Shown here piece by piece: positions 1 to 44,776 of a stretch of 44,776 nt of DNA; positions within the stretch are counted from its first letter, which is position 1, and each line of letters starts with the position of its first letter. The stretch lies in assembly GCA_947643405.1 (NCBI GenBank), contig CANRVY010000012.1:1-44776 (forward strand), written 5' to 3'. The stretch comes from an uncultured Mycoplasmatota bacterium (GTDB taxonomy: Bacteria; Bacillota_I; Bacilli_A; RF39; UBA660). The position numbers were made by a program, and so were the translations under genes. The notes under the pieces are model-generated. The model was given only the letters and a program-made list of their open reading frames with translations, did not search any database and was not told the DNA's origin.

Positions 1-128
1 CCATCACGATTGGTACTGTGATCAACACTATTACTCCTATTATTATTAGGACAGCTAGTAGTTCTATTAAGGTAAAGGCCTTATTTTCTAAGCCCCCCCC
101 CCTGGTTGCAATGTGTTACTTTATCCAT
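1..128 (-). pseudogene. type IV prepilin N-terminus, out of frame at a 10-G tract (phase-off or frameshifted; cut by window edge)
   Basis: Minus-strand bases 79 to 2 encode AFTLIELLAV followed by a hydrophobic IIIGVIVLITVPIV stretch. This is the class III signal and N-terminal helix of a type IV prepilin or pseudopilin, with the conserved Glu at mature position 5. The only good start is ATG at 128, nine bases after an AGAGAGG ribosome site (138-144). From it the frame reads MDKVTHCNQ into ten Gs (minus strand; Cs at 93-102) and then stops at TAA (81-83). The pilin frame itself meets a TAA at 116-118 with no start after it. Nine or twelve Gs would fuse both halves into MDKVTHCNQGGGLENKAF..., a normal leader. 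Position -1 is Ala instead of the usual Gly. The window ends inside the gene. Either this is a slipped-strand switch caught OFF, or it is a one-base assembly error. Confidence 0.75.
93..102. repeat. 10-bp homopolymer C (G on the coding strand) inside the prepilin leader
   Basis: Ten consecutive C bases stand in very AT-rich DNA, exactly between the start codon and the prepilin signal. Homopolymer G/C tracts of this length at the 5' end of surface genes are the usual substrate of slipped-strand phase variation. The length of 10 puts the gene out of frame. Nine or twelve restores the ATG frame. Eight or eleven would place a weak TTG (109-111) in frame. Confidence 0.85.
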
Positions 129-154
129 TTTCCATTACCTCTCTATTCTTCTTC

Positions 155-204
155 ATTCTATCAAACTATTTTTTTCTGTTTTTATTTTGTAACTATTTTG
201 CTAC
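155..204 (-). promoter_or_regulatory. pilin-type promoter P1: tandem 11-bp repeats plus extended -10
   Basis: On the minus strand, GTAGCAAAATA (194-204) is followed directly by GTTACAAAATA (183-193), matching at 9 of 11 positions. Exactly 22 bases later comes TAGAAT (155-160) preceded by TGA, an extended -10. No TTGACA-like -35 is present; the repeats occupy that place, which suggests an activator bound as a tandem dimer, one helical turn apart. The arrangement and most of the leader down to the ribosome site recur at 14094-14143 upstream of the large prepilin gene. Confidence 0.65.
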
Positions 205-308
205 AAATATTCACTTATAAAAAAAGTTTTTAACAAAGTAAATGATACAACAATAAAAATACAAGAATCTTAAATGACAAGTTTTTTTAATTTGAAATAT
301 ATATGCAA

Positions 309-345
309 AGAAAATAAAAAAGAATATAAACAAACTATATTCTTA
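309..345 (-). terminator. rho-independent terminator after the NAGPA-like gene
   Basis: Arms AGAATATA (336-343 on the minus strand) and TATATTCT (321-328) flank a 7-base loop and are followed by TTTTTATTTT (311-320). It lies just beyond the stop codon at 351 and separates this operon from the pilin promoter. Confidence 0.75.
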
Positions 346-350
346 AATAA

Positions 351-1553
351 CTATTTAACAATCCATGCATTTGGAATTGGTCGTTCTCCTTTTGGACTAA
401 CTGCACATGGTTTACTAACAAGTTTTCCTTCTATATTTAAACTACTAGAAGCTCCACCATCTAAATTGGCTGCATTATAAGCTTTATACCTTAAAAATAT
501 CTTTGTAATTTCTCCAATATTTGTACCCATACTATAGCCAGGTTGTCTTCCATCAATTACCAAGAATAAAACGATTCCGTCTTTTCTTTGAGCAATTGCA
601 GTACGTGAAGAAATTCCCCAGCCCCCATTACCTTTAATTTCTGCTGGTTTTCCATTGACAATCAAAAATGGACCAAATTCTACAGCATCTACCATTCCCT
701 CTTTAATAGCTTCATTTGCTGTTGCATTCATAAGCATCAATACATGCTCCTGATTAAACCCAATCAATTTCGCTGGTGCATAAGGATTTCCTTCTATTAC
801 TTTTCTATCTTTAATAAAGATACCTGAAGCTCTTGCACCATTTCCTACTTCATTTGTATCATCAAAACCACTTGCATTAATTCCAACTTTTGCTTTATGT
901 TGCTTTGCTATTTCTGCTAAATATTGACCCCAATTTCCATAATATCTAGAAGCGACAAGAGAAATTCTAGATGGATCATAAACTGCAACTAAATACCCTT
1001 TATATCCGTCTCCTTCTAAAGGAATCATTTTATAGAGATCTTCTGGATTTCTTTTTAATATTTGTTCTTCATAAATTGAATCATATTCCGTCATTCCATT
1101 TGAACTTCCAATTTGAATATCATCTACATTTGTATTTTCTTTGATATCTACAACATAATTAGAATTGATTACTTTTTCTATTATTTTTTCATTATAAATT
1201 GTACGAGCCAAATATTTATGACTTTTTGTTGTCATTGCTGTAGTAATTAATAAATCTCTAAAATAGGAAACAGGTCCATAAGCAAGAAATAGACAAAGGA
1301 AGGCGCCAAGATCAAGCAAAACACAAATAACGACGCCAATTAATAACCCTTTTTTCTTTTTTGTCTTCTTTGGTTTCTCTTTTAAAAGCTCAGTTGAAGC
1401 ATTTTCTAACTTTTTTTGATTTACGTTCTTTTTTATTCCTTTACTTTTTCTGTCTTCTACTTTATTTTTTGATTTTGAAATTGCCTTTTTCTGCTCTAAT
1501 GAAGTCTTATCAATTTTATTTTTTGATACTTTTTGCTTTACTGCTTGTTTCAT
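351..1553 (-). CDS. membrane-anchored phosphodiester glycosidase family protein (NAGPA/DUF2233-like)
   Basis: 400 residues. Residues 1-68 are a very Lys-rich cytoplasmic tail, 69-92 form one membrane segment, and the rest is outside the cell. The extracellular part has the features of the phosphodiester glycosidase/NAGPA fold: GINASGF near residue 218, SSRTAIAQ, VIDGRQPGYSMG, and NLDGGASSSL at 363-372, the block usually taken as part of the active site. Members cleave or bind sugar-phosphate diesters in exopolysaccharide or wall glycans; the substrate here is unknown. The start ATG directly follows the TAA of the upstream gene (TAAATG), with GGAG five bases before it, so the two are translationally coupled. 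That implies the glycosidase and the two-module protein are made in fixed ratio at the cell surface. Confidence 0.8.
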   Translation of the reverse strand: MKQAVKQKVSKNKIDKTSLEQKKAISKSKNKVEDRKSKGIKKNVNQKKLENASTELLKEKPKKTKKKKGLLIGVVICVLLDLGAFLCLFLAYGPVSYFRDLLITTAMTTKSHKYLARTIYNEKIIEKVINSNYVVDIKENTNVDDIQIGSSNGMTEYDSIYEEQILKRNPEDLYKMIPLEGDGYKGYLVAVYDPSRISLVASRYYGNWGQYLAEIAKQHKAKVGINASGFDDTNEVGNGARASGIFIKDRKVIEGNPYAPAKLIGFNQEHVLMLMNATANEAIKEGMVDAVEFGPFLIVNGKPAEIKGNGGWGISSRTAIAQRKDGIVLFLVIDGRQPGYSMGTNIGEITKIFLRYKAYNAANLDGGASSSLNIEGKLVSKPCAVSPKGERPIPNAWIVK

Positions 1554-2888
1554 TTAAACTCCGATTTCTAAAGGATCTACTTCTGTTCCACTTCCACCAG
1601 AAATACTTAAATTTATTTTTAAAACTACAGCAGGTCTAACTTTTAAATTCGCAGTCACCGCATTTGCAAATAATCTACCATCTTTTAACACTGTAAATAC
1701 TGTTCCATCGTCTTCATTGGCAGGATTCATTAAAGCATAATCAGAAAAATCATTAATAAATAAATCTGATACTTGAAGTAGTCCTACTTCTGTTGTCACA
1801 ATATCAGCTGATTTACCATGATAATGAAACTTTTCAATACTATTGTAATAATAATTTCTCCAGGGATATTCTACTAAATACTCTTTGTTTTCTAAAGAAT
1901 CATAATAAGTTGAATTTAGATAATAACCAATATTATCGGTCGATTTAATACTATACAAATTTGAATCTTTTGAAAAAGATTTATTAATTTCTTCTTCTCC
2001 AACTTTTAAATATCCATTGAGGGCAATTTTAACTCCCAAGTCATTAATTTCTACGATTCTCCAAATTTGATTACTATAAGTAATATAACTTCCTATAAAT
2101 TGATCTTTTAAAGCTGAACTTTTCACAACACTAATTTGATATGGACTATCTTTTGTTCCTGATCCTGCAATAATCTTTGTATCACCTTTTATTGCAATCA
2201 CAGGTCTAATTCCATAACTATGATAACTTTCCCCTGATACAGATTCATTACTTACCAAACCATTCTGATTAATAAACCAAGTTTTATAATCCTCATTAGG
2301 ACTAACCGTCCAGAATGTTTTTCCATTATTTAAATAACCTTTACTTCCTGATGCTTTTAAATAATCATAGACACTAATCATTGATATTTTTTTGGTTTCC
2401 TTTTTTGTACACTTTACATTGTTCGCTTCTAAAACTTCATCGGCACAGTAATTATGATCTACTAAAAATTCTGGATTTGATAATTGATTATAAAATATAT
2501 TATTTAACCATTCTTCTCCATAAGTTCCTTTAAAAGAATCTGACTCATATCCTAAAACCATAGAAGTTAAAGCATCTTCACTAATCAAAATGATATTATT
2601 GTTTTCATCAACTTTAACAATTCTCCATAGTATTCCAGAATAAGATAGATAATTATCTTCTACTGCACCTTTATAGAAATACTCTTTATTATCTTTATAT
2701 AACCCATTTCCAGATGAGACAACATGATTTAAATCAGTTATTGTTGTCCATAACAATCTTTCTTTTTCTGTCTTCGGATTCTCTAAACGATAATAATGTA
2801 CTAAACGATACCCATAAATTCCACATAGCGTTGCAATAAACAAGATACTTACAACAATAAATATTTTGGCTATTAATCTTTTATTCAT
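1554..2888 (-). CDS. membrane-anchored protein with two copies of the pilin-associated extracellular module
   Basis: 444 residues. One N-terminal membrane segment (about 7-27) leads to two tandem modules, roughly residues 50-255 and 260-444. Each opens with an L(Y/K)...Y..Y...WRIV(K/E)(V/I) strand and closes with (I/V)RP(A/V)(I/V) followed by GSGTxxxP near its end. The same closing signature ends the large prepilin (12654-14069) and a relic at 24.1 kb. The module resembles DUF6273-type domains found in gut Bacillota; this assignment is from memory, and function is unknown. There is no sortase motif or C-terminal anchor, so the N-terminal helix is the anchor. Ribosome site GAGGTAGG precedes the ATG. 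The gene is 49 bases downstream of gpmI and coupled to the next gene. Confidence 0.7.
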   Translation of the reverse strand: MNKRLIAKIFIVVSILFIATLCGIYGYRLVHYYRLENPKTEKERLLWTTITDLNHVVSSGNGLYKDNKEYFYKGAVEDNYLSYSGILWRIVKVDENNNIILISEDALTSMVLGYESDSFKGTYGEEWLNNIFYNQLSNPEFLVDHNYCADEVLEANNVKCTKKETKKISMISVYDYLKASGSKGYLNNGKTFWTVSPNEDYKTWFINQNGLVSNESVSGESYHSYGIRPVIAIKGDTKIIAGSGTKDSPYQISVVKSSALKDQFIGSYITYSNQIWRIVEINDLGVKIALNGYLKVGEEEINKSFSKDSNLYSIKSTDNIGYYLNSTYYDSLENKEYLVEYPWRNYYYNSIEKFHYHGKSADIVTTEVGLLQVSDLFINDFSDYALMNPANEDDGTVFTVLKDGRLFANAVTANLKVRPAVVLKINLSISGGSGTEVDPLEIGV

Positions 2889-2937
2889 AACCTACCTCAA
2901 TTCTTTTATATTTTCAATTTTACTATATGATTGAAAG

Positions 2938-4443
2938 TTATTTTTTTATCAAGCTTTTCCCAGACATTTCCTTAGGTATTTCGACATTCAATAATTCTAA
3001 TAAAGTTGGCGCAATATCCCCTAATTTTCCATTTTGCAAACTTAAATTATCTCTTGTGACAATAAAAGGCACCAATGCAGTAGAATGACTTGTTACAATT
3101 CTATTTTCTTCATCTAACATTGTATCACAATTTCCATGATCTGCTGTTACAACTAATGTTCCATTTAATTTTTTTAGCACTTTTTCCAATCTTTCTAAGC
3201 AACGATCCAAAGTATTAATTGCTTTTACTGTGGCATCAAAATCTCCTGTATGGCCTACCATGTCACCATTTGCATAATTCAAAATAACAACATCATAATC
3301 ATTCTTCTCTAACTCTAAAATCAATCTGTCAGTTATTTCTACTGCACTCATTTCTGGTTTCAAATCATAAGTTGCAACTTTAGGAGAAGGAATTAATATT
3401 CTTGTACAGCCTTTTAAATTCTTTTCTACTCCTCCATCAAAGAAATAAGTAACATGAGCATATTTTTCTGTTTCTGCAATTCTAAGTTGTTTCATTCCTA
3501 TATCACTAATATATTCTCCAAACGTATTTTCTAATTTTTCTAACTCAAAAGCATGAGTTCCAATTACTTCTTCACTAACTGGCATCATAGTAGCCAACTT
3601 CAAATTAGAAATCAAATTTCTTTTAAATCCCTCAAAATCTGGATTGGTTAATGCACTAAATAATTCTCTCAGACGATCAGGACGATAATTAAATATAATA
3701 CATCCATCATTTTCTTTTACCATTCCAGATTCATCAATAACAGATGGAATAATAAATTCATCATAAATCTCTTTCTGATAATTTGCCTCTATTGCTTTTA
3801 ATGCAGTTTCATGATGCTCTCCAATTCCATTTACAATTACCTGATACGCTTTTTCTACTCGATCCCATCTATTATCACGATCCATTGCATAATACCTTCC
3901 AGATATAGTAGCAATTGTTCCAATTCCCAGTTCTTTTAGCTTTTGCTCTAATCTTTCTATATAAATAGAAGCTACATTCGGCAATGTATCTCTACCATCT
4001 GTAAAAATATGAAGATATAACTTTTCAATCTGTTCTTTTTTTATCATATCTAAAAGTCCCATTAAATGATCAATATGAGAATGAATGCCTCCATCACTTA
4101 AAAGCCCAAATAGATGAAGTGCTGAATGATTTTCTTTTACATGATTCATAACATCTAATAAAGTAGCATTTTGATAAATTGTTTTTTCTTCAATATGTTT
4201 ATTAATTAATTCCAAAGGTTGATAAACTATTCTCCCAGCCCCAATATTCATATGCCCTACTTCACTATTTCCCATTTGTCCTTCTGGTAGCCCCACAAGT
4301 TTTCCACTTGCCTCTAATAAAGAATGTGGATAATAATTCCACAGAGCATCAAAAGTAGGAGTATTTGCTTTTAAAAAAGCATTTCCATGAACTTCTTTTC
4401 TCATACCAACACCATCTAATATACAAAGTACTAAAGGTTTCAT
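2938..4443 (-). CDS. gpmI: 2,3-bisphosphoglycerate-independent phosphoglycerate mutase
   Basis: Interconverts 3- and 2-phosphoglycerate in glycolysis using two Mn ions. N-terminal LCILDGVG gives the first metal Asp. GNSEVGH carries the phosphorylated Ser (residue 60). FTDGRDT, GRYYAMDRDNRWDR and, near the end, VVTADHGNCD and TSHSTALVPF supply the remaining metal and substrate residues. Length (501) is normal. I chose the ATG at 4443, preceded by AAGGA at 11 bases. A GTG at 4452 is in frame but crowds the ribosome site. It stands apart from tpiA and pgk in this window, unlike the compact gap-pgk-tpi-gpm-eno operon of Bacillus. Confidence 0.97.
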   Translation of the reverse strand: MKPLVLCILDGVGMRKEVHGNAFLKANTPTFDALWNYYPHSLLEASGKLVGLPEGQMGNSEVGHMNIGAGRIVYQPLELINKHIEEKTIYQNATLLDVMNHVKENHSALHLFGLLSDGGIHSHIDHLMGLLDMIKKEQIEKLYLHIFTDGRDTLPNVASIYIERLEQKLKELGIGTIATISGRYYAMDRDNRWDRVEKAYQVIVNGIGEHHETALKAIEANYQKEIYDEFIIPSVIDESGMVKENDGCIIFNYRPDRLRELFSALTNPDFEGFKRNLISNLKLATMMPVSEEVIGTHAFELEKLENTFGEYISDIGMKQLRIAETEKYAHVTYFFDGGVEKNLKGCTRILIPSPKVATYDLKPEMSAVEITDRLILELEKNDYDVVILNYANGDMVGHTGDFDATVKAINTLDRCLERLEKVLKKLNGTLVVTADHGNCDTMLDEENRIVTSHSTALVPFIVTRDNLSLQNGKLGDIAPTLLELLNVEIPKEMSGKSLIKK

Positions 4444-4463
4444 AATAACCACATTCCTTTCCT

Positions 4464-4846
4464 CTATAAATTTGATATCTTCTTTTCTATTTTAACATAT
4501 ATCAAGAAAAAAATTAAGTCAAAATATGAAAAGAACAATTCTTTTAAAATTATTCTGATACATTTTAATATTATTGTTCGTATATTAATAAAGTCATCTA
4601 TTGTAATAATTTCACCATATTCAGAAAGCATATCTTTATAATTTTTGATTTTTTCATTTTTTAGTGTATCATCTATAACAAATATTAATTCTTTATTTTC
4701 TTTCCAAATTTGGAACAATCTTTAAAATTGCATATTTCATTTCTACTTTTCCTAGCACTCTATTACTTCCTTACAGAAAGCTCCTACTATTTCATTACAA
4801 CATGTCTTATACCCTTATTTCCAATAGAAAAAAGAATATATTTCAA
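4464..4846 (-). pseudogene. decayed small gene, several frameshifts, family not recognised
   Basis: A plausible start (TTG at 4844-4846 with AGAGG seven bases before it) reads MKYILFSIGNKGIRHVVMK and stops. The coding look continues in other frames: TCCNEIVGAFCKEVIEC, then VLGKVEMKYAILKIVPN, then FQIWKENKELIFVIDDTLKN onward. The last frame runs to 4464 as an open frame of 84 codons, but only its first 50 or so look protein-like; after that it enters AT-rich, low-complexity sequence. TATAAT copies at 4881-4886 and 4894-4899 look like a former promoter. I read this as one gene broken by indels. Confidence 0.45.
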
Positions 4847-4916
4847 AGTTTAACCTCTAATTTACAAAATTATAAGCTTCATTATAATTATCTATTATAC
4901 AGGACCACTTAATTTT

Positions 4917-4943
4917 TTAGAAAAACAGACGAAATTGTCTGTT
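4917..4943 (-). terminator. terminator overlapping the stop of the bitopic membrane protein gene
   Basis: AACAGAC and GTCTGTT arms (4924-4930 and 4937-4943) with a 6-base loop are followed on the minus strand by TTTCT. It starts at the stop codon of the gene ending at 4942. Confidence 0.65.
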
Positions 4944-6387
4944 ACAAGTTAAATACATTTCCAAAGTTTTCAAAATAAGATTGAATCTTTTGCTTTTCTT
5001 CTTCTGTCAAATCAGTAACAAGTTTGCTATCTTTTATTTCATCAAATATAGCTCCTTTTGTAGTCTCCAAATCCAAGTTGATATTCATAATATCTAGCGA
5101 AAATCCTCCTGCTTTTACTTGAAAGCTTAATTGAATATTCTCTTTTAGAGAATCACTTTTTTCTTCTTTCAAAGTATGAGTTGAAACAATTTCTAATGTA
5201 GTTCCTTCAACCTCAATGTTGAGATTATAAGTTGATGCTTTCCCTTCATTTGTACCTGTCAAAATCATCTCTAAATCATTTTCCGTAAATTGAAGTTTCA
5301 TTTTAAAACCACTTTTTTCTTCTCGCATAATAATTCTAAATATAATTTCTCCAGATTCTCCAAACTCAATTACAGAATCTTCTCCTTTGGTAAGTCTTAT
5401 AAAATCGTTTTCATTTATTTCTAAAGAAGTCCTTACGATTCTAGGAATTCCTTTTGCTACATTGACAGAATAACACATCTGATAAGATTCATCTGATTTT
5501 GTCACTTCATAATTTGCAAACTCAGGATATAAATTTACAAGGAAATCATAAACCCTTTTATCTGCTTTTAAATCTTTTATAATTTTTGTAGAAAGTTCAT
5601 AGTCTGTTTTTTCATCAATTATAAAACTAATTTTAGTAGTACGAATCATCTTTCCATCTACTTCAATCTTTTCAGAACCTGTTTTTATATATGAAGATTT
5701 AATATTTTTTTTTAAACTCTTTTTTAATACAGCCAATGTATATTCTAAATCTCTAAAAAACATTTCAGTATCGATTCTTGATGTAACAACTTCTCCATTT
5801 TCTTCTAACTGTAAATAAGTATCAAATATTTCTTTTAATAAAACATATTGTTTTTCATTGTCAGTCATATAACCAATATCAAAAAACTTTTCATTTTCTA
5901 ATATTCCAATCATATCTACCAAAGACTTATGATTTTTTTTGTCAATGCGAGTTTCTAATTGAAAAGATAATGAATTCAAATTTTTTAGAAAATTTGAAGT
6001 TTCTGTATCTTGTCCTCCTAAGCTAGAAAGCAAAAAATCTCCCATTTTCATGGCTGCTGTTCCTTTTGTTGTCTTCTCATCCCACATATATTGTTTAGAA
6101 TAAGGCGATACCTTTCCTACCATGCCAAAACTATCAGCCCATGTATCCAATGACTTTATCAAAGCATATTTTGGATACAATTTAAAAAAAACAAAAACAA
6201 GTACCAAAAAGAAAATAGTAATAATAGCAATTGCTATAGGAATCCTATTCTTTTTCTTCCTTGCTTTTTCTAATCTCGTAATACTCTTGTTATCAAATGT
6301 CTCTACTTGTTCCAAAGGTTCTTCACGTACCATTTGATATGCAGCTTGTTCTACCTCATTTTGACATTCTGAATGCAATTCTTCCAT
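4942..6387 (-). CDS. bitopic membrane protein with a large extracytoplasmic domain, unknown function
   Basis: 481 residues from the ATG at 6387 (AAGGA ten bases before; the in-frame GTG at 6396 sits inside the ribosome site). About 45 cytoplasmic residues rich in Glu, then Lys/Arg, precede a single membrane helix (about 49-69, ending VFVFFKLYPKY). The remaining 400 residues are outside and predicted mostly beta-rich, with long alternating hydrophobic strands and repeated E(E/K)K turns. I do not recognise a catalytic motif. The architecture resembles sheath-like lipoproteins of unknown function in Bacillota. It follows spo0A by 57 bases on the same strand, so it may share the spo0A transcript, ending at the terminator at its stop codon. 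That is positional inference only. Confidence 0.6.
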   Translation of the reverse strand: MEELHSECQNEVEQAAYQMVREEPLEQVETFDNKSITRLEKARKKKNRIPIAIAIITIFFLVLVFVFFKLYPKYALIKSLDTWADSFGMVGKVSPYSKQYMWDEKTTKGTAAMKMGDFLLSSLGGQDTETSNFLKNLNSLSFQLETRIDKKNHKSLVDMIGILENEKFFDIGYMTDNEKQYVLLKEIFDTYLQLEENGEVVTSRIDTEMFFRDLEYTLAVLKKSLKKNIKSSYIKTGSEKIEVDGKMIRTTKISFIIDEKTDYELSTKIIKDLKADKRVYDFLVNLYPEFANYEVTKSDESYQMCYSVNVAKGIPRIVRTSLEINENDFIRLTKGEDSVIEFGESGEIIFRIIMREEKSGFKMKLQFTENDLEMILTGTNEGKASTYNLNIEVEGTTLEIVSTHTLKEEKSDSLKENIQLSFQVKAGGFSLDIMNINLDLETTKGAIFDEIKDSKLVTDLTEEEKQKIQSYFENFGNVFNL

Positions 6388-6444
6388 ATTATACACTTCC
6401 TTCTACTTTAGATTATACCAAAGTAGTAAGAATATGTATAGAAT

Positions 6445-7212
6445 TTAACACCCAACTTTATGAAAATCTAAACGTAGCTTATCTGCAATTGTAACAATAA
6501 ATTCTGAATTTGTTGGTTTTGCTTTATCAATATCCACACTATGACCAAAGATTTCTTCCATTAAAGACCAATTTCCTCTATTCCAACTAACTTCTATTGC
6601 ATGACGAATTGCTCTTTCTACTCTTGACACAGTTGTATCAAATTTATCCGCTAATTCAGGATAAAGTTCCTTTGTAATCCCACCAATCGTTTCTGGTCGT
6701 TCAAAAATAATTCCAATTCCTTCTCTTATATATTGATATCCTTTAATATGGGATGGAATTCCTAATTCATGTAACATTTTTGTAATTGATATTTGTAAAT
6801 TGTTATAATAGAAATCAATGTTTTTTGATTCTTCCTTTTTTCTATTAGATTCTAAAATTCTTTTTTCTAAATCAGGCAATTCAAATGGTTTTAATATAAA
6901 ATAACTAACCCCATATTCTGATACTTCACGAATAACTTCACTAGCATTATAACTAGTTGCTACAATCACTTTTTTAAAAATTCCTCTTTTTTTCATTTCC
7001 TCTAATACATAAATTCCATCTTTTTTTGGCATAATTAAATCTAGTATAATTAAATCATAATGATCTTTCTCTTTATCAATTAGTTCAATTCCTTGTTCTC
7101 CATCATAAGCTTCATAATTAATACTGATCGTTTCATGATTCTTAAAATATTCTTTTACCATTTCTACTAAATTTAAATTATCATCTACCATTAAAACTTT
7201 TATTTTGTCCAT
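6445..7212 (-). CDS. spo0A: sporulation master response regulator Spo0A
   Basis: 255 residues. The receiver domain occupies 1-120: acidic pair VDDN, phosphoacceptor Asp 58 in LIILDLIMPK, conserved switch Thr in VATSYNA and Lys in ILKPFE. The C-terminal effector domain has the Spo0A-specific recognition helix: TTVSRVERAIRHAIEVSWNRGN, then FGHSVDIDKAKPTNSEFI, which binds the 0A box TGTCGAA. Phosphorylated Spo0A switches stationary-phase and sporulation genes, so the organism belongs to a spore-forming lineage. There are two adjacent ATGs; the second (7212) has the better spacing to GGGAG. Upstream lie a promoter (TTGTAG-18-TATAAT) and a perfect 0A box at 7303-7309. The Bacillus neighbour spoIVB is absent; tpiA is upstream. 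Confidence 0.96.
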   Translation of the reverse strand: MDKIKVLMVDDNLNLVEMVKEYFKNHETISINYEAYDGEQGIELIDKEKDHYDLIILDLIMPKKDGIYVLEEMKKRGIFKKVIVATSYNASEVIREVSEYGVSYFILKPFELPDLEKRILESNRKKEESKNIDFYYNNLQISITKMLHELGIPSHIKGYQYIREGIGIIFERPETIGGITKELYPELADKFDTTVSRVERAIRHAIEVSWNRGNWSLMEEIFGHSVDIDKAKPTNSEFIVTIADKLRLDFHKVGC

Positions 7213-7252
7213 CATTAATCTCCCTCTCTAGTACTACCTTTATTGCATTTTT

Positions 7253-7309
7253 ATTATACATCTTACGTCCATTTTACTACAAGAGCGAAAAAGTTCTAGT
7301 TTTGTCGAA
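7253..7309 (-). promoter_or_regulatory. spo0A promoter with 0A box
   Basis: On the minus strand, TTGTAG (7277-7282), 18 bases and TATAAT (7253-7258) make a good vegetative promoter. A perfect 0A box TGTCGAA lies on the plus strand at 7303-7309, about 20 bases upstream of the -35, the place for autoregulation by phosphorylated Spo0A. The box immediately follows the end of tpiA. Function is inferred from the known consensus. Confidence 0.6.
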
Positions 7310-7321
7310 AAGAAGAAAAAG

Positions 7322-8056
7322 TTACTTTCTAAGAGCAACTTCTATAATTTTCAAAAACTTCTTAGCATCTGTTGATGCTCCACCAACTAAAAATCCTGAT
7401 ACATTTGGAATTGTATTTAAATCATTAATATTTTGTTCATTAACACTTCCGCCATACATCACTGGAATATCTTCATAATGAAAGTATTCTGATACAATTC
7501 CTTTAATATAAGAAATAGTATCTGTAATATCTTTATTCGTTGGAGTCACATTTGTTCCTATTGCCCAAACAGGTTCATAAGCAATTACGATATGATCAAA
7601 GTCCACTTCTTCTAAATTACGTAACGCATTTAAAATCTGACGTTTCAAAACTCTAGCTGTTTTAAGCAAATTTTTTTCTTCTGCAGTTTCTCCAATACAT
7701 AAAATAACTTCCAACCCATATTTTAATGTAACTACCACTTTTTTATTAATATCCTGATCTGATTCTCTAAAATATCCCCTGCGTTCACTATGCCCTAATA
7801 TTGCATATTTCACTCCTAATGATGCTGCTTGAGCAGCAGAAACTTCTCCTGTATAAGCTCCACTATCTCTAAAAAATATGTTTTGTATTCCTACTCGATA
7901 AGACTGTTTTAAAAAGTATGGAATATAAACATTACTAGGACAAATAACAACTTGTTCTCCTAAATCATTAGAATTAATTTTTTTTAAATATTCACTAATA
8001 TCTCCTGCAAGTAAGTTCATCTTCATGTTTCCAACAACAATTTTTTTACTTTCCAT
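7322..8056 (-). CDS. tpiA: triose-phosphate isomerase
   Basis: Interconverts dihydroxyacetone phosphate and glyceraldehyde 3-phosphate. 244 residues, typical length. Asn 10 and Lys 12 in GNMKMN, His 89 in ILGHSERR, Glu 161 in AYEPVWAIGT and the phosphate loop YGGSVNEQN are all present, so it should be active. The start overlaps the last 11 bases of the upstream glycosyltransferase gene, so the two are co-translated, an unusual partnership for a glycolytic enzyme. spo0A follows after 109 bases. Confidence 0.97.
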   Translation of the reverse strand: MESKKIVVGNMKMNLLAGDISEYLKKINSNDLGEQVVICPSNVYIPYFLKQSYRVGIQNIFFRDSGAYTGEVSAAQAASLGVKYAILGHSERRGYFRESDQDINKKVVVTLKYGLEVILCIGETAEEKNLLKTARVLKRQILNALRNLEEVDFDHIVIAYEPVWAIGTNVTPTNKDITDTISYIKGIVSEYFHYEDIPVMYGGSVNEQNINDLNTIPNVSGFLVGGASTDAKKFLKIIEVALRK

Positions 8057-9284
8057 AGAATCCCCTCTTTATTACTCCTTCAATAGTCCCGACTAAGGAA
8101 CCTGATGATTCTCCATGTTTTGTAATCGCAATTTTATAGACATCAAGTACTCTTTCTGCAAAATACTTTGAAGAATGCATTTCAGCACTTACTCTAGCTT
8201 GTTTGCTCATTTTAGAAAGTAGTTTTGAGTTACCAACTAAATATTCTACCTTTTTTACATAATCATTCAAATCTTCAAATAGATATCCATTTAATTCATC
8301 TACTACAACAATTCTAAAACTATCATCATTAATTGCTAGTACAGGTAATGATGCTGCCATCGCTTCTATCACTGTAAGACCTTGTGTCTCTGTTTTGGAA
8401 GCAGTTGCAAAAAGATTTGCTGCTTCATAATAAAGTGGAATATCGTCATAAGGAACTTTTCCAGTAAAAATAACATTTTTTTCTAAATGATATTCTTTTA
8501 CCATTTTTTTAAAATGTTCCATATCAGGACCATTCCCAACAATCAATAATTTTACATTAGGATGCTTTTTAATGATCTCTTTTTCACCTTCAATCAAAAC
8601 ATCTACACTCTTTTCTCTCCCTAGTCTTCCTACAAATAATATCACAAAATCGTCTTCTTGAATAGACAAATTCTGTCTTAATTCTAAAATTTGACTCTTT
8701 TTAAAATTTTCTCTGTAAAATCTGTCAATTTCAATTCCTGTTGGAATAATATGAACATTTCTATCTACTTTGTATTTATCTTTAAATAAATCATAGGCTT
8801 TTTTTGTCGGAACAATTAATTCTGTCGCTGTTTTATCACAATAAAATTTTGTTAAATATTCTACAATTTTCTTACTAGTACCATTAAAATAACCTTTGGT
8901 AATATAATGTACATAATCTTCATACATTGTATGATAAGTATGCACAATTGGAATATTCATTTGTTTGGAAATTAATCTTGCAAAAGTTCCTACTCCAAAT
9001 TCTGTCTGAGAATGAATAACATCTAATTTCCAATTTTTAATTTTATTTATAACCCTTACAGGATAAATTCCAGTTAATCTATAATCATAAATGCCAATTG
9101 GGATTCCTGGAAGCCTAATAATTTTATTATCATCTTCATATTTATAAGATAAGTTTTCGTTATTCACAGTCACAATAAAAACTTCATGTCCTAATTTTTC
9201 TAATGCACCTTTAAGCATTACAATACTAGTAGATACTCCATTTATATATGGAGGATATGTATCTGTAAAAATTCCAATTCTCAT
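8046..9284 (-). CDS. family 4 glycosyltransferase, probably diacylglycerol 3-glucosyltransferase
   Basis: 412 residues, GT-B fold. The N-terminal acceptor half begins RIGIFTDTYPPYINGVSTS and contains HTYHTMYEDYVHY. The C-terminal half has FVGRLGREKSVD and a nucleotide-sugar site ETQGLTVIEAMA, a variant of the E-x7-E motif typical of the glycolipid synthases (alMGS, BgsB and their streptococcal relatives). These enzymes transfer glucose from UDP-glucose to membrane diacylglycerol on the inner leaflet, giving the anchor lipid for lipoteichoic acid. The exact acceptor is inferred. Ribosome site GGAG precedes the ATG. It is followed with overlap by tpiA. The UPF0104 membrane protein upstream (9874-10881) may belong to the same envelope pathway. 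Confidence 0.8.
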   Translation of the reverse strand: MRIGIFTDTYPPYINGVSTSIVMLKGALEKLGHEVFIVTVNNENLSYKYEDDNKIIRLPGIPIGIYDYRLTGIYPVRVINKIKNWKLDVIHSQTEFGVGTFARLISKQMNIPIVHTYHTMYEDYVHYITKGYFNGTSKKIVEYLTKFYCDKTATELIVPTKKAYDLFKDKYKVDRNVHIIPTGIEIDRFYRENFKKSQILELRQNLSIQEDDFVILFVGRLGREKSVDVLIEGEKEIIKKHPNVKLLIVGNGPDMEHFKKMVKEYHLEKNVIFTGKVPYDDIPLYYEAANLFATASKTETQGLTVIEAMAASLPVLAINDDSFRIVVVDELNGYLFEDLNDYVKKVEYLVGNSKLLSKMSKQARVSAEMHSSKYFAERVLDVYKIAITKHGESSGSLVGTIEGVIKRGFYGK

Positions 9285-9369
9285 AATTTATTTCTCCTCT
9301 CACAGAAATTATAATTTAACATAGGTCAACAAATCCACACAAAATATTTTTACTTTTTTCAAAAAATCA

Positions 9370-9831
9370 TTAATAATCTGAGTTTCTTTCTATTCCTAAA
9401 TCTCTATCTGTTTTAGTAACTAAATATTTTAAAAATATACCTTGTACAAGCGCTTCTCCTGCTTTAAACTTTACTATTTTTTCACCTTCATTTTGAACTT
9501 TTACATATATATGTCCTTCATTATCTTTATTATTAAAATAATCTGCATCAATGACGCCTACTTGATTCACTAATCTAATGTTATATTTAAATCCAGTTGA
9601 GCTTTTTACAACAATTAATAACACCTCATCTTCTTCAAAATAAGCTTTTATTCCTGTAGGGATTTTAACAATTTCATTGGGTTTTATTTCCAAATCCTGA
9701 ATTAAAAATAAATCATAACCAGCCGTTAATTTAGAATCTCTAATAGGTAATTTATAATTGTCATACAATTCTTTACTTTCACCAATATCTTTGCAGAATT
9801 GTTCAAAACTTATTTTTTCAAAATCTCTCAT
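9370..9831 (-). CDS. dUTP diphosphatase-like protein (trimeric dUTPase fold)
   Basis: 153 residues. Trimeric dUTPase motifs can be followed in order: AGYDLFL (motif 1), SSTGFKYNIRLVN (motif 2), VGVIDADYFN with the catalytic Asp (motif 3) and GEALVQGIF (motif 4). The C-terminal glycine-rich motif 5 is not recognisable; the protein ends LGIERNSDY. It would hydrolyse dUTP to dUMP and keep uracil out of DNA. The family also includes dCTP deaminases, but the motif 3 form favours dUTPase. The ribosome site AAGGAG lies close upstream of the ATG. The gene sits between two envelope genes on the same strand, with gaps of 42 and 85 bases. Confidence 0.75.
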   Translation of the reverse strand: MRDFEKISFEQFCKDIGESKELYDNYKLPIRDSKLTAGYDLFLIQDLEIKPNEIVKIPTGIKAYFEEDEVLLIVVKSSTGFKYNIRLVNQVGVIDADYFNNKDNEGHIYVKVQNEGEKIVKFKAGEALVQGIFLKYLVTKTDRDLGIERNSDY

Positions 9832-9873
9832 TTTATACTCTCCTTATATCATGATACTATAAAATCTTATAAT

Positions 9874-10881
9874 CTATTTTTCCCTTGTGTTTAAAGCAAT
9901 TGCTCCTACTATAATTCCAAAGTAATAAGTAATAAAACGCCAAATCAACATAACTGACTTTAATACACTTCCACTTAAGAAGTTTCCATAAAAGGTTAAA
10001 AAGCTATATTCAAGACCACCTGTTCCACCTGGTATCGGAACAAATGATCCTATTAGCATAACATAAGCAGATGTAATAATTGTAAGTCCACCTGATAAAC
10101 TCTGATAATCCCCTAATCCATAAAGGATAGTAAGTGGTATCAAGTAAAGGCTTATTAAAGCAGCAAGATTTAATAAAATAAGTTTTATAAAATGTTTTTT
10201 ATCTTTCATCAGTATTTTTGCTCCACCATGGAATCTCGTAATATAATTTTTCCAATTTTCCCTTGTTTTTTCTGGATTTCTTAAAAGTTTTATTTTTCCT
10301 AAACAATGGATTAGCTTATCTGCTATAAAATAATTTATTTTTTTAGCAAAAGCTACAATAAAAAGAACAATAATGACTAATGTATTAATAATAAATCCAA
10401 GCGTTACTAGTTGTTTTAAAAATCCCACTTCTGGATAAAAATGACAAAAATAATTGGTTACGATTGCAAATACTCCTAAAATAACCAAAGCAATTTGGTA
10501 AACAATAAAATCTTGAATAATAATATTCGCTCCATCTGTAATTTTAATACCTTCTTTTTTTAAAGAATATATTTGAAAAGGCTGTCCCCCACTTGCAAAT
10601 GGAGTGATTCCATTAAAAAATTGTGTAAGTAAGATATTTCTAAAGGCTTGACTCATTTTATAATCTTCTTTAAAATGCCTAGCAGTTTGATAAAGTACCA
10701 AAGACTTCATAAACCAGTATCCAAATATTAAGAATACAGAAATCAAAAGCCAAAAAATATTGATAGTTAATATATTATGTACAATATCATTAAAATCGTC
10801 TTTGAGTGCAAAATAAAGTACAATAATTGTTACTAAAATTAATAATAAAATGCTAAGTTTGCTTTTAAGCTTTCCTTTCAT
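9874..10881 (-). CDS. UPF0104 / lysylphosphatidylglycerol synthase-type membrane protein (flippase-like)
   Basis: 335 residues with about eight membrane segments, the first at 9-25. Two conserved family blocks are clear: LLTQFFNGITPFASGGQPFQ in the first half and VPIPGGTGGLEYSF in the second. This is the membrane half of MprF-type proteins without the cytosolic aminoacyl-transfer domain, so it cannot itself charge lipids. Relatives (YbhN, AglD) are thought to move or modify lipids across the membrane; the substrate is unknown. It lies 14 bases downstream of pgk and upstream of the dUTPase and GT4 genes on the same strand, probably in one operon. Confidence 0.82.
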   Translation of the reverse strand: MKGKLKSKLSILLLILVTIIVLYFALKDDFNDIVHNILTINIFWLLISVFLIFGYWFMKSLVLYQTARHFKEDYKMSQAFRNILLTQFFNGITPFASGGQPFQIYSLKKEGIKITDGANIIIQDFIVYQIALVILGVFAIVTNYFCHFYPEVGFLKQLVTLGFIINTLVIIVLFIVAFAKKINYFIADKLIHCLGKIKLLRNPEKTRENWKNYITRFHGGAKILMKDKKHFIKLILLNLAALISLYLIPLTILYGLGDYQSLSGGLTIITSAYVMLIGSFVPIPGGTGGLEYSFLTFYGNFLSGSVLKSVMLIWRFITYYFGIIVGAIALNTREK

Positions 10882-10895
10882 AACATCAATCCTTT

Positions 10896-12071
10896 TTATT
10901 GTTCTGTAATAATGCTAATGCCTGGCAAATCCTTTCCTTCGAGCATTTCTAAAGAGGCTCCTCCTCCTGTTGAAAGGTGAGTCATAAATTCTTTGTATCC
11001 AAGGTTAATCACGGCTGATGCAGTATCTCCACCACCTACAATTGTTGTTCCCTTGCTTTGTTTTAATATTTCACAAATACTTTTTGTTCCTTCACTAAAA
11101 GCTGGCTCTTCAAATATTCCAACTGGTCCATTCCAAATAATTGTTTTACTAATATCCAAATATTTTTTAAATAATTCTACTGTTTTTGGACCAATATCAA
11201 CTCCAATATCATCAGAATTAAATTCTGTCTTGATAGTTCCTTCTTTGCTATCTAATGATTTGGTACATAAAGAATCTACTGGCAATATTATTTTATCACA
11301 ATATGAGGATAAAATTTCCTTACAAAATTGTAAGTTTTCTAAATCACATAGAGAAGCACCAATTTCTTTTCCTTGGGCTTTTAAAAATGTATAAGCCATT
11401 CCTCCTCCAATTAGGATAAAATCTGCTTTATGAACTAAGTTTTCAATCACACCTATTTTATCATTTACTTTTGCACCACCTAAAATAACTGTAAATGGTT
11501 GTTCTGGGCTGTTAATGGCTGGTTCTAAATATTTTAATTCTTTTTCAATTAAAAAACCAATTCCATTTGGAAGTCTTGAAGCAACACCAACATTAGAGGC
11601 ATGTTCTCTATGACTAGTTCCAAAAGCATCATTGATATAAATATCTGCTAGTTCTGCCCAATACTTTCCAAGTTCTGCATCACTATGACTTTCCTTTTTT
11701 CCATCAATGTCTTCAAATCTCGTATTTTCTAATAATACAATATCTCCATTTTTCATATTTTGGACTGCTTCTTCTACTCTTTTTCCTCTTGTTTCGAAAA
11801 CAAACAAAATAGGTTTTCCAAGTAATTCACTAAGTCTTACTGCAACTGGTCTAAGAGATTTTCCATTTTTATCCTCTTCTGTTTTTATTCTACCCAAATG
11901 TGACAATAATATTACTTTAGCTTCATGTTCGATTGCATATCTAATTGTCTCTAAACTTTCTCTAATCCGATTGTCATCTGTAATAACTGAGTCTTTCATT
12001 GGAACGTTGAAATCAACTCTAATAATTACTTTTTTACCTTTCAAATCATAATCACGAATTGTCTTTTTCAT
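10896..12071 (-). CDS. pgk: phosphoglycerate kinase
   Basis: 391 residues, normal length. N-terminal VIIRVDFNVPMKD and LLSHLGR bind 3-phosphoglycerate. The C-terminal half has GGAKVNDKIGVIENL, WNGPVGIFE and GGGDTASAV for ADP/ATP. It makes ATP from 1,3-bisphosphoglycerate. It begins 15 bases after the small pseudopilin gene (12087-12458), so it can be read from the promoter of that gene; no gap gene is adjacent. Ribosome site AGGTGAG is just before the ATG. Confidence 0.97.
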   Translation of the reverse strand: MKKTIRDYDLKGKKVIIRVDFNVPMKDSVITDDNRIRESLETIRYAIEHEAKVILLSHLGRIKTEEDKNGKSLRPVAVRLSELLGKPILFVFETRGKRVEEAVQNMKNGDIVLLENTRFEDIDGKKESHSDAELGKYWAELADIYINDAFGTSHREHASNVGVASRLPNGIGFLIEKELKYLEPAINSPEQPFTVILGGAKVNDKIGVIENLVHKADFILIGGGMAYTFLKAQGKEIGASLCDLENLQFCKEILSSYCDKIILPVDSLCTKSLDSKEGTIKTEFNSDDIGVDIGPKTVELFKKYLDISKTIIWNGPVGIFEEPAFSEGTKSICEILKQSKGTTIVGGGDTASAVINLGYKEFMTHLSTGGGASLEMLEGKDLPGISIITEQ

Positions 12072-12086
12072 AATCTCACCTTTCTA

Positions 12087-12458
12087 TTAATGCGCTGTAT
12101 AAGAATAGTCATAGCTTCCATCTGCTTTTCTTGTTACTCGAACTGTATCAGAAGAACTTATTTTTTGATCTGTTTTTGGATTCACCATATTTGATTTTAT
12201 ATATCCATTTTCTATTAGTTCTTGCATTGTAATTGTATAAGTCCCATTTGTAATAGCCAAATCAGGGTAATTACTTATATTTAATTGAACATAAGATTCC
12301 GTTGCTAAAGAAATATCAGTTAAAAATCTTTGATATTCTTTTTCATCATCTCTTTTCAGCATTCCAATTACTGATGGAACAACAAAAGCTAGTACCGCTG
12401 CAATAATTGCTACTATACCTAATAGTTCTACAAGTGTAAATCCCTTTTTACTTTTCAT
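12087..12458 (-). CDS. small type IV pseudopilin (ComGC-like prepilin)
   Basis: 123 residues. MKSKKG|FTLVELL is a textbook class III signal with prepilin peptidase cleavage after Gly 6 and Glu at mature position 5. It is followed by a 20-residue hydrophobic helix and then a short globular domain containing ESYVQLNISNYPDLA, NGTYTITMQELIENGYI and a polar tail. Size and layout match ComGC or T2SS major pseudopilins, but no assembly ATPase, platform protein or peptidase gene is in the window, so assembly depends on genes elsewhere. GATAGGTG is the ribosome site. A promoter TTGTAA-17-TAAAAT is plausible about 30 bases upstream. It does not have the repeat promoter of the other two pilin genes. Confidence 0.85.
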   Translation of the reverse strand: MKSKKGFTLVELLGIVAIIAAVLAFVVPSVIGMLKRDDEKEYQRFLTDISLATESYVQLNISNYPDLAITNGTYTITMQELIENGYIKSNMVNPKTDQKISSSDTVRVTRKADGSYDYSYTAH

Positions 12459-12519
12459 TTTATCACCTATCTTTACCTTATTACTATTTTATAACAAATT
12501 GATATATTTTACAAGAAAA

Positions 12520-12546
12520 AGAAAAAGGCTTAATTGCCCTCATAAA
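12520..12546 (-). terminator. weak terminator after the large prepilin gene
   Basis: On the minus strand GGGC-AATTAA-GCCT forms a short stem followed by TTTTCTTTTT. It sits between the stop of the large prepilin (12654) and the start of the small one (12458). Confidence 0.4.
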
Positions 12547-12653
12547 TATATTGTTCTAAATATTAGAAATGAAATATTAATAATCTTTCTAAATATAAAA
12601 TTAAAATTTTGAACTCATTTTATAATCATAAATTTTTTTAATAATTATTTTAA

Positions 12654-14069
12654 TCATTTAGTTAATATATATGGATCACTTTCTGTCCCTGTTCCATTTT
12701 TGATTTTTACATTTGAATCAAGAATTACTGCTGGACGTGCATAAATGCTACTATAATAAGCATAATGAAAACTGACTATTCCATTATAAATGAAAAACAC
12801 ATTATTTTGATTATCGCTTCGCAAAGTAAACGTCCATTCATTTCGATTAGGAGTTGCTAACCAATTGCTATTAAAACAAGTATTAGTACCTCTCAAATCA
12901 GTATCTAATGTACATTCGTTATCACTTGTTCCGTAAGCAAAATCAGTGACCGTCATTAATCCAATGGAATTTGATGTCGTATATTCACTATCTTTTTCGG
13001 CTGTTTCAAAAATTGATATTAAATGATCTGAATCATTATCTTTACCACTAAACTTCCACTTGTTATTTAACATCCATTCTTTTTGATCCTCTGAATTTAT
13101 CCATTCTGTATTATTAAATATGTCATTTTGTAATGCTGTATTTAAACTTGCTGGTCTTGTCCATATATTATATCCACTACGATCCCAAGCCACTCCAGCA
13201 TTTTTATAATACTCAGTACTAATTAATTTCAGATTACCGTCTATAACTCCTATTATTCTCCATAATTGTTTTCCACTACACGTTGTTTCATCTGTACCAA
13301 AACAAACATAGTTATTTGGATTACTCCCTGCATATCTTTTATTTCCACTTGTATCTGTTCTTATTATTCCATTTTCTCCTACTGCTTCTGAATTCATTAC
13401 TTCTTCAAAAGTTCTAATACTATTCTTTACCATAAAAGTTCTTGTTAATGATGCGATTTCTTTATTCTCATATATCATTCTGCATTTTACACAGTTTTCT
13501 CCTTCTTTTAATTCTTTAGTATTTGTTACTTCTTTATTGTCATCTGATAAATTAATACATGTTACCATTCCTTTTTGATTTCTAATATTATAATAACTTC
13601 CTGGTATTGCACTATCAAATCCTGATTCTATATAATTTAGTTTTATTCCTTCTTCAATCATTGGAGACTCAATTTTACATGTTTCTTTATTGTAATCTAT
13701 AATTTCTATACTTTCTTTGTCTTCCCTTTTTATTGCACACCATTTTTCATTATAGATAGACATTTCTATTTTACCATTACTTTTTACAATAATGGTTCCG
13801 CCTTTTGGTCTAGTGCCCTTATATTTTAATTCATTTTCTTCTTCCTCATATGAAAATACTTTATCCCCAAGTTCTTTATTGTCTATAATGTTTTCTACAT
13901 AATATAATCTTGCACTTTCCATAATCCCATATGCACTATTTTGAAATGCACTCTTTCTTGCTTTCTCTATGATATTTAATATTAATGGAACTGATATCAG
14001 CGCTATAATAGTTAGAATGATAATAACTGCTAGCAATTCTATTAATGTAAATCCTTTTTCTTTCTTCAT
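12654..14069 (-). CDS. large type IV prepilin with C-terminal extracellular module (putative pilus adhesin)
   Basis: 471 residues, far longer than a normal pilin. MKKEKG|FTLIELLAV gives prepilin cleavage after Gly 6 and Glu at mature position 5. The hydrophobic helix runs to about residue 31, then a pilin-like region with a Tyr-rich YGIMESARLYYVE helix. A spacer with paired Cys residues (CAIKRE, CKIES, CINLS, CVKC) leads to the module at about 229-471: LWRIIGVIDGNLKLIS, Trp-rich loops, more Cys pairs, and a closing ARPAVILDSNVKI...GTGTESDPYI. The same closing signature occurs twice in the protein at 1554-2888. Large modular minor pilins commonly cap a pilus and bind a target; that role is inferred here. 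Expression is from the repeat promoter at 14094-14143, and GAGGTG is the ribosome site. Confidence 0.8.
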   Translation of the reverse strand: MKKEKGFTLIELLAVIIILTIIALISVPLILNIIEKARKSAFQNSAYGIMESARLYYVENIIDNKELGDKVFSYEEEENELKYKGTRPKGGTIIVKSNGKIEMSIYNEKWCAIKREDKESIEIIDYNKETCKIESPMIEEGIKLNYIESGFDSAIPGSYYNIRNQKGMVTCINLSDDNKEVTNTKELKEGENCVKCRMIYENKEIASLTRTFMVKNSIRTFEEVMNSEAVGENGIIRTDTSGNKRYAGSNPNNYVCFGTDETTCSGKQLWRIIGVIDGNLKLISTEYYKNAGVAWDRSGYNIWTRPASLNTALQNDIFNNTEWINSEDQKEWMLNNKWKFSGKDNDSDHLISIFETAEKDSEYTTSNSIGLMTVTDFAYGTSDNECTLDTDLRGTNTCFNSNWLATPNRNEWTFTLRSDNQNNVFFIYNGIVSFHYAYYSSIYARPAVILDSNVKIKNGTGTESDPYILTK

Positions 14070-14093
14070 TTTTTCACCTCTTTATTCTTTTTC

Positions 14094-14143
14094 ATTATAG
14101 CAAACTCATTTTTTCTATTTTTATTTTGTAACCGTTTTGATAC
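14094..14143 (-). promoter_or_regulatory. pilin-type promoter P2: tandem 11-bp repeats plus extended -10
   Basis: On the minus strand GTATCAAAACG (14133-14143) abuts GTTACAAAATA (14122-14132). Twenty-two bases later comes TGCTATAAT, an extended -10 (hexamer 14094-14099). Repeat content, spacing and the following leader to the ribosome site match P1 (155-204). As at P1, no -35 hexamer is recognisable. Confidence 0.65.
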
Positions 14144-14152
14144 AGGTATGCA

Positions 14153-14184
14153 GTAAAAAAAAAAGATTAGAAGCCTCTAATCTT
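14153..14184 (-). terminator. strong terminator after tyrS
   Basis: Nine-base perfect stem AAGATTAGA / TCTAATCTT (14163-14171 and 14176-14184), 4-base loop, then ten Ts on the minus strand. It overlaps the tyrS stop and insulates the pilin promoter P2. Confidence 0.9.
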
Positions 14185-15406
14185 CATAGATACCTAAATA
14201 ATACTTTTTCTTTCCTTTACGAATAATCGCTACTTTATTCTCAACTAAATTTTCTTTGGAAACAATAGCTTCTACATCTGTAAATTTCACATTATTAATT
14301 GTAATAGCTCCACTTGTTATCATCTCTCTTGCTTCTCTTTTACTAGAACAAATTTCTTTTTCTACCAATAAATCTACTAATAATGGAGAATCATTAAAAG
14401 TAAAACTTGGAACATCTTTAAAGTTTTCAATAATGTCATTAGCTTTCAAAGTAAATATTTGATCACTAAATAAGGATTCACTCATTTTTACAGCTTTATC
14501 AAATTCCTCTTTCCCATGTAAGAATGTAATGACCTCACGAGCAAGGGCCTTATGAGCTTCTCTATATTCAGGATGTTCTAAATGTTTTTTTTCTAATTCT
14601 TCGATTTCAGGAATTGATAAAAATGTCAACTTCTTTAAATATTCAATTACTTTACTATCTTCACTATTTAAGAAAAATTGATACATTTCATAACTAGTCG
14701 TTTTTTCTTTATCTAACCAAATCGCTTTTCCTTCACTTTTTCCGAATTTTGTCCCATCTGCTTTGGTAATTAATGGCATTGTTAAACCGTAAACTGTATC
14801 TCCTGTTTTCTTACGAATCAATTCTACCCCAGATGTAATATTTCCCCATTGATCTGAACCACCAATCTGTAAAGTACAATGTTTATTTTCATGTAAATGT
14901 AAAAAGTCTATTGATTGTAAAATCATGTAAGAAAATTCGGTATAAGTAATTCCAATATCCAATCTGCTTTTTACAGTTTCTTTATTTAACATATAATTTA
15001 AATTAAAAAATTTACCATAATCTCTTAAATAATCAATAAAGTTTATATCACCCAACCAGTCATAATTATTTACAACGTCAAAACCAAAAATTTCTTCAAC
15101 TTGTTTTCTTAATTTTTTGTAATTATAATCTAACTGCTCTTTGGTAATCATAGGCCTTTCTGCACTTGGTTTTGGATCGCCTATCAAGCCAGTGCCTCCC
15201 CCTACTAATAGAATTGGATTATGGCCAGCCTCTTTTAAACGAAAAGCCATCGAAAAAGTGGAATAATGACCAATGTGCAAACTATCGCCTGTTGGATCTG
15301 TTCCAATATAAAAAGTTAATCCTCCTTCATTAATTTTTCTTTCTAATTCTGGATCAGTAATATTATCAATTAATCCTCTCCATTTTAATTCTTCAAATAA
15401 AGTCAT
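14177..15406 (-). CDS. tyrS: tyrosyl-tRNA synthetase
   Basis: 409 residues. The class I signature is YIGTDPTGDSLHIGH, and the KMSKS loop appears as KFGKSEGKAIW. The tyrosine pocket is in YMILQSIDFLHLHE and QIGGSDQWGNI. A C-terminal S4-like RNA-binding domain (about 340-405) ends the protein. It charges tRNA-Tyr. Start overlaps the deoC stop by four bases (ATGA), so it is coupled to deoC, and both lie behind a T-box whose specifier reads UAC (Tyr). Expression should therefore rise when charged tRNA-Tyr falls. Confidence 0.97.
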   Translation of the reverse strand: MTLFEELKWRGLIDNITDPELERKINEGGLTFYIGTDPTGDSLHIGHYSTFSMAFRLKEAGHNPILLVGGGTGLIGDPKPSAERPMITKEQLDYNYKKLRKQVEEIFGFDVVNNYDWLGDINFIDYLRDYGKFFNLNYMLNKETVKSRLDIGITYTEFSYMILQSIDFLHLHENKHCTLQIGGSDQWGNITSGVELIRKKTGDTVYGLTMPLITKADGTKFGKSEGKAIWLDKEKTTSYEMYQFFLNSEDSKVIEYLKKLTFLSIPEIEELEKKHLEHPEYREAHKALAREVITFLHGKEEFDKAVKMSESLFSDQIFTLKANDIIENFKDVPSFTFNDSPLLVDLLVEKEICSSKREAREMITSGAITINNVKFTDVEAIVSKENLVENKVAIIRKGKKKYYLGIYED

Positions 15407-16047
15407 TGTATCTCTCCTTCCATAATTTCTTTTGCGTGACTTGTTCCTATTCTAGAAACTCCTTTTTCTAAAAATTTTGAAGCATCCTCATAAGTCCTAA
15501 TTCCGCCACTTGCTTTGATTTCTAATACATCACTTTTATACTTATTTATTATTTCAATATCTTCCAAAGCGGCTCCTCTAGTTCCAAATCCTGTAGACGT
15601 TTTAATAAAATGTACAAAAGTTTCATTACAAATTTCAGTCATCTTTGCAATTTCTTCTTCTGTTAAATAGCAAGTTTCAATAATTACTTTTAACGTATGT
15701 CCATCAATACTATCGCGAATCTCCTCTATCTCATTTTTTACATATTCATAATCTTTTTCTTTTAAAGCGCCAATATTAATAACCATATCAATTTCATCTG
15801 CACCTGCTTCTATCGCAGCAATCGCTTCATATGATTTTACCATAGTCGTATTTGCACCCAAAGGAAATCCAATTACAGTATCTACTGCAACAGTGCTATC
15901 CTTTAATAAATCTGCCGCATATTCTATATAACATGGATTTACACAAACACTTGAAAAATGATAAGTCTTGGCTTCTTCACATAACCTCTGAATATCTGCT
16001 TTCGTAGCATATGCATTTAAATTTGTACTATCAATATATGTATTCAT
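15403..16047 (-). CDS. deoC: deoxyribose-phosphate aldolase
   Basis: 214 residues, TIM barrel. The Schiff-base Lys is K149 in FIKTSTGFG. K178 in EIKASGGIR and the conserved Asp in EIDMVINIG complete the site. It splits 2-deoxyribose 5-phosphate to acetaldehyde and glyceraldehyde 3-phosphate, feeding nucleoside sugar into glycolysis. Ribosome site TAGGAGGG is strong. The gene stands between the Tyr T-box and tyrS, not with a nucleoside phosphorylase or cytidine deaminase as usual, so it should respond to tyrosine supply as a passenger of tyrS control. Confidence 0.95.
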   Translation of the reverse strand: MNTYIDSTNLNAYATKADIQRLCEEAKTYHFSSVCVNPCYIEYAADLLKDSTVAVDTVIGFPLGANTTMVKSYEAIAAIEAGADEIDMVINIGALKEKDYEYVKNEIEEIRDSIDGHTLKVIIETCYLTEEEIAKMTEICNETFVHFIKTSTGFGTRGAALEDIEIINKYKSDVLEIKASGGIRTYEDASKFLEKGVSRIGTSHAKEIMEGEIQ

Positions 16048-16062
16048 AAAATCCCTCCTAAC

Positions 16063-16262
16063 AAAAAAAGTACTATGATATAAGGACGAATTTTCGCGGT
16101 ACCACCTTATTTCATAATACTTGATTATGCACTTTTTTCTTTAACGCAGAAATACGTTTTCATTCCCTCTGTGTAATTTCAAATATTTTCTCTGGCTTAT
16201 TTTCATCCCCATAAGCTTTCTCATTTCTAAAAATATTCTACTTTCAAAGTTCAACACGAATT
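16063..16262 (-). promoter_or_regulatory. T-box riboswitch (tyrosine) for deoC-tyrS
   Basis: The minus-strand leader carries the T-box core AGGTGGTACCGCG (16095-16108) followed by TCGTCCTT, the antiterminator. The terminator alternative pairs 16105-16122 with the strand at 16068-16085 (17 of 18 positions) and ends in seven Ts. Stem I has a distal hairpin GCTTAT...ATAAGC, an AATATTTT/AAAATATT helix and a specifier loop with TAC at 16173-16175, one purine before the lower stem CAGAG. UAC is a Tyr codon and matches the downstream tyrS. Confidence 0.9.
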
Positions 16263-16269
16263 ACTAATA

Positions 16270-16298
16270 ATTTAGCACAATTCTACTTAATCGTCAAC
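16270..16298 (-). promoter_or_regulatory. promoter of the T-box/deoC-tyrS operon
   Basis: TTGACG (16293-16298), 17 bases, TAAATT (16270-16275) on the minus strand. The -35 lies within the last codons of rbfA. Confidence 0.65.
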
Positions 16299-16646
16299 AT
16301 CTTCTTCATGAATCTTTTCTATGATATGCTCAATTTTATTTCCATATTCAATAGATTCATCATAAATAAACTCCAATTCAGGAATATGACGAATTTCAAT
16401 TCGATCAGCTAACATTTTTCGAATAAAACCACTCGCACTTTTTAAAGCCTCTAAAGTCTCTTCTTTTTTTTGATCATTTAATACTGTAAAATACACTTTC
16501 GCATAACTAAGATCATTTGTAACCTTTACATCAGTAACAGTTACAAATTTAATATCTCCATCTTTTACTTCAGTTGCCAAAATATAGCTAATTTCTTTTA
16601 CTAACTGACTTCCAATACGTTCTATTTTAATACTCATTTGTTCCAC
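16287..16646 (-). CDS. rbfA: 30S ribosome-binding factor RbfA
   Basis: 119 residues with the KH-like fold of RbfA: RIGSQLVKEISYILATEV near the start, FVTVTDVKVTNDLSYAKVYFTV in the middle and RHIPELEFIYDESIEYGNKIEHII near the end. It matures the 5' end of 16S rRNA in the 30S subunit. In Bacillus rbfA directly follows infB. Here 1.7 kb with a hypothetical gene and an IS110-type relic separate them, and rbfA has its own promoter (TTTACT-17-TATAAT just upstream of GAGGTGG). Confidence 0.94.
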   Translation of the reverse strand: MEQMSIKIERIGSQLVKEISYILATEVKDGDIKFVTVTDVKVTNDLSYAKVYFTVLNDQKKEETLEALKSASGFIRKMLADRIEIRHIPELEFIYDESIEYGNKIEHIIEKIHEEDVDD

Positions 16647-16681
16647 CTCAAATTCATTATAACACGTATAATACTGATAGT

Positions 16682-16748
16682 AAATTAATGAAATTGCAAA
16701 TCATTAATTTATCAATATAATAATTTTCACTTATTTTATAAAATAAGT
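16682..16748. repeat. two adjacent inverted repeats upstream of rbfA
   Basis: AAATTAATGA / TCATTAATTT (16682-16691 and 16701-16710) is a perfect 10-bp inverted repeat with a 9-base spacer. Eighteen bases later lies a perfect 20-bp palindrome with no spacer, 16729-16748 (half ACTTATTTTA). They lie between the rbfA promoter and the transposase relic. They may be a former element end, a bidirectional terminator or an operator; AT-rich DNA makes some palindromes by chance. Confidence 0.5.
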
Positions 16749-16770
16749 AAAATTATGTGATTGAGTTTAG

Positions 16771-17048
16771 GAAGATTATGGCAAGGGCCTTTGTATCCAT
16801 TTTCATGACGACCTAGCTCTTTTCTTTTTAAAACATGGTTTTAAAGTATTTATTATTAACCCTATTTATGGAAAAATGTGCAAAAGGAATTTAAGAAAAA
16901 TCAAAACCGATAAAGAAGATTGTTTTAATTTTTTTTTACTAATACTTTCTAAGAATATATTAGACCAGAATAGTTATATTTAGATTTAAATGCTTTATCT
17001 AGACAATACTTTTCTTTAGACGAGCTATGTAATAAATTAAAAAAATAG
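16771..17048 (+). pseudogene. relic of an IS110-family (DEDD) transposase
   Basis: The plus frame from 16771 to 16983 reads ...CIHFHDDLALFFLKHGFKVFIINPI..., then CKRNLRKIKTDKEDCFNF. This matches the N-terminal region of IS110-type transposases: the TG-Y-LA-FL-xxGF-V-x-x-NP block followed by R(K)xKTDxxDA. It has no start codon and stops at TAG 16981. A further stretch LSRQYFSLDELCNKLKK (to 17048) is in a different frame. The upstream catalytic Asp region and the whole C-terminal half are gone. IS110 elements carry no clear terminal repeats, so ends cannot be set. The relic lies inside the ancestral infB-rbfA junction. Confidence 0.65.
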
Positions 17049-17289
17049 ATATAAAAATCTAATTTATTTACGTTCTCAGAATATGAATTCATATCCAAAA
17101 ATAATACTATTTATTCAACTATTCATCTAAAATTTTTAATAAGTTATTTTTCATGCCAGCCTCCAATATTTTTATATAATTCTTCTTTTGCTCACTTGTT
17201 TTTATCTATCACTTATAGTATTTTGTAGGAATATTTAGTTAGTTTAGATACTATTCTCCTTTACTTTTAAAGTGGAAGGAGGTGAAATT
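17049..17289. other. non-coding AT-rich stretch between relics
   Basis: I see no intact gene. On the minus strand, ending near 17120, a 28-codon open stretch reads TSEQKKNYIKILEAGMKNNLLKILDE with GGAGG before its internal ATG. It may be another gene fragment, but it is too short to assign. Confidence 0.35.
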
Positions 17290-17554
17290 ATGAGAAAATC
17301 AGAGAAATATCTTTGTACTATCATAATACTCCTTATTATTGTGATTTTAGTCATTTTCATAAAAATAATACCAACTGTATAAGTCGGTACTTGAACAATT
17401 TTTTGGAATAGTACCTAACTCTGCAAAACTAGGTGTTCCTTTTTTATTTTATGCAAGTTTCCTTGGCATATTCATAATAGCATATTTTATTGTTTTTATC
17501 AAAAGGCTTTTTGTGTTTAATTTTAAAATCAAATGTAAGCAATTAGATGAGTAG
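17290..17554 (+). pseudogene. small two-helix membrane protein, split by a frameshift (or a 30-residue membrane peptide)
   Basis: AAGGAGGTGAAATT then ATG (17290) is the best ribosome site in the window. The first frame gives 30 residues: MRKSEKYL, a 20-residue Ile/Leu/Val helix, IKIIPTV and stop at 17382. In the next frame, open from 17369 and without a start codon, the sequence continues with KSVLEQFFGIVPNSAKLGVPF, a second helix LGIFIIAYFIVFI, a basic KRLFVFNFKIKCK segment and a stop at 17554. A single indel near 17369-17380 would join both into about 87 residues. Alternatively only the first peptide is made, like small hydrophobic type I toxins, but I see no family motif. Confidence 0.4.
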
Positions 17555-17679
17555 TTATAACTACATCCACATCATATACTAAACAAACACTTATTTCTAA
17601 ATTTCTAAAAATTTAAACATTTCGTATCTTTTCAGTATGCCTATAATATCATTAAAATTTAATATTAGAATATCATCTA

Positions 17680-17706
17680 AAAAACGAGAAGTAAATCTTA
17701 CCATCT
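17680..17706 (-). terminator. terminator overlapping the stop of the tail-anchored protein gene
   Basis: CGAGA...TCTCG arms with inner GTAA/TTAC pairing are followed by TTTTTT on the minus strand. The first arm includes the last codons of the gene ending at 17698. Confidence 0.65.
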
Positions 17707-18225
17707 CGCTAAAAAATCAAAAACCATTTTTACAATTAGAGAAATACAAGTCGTCAAAACTAGTAATAACAAAATAATTGTTTTTCTTTCTTTTGCCTTT
17801 TCATCAACTAATTGTAAATAATATTCTTCTTTTGCTTTTTCCAAAATTTCCTTATTATGTTCATTTACTTCTTTTATAAAGCTTTCTAAAGATGCTTTTT
17901 TCTCTACATCTAATACAATTTCTTGGCTATCTATAAGATTAAAATTATCTTGAAGCTCTGATAACTTATCAGCATAACGGTATCCTTTTATTGTTGCCAT
18001 ATCTTTCATAATTAATTCTTGAATAAATTTTTTCATCAAAAAAGATTCCGTTTTTTCTATTTCTCTGATTTCAAATACGCCATTTTGCTCTCTTACTTTT
18101 CCTAAATAAATTTTTGCATCATTATCAAGCCCACAATAAATCAAATAGTGATTTCGAGTTGCTTCGAACATAAAATAAGCAATTACATTAACTTGTTTTC
18201 CATTTAAAAAAATCATATGTTCCAC
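17698..18225 (-). CDS. tail-anchored protein of unknown function (DUF1292-like N-terminus)
   Basis: 175 residues from a GTG at 18225, eight bases after AGGAG. The in-frame GTG at 18234 overlaps the ribosome site. The N-terminal third, MIFLNGKQVNVIAYFMFEATRNHYLIYCGLD, has the look of the small DUF1292/YrzB family, in which a beta-sheet begins with an acidic or polar strand and a (Y/H)-Y-hydrophobic core. A charged, probably coiled segment EVNEHNKEILEKAKEEYYLQLVDEKAKER leads to one C-terminal membrane helix (about 153-172). Thus most of it is cytoplasmic and anchored by its tail. It sits between the transposase relic and infB, where rbfA stands in relatives. No function can be assigned. Confidence 0.6.
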   Translation of the reverse strand: MEHMIFLNGKQVNVIAYFMFEATRNHYLIYCGLDNDAKIYLGKVREQNGVFEIREIEKTESFLMKKFIQELIMKDMATIKGYRYADKLSELQDNFNLIDSQEIVLDVEKKASLESFIKEVNEHNKEILEKAKEEYYLQLVDEKAKERKTIILLLLVLTTCISLIVKMVFDFLARW

Positions 18226-18339
18226 ACTTACCACTCCTATTTTATTACTCTAAGTATAACATGAAGTCACAGAAAAGGAAAGATAAAATCATATATTCAA
18301 GCAAAAATATTATATTTTTCTCATAATTCTTTACAAAGC

Positions 18340-18367
18340 AAAATAGATATCAATCGATATCTATTTT
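18340..18367 (-). terminator. hairpin at the end of infB
   Basis: A perfect 12-bp stem AAAATAGATATC / GATATCTATTTT with a 4-base loop contains the infB stop codon. The T-run after it is poor (GCTTTG), so it may act as a 3' stabiliser or weak terminator. Confidence 0.55.
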
Positions 18368-20451
18368 ACCTCTACCATTTCATAAGCTTCTAGAATATCT
18401 CCTACTCGTAAATCATTATAATTTTCTACAGTAATTCCACATTCTAATCCTTTTTTAACTTCCTTCACACTATCTTTTTCACGTTGTAATGAACCTATTT
18501 TACCATCATAAATAACAATACCATCACGAATAACACGCACTTCTGCAGTACTTTTCATAATACCATCTGTTATATAAGACCCAGCGATTGTTCCAACTTT
18601 AGAAAATTTAAATAATTGTCTTATTTCTGCTGTACCAACAATTTGTTCTTCATATACAGGGTCTAGCATACCTTTCATTGCTGCTTCCATTTCCTCTACA
18701 GCTTTATAAATAATATTATAAAGTCTAATCTCTACTCCATTTTCTTTGGCATAATCTTTAATCCCATTAGATGGTCTTACATTAAATCCTATCATAATGG
18801 CATTAGACGCTTTGGCTAGGATAATGTCACTTTCAGTTATCGCTCCTACTGTACTACGAATAACTTTTACTCGCACACCTTCTACTTCAATTTTTTCTAA
18901 AGAATTTTTAACAGCTTCACTACTTCCATTCACATCTGCCTTAATAATTACATTAATTTCTTTTAGTCCATCACCAATTTGTGCAAATAAGTCGTCTAAA
19001 CTAACTGCACCTTTGCTAGCATTTTCTTTCAATCGATTTTGCGTTTTTCTCGCTTCACCAATACTTCTAGCTTGTTTTTCACTTTCAAAGGCCATAAACT
19101 TATCTCCTGCTACTGGAGTTTCATTTAATCCTGTAATTTCAACTGGCAATGATGGAACTGCCTCCATAATTTCTTCGCCTTTATCATTTTTCATCGTTCT
19201 TACTTTCCCGTAAGCATGTCCTACTACAATTGGATCTCCTAATCGTAAAGTACCATTTTGAATTAAGATTGTTACAATTGGTCCTAAATGTTTATCCAGC
19301 CTTGATTCAACTACAGTTCCACTTGCATAACGATTTGGATTTGCCTTGTATTCCTGCATTTCAGCTACTAATAGAATATTCTCTAATAGTTCTTCTATTC
19401 CATCTCCATTTTTAGCAGATACCTGTGTATAAATTGTATCTCCACCCCAAGAATCTGGAGTAAGACCATATTCTGTTAATTCAGTCATGACTCTTTCTGG
19501 ATTCGCACCTGGCTTATCAATTTTATTGATTACCACCATAATTGGTACACCCGAAGCTTTGGCGTGATCAATTGCTTCCTTTGTTTGAGGCATCACCCCA
19601 TCATCCGCCGCTACGATAATAATAACAATGTCTGTAATGGATGCTCCTCTAGCTCTCATTTCTGTAAATGCGGCATGCCCTGGTGTATCAATAAATGTGA
19701 TTGGTTCTCCTTTATAATTTACTTGATATGCACTAATTGCTTGCGTAATTCCTCCAGCTTCTCCTAAAGCAACATTGGTTTTTCTAATAGAGTCTAATAA
19801 AGTCGTTTTTCCATGATCAACATGACCCATAATTGTTACAACAGCAGGACGTTTCATTAAATCCTCTTCTTTATCTATGATTTCAAATTCCTCAAAATTT
19901 GTTACATCAGTTGCACCTTCATTTTTTAATTCTTTATTATAATCTAATACCAATATTTCTGCATTCTCAAAGCTAATTGAATTATTGATTGTAGCCATAA
20001 TTCCTAAACCAAATAATTTTTTAATCAATTCAGAACTTCCCACTCCTAGGGAAGTCGCCAAATCTCCAATCGTCATTCCCTCTTTATAGACAACAACATT
20101 TTCTAATGCACCACTATCATTGCTCATTAGTTTTTCTTTATTTTTATACATTTCTTTTTTCTTTGTGGCCAATTCTTTTTTATTTATTTTTGTATTATTT
20201 GTTGGCTTCTTTTTTGGCTTAGACGCACCTTTGTCCATATTTTTACTTTGTACTACTCTCTCAGTTACTTCTACTTCATCAATAATTTCTTCTTCTACTT
20301 CATTATCTAAATTATTATCTAAGATTGTAATATCTTCATCACTTAATAAATCTTCTTCATTTCTTGCCTCTATATCAAGTTCTATACATCTTTTTAAGAT
20401 TTCCTCCACACTTCTATTAACGTCGTTTGCATATTCTAATACACTCATCAT
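18361..20451 (-). CDS. infB: translation initiation factor IF-2
   Basis: About 696 residues from the ATG at 20451 (GAGGTG eight bases before; the longer in-frame GTG at 20466 lies in the ribosome site). A charged N-terminal region of about 120 residues is followed by an IF2N domain ([21 protein letters not shown]). The GTPase has [12 protein letters not shown] (G1), [13 protein letters not shown] (G3), NKIDK (G4) and SAKNGDG (G5). Domains II, III and IV follow, with the fMet-tRNA binding C-terminus. It brings initiator tRNA to the 30S subunit. It ends the rimP-nusA-rnpM-infB operon; 18 bases separate it from rnpM. Confidence 0.97.
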
Positions 20452-20469
20452 AAGTATGCACCTCACTCT

Positions 20470-20724
20470 CTATTTTACTAATTCTTTTAAGTCTTCAAAA
20501 ATTTGATCTGGAATTTCTATTTTTAAATGATGTCCTAATGCATTTCCCTTTTTGGCTTTTTCAAACACCTCTAAATCCTTTTTCAAATAAGCTCCATGTC
20601 CATTCTTTTTTCCAGATAGGTCAATCACAACCTCTCCTTCTGGCGTTCTAACAATTCTCACAAGCTCATTTTTAGGAAGTTTTTCTCTTGTAATCACACA
20701 ACTGCGCATTGGAATTTTTTTCAT
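20470..20724 (-). CDS. rnpM: RNase P modulator RnpM (YlxR)
   Basis: 84 residues from ATG 20724, eight bases after AGGAG. MRSCVITREKLPKNELVRIVRTPEG and the GHGAYL loop are the hallmark of YlxR proteins, which bind the RNA subunit of RNase P and modulate its activity. It takes its normal place between nusA and infB; usually a ribosomal L7Ae-like gene follows, and it is absent here. Confidence 0.92.
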   Translation of the reverse strand: MKKIPMRSCVITREKLPKNELVRIVRTPEGEVVIDLSGKKNGHGAYLKKDLEVFEKAKKGNALGHHLKIEIPDQIFEDLKELVK

Positions 20725-20735
20725 AATTTCCACTC

Positions 20736-21983
20736 CTATTCTACAATATTAATACCGCTTTCTCTTGCTTGCTCTATTGTCTGAACATCAATTTTATAAT
20801 GCGTTAATCGAGCTGCTAGTCTTACATTCAAACCTTTTTTACCAATTGCCAAAGAAAGATTCTCACTGTTTACAACAACAAGTGCCTCCTTCTTTTTCTC
20901 ATCCATAATAAATACATGTAAATTTTTCGCTGGGCTTAAAGCATTTTCAATAAATCTAGCTGGTTCTTTATCATATGGAATCACATCAATCTTTTCTCCA
21001 TTTAATTCATTTATAATACGATTAATTCTAGAACCATTTTGTCCAATACAAGAACCTACTGCATCTACATTTTGATTTTCAGAATATACAGAAATCTTAG
21101 TTCTATTTCCTGCTTCACGTGCGACACTATAAATAAGAATAATTCCCTCATTGATTTCTGGAATTTCTAATTCAAATAAACGTTTTACAAATCCATAATG
21201 ATTTCTAGATAGCAAAATAAGTGGTCCTTTCGAATTGTTTTCTACTTTTGTAATATAAACTTTAATATTAGAGCCCATTTTGATTTTTTCCCCTGGAATA
21301 ATTTCTGTTTTTGGCAAAATTCCTTGAGTTCTTCCTAAATTAATATAATAATTTCGAACATCTTCCATTTCTACCAAACCAGATACCATTTCGTCTTGTT
21401 TGTCATTAAATTCATCAATAATGTTATTGCGTTCTGCTTCTCTAATTTTTTGTATTACAACCTGTTTGGCAGTAGATGCTGCTACTCGCCCAAAATCTTT
21501 TGGTGTTACTTCTTCTTCAATTGTTTCTCCAACTTGAATACCAGGAACAATTTTTGAAGCTTCTTCTAATGTCAAGTGAATTCTAGAATCAAATACAAAT
21601 GGACGATAAACTTCTTCTTCCTCTTCAGGAGCTTCTGGATCATAATCATCGTCGTCCTCATCATCTTCCATCGTGTCAATTCCCGCTTTTAAGATAGCGC
21701 GTAATCTTTCGTCTTCTTCTTTTTCCTTTTTCTCCCATTCGAATCTTTTTTGCTTATCTTCTTCACTTTCATAATTTTCATCCAAAACAACTGTTTTAAA
21801 AGAATAAATATGGATATCACCTTTATCTCTATCAATATCTACTCTTACATTGGATAATGAATTATAATTTTTTTTGTAAGCGGAAGTTAGCGCTAACTCC
21901 ATTGCTTCATAAACAACATCTTCTTTAATTCCTTTTTCTTTTTCCAAAACTTGAAGTGCTGTTTTAAACTCCTTATTGTTCAT
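20736..21983 (-). CDS. nusA: transcription termination/antitermination factor NusA with an acidic N-domain insertion
   Basis: 415 residues from the ATG at 21983. The N-terminal domain (FKTALQVLEKEKGIKEDVVYEAMELAL) binds RNA polymerase; an S1 domain (GLVEMEDVRNYYINLG) and two KH domains (SVAREAGNRTKISV..., ENLSLAIGKKGLNVRLAA) bind RNA. Between the strand SFKTVVLDE and HLTLEEASKI, where relatives have a short EVED turn, there is an insertion of roughly 60 residues (about 69-134). It is first Lys/Glu-rich and helical, then contains MEDDEDDDDYD and EEEEE. It should project from the polymerase-binding domain. The gene starts one base after the rimP stop. Confidence 0.95.
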   Translation of the reverse strand: MNNKEFKTALQVLEKEKGIKEDVVYEAMELALTSAYKKNYNSLSNVRVDIDRDKGDIHIYSFKTVVLDENYESEEDKQKRFEWEKKEKEEDERLRAILKAGIDTMEDDEDDDDYDPEAPEEEEEVYRPFVFDSRIHLTLEEASKIVPGIQVGETIEEEVTPKDFGRVAASTAKQVVIQKIREAERNNIIDEFNDKQDEMVSGLVEMEDVRNYYINLGRTQGILPKTEIIPGEKIKMGSNIKVYITKVENNSKGPLILLSRNHYGFVKRLFELEIPEINEGIILIYSVAREAGNRTKISVYSENQNVDAVGSCIGQNGSRINRIINELNGEKIDVIPYDKEPARFIENALSPAKNLHVFIMDEKKKEALVVVNSENLSLAIGKKGLNVRLAARLTHYKIDVQTIEQARESGINIVE

Positions 21984-21984
21984 T

Positions 21985-22233
21985 TTATTCACAACCTTTC
22001 TCTTTAGAACAAACATCTAATACATAAAAATCTGGAATTGGATCCTTTTCATCTAATATTGGACTAATTAATTTACTGACTGTAACGCAATCTTCTACAT
22101 CAATTACACCATCTTTATCAATGACAACTTGTAGGTTTTTAATATTATTATCCATCACAAATGAAATGTCATCTAAATAATATCCATGTTCTTTTATAAC
22201 TGGCCCTATCATTTCCTTAATGTCTTCTATCAC
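21985..22233 (-). CDS. rimP: ribosome maturation factor RimP, N-terminal domain only
   Basis: 82 residues from a GTG at 22233, seven bases after AAGGAG. A longer frame begins at 22278 but would lie inside a leader hairpin. The sequence IKEMIGPVIKEHGYYLDDISF, VVIDKDGVIDVEDCVTVSKLISPILDEKDPIPDFYVLDV is the RimP N-domain. Normal RimP is about 150 residues and continues with SPGxxRPL and an SH3-like C-terminal domain that contacts S12. Here the protein ends LDVCSKEKGCE exactly at that border and nusA starts at once. There is no leftover sequence for the second domain, so this is a clean truncation. It heads the operon. Confidence 0.85.
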   Translation of the reverse strand: MIEDIKEMIGPVIKEHGYYLDDISFVMDNNIKNLQVVIDKDGVIDVEDCVTVSKLISPILDEKDPIPDFYVLDVCSKEKGCE

Positions 22234-22257
22234 AATTTCACTCCTTTTAGTAAGGAA

Positions 22258-22304
22258 AGAGTGGGAATTTTGTCCCACTCTCCTTTCAAATCATTTTTAT
22301 TATA
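22258..22304 (-). promoter_or_regulatory. rimP-nusA-infB promoter and leader hairpin
   Basis: TATAAT at 22299-22304 (minus strand) is followed by a leader with a perfect 9-bp hairpin, AGAGTGGGA (22273-22281 as transcribed) and TCCCACTCT (22258-22266) around a 6-base loop. It stands 12 bases before the rimP ribosome site. No T-run follows, so it is more likely a control or processing element than a terminator. Confidence 0.5.
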
Positions 22305-22398
22305 ACATATTTTTCTAAAAATAAAAGCTGTTTTCGAAAAGAAATTTCGTTTTTATTTTTTTCAAAATTTGATATAATAAAATTATGGAGATGATTAT

Positions 22399-23112
22399 AT
22401 GCAAAATGAATCACGAAAAATGAAAAATTTGGGAATTGGTATTACTGTAATAATTTTTTACTTTGCAACTCTTTTTATTCCATTTCAATTACTTCCTTTT
22501 TCACTATTAGGTATCGACTATAAAATGCTTCCTTTATGGACCCATATTATTTATAGCCTTTTCTTTGAATTACTACAATTTGGAATTATTATTTTTATAT
22601 TAAAAGATCAACTAAAAAAAGACTTAATAGATTTAAAAGAACATCACAATGAATATTTTAAAAAATATTTTATTTATTGGTTTATTTTATTAGGAGCTAT
22701 GATGATTAGCAACTTACTAATTACATGGTTCACCCCAAATGAAATAGCAAATAATGAGCAATCTATCCATGAAATGCTTAAGATGGCACCAATTTATACT
22801 TTTATTACAGCCGTTTTTATTGCTCCATTCCAAGAAGAATTTATATTTAGAAAAGGAATTCGAAATATCATTTCTAATGACATTCTCTTCATCTTAGTAT
22901 CAGGACTTGTATTTGGTTCTTTACATGTTGTTACTGATTTAACTAGTTGGTGGCAATTATTATACATTATTCCATATAGTGTTCCTGGACTTATTTTTGC
23001 TTATTTACTTACAAAAACAGATAATGTTTTCATATCTGGATTTATTCATTTTATCCATAATGGAGTATTAATGTCATTACAAATTCTATTATTACTATTA
23101 GGTGAGCTCTAA
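22399..23112 (+). CDS. CPBP-family intramembrane metalloprotease
   Basis: 237 residues, about seven membrane segments. The CPBP/Abi motifs are in order: APFQEEFIFRKGI (Glu 146, Glu 147 and Arg 151), FGSLHVV (His 176) and FIHFIHNG (second His pair, about 217-220). Family members are Rce1-like proteases; bacterial ones are linked to bacteriocin immunity or membrane protein maturation. The promoter has TATAAT at 22373-22378, with GGAG before the ATG. It is divergent from the rimP operon and 46 bases from the next gene, probably one transcript. Confidence 0.88.
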   Translation: MQNESRKMKNLGIGITVIIFYFATLFIPFQLLPFSLLGIDYKMLPLWTHIIYSLFFELLQFGIIIFILKDQLKKDLIDLKEHHNEYFKKYFIYWFILLGAMMISNLLITWFTPNEIANNEQSIHEMLKMAPIYTFITAVFIAPFQEEFIFRKGIRNIISNDILFILVSGLVFGSLHVVTDLTSWWQLLYIIPYSVPGLIFAYLLTKTDNVFISGFIHFIHNGVLMSLQILLLLLGEL

Positions 23113-23158
23113 TAGTTTTTTTTCATTTATTGTGTTACAATAAATATAGGGTGATATG

Positions 23159-24055
23159 ATGGATATAGCAGAAGAAAAAAAGGGAATAAAAAAGAAACTA
23201 ATCATTGCTTTCATTATTTTTATTAGTCTTATTAGTTCAATTTTATTATATAGTAGATTTATTGGAACATCTGGATTAGTCATCAAAGAATATAAAGTTA
23301 AAAATACAAAACTCCCAACTTCCTTTTATGGACTTAAAATCATTCATATTAGTGATATTCATTATGGTAGAACAATTAAGAAAAAAGAATTTATTAAAAT
23401 AGTAGATGAAATTAATTTGCGAAACCCTGATATCGTTGTTTTTACTGGAGATTTATTTGATAATAATAAGTCATTAACAAAAGAAGATATAAAAGACATC
23501 ACAGAAGCACTCAAAAAAATAAATGCAACAATTGGAAAATTCGCAATTACAGGTGAACATGATTTTAAAAGAGATGAATGGTCCACCATTATTAAAGATT
23601 CTGGCTTTACAAATTTAAATGATACTTACGAATTAATTTATAAAGATGGATATGAACCAATTATGATAGCTGGTTTAAGTACTAATTTAAAAGGAACCAA
23701 AAATGCGAAAGACAAAATTACACCAATTAACGACTATATCAATTCTATTAAGAAATCAGAAGAAACAAATATTCCAAATTATAAAATTTTATTATTACAT
23801 GAACCAGATTATATCAATGATATTACTTATAAAAATTATGATTTGATATTAGCAGGACATTCTCATAATGGACAAATAATCATCCCTTTTATTGGACCAA
23901 CTTTAAAACCAAAAGGAGCATTAAAATATTATAGGGAATATTATTCTTTAGATAATACTGACCTTTATATTTCTAGTGGACTTGGAACAACCAATTTAGA
24001 TTTCAGATTATTGAATCATCCATCGTTTAATTTTTATCGAATAGTAAACAAATAA
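23159..24055 (+). CDS. membrane-anchored metallophosphoesterase (YkuE/YaeI-like) with altered GNH motif
   Basis: 298 residues from the second of two adjacent ATGs (AGGGTG ribosome site). One N-terminal helix (about 14-33) anchors an extracellular calcineurin-like domain: SDIHYG (Asp 67, His 69), FTGDLFD (Asp 99), ITGEHDF, LLHEPDY and AGHSHNGQI. Numbers are counted from the first ATG. The third motif is normally GNH(D/E), where Asn binds a metal; here it is GEHD. The order and spacing resemble YkuE/YaeI, which act on phosphodiesters such as UDP-sugar lipids. The change may alter metal use or activity. A terminator follows. Confidence 0.85.
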   Translation: MDIAEEKKGIKKKLIIAFIIFISLISSILLYSRFIGTSGLVIKEYKVKNTKLPTSFYGLKIIHISDIHYGRTIKKKEFIKIVDEINLRNPDIVVFTGDLFDNNKSLTKEDIKDITEALKKINATIGKFAITGEHDFKRDEWSTIIKDSGFTNLNDTYELIYKDGYEPIMIAGLSTNLKGTKNAKDKITPINDYINSIKKSEETNIPNYKILLLHEPDYINDITYKNYDLILAGHSHNGQIIIPFIGPTLKPKGALKYYREYYSLDNTDLYISSGLGTTNLDFRLLNHPSFNFYRIVNK

Positions 24056-24076
24056 AGTTTAAGAAAATATATATAA

Positions 24077-24109
24077 AATCAATTAGTATCTGAGCCAATT
24101 GGTTTTTTT
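24077..24109 (+). terminator. terminator after the metallophosphoesterase gene
   Basis: Ten-position stem AATCAATTAG / CCAATTGGTT (one wobble, one mismatch), 8-base loop, then Ts. Confidence 0.75.
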
Positions 24110-24173
24110 ATTTGCCTAATAAATTGGGATTACTTTCTGTACCATTTCCTTTATTATAACTATAATAACAATT
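24108..24173 (-). pseudogene. 3' relic of a pilin-module gene
   Basis: The minus frame reads CYYSYNKGNGTESNPNLLGK and stops at 24108. It matches the closing signature of the module in the large prepilin (NGTGTESDPYILTK) and in the two-module protein (GGSGTEVDPLEIGV). There is an in-frame stop about 24 codons upstream and no start. Upstream, at 24191-24201, is a copy of the pilin promoter repeat. The gene between seems to have been deleted. Confidence 0.6.
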
Positions 24174-24190
24174 TCTTTTTTTCTATCTTC

Positions 24191-24212
24191 TATTTTGTCA
24201 CTAAACTACTGC
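24191..24212 (-). promoter_or_regulatory. third copy of the pilin promoter repeat, decayed
   Basis: GTGACAAAATA (24191-24201, minus strand) differs at one position from GTTACAAAATA of P1 and P2, and is followed by AAGATAGAAAAAAAG, like the AAACAGAAAAAAA/AAATAGAAAAAA after P1 and P2. The second, distal repeat is only about half matched. It precedes the pilin-module relic. Confidence 0.45.
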
Positions 24213-24219
24213 ACGTATT

Positions 24220-24246
24220 CAAAAAAATGATATAAAATATACCATT
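24220..24246 (-). terminator. terminator after the DUF2099-like gene
   Basis: AATGGTATA / TATATCATT (minus strand; one G-T pair) with a 3-base loop, followed by Ts. The gene stops at 24253. Confidence 0.7.
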
Positions 24247-24252
24247 CTCTTA

Positions 24253-25980
24253 TTATACACAAGGATGCGGACAATCAATACAATCATATAGCATTTTTTT
24301 CTGCAACACCTTAATTTTTCCTCTTTCATTTAAAAACACTGGTTTCTCTGATCCTTTTATAAGTCTTACAACACTTCCATCGAAACCCATTCTCATTAAA
24401 TGACTTCTTACAATTTGAAATCCTTTCTCTGTCATTATATGAACTGGAATTTTTATTCCTACCTGGGCAATCGCGTTTGGTTCTACAAATTCTTTTACAT
24501 TTTTTGAAGCACAAGTCCATATAACATCCGCATTTTCTCCCATAATTTTAGCTGTTTTAGAGTCTATTCCTGTAGAGCATAATCCAAATTTATAAATTGT
24601 AATCCCATCAGTTTCTAATCTTTTTAAAGCTTCATGAAGAATATTATCATTGGCAGCTACTGAAACAGCTATTTTTTTATATCCAAGACGAATTGCTTTT
24701 TTTACTCCTTCTAATTGATTGATTGTTGCAGTATAAGGATAAAATGGTATAATTCCTGATTTTTTTGCTGTCTCTATAATTTCTTTAGAAGGACTCGTAT
24801 AAAATAACCCAGTCATTCTTTTTACAGCTCCTTGAGTATTAGAATCATTTGTTGTAATAATTGTTCCTAAATTATTAGAAACAATCACTGCTGCATCTAT
24901 TATTCCGTCTTGAAATGCTGATGACATAGTTTCCGATGCCCCAAATAAAACATTTGCTTCACAGGAATTAAGTGGTCTACTAGTATCAAAGTATCCTCCT
25001 TTTATTACAACTTCATCAATTAAATGACACATCATTTTAGTCTGTATCTCTTGATCCTCTATTTGCAACGTTGCTAACAATCTTTCAGCTACTTCACCAC
25101 CTACTTCCTTTAATAGTTTTATCATTAATGGGCAATATTGAATTGGTATTGGAGTTGCTTTTAATGCTTTCAACTTTCCTGATTCTTTTCCTAATAAAAT
25201 GTAACTTCCAAACATTCTAGTAATATGCATTTCATGTTCACTATAATAATCTCGAATACACTCATTGATATAAGTGATTAGGTTGGTATCAGGATATTGC
25301 ATATAGACTCTTAAATCCTCATCTTGCTTTACTCCATATATTTTAGTTTCTTCTTTTCCCTTTAATTTTTGCTTCATATATTCTAATAATCCTGCATTCT
25401 GAATTTGATTCCAATTTTGATCTATAGAAAAATAAGTTTCCAAATGAAGATTTTTTAAAGGAAGTGAATAACAATATATTTCTCCTATTTCTGAATAAAA
25501 ACAATCTACCTTTCCTTCTCCACTCTGATAAGAATCTCTATTTGGGATTACATATAAATCAAAATTATTAATAGAATCAAACGTTTCACGTTTCCTATAA
25601 AATTCCAATACTTTTTTATGCATAACTTTTTCATAATCTCGAAAATTTTGATATAAATAAAGATTAAATCTTCTAAAATCTTCTGCTGCACTCATACAAG
25701 AAGCCCTATAATTATATCCCATTAATTGATATAAATTTTCTATTGTTCCTAATCTTGAATCATAGGAAGGAATAACTGTATGAAACTCTATATCCTCGTT
25801 CATTAATTTTTCGTTCTTATATCCTAAACGTTTATATACTTCATATGCGGATGGGCCAAAGCCAAATTGCATAAAATCAATTTTTTGAGCTTCTTCAATA
25901 TTTTCTACAAATTCTCCCTTTTCATTTACATATCCATATTTTGTTTTTAAAACATATACTAGTCCAGCATGACTTGCCAT
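24253..25980 (-). CDS. DUF2099-like protein (methanogenesis marker 8 type) with long N-terminal extension
   Basis: 575 residues from the ATG at 25980, preceded by AGGAGGAATTAAA. The C-terminal half resembles DUF2099: IIDAAVIVSNNLGTIITTN, QGAVKRMTGLFYTSPSKEII, GVKKAIRLGYKKIAVSVA, YKFGLCSTGIDSKTAKIM, ADVIWTCASKNVKEF, IPVHIMTEKGFQIVRSHL. These follow the (C/V)DGAGTVIT-QG-GRMSGL-TSPI-IDQxxGVxxA-AVTVA pattern I recall for that family. The N-terminal half (about 1-320) is not recognised. The protein ends in CIDCPHPC with three Cys that could bind metal, plus CSTG and CASK Cys in the core. Divergent from a LysR-type gene 111 bases away, its likely regulator. The biochemical role of the family is unknown. 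Confidence 0.65.
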   Translation of the reverse strand: MASHAGLVYVLKTKYGYVNEKGEFVENIEEAQKIDFMQFGFGPSAYEVYKRLGYKNEKLMNEDIEFHTVIPSYDSRLGTIENLYQLMGYNYRASCMSAAEDFRRFNLYLYQNFRDYEKVMHKKVLEFYRKRETFDSINNFDLYVIPNRDSYQSGEGKVDCFYSEIGEIYCYSLPLKNLHLETYFSIDQNWNQIQNAGLLEYMKQKLKGKEETKIYGVKQDEDLRVYMQYPDTNLITYINECIRDYYSEHEMHITRMFGSYILLGKESGKLKALKATPIPIQYCPLMIKLLKEVGGEVAERLLATLQIEDQEIQTKMMCHLIDEVVIKGGYFDTSRPLNSCEANVLFGASETMSSAFQDGIIDAAVIVSNNLGTIITTNDSNTQGAVKRMTGLFYTSPSKEIIETAKKSGIIPFYPYTATINQLEGVKKAIRLGYKKIAVSVAANDNILHEALKRLETDGITIYKFGLCSTGIDSKTAKIMGENADVIWTCASKNVKEFVEPNAIAQVGIKIPVHIMTEKGFQIVRSHLMRMGFDGSVVRLIKGSEKPVFLNERGKIKVLQKKMLYDCIDCPHPCV

Positions 25981-26091
25981 TTTAATTCCTCCTCTACAAA
26001 GAAATGCATCTCTTTCTAATTGCATTATACCTCATTCCATGATATAAATATAATATATATTTTTTATGTTTAATATAAAGGAGATTTATAT

Positions 26092-26985
26092 ATGAATATT
26101 AACTATGAAAGCTATAAAATATTTTATACAGTTGCGATTAATGAGAGTATTTCTGCCGCTGCCAATGAATTATTAATTTCGCAACCAGCTGTTTCTTTTC
26201 AAATCAAATCATTAGAAGAACAAATAGGAATTGCTCTATTTGTTAGAACCAAAAAAGGTGTCATATTAACAGAAGAAGGAAAAGTATTGTTTGATTATGT
26301 AAAAAAAGGAATAGAAAGTTTTTCAAATGGGGAAAACACATTAACCAATTTAAGGAATTTAGATAGAGGAAATATTAGAATTGGAGCTAGTACAACAGTT
26401 AGTAGACATGTATTGATGCCTTATCTAGAAATATTTCATGAAAAATATCCAAATATCGATATTGAGATTGTAAATACATTAACAGAAACTTTATTAAAAG
26501 AATTGAGAAATGGAAACTTAGATATTTTGATATTAAATTTGCCTATTGCTTTTGATTATAAAGATTTGAATGTGTTACCAGTTATGAAAGTACAAGACAT
26601 TTTTGTAGGAAATAAAAGATATTATGATTTGACAAGAGGAAAAGTAAAATTAGAAGAACTTCAAAACTTTCCACTGTTATTTCAGAAAAATCCATCCAAT
26701 ACAAGAAAATTTTTAGATAAATTTCTAAATACAAACCATGTTCTTTTGAGACCAAAAACAGAAATTGTTAGTTATAATCTAATTATGGATTTTATAAAAA
26801 GTGGATTTGGAATTGGTTATGCTACAAAAGAATTCATCAAAGAGGATTTAAACAAAACGCTTTTTGAAATTAAAGTCATTCCTACTATACCAAAAAGGGA
26901 CATTGGAATTGTAACATTAAACAATAGAATTCCGAATTATAGTGTAAAGAAACTAATTGATTTGATAAAAAAGAAGCCGAGTTAA
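26092..26985 (+). CDS. LysR-family transcriptional regulator
   Basis: 297 residues. The N-terminal winged helix-turn-helix (about 3-62) has the family signature FYTVAINESISAAANELLISQPAVSFQIKSLEEQIGIALFVRTKKGVILTEEG. A linker helix and a periplasmic-binding-like effector domain follow (GNIRIGASTTVSRHVLMPYLEIFHEKYPNI...). It has AAAGGAG as its ribosome site. It faces the DUF2099-like gene back to back, the classical LysR arrangement, so that gene and itself are the expected targets. The effector is unknown. Its stop codon overlaps that of the HAD gene. Confidence 0.93.
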   Translation: MNINYESYKIFYTVAINESISAAANELLISQPAVSFQIKSLEEQIGIALFVRTKKGVILTEEGKVLFDYVKKGIESFSNGENTLTNLRNLDRGNIRIGASTTVSRHVLMPYLEIFHEKYPNIDIEIVNTLTETLLKELRNGNLDILILNLPIAFDYKDLNVLPVMKVQDIFVGNKRYYDLTRGKVKLEELQNFPLLFQKNPSNTRKFLDKFLNTNHVLLRPKTEIVSYNLIMDFIKSGFGIGYATKEFIKEDLNKTLFEIKVIPTIPKRDIGIVTLNNRIPNYSVKKLIDLIKKKPS

Positions 26986-26994
26986 TCGGCTTTT
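26974..26994. terminator. bidirectional terminator containing both stop codons of two convergent genes
   Basis: AAGCCGA-GTTAA-TCGGCTT: a perfect 7-bp stem. The four bases TTAA at 26982-26985 supply TAA to both converging genes and sit in the loop. TTTT follows on the plus strand and CTTTTTT on the minus strand. Confidence 0.85.
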
Positions 26995-27785
26995 CCTATC
27001 ATATCTTCTAAATAGTGAATGACACCATCATGATGATTGTCTAAAGGCGTAACATCTTGTGCTACTTCTTTTACTTCAGGAAGAGCATTTGCTAATGCAA
27101 CTCCAAATCCACAATTTTGAATCATATCAATATCATTTCGTCCATCCCCAAACGCAATAATTTCATCATTTGAAATACCAAGAAAATTCGCTAAATTTTT
27201 AATCGCATTATACTTAGAACATCCTTTGGCAGTCATTTCGATCCATTTATTATCTTTAAATGAATCTTGCATAATTAAAATCTCTAATCCCGGAAAATCT
27301 TTCACAAGCTTTGGATATAGATCTAATACTTGTTCATTTGTATTCATAGCAATTGAAATATGAGAAATCTCCAAATCTTTTTTTAAGAGTTCTTCTTTTT
27401 CTGTTACAGTTTTTACAAAACTACTATTTTCTGATTCTGTTTTTGAGTATTTATAAATCATATTTTTATCACAAATATCTATAAAGCGACAGTTAGAATT
27501 ATAATAGTTAAAAATGTTTTCTACACATTCTTTTGAAATTAAATTCTGAAAAATTGGCTCTCCTGTCCTTTTATATATACAGGCTCCAGTATCAGAAATC
27601 AAATAATCAGCAAACAAAGCACCATCTGTTGCATCTAATATAGAAGTATAAATTCTTCCTGTTGCTATTACAATGATATATCCTTCCTTTTTTAAATTTA
27701 TTAAATACTGTTTTGTTTGTTCAGATGGTTTTCTGGTTTTATTTAAAAGAGTTCCATCTAAGTCTGTTACTATCATTTTAAACAT
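26982..27785 (-). CDS. HAD-superfamily phosphatase, Cof type (IIB)
   Basis: 267 residues from the ATG at 27785, eight bases after AGGAAG. Motif I is IVTDLDGTLLNK (nucleophile Asp), motif II ATGR, a Lys in the KCSKYNAIKN region is motif III and IIAFGDGRNDIDMI is motif IV. The C2B cap lies between. Such enzymes dephosphorylate sugar phosphates or flavin and pyridoxal phosphates; the exact substrate cannot be read from sequence. TATAAT lies about 40 bases upstream. Confidence 0.9.
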   Translation of the reverse strand: MFKMIVTDLDGTLLNKTRKPSEQTKQYLINLKKEGYIIVIATGRIYTSILDATDGALFADYLISDTGACIYKRTGEPIFQNLISKECVENIFNYYNSNCRFIDICDKNMIYKYSKTESENSSFVKTVTEKEELLKKDLEISHISIAMNTNEQVLDLYPKLVKDFPGLEILIMQDSFKDNKWIEMTAKGCSKYNAIKNLANFLGISNDEIIAFGDGRNDIDMIQNCGFGVALANALPEVKEVAQDVTPLDNHHDGVIHYLEDMIGKAD

Positions 27786-27942
27786 AATACTCACTTCCTA
27801 CTCTAAAAGTATTATATCATTAAACAATCTTTATATAAAGTATTCAAATGGCAATTCAATGTTACTTATATTAAAATTATTTAACATCATATGAAAATAT
27901 GTTATAATAATATAAAATTCAATTTAAGAAAGGTGATATTTT

Positions 27943-28455
27943 ATGGCTATAGAACAACAACAATTTGGAAATCTTATTATAACATCAGACAGTCAAACAA
28001 ATACAGTATTATCTGTTGATACAACTGATGAATATAAAAATAGAAAGCAAAAAGCGAGTTTAGAAATTTTGTCAAAACGAGAAGAATTCAAAAAAAGAGG
28101 TTCCACTGTTATAAAAAAAGAATGGATAGAAGCATGGAAAAATTTTATAGATAATTCGCTAAGAGATCCAGAACAGATTTGGTATAATGGTGTTTCTATT
28201 GAAGCTGCCCTAGAGTGTATGGAAAAACTTAGTCAAGGTTGCTCAGTAAAAGATGCTTATAAAGCAATTGATATACAAGATCCTAATTCTCCATGCGTAT
28301 ATTTTGATATGAGACTATTTGGTTGGCAAAACCAAAATGCTACTAATATTGTGAGTAGTTATCATATACGTGGAAAAGAATTTTGTGATTATAGAAATCG
28401 ATTTGTTAATCAAGAACAAAATCCTAAAATTAAAACATACAGACAAAAAAAATAA
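27943..28455 (+). CDS. small soluble protein of unknown function
   Basis: 170 residues, no signal peptide or membrane segment. A polar N-terminus (MAIEQQQFGNLIITSDSQTN...) leads to a charged helical stretch EYKNRKQKASLEILSKREEFKKRG, then an aromatic-rich part WIEAWKNFIDNSLRDPEQIWYNG, a helical repeat-like ALECMEKLSQGCSVKDAYKAI, and a tail ending in basic residues. I do not recognise the family. Its own promoter has TATAAT at 27903-27908, and AAAGGTG is the ribosome site. It converges on a C39-like peptidase gene, separated by seven bases. Confidence 0.65.
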   Translation: MAIEQQQFGNLIITSDSQTNTVLSVDTTDEYKNRKQKASLEILSKREEFKKRGSTVIKKEWIEAWKNFIDNSLRDPEQIWYNGVSIEAALECMEKLSQGCSVKDAYKAIDIQDPNSPCVYFDMRLFGWQNQNATNIVSSYHIRGKEFCDYRNRFVNQEQNPKIKTYRQKK

Positions 28456-28482
28456 TTTTTATTTAAATTATTTTTTTTCGAA
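28440..28482. terminator. shared bidirectional terminator of convergent genes
   Basis: AAAATAATTT...AAATTATTTT arms flanked by A-runs and T-runs lie exactly over the two stop codons (28455 and 28463), so each strand ends in a U-run. Confidence 0.6.
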
Positions 28483-29068
28483 TCATTAAAAAATCAAAAT
28501 TATCTTTATAAATATCTTTCATAATTTGCTCATATGTAAAAGTCACATCAATCTGGTTATCTCCATTATTACATGGATTTGCAACATAAAATTCATTATT
28601 TTTTCTATTAATACTAGTAACAGTAATATAATGACCTCTTTGTGAAAAAATGTTTTCTTGTGGTCCCACATTTACAATTGCCATATATCCATTTTTTATC
28701 ATATCAATTACTTTCTGTTTCATCCATTCTGGATGGTCATAATTGATTTTGATAATTTTATATTCTATATTCATTCCTTCTTCAATCAGTTTATTTAAGC
28801 AGTAAATAATAGACATTCCATTAACTCCATCATGATAATTATTTGATAAAAATCCAAACTCATTATACAACATTCTTTTTGATATTGACACTGGATCTTC
28901 ATGATATCCAAAGCTCGCTAAAATTGTAGCTAATGAAGTAGGTCCACAGCCATTTTCTTTAATGCTCCAATCACCTGGTAAAAGTTCTGTATACTCATAT
29001 TGTTTAAATCGAATAGTCAAACGTCTTCCATCTAAATTTTGTTCAATTATATCATATTTTTTTATCAT
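28463..29068 (-). CDS. C39-like papain-fold cysteine peptidase
   Basis: 201 residues. NGCGPTSLATILASFGY carries the Cys nucleophile (Cys 41) with its usual following Gly-Pro-(T/A)-S. GHYITVTSI gives His 146, and FYVANPCNNGD gives the third residue (Asn 164 in the Asp/Asn position). This is the peptidase C39-like/BtrH pattern. There is no signal peptide, ABC domain or membrane segment, so it acts inside the cell unless exported another way. Its ATG overlaps the stop of a 32-codon ORF (ATGA), implying coupling. The substrate is unknown. Confidence 0.8.
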   Translation of the reverse strand: MIKKYDIIEQNLDGRRLTIRFKQYEYTELLPGDWSIKENGCGPTSLATILASFGYHEDPVSISKRMLYNEFGFLSNNYHDGVNGMSIIYCLNKLIEEGMNIEYKIIKINYDHPEWMKQKVIDMIKNGYMAIVNVGPQENIFSQRGHYITVTSINRKNNEFYVANPCNNGDNQIDVTFTYEQIMKDIYKDNFDFLMIRKKII

Positions 29069-29242
29069 TCATTAAAATTTCCCTTCCAAAATATTTGTTT
29101 TATATATCCACTTTTTTTGCATTCTATAATTAGACTGTAATATTCTTCCATCCTATCAATCATAACTTTTCACAATTATAATTTCATCATTACTGCATCT
29201 ATTCCAAACAAGTTTAATGATGATTTCTAATTGCTCATACAT
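29065..29242 (-). CDS. one or two tiny ORFs coupled to the C39-like peptidase (possible frameshifted gene)
   Basis: 29156-29242 encodes 28 residues beginning MYEQLEIIIKLVWNR and ending IIIVKSYD. It overlaps an ORF at 29065-29163 of 32 residues, MIDRMEEYYSL...WKGNFNE, whose TGA overlaps the ATG of the peptidase gene (ATGA). Ribosome sites are poor. Either these are two overlapping micro-ORFs, or one protein of about 58 residues with a single frameshift. The composition looks coding rather than random AT-rich DNA. No family is recognised. Confidence 0.35.
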
Positions 29243-29341
29243 CTCAAATCAAAGCAGCTCACATCCCTTTATTTTTTTATAAAATAGACTTATAAATTTT
29301 AAAAACAATTATCTGCTTTGCATACTACTTTATGATTTCTG

Positions 29342-29887
29342 TTATCTATAACTAGCAACAGTACATTTTCCACTTTCATTGTTAAAAGTTGCGCCTAATT
29401 TTTGACCTGTTTTATCTACCCATGTATAACTACGTGAACCTTTTGATATACTTGTTAATGTTCCTTCTCCACCAACTTTTTCAACAAGTTCTTCATAAGT
29501 AAACGAACCATTATTTAAATCCTTTTGTAAATCACTTGATGATGGCAGTTTTATCTTATCATTTTTTAAGCTTTCTTTATCAATAGTTGCCTGAATTGTA
29601 ATATTATCATTACCAGAAGTTTTGAAACTTATCCAATTTTTAGAATCAAATTTCCAAATTGGATCACTTCCAATCATAGCATCTATAGTCGATTCAAAAC
29701 CTATAATATCATTAATTTCTTCTACAGTGTTTGTAACTTCAATTTTTTTCATGCATTCTTCTACAGAACAATTCGCTTTGACTTTTTCTTCTTCTTGTTC
29801 ATTTAATTTTTCCTTAGAACATCCTGTAACAAAACAAAGCACACATAAAACCGACATAAATCCTAACATTAAATTTTTTAATTTCAT
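29342..29887 (-). CDS. secreted lipoprotein with two BLIP/BamE-like repeats
   Basis: 181 residues. The signal peptide MKLKNLMLGFMSVLCVLCFVTG|C has a lipobox ending at Cys 23. After an acidic linker, two similar units follow: VEEINDIIGFEST...WKFDSKNWISFKTSGNDNITIQATID and YEELVEKVGGEGTLTS...YTWVDKTGQKLGATFNNESGK. The second matches the 'GGxG ... Y.W ... G....F.NGK' pattern of DUF3862/BLIP-like and SmpA/BamE-type domains, small protein-binding folds on the cell surface. The first is a degenerate copy. It stands alone between the peptidase and tmRNA. Ribosome site GAGGAAAA. Confidence 0.75.
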   Translation of the reverse strand: MKLKNLMLGFMSVLCVLCFVTGCSKEKLNEQEEEKVKANCSVEECMKKIEVTNTVEEINDIIGFESTIDAMIGSDPIWKFDSKNWISFKTSGNDNITIQATIDKESLKNDKIKLPSSSDLQKDLNNGSFTYEELVEKVGGEGTLTSISKGSRSYTWVDKTGQKLGATFNNESGKCTVASYR

Positions 29888-29933
29888 TTTTTTTTCCTCT
29901 TTCTAAATTTCAAGAAAATTATATTACTTTTTT

Positions 29934-30002
29934 TCAATACATTTTTTCTAATATATCTCCTGTTGATTCTCCACTTTCATTTAAAGCTTCTAATAATTCC
30001 AT
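29934..30002 (-). pseudogene. stub of a Nudix-hydrolase-like gene
   Basis: The 22-codon frame MELLEALNESGESTGDILEKMY has the look of the first strand-turn of MutT/Nudix proteins of the YfcD type (LD..DE.G..TG.). It stops at TGA and no Nudix box follows. GAGGAG lies about 12 bases upstream. The length is too short for certainty. Confidence 0.35.
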
Positions 30003-30022
30003 ATAAACTATTTCTCCTCAAA

Positions 30023-30055
30023 TTAGCATAATGATTCATCATGTCATTATGCTAA
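30023..30055. repeat. perfect 12-bp inverted repeat
   Basis: TTAGCATAATGA / TCATTATGCTAA around a 9-base loop lies between the tmRNA terminator and the Nudix-like stub. The transcribed minus strand lacks a T-run of terminator quality right after it (ATTTGAGG). It could be an operator for the lost gene. Confidence 0.6.
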
Positions 30056-30100
30056 ATCAACAAAGTTCAATTTAAATTATAACACAATTCTAAGCATTAT

Positions 30101-30141
30101 AAAACTCGGACTTTTAAAAATAATGAAAAAAGTTCGAGTTT
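30101..30141 (-). terminator. tmRNA terminator hairpin
   Basis: AAACTCGAACTTTT pairs with AAAAGTCCGAGTTT (one mismatch), and TTAT follows. It starts about ten bases after the tmRNA 3' end. Confidence 0.7.
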
Positions 30142-30151
30142 GATATCATTC

Positions 30152-30523
30152 TGGTGGAGATGAGGAGAATTGAACTCCTGTCCAAAATATTCTCACAGAA
30201 AAGTTCTACAAGTTTAGTTAGTTCAAATATGTCCTAATATTAGATAGGAACTAACAACCCTAATATTAGTAATCCTAATAAATTCATCTTAGTTTTTAGG
30301 AGAAACTAAAATATATCCCACTCACTCGAGCCCTTTTAAATTCCCGTGGGAAAGAAATAAAAAAGAGCTGTATTTGCTTAAATCCTATTAAGCGAAAGTT
30401 GGAGCGAAAGCCCCACTAAATACATTATTTGATTTTTTTCCGTTTAATTTACGTTTGTACGTAACGTGTACCTCCGACTTGCCCTTTAAAGCCTAAATAT
30501 CCTGTCGAAACCTGGACATCCCC
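30152..30523 (-). ncRNA. ssrA: transfer-messenger RNA
   Basis: 372 nt. The 5' GGGGATG pairs with CATCTCC before the encoded 3' ACCA, and the 3' T-arm is GGAGTTCAATTCTCC. The 5' part has the signature GTTTCGACAGG and the conserved AAGTCGG. The tag frame ends ...GAFAPTFA followed by TAA TAG (30385-30390); reading back to a likely resume region gives about GKKSNNVFSGAFAPTFA (30388-30441), the exact resume codon being uncertain. Pseudoknot stems follow. Together with SmpB, encoded just upstream, it rescues stalled ribosomes and tags the nascent chain. The tag does not end in the usual ALAA. Confidence 0.95.
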
Positions 30524-30532
30524 ATGTAATAA

Positions 30533-30561
30533 ATTATAGCATAATAAAGTAAAATGTACAA
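30533..30561 (-). promoter_or_regulatory. tmRNA promoter
   Basis: TTGTAC (30556-30561), 17 bases, TATAAT (30533-30538) on the minus strand, about ten bases before the mature 5' end. The -35 touches the smpB stop codon at 30562. Confidence 0.8.
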
Positions 30562-31002
30562 CTACTTATATTTCATAGCCTTATCCATTTCTCGTTTCAT
30601 ATCACGCTCTTTCATTGCTTCTCTTTTATCATACAACTTTTTACCTTTTCCTACTCCAAGCAAAATCTTTGCATAATTTCCTTTTATATAAACTTTTAAT
30701 GGGACTAGTGTAAATCCTTCCAAACGTATTTTATCATTTAACTTTAATATTTCTTTTTTATGAAGCAATAACTTCCTAGATCTCGTTTCACTATGATTAA
30801 AGATATTCCCATGAACATACTCACTAATATGCATATTTACCAAAAAAACTTCTCCGTTACGAACAATGGCATAACTATCTTTTAAGTTTGCCTTTCCAGC
30901 TCTTAAAGATTTAATTTCTGTTCCAGTAAGTACAATTCCAGTTTCAATAGTTTCTATAATGTCATAATCAAATTTTGCTTTTCTATTTTGAATTTCTATC
31001 AT
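30562..31002 (-). CDS. smpB: SsrA-binding protein SmpB
   Basis: 146 residues. [46 protein letters not shown] and the C-terminal basic tail [24 protein letters not shown] are all diagnostic; the tail occupies the empty mRNA channel. It delivers tmRNA to stalled ribosomes. Ribosome site AGAGGTG. It lies directly before ssrA and 64 bases after a J-protein gene, with rnr beyond that, the usual rnr-smpB-ssrA set with one inserted gene. Confidence 0.97.
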
Positions 31003-31066
31003 AGTTTCACCTCTAATCTGTTTTAATCATATCACGTTCTCATTATTTTGTCTATGAAAAAGAATA

Positions 31067-32059
31067 TCAAGCTGATACTCTACTTCTTTCCCCATAACTA
31101 CTTGTATAATCTGATGTTTGTGCTTGATATCCTAGTTTTACTGCTATTGCATCAAGTTTTCTTTGCACAGCTTCTAGTTTACCTTTTATTTCTTGCACTC
31201 TTGAATTATTTTCGACAGCTGCTTTTTCTGCTTTCTGATAAGCGGCTAAATCCATTTCAATCTTTACTCTTTTTGATTCATATTGCTCTCTCAGCAAATT
31301 ATATTTTGCATTTACTTTATCTTCTTCTTGTTGCTGTTCTTGTAGCAATCTCTGCCTTTTTTTATCTGTCATAAATCGTTTATTTAATTTAAAAAAATAA
31401 TTTTGTCTTATTCCTTGAAGTTCCATATTTCTTTTTGATTCAGATGAAGACATCCTAGAGACAATATTTCTAGAATCAATTCCTAGTTGTATCTCATTTG
31501 TAGAACTTTGTTTCATATATTCAATACGCACATCTTGCTCTGCCATTCTTAAATCTCTTCCTAGTTTCTCTTTTTCAGACTTTAATTTCCAATAATCTTG
31601 CCTTAAATTCTGATTTGGATCTGGTGTAACACTTCCCCAAAAAGAGAAACCACTTTGAAAAATATTTTTAAAAAGATCATTAAACTGTTCTTCAAATACC
31701 TTTTCAGCACTTTTCTTAGCGTCAGCTCTCCTAACTACTTCCTCAGGATCGCCCCAAACAAATTCTGTAGCAGTTGTATATTGCTTTTGTACTGGTTCTT
31801 CATAGATAACTCGTGATGTTCCTCTTTGTTGCACTAATGTCCTATCATAATCTGTGCGCTTTCCCTTACTTAATTTCCCATATGCTCCATTATACTCTCT
31901 TACTAATTTTTCACATTTTTCTCTTTCTTCCTCTGTCAAATCTTTTAAAGATGTCGCATCACTATGAACATTTCTTATTAAAGTATGATATTGTTTTTTG
32001 ATTTCTTCATCTGTCGCAGTTGGACTTACTCCTAATATTTCATACGCTGTCTTTTCCAT
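31067..32059 (-). CDS. J-domain protein with degenerate HPD motif and a coiled-coil tail
   Basis: 330 residues. The J domain occupies about 1-75: TAYEILGVSPTATDEEIKKQYHTLIRN, then H32-S33-D34 where J proteins have His-Pro-Asp, then YNGAYGKLSKGKRTDYD. HPD is needed to stimulate DnaK ATPase, so HSD suggests an altered or lost DnaK function. There is no Gly/Phe or zinc region. From about residue 150 the protein is charged and heptad-rich (KLKSEKEKLGRDLRMAEQDVR..., RQRLLQEQQQEEDKV..., VQEIKGKLEAVQRKLDAIAVKLG), a long coiled coil. It overlaps the end of rnr by 20 bases, so it is coupled to an exoribonuclease and sits before smpB. A link to RNA or ribosome quality control is inferred only from position. 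Confidence 0.8.
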   Translation of the reverse strand: MEKTAYEILGVSPTATDEEIKKQYHTLIRNVHSDATSLKDLTEEEREKCEKLVREYNGAYGKLSKGKRTDYDRTLVQQRGTSRVIYEEPVQKQYTTATEFVWGDPEEVVRRADAKKSAEKVFEEQFNDLFKNIFQSGFSFWGSVTPDPNQNLRQDYWKLKSEKEKLGRDLRMAEQDVRIEYMKQSSTNEIQLGIDSRNIVSRMSSSESKRNMELQGIRQNYFFKLNKRFMTDKKRQRLLQEQQQEEDKVNAKYNLLREQYESKRVKIEMDLAAYQKAEKAAVENNSRVQEIKGKLEAVQRKLDAIAVKLGYQAQTSDYTSSYGERSRVSA

Positions 32060-34160
32060 CTACTTCCTCCTCTGTAATAATAAAATCTACAGTTTTTGCT
32101 TCTTTATTTGCAGCTAACACAGTTACGTTCACTGTATCTCCCAAACGATACCCCCGTTTATCTTTTTCTCCATGAATAGAAAATGTTGCTTCATCAAAGA
32201 AATAATGATCTCCTTTTATACTATCGACACGTACTAGACCTTCTACTAAATTTGGAAGTTCTACAAACATTCCAAAACTCATAACACTACTTACTATTCC
32301 AGTATATTTTTCGCCAATATGATCCATCATGTATTCAGCTTTCTTCATATCATCTACTTCACGTTCACATTCAATAGAAGTACGCTCCATTTCTGATGTA
32401 TGTTCTCCGATAAAAGTTAATTTATTATCCCAATAATTGATGGTATCCCTATCCATTTTATTTTGAAACAAATAAAGTCGTAATAACCTATGAACTGTTG
32501 TATCAGGATAACGTCTAATTGGAGATGTAAAATGTGTATAATATTTACTAGCCAAACCAAAATGCCCGATATTGTTTTTATCATAAACAGCTTTCTGCAT
32601 GCTTCTAAGTAACATAGAAGACAAAATATGAAATTCTTTTTTATCCTTTAATTGTTCTAAAATATATTGCATAGTCTTAGGATGAATATCTTTTACTTTG
32701 CCATGTATAGAATAACCTAAAATACCAATAAAATCTAAAAATTTTTGAATTTTTTCTTCGCTTGGTTCCCCATGTATACGATATAAAAATGGGAGTTCCA
32801 TAAAATAAATATGAGTCGCAACAGTCTCATTAGCTGCAATCATAAAATCTTCTATCAATTTTTCTCCAATTCCACGATTACGAAGTACTACGTCTATTGC
32901 TTTTCCTGATTCATCTACAATAATTTTAGATTCATCTATTTCAAAATCAATGTATCCCCTAGATTCTTTTTCTTTTCTCAGAATGTGAGCAAGTTCTTCC
33001 ATTAACTTCAATTCTTCTACAAACTCTTCATAACCTTCTGGTATTTCGTTTTCTTCTAAGATTTTATTAACACATTTATAAGTCATTTGTTTTTTAGAAC
33101 AAATTACACTTTCAAAAATTTCATAATCCAAAACTTTTCCTTTGGAATCAATTTCCATAACACAAGACATTGATAAACGATCTACATTTGGATTTAAAGA
33201 ACAAATTCCATTAGAAAGTTTATGAGGAAGCATAGGAATAACACGATCTGCTAAATAAACACTGGTTCCTCTTTCATACGCTTCTTCATCCAAAGGAGTT
33301 CCAGCTTTCACATAATAACTAACATCTGCAATATGAACTCCCAATTCATAATTTCCATTTTCTAGCTTTTTAATAGAAATCGCATCATCGATATCTTTTG
33401 TATCATCACCATCAATTGTAAAAATAGATTCTCCTCTTAAATCTCTTCTACCTATCATTTCTTCCGCTTTTACTTCATCTGGTAATGCTTCTACTTGTTC
33501 CATTACTTCTTCTGGAAACGTATCATGAATTCCAAGCTTTGCTACAATTGATAAAATATCTACTCCTGGATCATTTTTATGTCCTAAAATTTTAATGACC
33601 TCACCTTTATAATGATTGTCTTTTAGTTTTCCAAGAACTTTCACTAAAACTTTATGTCCTGGCATCGCACTCATTGATTTATCTCTATCAATTTCAATCT
33701 CTAACTTTACTTTCTCATCATCTAAATCAATATGACCTTTTCCATCTTTCAGGTAGAATTCTCCTACCATCTCTTTGATCTCGCGATTCACAATGCGGAC
33801 AATACGTCCTTCTAAATCCATTCCTTTTTTACTTGTAATTTCTACAACTACTTTGTCACCATGGATTGCATTGTTCATATTGCTAGGAGCTATAAAAACA
33901 TCCTCATCTCCTTCAATGTCAACAAAACCAAAACCTTTTTTATTAGCAAGCAAAGTTCCTAATTTTAGATGACTATTATTAAACAATAAATAGCTATCCT
34001 TTTTTGTGCGATAAATTTTTAGGTTATCTTCTAGTCTATTCAAACACTTTAACAATTCTTTTAACTCATCTACAGTTTTTAGTCCCAACGCATCATTTAA
34101 TTCATACACCGTAAAAGCTCTATTATCTTGTTTTAAAATATCTAGAATTTGTTCTTCCAT
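32040..34160 (-). CDS. rnr: ribonuclease R
   Basis: 706 residues. An N-terminal helix-turn-helix-like region (1-60) is followed by two cold-shock domains (LLANKKGFGFVDIEGDEDVFI...), the RNB catalytic domain with DTKDIDDAISI (metal Asp residues) and HIADVSYYV, later RYPDTTVHRLL, and a C-terminal S1 domain (YTGIVSSVMSFGMFVELPNLVEGLV). It is a 3'-5' exonuclease that degrades structured RNA and tmRNA-targeted mRNA. GAGGTG is the ribosome site. The promoter is at 34182-34211. Confidence 0.96.
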   Translation of the reverse strand: MEEQILDILKQDNRAFTVYELNDALGLKTVDELKELLKCLNRLEDNLKIYRTKKDSYLLFNNSHLKLGTLLANKKGFGFVDIEGDEDVFIAPSNMNNAIHGDKVVVEITSKKGMDLEGRIVRIVNREIKEMVGEFYLKDGKGHIDLDDEKVKLEIEIDRDKSMSAMPGHKVLVKVLGKLKDNHYKGEVIKILGHKNDPGVDILSIVAKLGIHDTFPEEVMEQVEALPDEVKAEEMIGRRDLRGESIFTIDGDDTKDIDDAISIKKLENGNYELGVHIADVSYYVKAGTPLDEEAYERGTSVYLADRVIPMLPHKLSNGICSLNPNVDRLSMSCVMEIDSKGKVLDYEIFESVICSKKQMTYKCVNKILEENEIPEGYEEFVEELKLMEELAHILRKEKESRGYIDFEIDESKIIVDESGKAIDVVLRNRGIGEKLIEDFMIAANETVATHIYFMELPFLYRIHGEPSEEKIQKFLDFIGILGYSIHGKVKDIHPKTMQYILEQLKDKKEFHILSSMLLRSMQKAVYDKNNIGHFGLASKYYTHFTSPIRRYPDTTVHRLLRLYLFQNKMDRDTINYWDNKLTFIGEHTSEMERTSIECEREVDDMKKAEYMMDHIGEKYTGIVSSVMSFGMFVELPNLVEGLVRVDSIKGDHYFFDEATFSIHGEKDKRGYRLGDTVNVTVLAANKEAKTVDFIITEEEVDGKDSV

Positions 34161-34181
34161 ACCATTTCACCTCATAGTTCT

Positions 34182-34211
34182 ATTATAAATGAAATATTCA
34201 TTCAGATTCAA
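34182..34211 (-). promoter_or_regulatory. rnr promoter
   Basis: TTGAAT (34206-34211), 18 bases, TATAAT (34182-34187) on the minus strand, just upstream of the rnr ribosome site. Confidence 0.65.
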
Positions 34212-34255
34212 GGAATCCACAATTCCCACATTACAAATTGTCACTTTATTGACTT

Positions 34256-34534
34256 CTATTTTCGGAATAAAAAATAACTGCCAATGAAAAATAAAGTTTC
34301 AAACAAAAATGTTAAAAAGGCCAGCATTAATACCTGGATTTTAGCTGCATCTCTTCTATCGCTCTCATACATTTTAGAGGCTATTCCAGGAACTGACTTC
34401 TGAAATGTTTTTGAAGATCCTGGATAAGCAGAAGGAATATTATTATTTGAAGAAATCTCTTTTTTTGCTAATAATTCTCTTCTTAAATTTTTTAATTCTT
34501 GAAGCCATGCTTCTCTTCTTTTTGTATCATTCAT
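34256..34534 (-). CDS. small membrane protein, unknown function
   Basis: 92 residues from the ATG at 34534, which overlaps the stop of the upstream gene (ATGAATGA), so translation is coupled. The N-terminal 55 residues are polar and basic (NDTKRREAWLQELKNLRRELLAKKE...), then a C-terminal helix IQVLMLAFLTFLFETLFFIGSYFLF spans the membrane once or as a tight hairpin, ending RK. No family is recognised. The longer in-frame start at 34603 would lie deep inside the upstream gene. Confidence 0.55.
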   Translation of the reverse strand: MNDTKRREAWLQELKNLRRELLAKKEISSNNNIPSAYPGSSKTFQKSVPGIASKMYESDRRDAAKIQVLMLAFLTFLFETLFFIGSYFLFRK

Positions 34535-35150
34535 ATTTACACCCAAATTCTTTTTCATAATGATAGAAAAATAATTTCTTTCTTGTACTTTTTTCAAATC
34601 CATAATAAATGGAAACCAAAATTGCTCCTAAACAAGCTACAATCATATCTTTCATAGTATCAGCTACCCCTGTTTCAATTACTTTTTGAGTATCCCCACC
34701 AGATATCTGATCCATAGTAAATTCAAAAAATTCCCAAAATGATGCTACCATCAAAGAAAATGCTATCATAAAAAAGATATTAAACGCAATTGATTGATGG
34801 TCATATTTTTGAAACCAAACTAGAACTGCTATTCCAAATAAAGCAGTTAAAATTCCAGATATAAAATGAACAAAAGAATCAAACCAATAAATACTTGCAT
34901 ATAAGTTTACAATACTTCCTAAGAATTGAGCAAGAAATAAAAAGATAAGATAAACGCATTCTACACGTTCTGGAATTTGTACTTTAAAAATAGAACGTAC
35001 TACCTTTGGAATCCAGATTGTTAAATAAAGAGATAGTGTTACTAAAATTCTACCATGATGTCCAGACAATATCATTTGTAACAAAAAACCAGAATTAAGC
35101 AACAATATCAAACTAATAATTAACTGATTCCATCTCTTCATCTTCATCAT
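34527..35150 (-). CDS. integral membrane protein, YjdF/DUF2238-like
   Basis: About 207 residues with six membrane segments. Conserved polar residues sit in helices: WFDSFVHFISGI (Asp, His) and SFWEFFEFTMDQISGGDTQ, then GVADTMKDMIVACLG. This D-H-G ... E-F-E ... D-x-x-x-D pattern is that of the YjdF/DUF2238 group, also distantly like VanZ. The function is unknown. The start is uncertain (ATGs at 35150, 35147 and 35141, all inside rmuC); the gene overlaps rmuC by about 38 bases and is coupled. Confidence 0.65.
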   Translation of the reverse strand: MMKMKRWNQLIISLILLLNSGFLLQMILSGHHGRILVTLSLYLTIWIPKVVRSIFKVQIPERVECVYLIFLFLAQFLGSIVNLYASIYWFDSFVHFISGILTALFGIAVLVWFQKYDHQSIAFNIFFMIAFSLMVASFWEFFEFTMDQISGGDTQKVIETGVADTMKDMIVACLGAILVSIYYGFEKSTRKKLFFYHYEKEFGCKYE

Positions 35151-36207
35151 ACTCGATTTTCTCCATTTCTGCTTTGCTAATTGAATCAAACTTTGTTGTA
35201 ATTTTATTTGTTGTTGTGTGAATATCTTTTACATCACGACTAACACTCTCAATACTTCTAGATAATTTGTCCCAGCGTTCTTTATAACGTTTAAATTCCA
35301 CCCCTAATATTTGTAATTCTTTCTGAATTTCTCTAGCATACTTATCACGATCCATATTTTTCATAATAATTTCTATTGTTGTTAGCGTGCTAATCAAAGT
35401 AGTAGGAGAAGTGATCCATACTCTTCTTTGATAAGCATAATCAATAATATCTTGATGATAAGCATTAACTTCTGCAAATATTGCTTCTGCTGGTAAAAAT
35501 AAAATTGCTTGATCAGAGGTAACACCTGGAATGATATATTTATCTGCTATTGCATCTATATGCTTTTTCATATCCGCTTTAAACAGTTTTTCCGCATTTC
35601 CTCTTACTACCTCACTATTATTTTTATTTACCATCGCTTGATAATTTTCTAGTGGGAATTTAGAATCAATTGCAATATTTCCTAATGGTTCAGGAGCAAA
35701 TAACATGCAATCAACAATTGTACCATTTTCTAATTTATATTGTAACTCATAAATCCTTGTATTATTCTCTCCAAACACACTCACTAAAATATGTTTTAGG
35801 TTAACTTCTCCAAAAATACCTCTCGATTTCTTATCTGTCAAAACGCTTTGTAAAGAAACAATATCATTTGATAATAAATCTATTTTTTTCTGAGCTTCAT
35901 CTATTTTTGAAAGACGCTCTAATACATTGACAAATGTTTTATTTGTTTTTTCGAAATTTTCATCCAAACGTTCATTGACTTTTTCGTTAATCAAAAAAAG
36001 TCGATTTTCTAATTTACCATTTAATTCATTAAAATCTTTATTTAAATCTTGTGTCAGATTTTTATTAAATTCACTTAATTCTTTTACAACAGTAGTTTCC
36101 ATTTTTCCTAATCGTTCTGTAATATTAGATTCATTAATATTTTTTGTAAGAGAAATAATTGACACAATTAGAATTACAACTAATAAAGCAATTATAACAT
36201 ATTCCAT
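35113..36207 (-). CDS. rmuC: DNA recombination protein RmuC
   Basis: 364 residues. An N-terminal membrane helix (4-20) and a coiled-coil section (about 35-115) precede the endonuclease-like RmuC domain: KSRGIFGEVNLKHIL, DCMLFAPEPLGNIAIDSKFPLENYQAM, HIDAIADKYIIPGVTSDQAILFLPAEAIFAEV, WITSPTTLISTL. IDSKFP carries the presumed PD-(D/E)xK Asp and Lys. It limits inversions at short inverted repeats; the mechanism is poorly known. Its end overlaps the next gene. Ribosome site AGGTGAG. Confidence 0.93.
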   Translation of the reverse strand: MEYVIIALLVVILIVSIISLTKNINESNITERLGKMETTVVKELSEFNKNLTQDLNKDFNELNGKLENRLFLINEKVNERLDENFEKTNKTFVNVLERLSKIDEAQKKIDLLSNDIVSLQSVLTDKKSRGIFGEVNLKHILVSVFGENNTRIYELQYKLENGTIVDCMLFAPEPLGNIAIDSKFPLENYQAMVNKNNSEVVRGNAEKLFKADMKKHIDAIADKYIIPGVTSDQAILFLPAEAIFAEVNAYHQDIIDYAYQRRVWITSPTTLISTLTTIEIIMKNMDRDKYAREIQKELQILGVEFKRYKERWDKLSRSIESVSRDVKDIHTTTNKITTKFDSISKAEMEKIEYDEDEEMESVNY

Positions 36208-36289
36208 ATTCTCACCTACTATTTATATTATATCATATAGAATAAAGGAATTCCTAATATTCAATACTAATTATTTGACAAAATGTAAA

Positions 36290-36312
36290 CAAAAAAGACA
36301 GCTTAAGCTGCT
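36290..36312 (-). terminator. rpmE terminator
   Basis: CAGCTTAAGCTG (36299-36310) contains the stop codon TAA in its centre and is followed by CTTTTTT on the minus strand. Confidence 0.75.
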
Positions 36313-36515
36313 TTTCCATCAAAACCATATTTGCGGTTAAATTTTTCAACACGTCCTGTTTTTGCTGTTTGACCTTGTTTTCCAGTAAAGAATGGATGAC
36401 ATTTATCACAAACTTCTAAATGTAATTCTTCTTTATTTGATCTTACAGTAAATGTATTTCCACAAGCACATGTTACTTTAGTATCCATATATTCTGGATG
36501 AATTCCTTTTTTCAT
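36303..36515 (-). CDS. rpmE: 50S ribosomal protein bL31, zinc-binding form
   Basis: 70 residues from ATG 36515, preceded by [28 protein letters not shown], then [16 protein letters not shown] and [11 protein letters not shown]. Cys residues in CAC and CDKC bind zinc (C+ type). Many Bacilli also have a zinc-free paralogue used in zinc starvation; none is seen here. The leader contains a small hairpin (36533-36550), possibly autoregulatory. Confidence 0.96.
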
Positions 36516-36532
36516 GTTTCGCTCCTTCCGCC

Positions 36533-36596
36533 ATGACACATTCATGTCATAGAAATATTACTGCTATAGTATAACAATATTTAAAGGAAAAATCAA
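36533..36596 (-). promoter_or_regulatory. rpmE promoter and leader hairpin
   Basis: TTGATT (36591-36596), 17 bases, TATACT (36568-36573) on the minus strand. The leader has ATGACA / TGTCAT arms around a 6-base loop (36533-36550) ending six bases before the ribosome site. L31 leader motifs are known in Firmicutes; whether this belongs to them needs covariance alignment. Confidence 0.6.
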
Positions 36597-36600
36597 TAGA

Positions 36601-37248
36601 TTAATCACGACTATTACCAAATAATTGTAGTAATCGTAAAAATAAGTTAATAAAATCTAAATATAGTTCTAAAGCTCCTATTATAGCAACTTTATGCTCA
36701 TTTTCCATTGTAATTGCTAACATTTTAATTTTCTGCATATCATAGGCTGTATATCCTACAAAAATTAAAACACCAATAATACATAGAACCAAATCTAAAG
36801 TGTCATTTCCAAGGAAAATATTAATGACTGAAACAAGAATAATTCCAAGTAAAGCCATCAATAAATAAGTTCCGAATTTTGTTAAATCCATTTTTGTAAA
36901 ATAACCAATACATGCGAATACAGCGAATAAAAGAGCTGTAATAGCAAATACCATTATAATAGAATCAAGTTCAAAAACTACAAAGATCGATGAGAAAGTA
37001 AGTCCTGTAAGTCCTGAATAAAGTAAAAATAAGACTGTAGCAGTTCCTTCTTTCATTTTATTTATTCTTGCACTAAGCCAAACAACTACAGCGATTTGAA
37101 TAACAAAAATAAACCAATATAAATTTGTTTCGAAAATATTATATAGCATGTTTTCGTTAGACATTACAAAAGCTCCTACTCCAAATGTCACAAGTAAACC
37201 AACAAACATCCACATAAATACTTTTGGAAATATTTTATTTCCTTCCAT
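36601..37248 (-). CDS. Bax inhibitor-1/YccA family membrane protein
   Basis: 215 residues, seven membrane segments. The N-terminal VFMWMFVGLLVTFGVGAFV, the middle LLYSGLTGLTFSSIFVVFE and the C-terminal VGYTAYDMQKIK...GALELYLDFINLFLRLLQLFG are the BI-1 signature. The Asp residues in YDMQ and YLDF correspond to the pH-sensing, calcium-leak pair of BsYetJ. It probably acts as a cation leak channel in the cytoplasmic membrane. Monocistronic by spacing. Confidence 0.9.
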   Translation of the reverse strand: MEGNKIFPKVFMWMFVGLLVTFGVGAFVMSNENMLYNIFETNLYWFIFVIQIAVVVWLSARINKMKEGTATVLFLLYSGLTGLTFSSIFVVFELDSIIMVFAITALLFAVFACIGYFTKMDLTKFGTYLLMALLGIILVSVINIFLGNDTLDLVLCIIGVLIFVGYTAYDMQKIKMLAITMENEHKVAIIGALELYLDFINLFLRLLQLFGNSRD

Positions 37249-37295
37249 TTTATCACCTCTGAATTTATTATATCACGTTTCAAAATTTTTACAAA

Positions 37296-37964
37296 TTAGT
37301 CATCAATTACTTGTTTATCTATGAGAGGAATTAATTGTTCTACTATTTTTTCATTTCCTTCATCTAAAAGTTCAGGTCCATTAAAATCTTCCGTTTTTAT
37401 TTCTTTCAATGAAACGTATGAGATATCATACTTTTTAGAAAGTGCTTCTAATTTTTTATTTGCATATTTAATATAACGATCCATATCATTTGAAAAAGGA
37501 TTTACATATTCTAAAATAAAAATATCTTCTTTGCAATATTCTTTCAAAACCACAAATAGATTTTCCATATCTTTCATCATATCATCAATATAATTGAATA
37601 AATTATCTGGTTTCTCTGTTTTCATTTTGTAAAACAGTTCTTCATTACCAATAGAAAGGGTTACCAAATCTGCTTTTATTAAAGAGTTCTTAATAGCTTG
37701 ATCTTTCTTTTTAATAACAACTTTCTTATTATCCTTAATATCACGAATCAAATCTGTAATACGCATATCATCTACTACAAACTCATTATGATATTGCTCT
37801 AATAAATTTCTTTCTTCCAAATAATTTGCAATTTGTTTTGGATATTTTAAAGAAATAGAATCTCCAAGAGCTAAATAATAGATTTTTTTATCCATAGTCG
37901 TTAAATAAATAAGAAAAACAACTAGTAAAAGAACTGCAACTACAAATATTTTTTTTAATTTCAT
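37296..37964 (-). CDS. SGNH/GDSL-like secreted protein lacking the catalytic His block
   Basis: 222 residues. An N-terminal membrane helix (5-21) acts as signal anchor. YYLALGDSIS is block I with the nucleophile Ser, and LVTLSIGNEEL takes the place of block III (GxND). Block V, usually DxxHP, should fall near FNGPELLDEGNEKI, but there is no His. The closest relatives by layout are YpmR-type SGNH proteins. Either it hydrolyses poorly or not at all and binds a ligand, or the His comes from elsewhere. It lies 37 bases after murA. Confidence 0.7.
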   Translation of the reverse strand: MKLKKIFVVAVLLLVVFLIYLTTMDKKIYYLALGDSISLKYPKQIANYLEERNLLEQYHNEFVVDDMRITDLIRDIKDNKKVVIKKKDQAIKNSLIKADLVTLSIGNEELFYKMKTEKPDNLFNYIDDMMKDMENLFVVLKEYCKEDIFILEYVNPFSNDMDRYIKYANKKLEALSKKYDISYVSLKEIKTEDFNGPELLDEGNEKIVEQLIPLIDKQVIDD

Positions 37965-37974
37965 AAAATCCCTC

Positions 37975-38002
37975 CAATGAAAAAAGTAGATTTCTCTACT
38001 TT
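37975..38002 (-). terminator. murA terminator
   Basis: AAAGTAGA-GAAA-TCTACTTT, a perfect 8-bp stem with a GAAA tetraloop, then Ts on the minus strand directly after the murA stop. Confidence 0.85.
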
Positions 38003-39258
38003 CATTCTATTTCTTCTAATTCTATTTTAGCACCTACATTTTGTAATTTTTCTATAATGCCTTCATATCCTCTTAAAACATGTTCTACTTTTGTAATTAC
38101 AGTTTCTCCTTCTGCACATAAAGCTGCTAAAATTAAAGAGGCCCCTGCTCTTAAATCTGTTGCTTCTACTTCTTTTCCTATCAAAGTTGTTTTCCCACTA
38201 ATAAGAGCTATTTTCCCTGAAGCTGTAATGGATGCACCCATCTCATTCAAATAAGGAATATGCATAAATCGATTTTCAAAAATATTTTCTTCTACTTTTG
38301 ATTGTCCCTCACATTGAGTCAAAAGAGAAGTAAATGGTTGCTGTAAATCAGTAGGAAATCCTGGATAAACTGCAGTTTTAATTGAAACAGCTTTATAATG
38401 TTCTCCTTTACCAAGAGTAATAGAGTCTTTAGCAACCTCTAAAGGTACACCAATCTCCTTCAATTTAGAAAGTAATGCTTCTAAATGATCTGGAATAGCA
38501 TTCTCTATTTTTAAATTTTCTCCACATAAAGCACCAGCAATAAGATAAGTCCCCGTTTCTATATAATCTGGTACAACTTCGTGAAAACATCCAGATAGTT
38601 TTTTAACTCCCTTAATTCTAATTTCACTTGTTCCTGCACCTGTAATAGAAGCACCCATTTGATTTAGAAATGTTGCTACATTAACAATGTGTGGCTCTTT
38701 GGCAGCATTTCTTATAATTGTTGTTCCAGTTGCAAGCACTGAAGCTAACATTAAATTGATTGTTGCTCCAACTGAAGCAATATCTAAATATATGTTAGCA
38801 CCTTTTAATTCTTCTGCCTCCACAATATATTTATTACCTTCTTCTTTTACTTTAGCCCCCAAAGCCTCAAAACCTTTTAAATGTAAATTAATTGGCCGCT
38901 CTCCAATAGAACATCCACCTGGAAAGTACATTTCTACTTTCTTATATTTTCCAAGTAAAGCACCCATAAAATAATAGGAAGCTCTCAATTTTTTTGATAT
39001 TTCTTCTGGTATTTCTTTATTTTTTACATTTGTGGAATCTATTTTCATACTCGTACCTTTTCGTTCCACTCTTGCACCTAAATATTCTAATATTTCACTT
39101 AGAGCATCAATGTCTGAAATATTTGGAACATTGTCAATTTCTACAATTTCATCAGAAAGAAGAGAAGCTGGAACAAGAGCTACTGCACTGTTTTTTGAAC
39201 CACTAATTGTAATTGTACCTGATAATTTTTGTCCTCCAATTACTTTTATTCTTTTCAT
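38002..39258 (-). CDS. murA: UDP-N-acetylglucosamine 1-carboxyvinyltransferase
   Basis: 418 residues from ATG 39258, preceded by GGAGG at six bases. KVIGGQKLSGTITISGSKNSAV is the N-terminal signature (Lys 22 and Asn 23). The active Cys is in FPGGCSIGERP (Cys 116), so it should be fosfomycin-sensitive. PTDLQQPF and LRAGASLILAAL follow. It transfers enolpyruvate to UDP-GlcNAc, the first step of peptidoglycan synthesis. It lies 49 bases after fba on the same strand. Only one copy is in the window. Confidence 0.96.
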   Translation of the reverse strand: MKRIKVIGGQKLSGTITISGSKNSAVALVPASLLSDEIVEIDNVPNISDIDALSEILEYLGARVERKGTSMKIDSTNVKNKEIPEEISKKLRASYYFMGALLGKYKKVEMYFPGGCSIGERPINLHLKGFEALGAKVKEEGNKYIVEAEELKGANIYLDIASVGATINLMLASVLATGTTIIRNAAKEPHIVNVATFLNQMGASITGAGTSEIRIKGVKKLSGCFHEVVPDYIETGTYLIAGALCGENLKIENAIPDHLEALLSKLKEIGVPLEVAKDSITLGKGEHYKAVSIKTAVYPGFPTDLQQPFTSLLTQCEGQSKVEENIFENRFMHIPYLNEMGASITASGKIALISGKTTLIGKEVEATDLRAGASLILAALCAEGETVITKVEHVLRGYEGIIEKLQNVGAKIELEEIE

Positions 39259-39307
39259 ATAAAACCTCCACCAATCACTATATTTATATGTATTTCTACT
39301 GATTTTG

Positions 39308-40156
39308 TTATGCTTTTCCAATACTTCCTAACAATTCTAGTTTCTTTTTTATAGCTTCTTTCATGGCGTCTTCTCCAGATTTAATTACTTTTCTTGGATC
39401 ATATACTTCAGAATTTGCACCTAAAAATGTCCTAACTGCATTTGTCCATGCAATTTGTAATTCTGTATTAATGTTTAATTTACAAATTCCACAATGAATT
39501 GCCATTTTAATTTGTTCATCTGGAATTCCTGTTCCTCCATGAAGAACAAGTGGCAAATTAGTAATTTCACAAATTTGTTTCATTCTTTCAAAATTTAAAT
39601 TAGGCTCTCTTTTATATAACCCATGAACACTTCCTAATGCTGGGGCTAAAAAATCAATTTCAGTTTTTGATAATGCAACTGCATCCTCAACGGTCGCATA
39701 CAATACTTCATTTGCTACTCCATCTTCTTCTCCGCCAATTGCTCCAATTTCTGCTTCTACTGTAACATTTTTAGGATGAGCATATGAGACAACTTCTTTT
39801 GTCATCAATACATTTTCTTCTAATGAATATTTAGAACCATCTATCATAACAGAAGTAAATCCAGCATCAATTGCTTTTTTACAAGATAGAACAGAGCTTC
39901 CATGATCTAGATGAAGTGCCACTGGTACTTTAATTTCTAATTCTTTTACAAGACTATATACAATGGAAGATACTACAGAATAACCTCCCATATATTTAAT
40001 GGCTCCTTCACTAACCCCTAAAATAACAGGGCTTCGATTTTCTTCACATGCTTCTAAAATAAACCTTGTCCACTCTAAATTATTAATGTTAAAATGTGCT
40101 ACAGCATAATGTTCATTTTTTGCTTTCATAAGCATTTCTTTCATATTGACTACCAT
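39308..40156 (-). CDS. fba: class II fructose-1,6-bisphosphate aldolase
   Basis: About 282 residues from ATG 40156 (GGTGATAAAT before it; further ATGs upstream give only a Met/Val-rich tail). AVAHFNINNLEW, VALHLDHGSS (zinc His and catalytic Asp), SVMIDGSKY, VEAEIGAIGGEEDG, LGSVHGLY, LVLHGGTGIPD and NINTELQIAW fit the class II, zinc-dependent family of B. subtilis FbaA. It splits fructose 1,6-bisphosphate. The murA gene follows, giving a glycolysis-wall pairing also seen in other Bacillota. Confidence 0.95.
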   Translation of the reverse strand: MVVNMKEMLMKAKNEHYAVAHFNINNLEWTRFILEACEENRSPVILGVSEGAIKYMGGYSVVSSIVYSLVKELEIKVPVALHLDHGSSVLSCKKAIDAGFTSVMIDGSKYSLEENVLMTKEVVSYAHPKNVTVEAEIGAIGGEEDGVANEVLYATVEDAVALSKTEIDFLAPALGSVHGLYKREPNLNFERMKQICEITNLPLVLHGGTGIPDEQIKMAIHCGICKLNINTELQIAWTNAVRTFLGANSEVYDPRKVIKSGEDAMKEAIKKKLELLGSIGKA

Positions 40157-40226
40157 ATTTATCACCATATTCATTATATTATGAAATAATTAAAAAGGCA
40201 AATAAAAAGAAGAAGTAAATAATCAA

Positions 40227-41063
40227 CTAGTTAGTCTTGCTAGCTTTTTCTCCTTCTAATATTTCTTTCTCTGTTAGTCCTGTTACTTCTTTGATAAACG
40301 CTAAATCGGTTCCCTTTTTTAACATTGAAATCGCTGTTTTTAAAATTCCTTTCTTTTCTCCTTTTTCAAATGCATCTCTTCTTATTCCTGCTGTTGCTTG
40401 TTCAAATGTCATCTCTAACATATTTACCTCCCTCAGTCTTCGATATGTTTCTTCATCTTCATTATAATATTTGATTTCTTCTACCAATTCTTTATGTTCT
40501 TCTTTTTCCCCTAATTTTTCTAACACTTCCTTTCCATCTCTTTTTTCATCATCATCTAATGTCATTAGTTTTCCATACTCATAATCCAATCCCTTTTCCA
40601 TCTTTAACGCGTCCTCTATATTCCATATTTTTATCTTTGAATATTCTCCAAATTGTTCTTTTAAATCCTTTTCAAACTCTTCATACTCTTTTAATATTTT
40701 TTCTTCCCCAAAAGGGAAATTGATAATCAAATATACCTCTACTGGTATTAGTCCTTTATAATCTTTTCCTGGCTTTTGACTTGAATAATATCCTGATACA
40801 TAATATTTCATTCTTTCAATCAAATTCTTCAAATCTTGATTTTGTATTTCTACTATCATGATTCTTTTTTTACTTTTCATAACAATATCACATACACCTG
40901 ACTTTAAATTCACATTTTCCTTCGGAAGCTCTTGCCTATGATACTCAAAATCCTCTAACTTTTCATGAAATAAATCGTTCATTATTTTTTTCATATTTTT
41001 CTTTTTAAAATAAATACTTTTAAATAATGGATCATAACGTAAACCAAATAATCTTTCATGCAT
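40227..41063 (-). CDS. Rpn-family PD-(D/E)XK nuclease / putative transposase
   Basis: 278 residues. RYDPLFKSIYFKK begins the family; GVCDIVMK (Asp 59) and MIVEIQNQ (Glu 72, Gln 74) are the PD-(D/E)xK-type site, followed by ERMKYYVSGYYSSQ. The C-terminal segment MTFEQATAGIRRDAFEKGEKKGILKTAISMLKKG is the usual small helical tail. Rpn proteins are endonucleases that promote RecA-independent recombination; many are annotated as transposases but no element ends are visible. GAGGAT is the ribosome site. It has its own strong promoter at 41101-41129. Confidence 0.85.
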   Translation of the reverse strand: MHERLFGLRYDPLFKSIYFKKKNMKKIMNDLFHEKLEDFEYHRQELPKENVNLKSGVCDIVMKSKKRIMIVEIQNQDLKNLIERMKYYVSGYYSSQKPGKDYKGLIPVEVYLIINFPFGEEKILKEYEEFEKDLKEQFGEYSKIKIWNIEDALKMEKGLDYEYGKLMTLDDDEKRDGKEVLEKLGEKEEHKELVEEIKYYNEDEETYRRLREVNMLEMTFEQATAGIRRDAFEKGEKKGILKTAISMLKKGTDLAFIKEVTGLTEKEILEGEKASKTN

Positions 41064-41100
41064 AAAGATCCTCGTTTCTAAAGGAGTAATTTATATCTAC

Positions 41101-41129
41101 ATCATACTAGATAAAATATAACTTGTCAA
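41101..41129 (-). promoter_or_regulatory. near-consensus promoter of the Rpn nuclease gene
   Basis: TTGACA (41124-41129), 17 bases, TATGAT (41101-41106) on the minus strand, about 38 bases before the start codon. Confidence 0.8.
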
Positions 41130-41196
41130 TATCCGTAATCATGAGTTTTACCTCCTCACTAATATCTTTCTACAAAAGCACATCAAAATCCTTAAA

Positions 41197-41228
41197 AAAC
41201 AAAAAAATTGTTATAAATTAACAATTTT
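41197..41228 (-). terminator. terminator after the MntP/YtaF gene
   Basis: AAAATTGTT / AACAATTTT, a perfect 9-bp stem with a 7-base loop, then Ts on the minus strand. Confidence 0.8.
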
Positions 41229-41232
41229 AATT

Positions 41233-41763
41233 TTATATTAAATAAATAAGCCCCAATATAATAAGTACTGATCCACCAATTATGGTAGATATTTTTCCTA
41301 ATTTCTGATGAACTTTTTTTCCTAAATGCAATCCCAAAAAGGTAAATACAAAACTTGTTAAAGAAAACAAAACTGCACATAAAAGATAATGAGATGTTAA
41401 CATTTTTAAACCTACACCAACAGAAAAGCTATCTATACTAACAGCTAATCCAAAAAATAGCATTTCTAATATTGTCAACTTTTTTATGTCATCTTGTTCT
41501 TTTCTACTTTCTATAATCATTTGAAGTCCAATAAAAGAAAGCACTATAAATACAATAATATCAGGATTGATTGGAAACCATTTTAATATAATCGCCCCAA
41601 TAAATACTCCAAGAAGTGGCATAACAAAATGATAACTTCCAACAATAACTGATAATATATCAATATCTTTCTCTTTAATGTCTAATGTCCCATATGCTAG
41701 AGATAAAGAAAAAGCATCCATACTAAGACTAATCCCAATTATAAAAATAATCCATATTGACAT
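41233..41763 (-). CDS. MntP/YtaF-family transporter
   Basis: 176 residues, six membrane helices in two similar halves. Helix 1 has SLSMDAFSLSLAYG and helix 4 GLAVSIDSFSVGVGL. The conserved Asp of each half is the metal-coordinating pair of MntP. The family exports manganese (MntP); the Bacillus branch (YtaF) is made under sporulation control. Sequence alone does not separate the two here. FemAB lies 35 bases upstream on the same strand. Confidence 0.82.
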   Translation of the reverse strand: MSIWIIFIIGISLSMDAFSLSLAYGTLDIKEKDIDILSVIVGSYHFVMPLLGVFIGAIILKWFPINPDIIVFIVLSFIGLQMIIESRKEQDDIKKLTILEMLFFGLAVSIDSFSVGVGLKMLTSHYLLCAVLFSLTSFVFTFLGLHLGKKVHQKLGKISTIIGGSVLIILGLIYLI

Positions 41764-41798
41764 AGAGTGCCTCCTACATCAATATATTCTTTTTAATT

Positions 41799-42980
41799 TT
41801 ACTTATGATGTAAAAGAGGCGAAAATAGTTTTTGTAAATAATAATACCAACTAATTGGAAGTTCATAATCACCAATCAATTCTTCTACATAACCATCAAA
41901 TCCACGCTTAAACTGGTAGACTCCATCTTCTTTATTTGGTTCTCCCATAATACCATAAAAATTATATTTTTGAAATTGATTTTCTATCCCATACTGAATC
42001 ATAGTCCATTGCATGAAATAAGAAGAACCAAGATGTAAATATTCTTTTTTATTTCCACCAAATAAATAAATTAATTCATCACCATACAGCAAAAAAACAC
42101 CAGCAGATATAACAAATTTTCCATTCTGATTGACATTCATTTCTTCTGCTTCTTTTAATAAAATGTGTTCTTTTTCTAATTGCTTTTCTATCTCTTCTGT
42201 CGGCTTCTTTTGAGAAAGCTCTTGAATTTTCTTTTCTAATCTTTTCTTATACTCTTTTACATCAATTTCACCAAGCATAAATTTCACTTCATTTCTTGGT
42301 GAAAAGTTTAAATATAAGGCCTCATAATAAGAAAGACTTCTAGCAACAAAACCTTCCCTTTTACTAGTTTCTTTTATCAATTCATCCACAATTCTAAGTT
42401 CTTCAAAATTTGCTTCACGAATTATAATTCCATTCTTCTCTGCTTTCTTAATCATTCTTTTTGGCAAAGTATGTATCCTCTTAAAAATATTTTCCTTTGT
42501 TTCATTTAAGGAAAGTGCAAATAAATATTTAAATTGTTGATAAATATCATTTGATTTTTTAAAGCCAGTTCGTTTTAAATTTTCAATTCCTCTTTGATGA
42601 TTGATTCCACCTGGCACTATATTTCCATCTATATCTTTTTCTTCCGTTATGTAATAAGGATCAATTCTTAATGTATAACCATTTTTATTCTCAATATATT
42701 TTTTCAAATTTTGAGTGAAAAAATATAAAAGTTCATAATTTTCATAATCAACCAATAAGCCTCTAGGAGCATAAAATTCATTATATCCAAAATGTGTTTT
42801 TCTTGCCCCCATCATAGTTGCTGCAATAATCTCATTTTCTTTTTTTACTCCAACATAATATGACACATATCCACTTTTTTCTCTCATTTTTGCCATTTCT
42901 GGAGTTTGCATAAAATTTTTTAAAGAATGTGTAGAAGAAAATTCGCGAAATTCTTTTTCTGTTAACTCTGTAAATTCCAT
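41799..42980 (-). CDS. FemAB-family peptidoglycan bridge aminoacyltransferase
   Basis: 393 residues with two GNAT-like subdomains. FMQTPEMAKMREKSGYVSYYVGVKKENEIIAATMM and GYNEFYAPRGLLVDY mark the first. A helical arm EYKKRLEKKIQELSQKKPTEEIEKQLEKEHILLKEAEEM (about 245-285) interrupts the second, which ends VISAGVFLLYG, YLHLGSSYFMQW and FYGIMGEPNKEDGVYQFKRGFDG. Enzymes of this family use aminoacyl-tRNA to add bridge residues to lipid II or the pentapeptide. The amino acid cannot be told. It starts one base after the flippase gene, so the pair is coupled. Confidence 0.92.
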   Translation of the reverse strand: MEFTELTEKEFREFSSTHSLKNFMQTPEMAKMREKSGYVSYYVGVKKENEIIAATMMGARKTHFGYNEFYAPRGLLVDYENYELLYFFTQNLKKYIENKNGYTLRIDPYYITEEKDIDGNIVPGGINHQRGIENLKRTGFKKSNDIYQQFKYLFALSLNETKENIFKRIHTLPKRMIKKAEKNGIIIREANFEELRIVDELIKETSKREGFVARSLSYYEALYLNFSPRNEVKFMLGEIDVKEYKKRLEKKIQELSQKKPTEEIEKQLEKEHILLKEAEEMNVNQNGKFVISAGVFLLYGDELIYLFGGNKKEYLHLGSSYFMQWTMIQYGIENQFQKYNFYGIMGEPNKEDGVYQFKRGFDGYVEELIGDYELPISWYYYLQKLFSPLLHHK

Positions 42981-42981
42981 T

Positions 42982-44631
42982 CTATACCTCCTTTTTTACA
43001 AATTTTTTTATAATTGGTATTTTTTTAAAAATCTGCTTTCCAAATACTGTGCTTATTGTTCCAGTCTTCCATGTGATAAAAAAATATATCATACTCCCAA
43101 TAATACCATAAAGACAAACAACAAAAACTGAATATAGTTTAGTATTTCCTTCAAGTGGAACTACATTTTCTAATAATAATAGTACAAATACCATTGCAAT
43201 ATTCGCAATCATGCAATACCCAAAGTGTTGTATTGTGGTTTTATATTGAACATGAAAATCCTGTTTGAGTGTATATAGATTCATAATAATTGTAATAGAA
43301 TAGCCAATAATTGTAGATGTGATTGCACCATAATAAGCTGGAATTCCAATATAATCAAAAAATAACATAAATGGAACATTCATAAAAATATTAAATAAAA
43401 GACCTAAAATCAAGCTCGCATAAACTTTTTTTAATCGATCTAAAGATTGCATGGTAACATTAAAATTCAAAAATAAACTTGCAAATATTGTTACAAAAAT
43501 ACTATATGAAAATACTTTTGGACCAATTTCACTTGTACCATAAAAAATATTCCAAACAGGAACAGAAAGCAAGCTTAGACCTGTCGCCATTGGGATTGTG
43601 CAAAAGAAAATAATCTGCAATGTCTTATTTATTTTTCTTCGTACACCTTCAAAGTTTTTTGACACATAATCCCTAGTCATATTTGGAAGCAAACTTACAA
43701 CAATTCCATTCGCAATTGAGATTACAATTGTATTCAGTTTAGAACCCCAAGTTGTCAGTACACTCATAACTGCTTCTGCTGTTGTTACATCCATGCCTAC
43801 TTCATTCACTAATGTTTTTACTACTGTAAACATATCAACCAAACTATAAGAAGAGCCAACGATACTCATCAAAATAAATGGTAATGTATAAGTAATCAAT
43901 TTCTTTACGATCTGTTTTGTCGTAATATTTTTTTCTTCTTCCGTTTCTATATAATCTTTTTTATTCCGGATTCCAGAATTTTTAATTTTAATAAATAGAT
44001 AAACAAGTGTTACCATTGCTCCTACAGTTGCTCCAAATACCGCAATTCCTACAGCTTCTTTAACAGATTGATTTAACATATAAATTGAAATATAACTTCC
44101 AATCAAAATTACAGCAATTCGAACAACTTGTTCAATGACTTCACTAATAGAAGAAGGAGCAATATATCTATGTCCTTGCAAATATCCTCGCATAACACTA
44201 AGCATTGTAACAAAAAGAATTGCAGTAGACGAAATTCTTACTACATATGTTATTTCTTCCCAAGTATGGCCACCTGTTATATCTCCAATAATCAAATGAG
44301 ATAAAAATGGAGCAAATATAAACAATACTAAAAATGAAATTATAGACATTGCTAAGACTATTTTATATGCAATTTTATATGCTCGCTCTTTTGTATGATG
44401 ATAACCCAATGTATCATATTCACTAATCATCTTTGACATAGCAAGAGGAATTCCTACTGTTGAAAGAGTCAAAAAAAGTGTATATAAACTATAGGCATAA
44501 CCATATAAAGCACCTCCACGCTCTCCAATGATTGCATGAAACGGAATTACATATAAAACACCTAATACTTTACTTAAAATAATACATATTGTTGCAATAA
44601 ATGCACCTTTTAAAAATGATTCTTTTTTCAT
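42982..44631 (-). CDS. MurJ/SpoVB-type polysaccharide flippase (MOP superfamily)
   Basis: About 549 residues and 14 membrane segments. FLKGAFIATICIILSKVLGVLYVIPFHAIIGERGGALYGYAYSLYTLFLTLSTVGIPLAMSKMISEY is the start typical of YtgP/SpoVB proteins. GVPLA-type Pro-Leu-Ala and conserved Arg follow. Such proteins move lipid II or related undecaprenyl-linked glycans across the membrane. Coupling to the FemAB gene suits lipid II. I chose ATG 44631 (GGAAG at five bases); an ATG at 44643 is possible. Promoter at 44654-44682. Confidence 0.9.
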   Translation of the reverse strand: MKKESFLKGAFIATICIILSKVLGVLYVIPFHAIIGERGGALYGYAYSLYTLFLTLSTVGIPLAMSKMISEYDTLGYHHTKERAYKIAYKIVLAMSIISFLVLFIFAPFLSHLIIGDITGGHTWEEITYVVRISSTAILFVTMLSVMRGYLQGHRYIAPSSISEVIEQVVRIAVILIGSYISIYMLNQSVKEAVGIAVFGATVGAMVTLVYLFIKIKNSGIRNKKDYIETEEEKNITTKQIVKKLITYTLPFILMSIVGSSYSLVDMFTVVKTLVNEVGMDVTTAEAVMSVLTTWGSKLNTIVISIANGIVVSLLPNMTRDYVSKNFEGVRRKINKTLQIIFFCTIPMATGLSLLSVPVWNIFYGTSEIGPKVFSYSIFVTIFASLFLNFNVTMQSLDRLKKVYASLILGLLFNIFMNVPFMLFFDYIGIPAYYGAITSTIIGYSITIIMNLYTLKQDFHVQYKTTIQHFGYCMIANIAMVFVLLLLENVVPLEGNTKLYSVFVVCLYGIIGSMIYFFITWKTGTISTVFGKQIFKKIPIIKKFVKKEV

Positions 44632-44653
44632 AGCATCTTCCATTCTCTTTCTT

Positions 44654-44682
44654 ATTATACCCTTTTTTCTTTATTTTCTCAA
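44654..44682 (-). promoter_or_regulatory. promoter of the flippase-femAB operon
   Basis: TTGAGA (44677-44682), 17 bases, TATAAT (44654-44659) on the minus strand. Confidence 0.75.
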
Positions 44683-44694
44683 TATAGCATATAA

Positions 44695-44728
44695 GAGAAG
44701 AAAAAAATGTAGAAATTCTACATTTTTT
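44695..44728 (-). terminator. terminator of the gene beyond the window edge
   Basis: AAAAAATGTAGA / TCTACATTTTTT, a perfect 12-bp stem with a 3-base loop (44702-44728) then T-rich sequence on the minus strand. It could act on both strands. Confidence 0.8.
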
Positions 44729-44755
44729 CTTTATTGTAATTTCAACCGCACCAAT

Positions 44756-44776
44756 TTAATCATAATTTAATTCTAC
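44756..44776 (-). CDS. possible last codons of an upstream gene
   Basis: Reading in from the right edge, one frame gives VELNYD then TAA (44756-44758), about 28 bases before a strong terminator. Too short to identify. Confidence 0.25.
   Translation of the reverse strand, partial: VELNYD

Follow-up and report, generated by a model that had tools for sequence, protein, structure and literature searches.

A prepilin-module gene represented only by its two ends lies on the minus strand, at positions 24227 to 24108, of the window analyzed here, which is the whole of contig C12 (44,776 nt) of a genome assembled into 57 contigs (G000; 1.55 Mb). A promoter-like stretch of ~80 bp passes directly into a tail of 14 codons and a stop codon. 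Both ends best match a single gene type, that of an intact prepilin gene on another contig of the same genome (C18:8344-9753; 470 codons), and it is highly probable that a C18-type prepilin-module gene with its promoter once stood at this place and that a single internal deletion left the remnant. A sequence-only reading of the window had described the feature as a promoter repeat and a 3' end with the body missing, a description confirmed here with corrected limits.

Promoter and tail of the remnant

The remnant, its neighbors, and the other module copies of the window are as follows, with the basis of each assignment in parentheses.

24148-24227, minus strand: remnant of a prepilin-module promoter, with an operator-like repeat, an A-rich spacer, and an altered -10 element, TATTAT (promoter model R1, DNA search with the C18 promoter)
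24191-24201, minus strand: core noted in the sequence-only reading, GTGACAAAATA, for which the six model promoters have GTTACAAAATA (sequence, alignment A1 with the relic added)
24152-24169, minus strand: 9-bp near-perfect tandem duplication GTTATTATA-GTTATAATA at the -10 (pattern positions; duplication read by eye)
24150-24155, minus strand: AATAAA at the join (pattern positions in C18; offsets and reading by hand)
24108-24152, minus strand: module-gene tail, last 14 codons, KGNGTESNPNLLGK, and stop (sequence, tail score)
24075-24107, plus strand: terminator-like hairpin and T-run of the phosphoesterase gene (fold of 24070-24110: -7.0 kcal/mol, z -2.6)
23156-24055, plus strand: left neighbor, calcineurin-like phosphoesterase gene, PF00149 (domain match)
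24253-26025, minus strand: right neighbor, DUF2099-like gene, PF09872 (domain match)
12654-14069, minus strand: intact module gene of 471 codons with a prepilin N-terminus, promoter at 14071-14159 (domain match, R1)
1-220, minus strand: further module promoter (133-220) and the 5' end of a prepilin gene truncated by the contig end (R1)

The two parts of the remnant lie on the same strand, abut each other, and follow the order that they have in an intact gene. The gene body, including the prepilin leader and helix, is absent, and there is no room for it between them; the remnant retains no domain, and the variable region is deleted. The sequence-only reading placed a promoter repeat at 24191 to 24201 and, within ~20 bases of it, the last ~20 codons of the module. 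A repeat does sit there, but it is merely the core of a resemblance that spans ~80 bp, and the tail is present but comprises 14 codons and a stop, starting ~38 bp past the core, where it abuts the -10 region. The 9-bp duplication at the -10 is not present in the C18 promoter; immediately after it comes AAAGGA, with which the tail opens. The stop codon lies just past the T-run of the phosphoesterase hairpin.

The promoter end was examined with R1, a sequence-only model based on an alignment (A1) of six module-gene promoters from three species, from which the relic was left out. Scanned against the window, R1 gave three significant matches, namely the relic (24148-24226; 31.7 bits, E = 6.3e-9) and two members of the model, while the next matches had E-values of 4.5 and 6. 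In the scan of the genus the relic was again recovered (24148-24227; E = 2.6e-7); 150 of 2063 to 2478 candidates per genome were scored there, and promoter counts from it are lower bounds. With the C18 promoter as a DNA query against the six genus genomes, 24143-24225 was matched at 84% (E = 1e-17), and among the places listed in the six genomes the relic ranked second after C18 itself, above two prepilin promoters of G005.

Across the six promoters 43 columns are invariant, and the relic retains 32 of them. Three of the columns it has lost (19, 31, and 67) carry substitutions in the operator halves and the -10; the other eight, three of them gaps, lie past the -10, in a part of the alignment upset by the duplication and the join. 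As a control, the C18 promoter misses 9 of 52 and that of the intact window gene 7 of 50 of the columns that are invariant in the other five. Judged from these alignments, the relic promoter is likely decayed, and its divergence from the others does not greatly exceed that of C18. The term "decayed," used of this repeat in the sequence-only reading, is thus made likely by the three operator and -10 substitutions but kept short of proof by the similar counts of the two controls.

For the tail end, comparison with the C18 tail, a query picked after the match had been seen (unlike model R1), gives a score of 49 over 13 residues and the stop, while the best matches in 200 Markov-simulated windows averaged 20.1 and reached a maximum of 35. 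A chance match of the peptide, which the sequence-only reading had named as a ground for abandoning its proposal, is rejected on this comparison. When the tail of the intact window gene was used as the query, the relic was the best match after that gene itself (a score of 42, with the next at 29, taken without a null). In nucleotide sequence, the tail shares 32 of 42 bases with that of C18.

The remnant site and other module sites in relatives

The phosphoesterase gene is present in 24 of the 39 relatives searched (25 of 40 when G000 is counted), and in 22 of these 24 at least 660 bases could be read downstream of it. A pilin match (E ≤ 0.01) follows the gene in none of the 22, three congeners included (0/3), and no R1 promoter with E < 0.1 was found downstream of it in those relatives. 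Nine loci of named relatives, one of them a G002 contig, likewise yielded neither an intact copy at the relic site nor an R1 match with E < 0.1. In G002 and G005 the phosphoesterase gene is adjacent to a HAD gene, with no LysR-type gene found between the two; in G004 a different gene comes next, and in G001 and G003 the phosphoesterase gene was not matched. The DUF2099-like gene occurs in one of six genus genomes and in 1 of 58 sampled family genomes, each time that of the window, and for this reason it was probably acquired. Since the congeners have no DUF2099-like gene, and G002 and G005 no LysR-type gene at this place, the interval is particular to the window's genome. In the window (24253-26985) the DUF2099-like gene, which is methanogenesis-marker-8-like below the model cut-off, adjoins the LysR-type gene.

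The sequence-only reading had looked to an intact prepilin gene at this site in related genomes for confirmation, and none was found. Because its right-hand flank, the DUF2099-like gene, is confined to the window's genome among those searched, the interval it wished to compare does not exist in that form in the others. It had also held that relatives never carrying a pilin here would speak against its proposal; such absence is literally what the 22 relatives display, but we do not count this as a refutation, given that congeners are equally empty at the sites of C18 and of the window-start copy. Probably the cassette was gained in this lineage or was lost from the others without a trace. That a full-length ancestor is unseen at the site lowers the proof of a deletion in place, not that of homology.

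C18 lies between genes that we read as Hsp20-like and GNAT-like. This site is empty in all four informative congeners, G002 offering just 141 readable bases: the two flanking genes are adjacent in G001, G005 has a broken acetyltransferase gene and no visible pilin, and another neighbor without a pilin is found in G003 and G004. The window-start copy follows the gene at 354-1553, and its site is empty in three of three congeners; G001, G003, and G004 keep that gene and the same upstream neighbors, with no pilin after it. A place in G004 (C6) was considered as the counterpart of the window-start site and rejected, the neighbor gene there being a paralogue. The intact window gene (12654-14069) follows TyrRS, a site probably filled in one of four congeners, G002, because a module promoter and a start codon stand there at a contig end. 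In G005 the gene is missing from this site and a small prepilin before PGK is kept; no pilin occurs in 1.5 kb of G004 or in 0.58 kb of G003, and TyrRS was not matched in G001.

A second decayed module gene lies in G004 (C6; L195 ~719-1831), between the paralogue (w351) of gene 354-1553 and an SMC-like gene. Its operator and A-rich spacer are fused to the body at about codon 41, as counted on a C48-type gene, and stops and frame changes are followed by an intact tail. Against R1 this copy reaches 10.6 bits (E = 0.11), and by eye its operator and spacer are ~1 base off the other G004 copies. The flanking genes are adjacent in G000, G001, and G005, and at the same place G002 and G003 have other sequence without a pilin match. 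Presence at a site is thus mostly species-specific, and decay recurs. Gain and loss of these genes as units, suggested in the sequence-only reading, is supported by empty congener sites at the four places where G000 has a copy or a remnant and by the second decayed copy in G004; the units that appear and disappear run from promoter to stop. With empty congener sites and a remnant in hand, cassette exchange of surface pilins becomes a site-by-site question for strain collections.

Promoter matches also stand within ~10 bases of contig ends, pointing outward, at least 16 times in total (at least nine in G002, five in G004, one in G000 on C22, and one in G001 on C7). Their left flanks are mostly different, three of those in G002 being alike over some 60 bp, and the shared part starts near TGAATATTTGTA. 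We take this pattern as a sign of a near-identical multicopy module repeat that breaks assemblies. An orphan module promoter follows the IF2 gene in G002 (C77; L120 6799-6875; R1 E = 0.13), with its operator partly missing and the contig ending soon after.

Proposed internal deletion and its alternatives

Internal deletion of a complete promoter-to-stop unit, as the sequence-only reading had proposed, is the simplest explanation because both ends match one gene type and the whole body is missing. A C18-type gene would have stood between the phosphoesterase gene and the present DUF2099-like gene, and a single deletion would have taken everything from just past the -10 to the last 14 codons. In the frame of C18, which serves as a stand-in and not as the true ancestor, the missing body amounts to ~1.39 kb. 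Short direct repeats rich in A+T, for example AATAAA, probably bounded the deletion; C18 has this hexamer at both ends of the missing stretch, ~1387 bp apart by hand count (anchors 1393 apart), making it a possible microhomology. That the deletion took place here, and its order relative to the insertion of the DUF2099-like and LysR-type genes, we infer. Lacking an open reading frame for a pilin and keeping a worn promoter, the remnant most likely does nothing.

Another origin would have the 120-bp piece, both ends without the body, inserted as a short mobile copy, much as a MITE derives from a longer element. The survival of both ends and nothing else would fit such an insertion, as would the dispersed, multicopy nature of the family, whose promoter is found at many contig ends in G002 and G004. 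A second copy with both ends only was, however, not met among the 150 of 2063 to 2478 candidates per genome; the G004 remnant keeps most of its body, and the orphan promoter on G002:C77 has no tail before the contig end. Nor did we see by eye a transposase, a terminal inverted repeat, or a target-site duplication. We consider an insertion of this kind improbable. We give a little less credence still to the idea that the remnant was kept for a function, be it as a spare operator titrating a pilin regulator or as a promoter of a short or antisense RNA toward the phosphoesterase gene. Some 80 bp of promoter are still recognizable, and through the duplication a TATAAT-like hexamer recurs 9 bp downstream; yet both operator halves and the -10 are altered at columns invariant in the six promoters, the 101 nt downstream are no more stably folded than shuffled sequences (z 0.37), and the remnant is absent from congeners. 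Chance resemblance within AT-rich intergenic DNA has some appeal in a region of ~80% A+T, where A-rich spacers are easy to match, but two independent matches in the right order, strand, and distance, each past its null, leave it hardly credible.

Under the preferred reading, an internal deletion, the remnant would be the footprint of a loss in a birth-and-death family of promoter-to-stop units, the copies of which would arise at intergenic places species by species and then decay there. Multicopy surface-protein families that evolve by birth and death leave pseudogene remnants. The relic resembles these in having intact paralogues elsewhere, an internally deleted copy, and species-specific sites; it differs in that both ends alone survive, so that the limits of the unit can be read, and in belonging to an uncultured lineage of the Bacilli/Tenericutes type. 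As a remnant it is ordinary, and it may be of note for what it says of a fast-turning prepilin family and of the possible diversification of that family by a retroelement. By marking the start and the end of a unit, a remnant with both ends supports the gain and loss of prepilin genes as wholes. In the open-licence literature, covered mostly at the level of listings, we recognized no paper as describing this prepilin family.

Module proteins and a retroelement

The two intact module proteins of G000 and that of G005:C68 match PF07963 (N_methyl) above the cut-off, and the C18 protein also matches TIGR02532 above its cut-off. The module proteins share the N_methyl motif with other prepilin-like proteins and differ from them in their length of at least 470 codons and their large C-terminal part. 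DUF6273 (PF19789) was matched weakly, below the cut-off, in the G005:C68 protein (E = 0.0029) and not in the proteins of C18 or the window gene. In the predicted structure of the C18 protein (mean pLDDT 52.9, pTM 0.40) the long N-terminal helix alone is usable, and the C-terminal third is poor. The C-terminal parts end in conserved tails like GVRPVVYLD...GTESNPYILTK, and the stretch before this tail varies strongly among the 24 copies listed. Among C18, C20, and the window gene at 12654-14069, the N-terminal halves are far more similar than the C-terminal parts, C20 matching 1-260 at 83% before continuing with a different module; from the sequences, this suggests exchange between copies.

Contig C50 of G000 starts with a module tail, after which come two small proteins, a reverse transcriptase, and eight template-like repeats (L063 1-3000; L209 = C50 2900-7028).

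C50:790-1158: Avd-like protein (NF033474, E = 3.8e-7, 30.4 bits against a cut-off of 80)
C50:1133-2233: reverse transcriptase (PF00078, E = 6.7e-23; IGNMSSQ and YMDD read by eye)
C50, ends at ~2353-3975: eight template-like repeats in one array

Among the NCBIfam models the reverse transcriptase has matches below cut-off alone, to other types of reverse transcriptase. Nine modules were compared with the templates in an adenine test, in which template and placement were picked by total identity over 90 bases and the one-sided p-values are uncorrected. An adenine-biased signature appeared in three of the nine: C20b of G000 (A, 15/32; others, 7/58; p = 3.7e-4), G005:C25 (A, 13/32; others, 2/58; p = 1.3e-5), and G005:C68 (A, 15/31; others, 7/59; p = 2.2e-4), the latter two coming from another species and being compared with G000 templates. 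C20a was borderline (p = 0.051, identity 47/90), and no signature was seen in C18, the window gene, C8, C21, or G005:C37.

By its reverse transcriptase and its template and variable repeats, the sequence of G000 qualifies it as the holder of a diversity-generating retroelement, whose targets appear to include some relatives of the lost gene. It is G005:C68, with a promoter of the same type as the relic, that links the family of the relic to the retroelement, although C18 carries no signature. Evenly balanced, in our judgment, is a broader reading in which the relic would be a dead member of a dispersed prepilin family that is gained and lost as units and diversified by the retroelement in the C-terminus, upstream of the surviving tail, so as to form a pilus repertoire with remote targets. 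The link to the retroelement, if confirmed, would make the family a repertoire of variable pili. Dispersed targets are described for the diversity-generating retroelement of Treponema denticola (PMC4891356), and a study of phage tentaclins describes DUF6273/C-lec targets, structure prediction giving DUF6273 a C-type lectin-like fold (PMC10743442). The present system is similar in having one locus and several remote targets, and it differs in that its targets are prepilins, its eight template repeats form one array, and the signature is found in three of nine modules.

G-tracts (10 G, 11 G, and GGGGGGAGGGG) occur in prepilin-gene leaders of three species, at 93-102 of the window, in G002:C36 (L107), and in G005:C89 (L188). 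By hand translation, the tract is in frame with the prepilin motif in G002, whereas in the window and G005 it is not; slippage at the tract could possibly cause phase variation of the prepilin gene. Upstream of the retroelement genes (C50 ~329-390), a motif like GAAACTAAATAGTAACAAAAA precedes TATAAT by ~26 bases and resembles a second class of prepilin promoter, found in G000 (C5 and C41) and G005 (C21). As compared by eye, the retroelement and the second-class prepilin promoters may possibly be under shared control.
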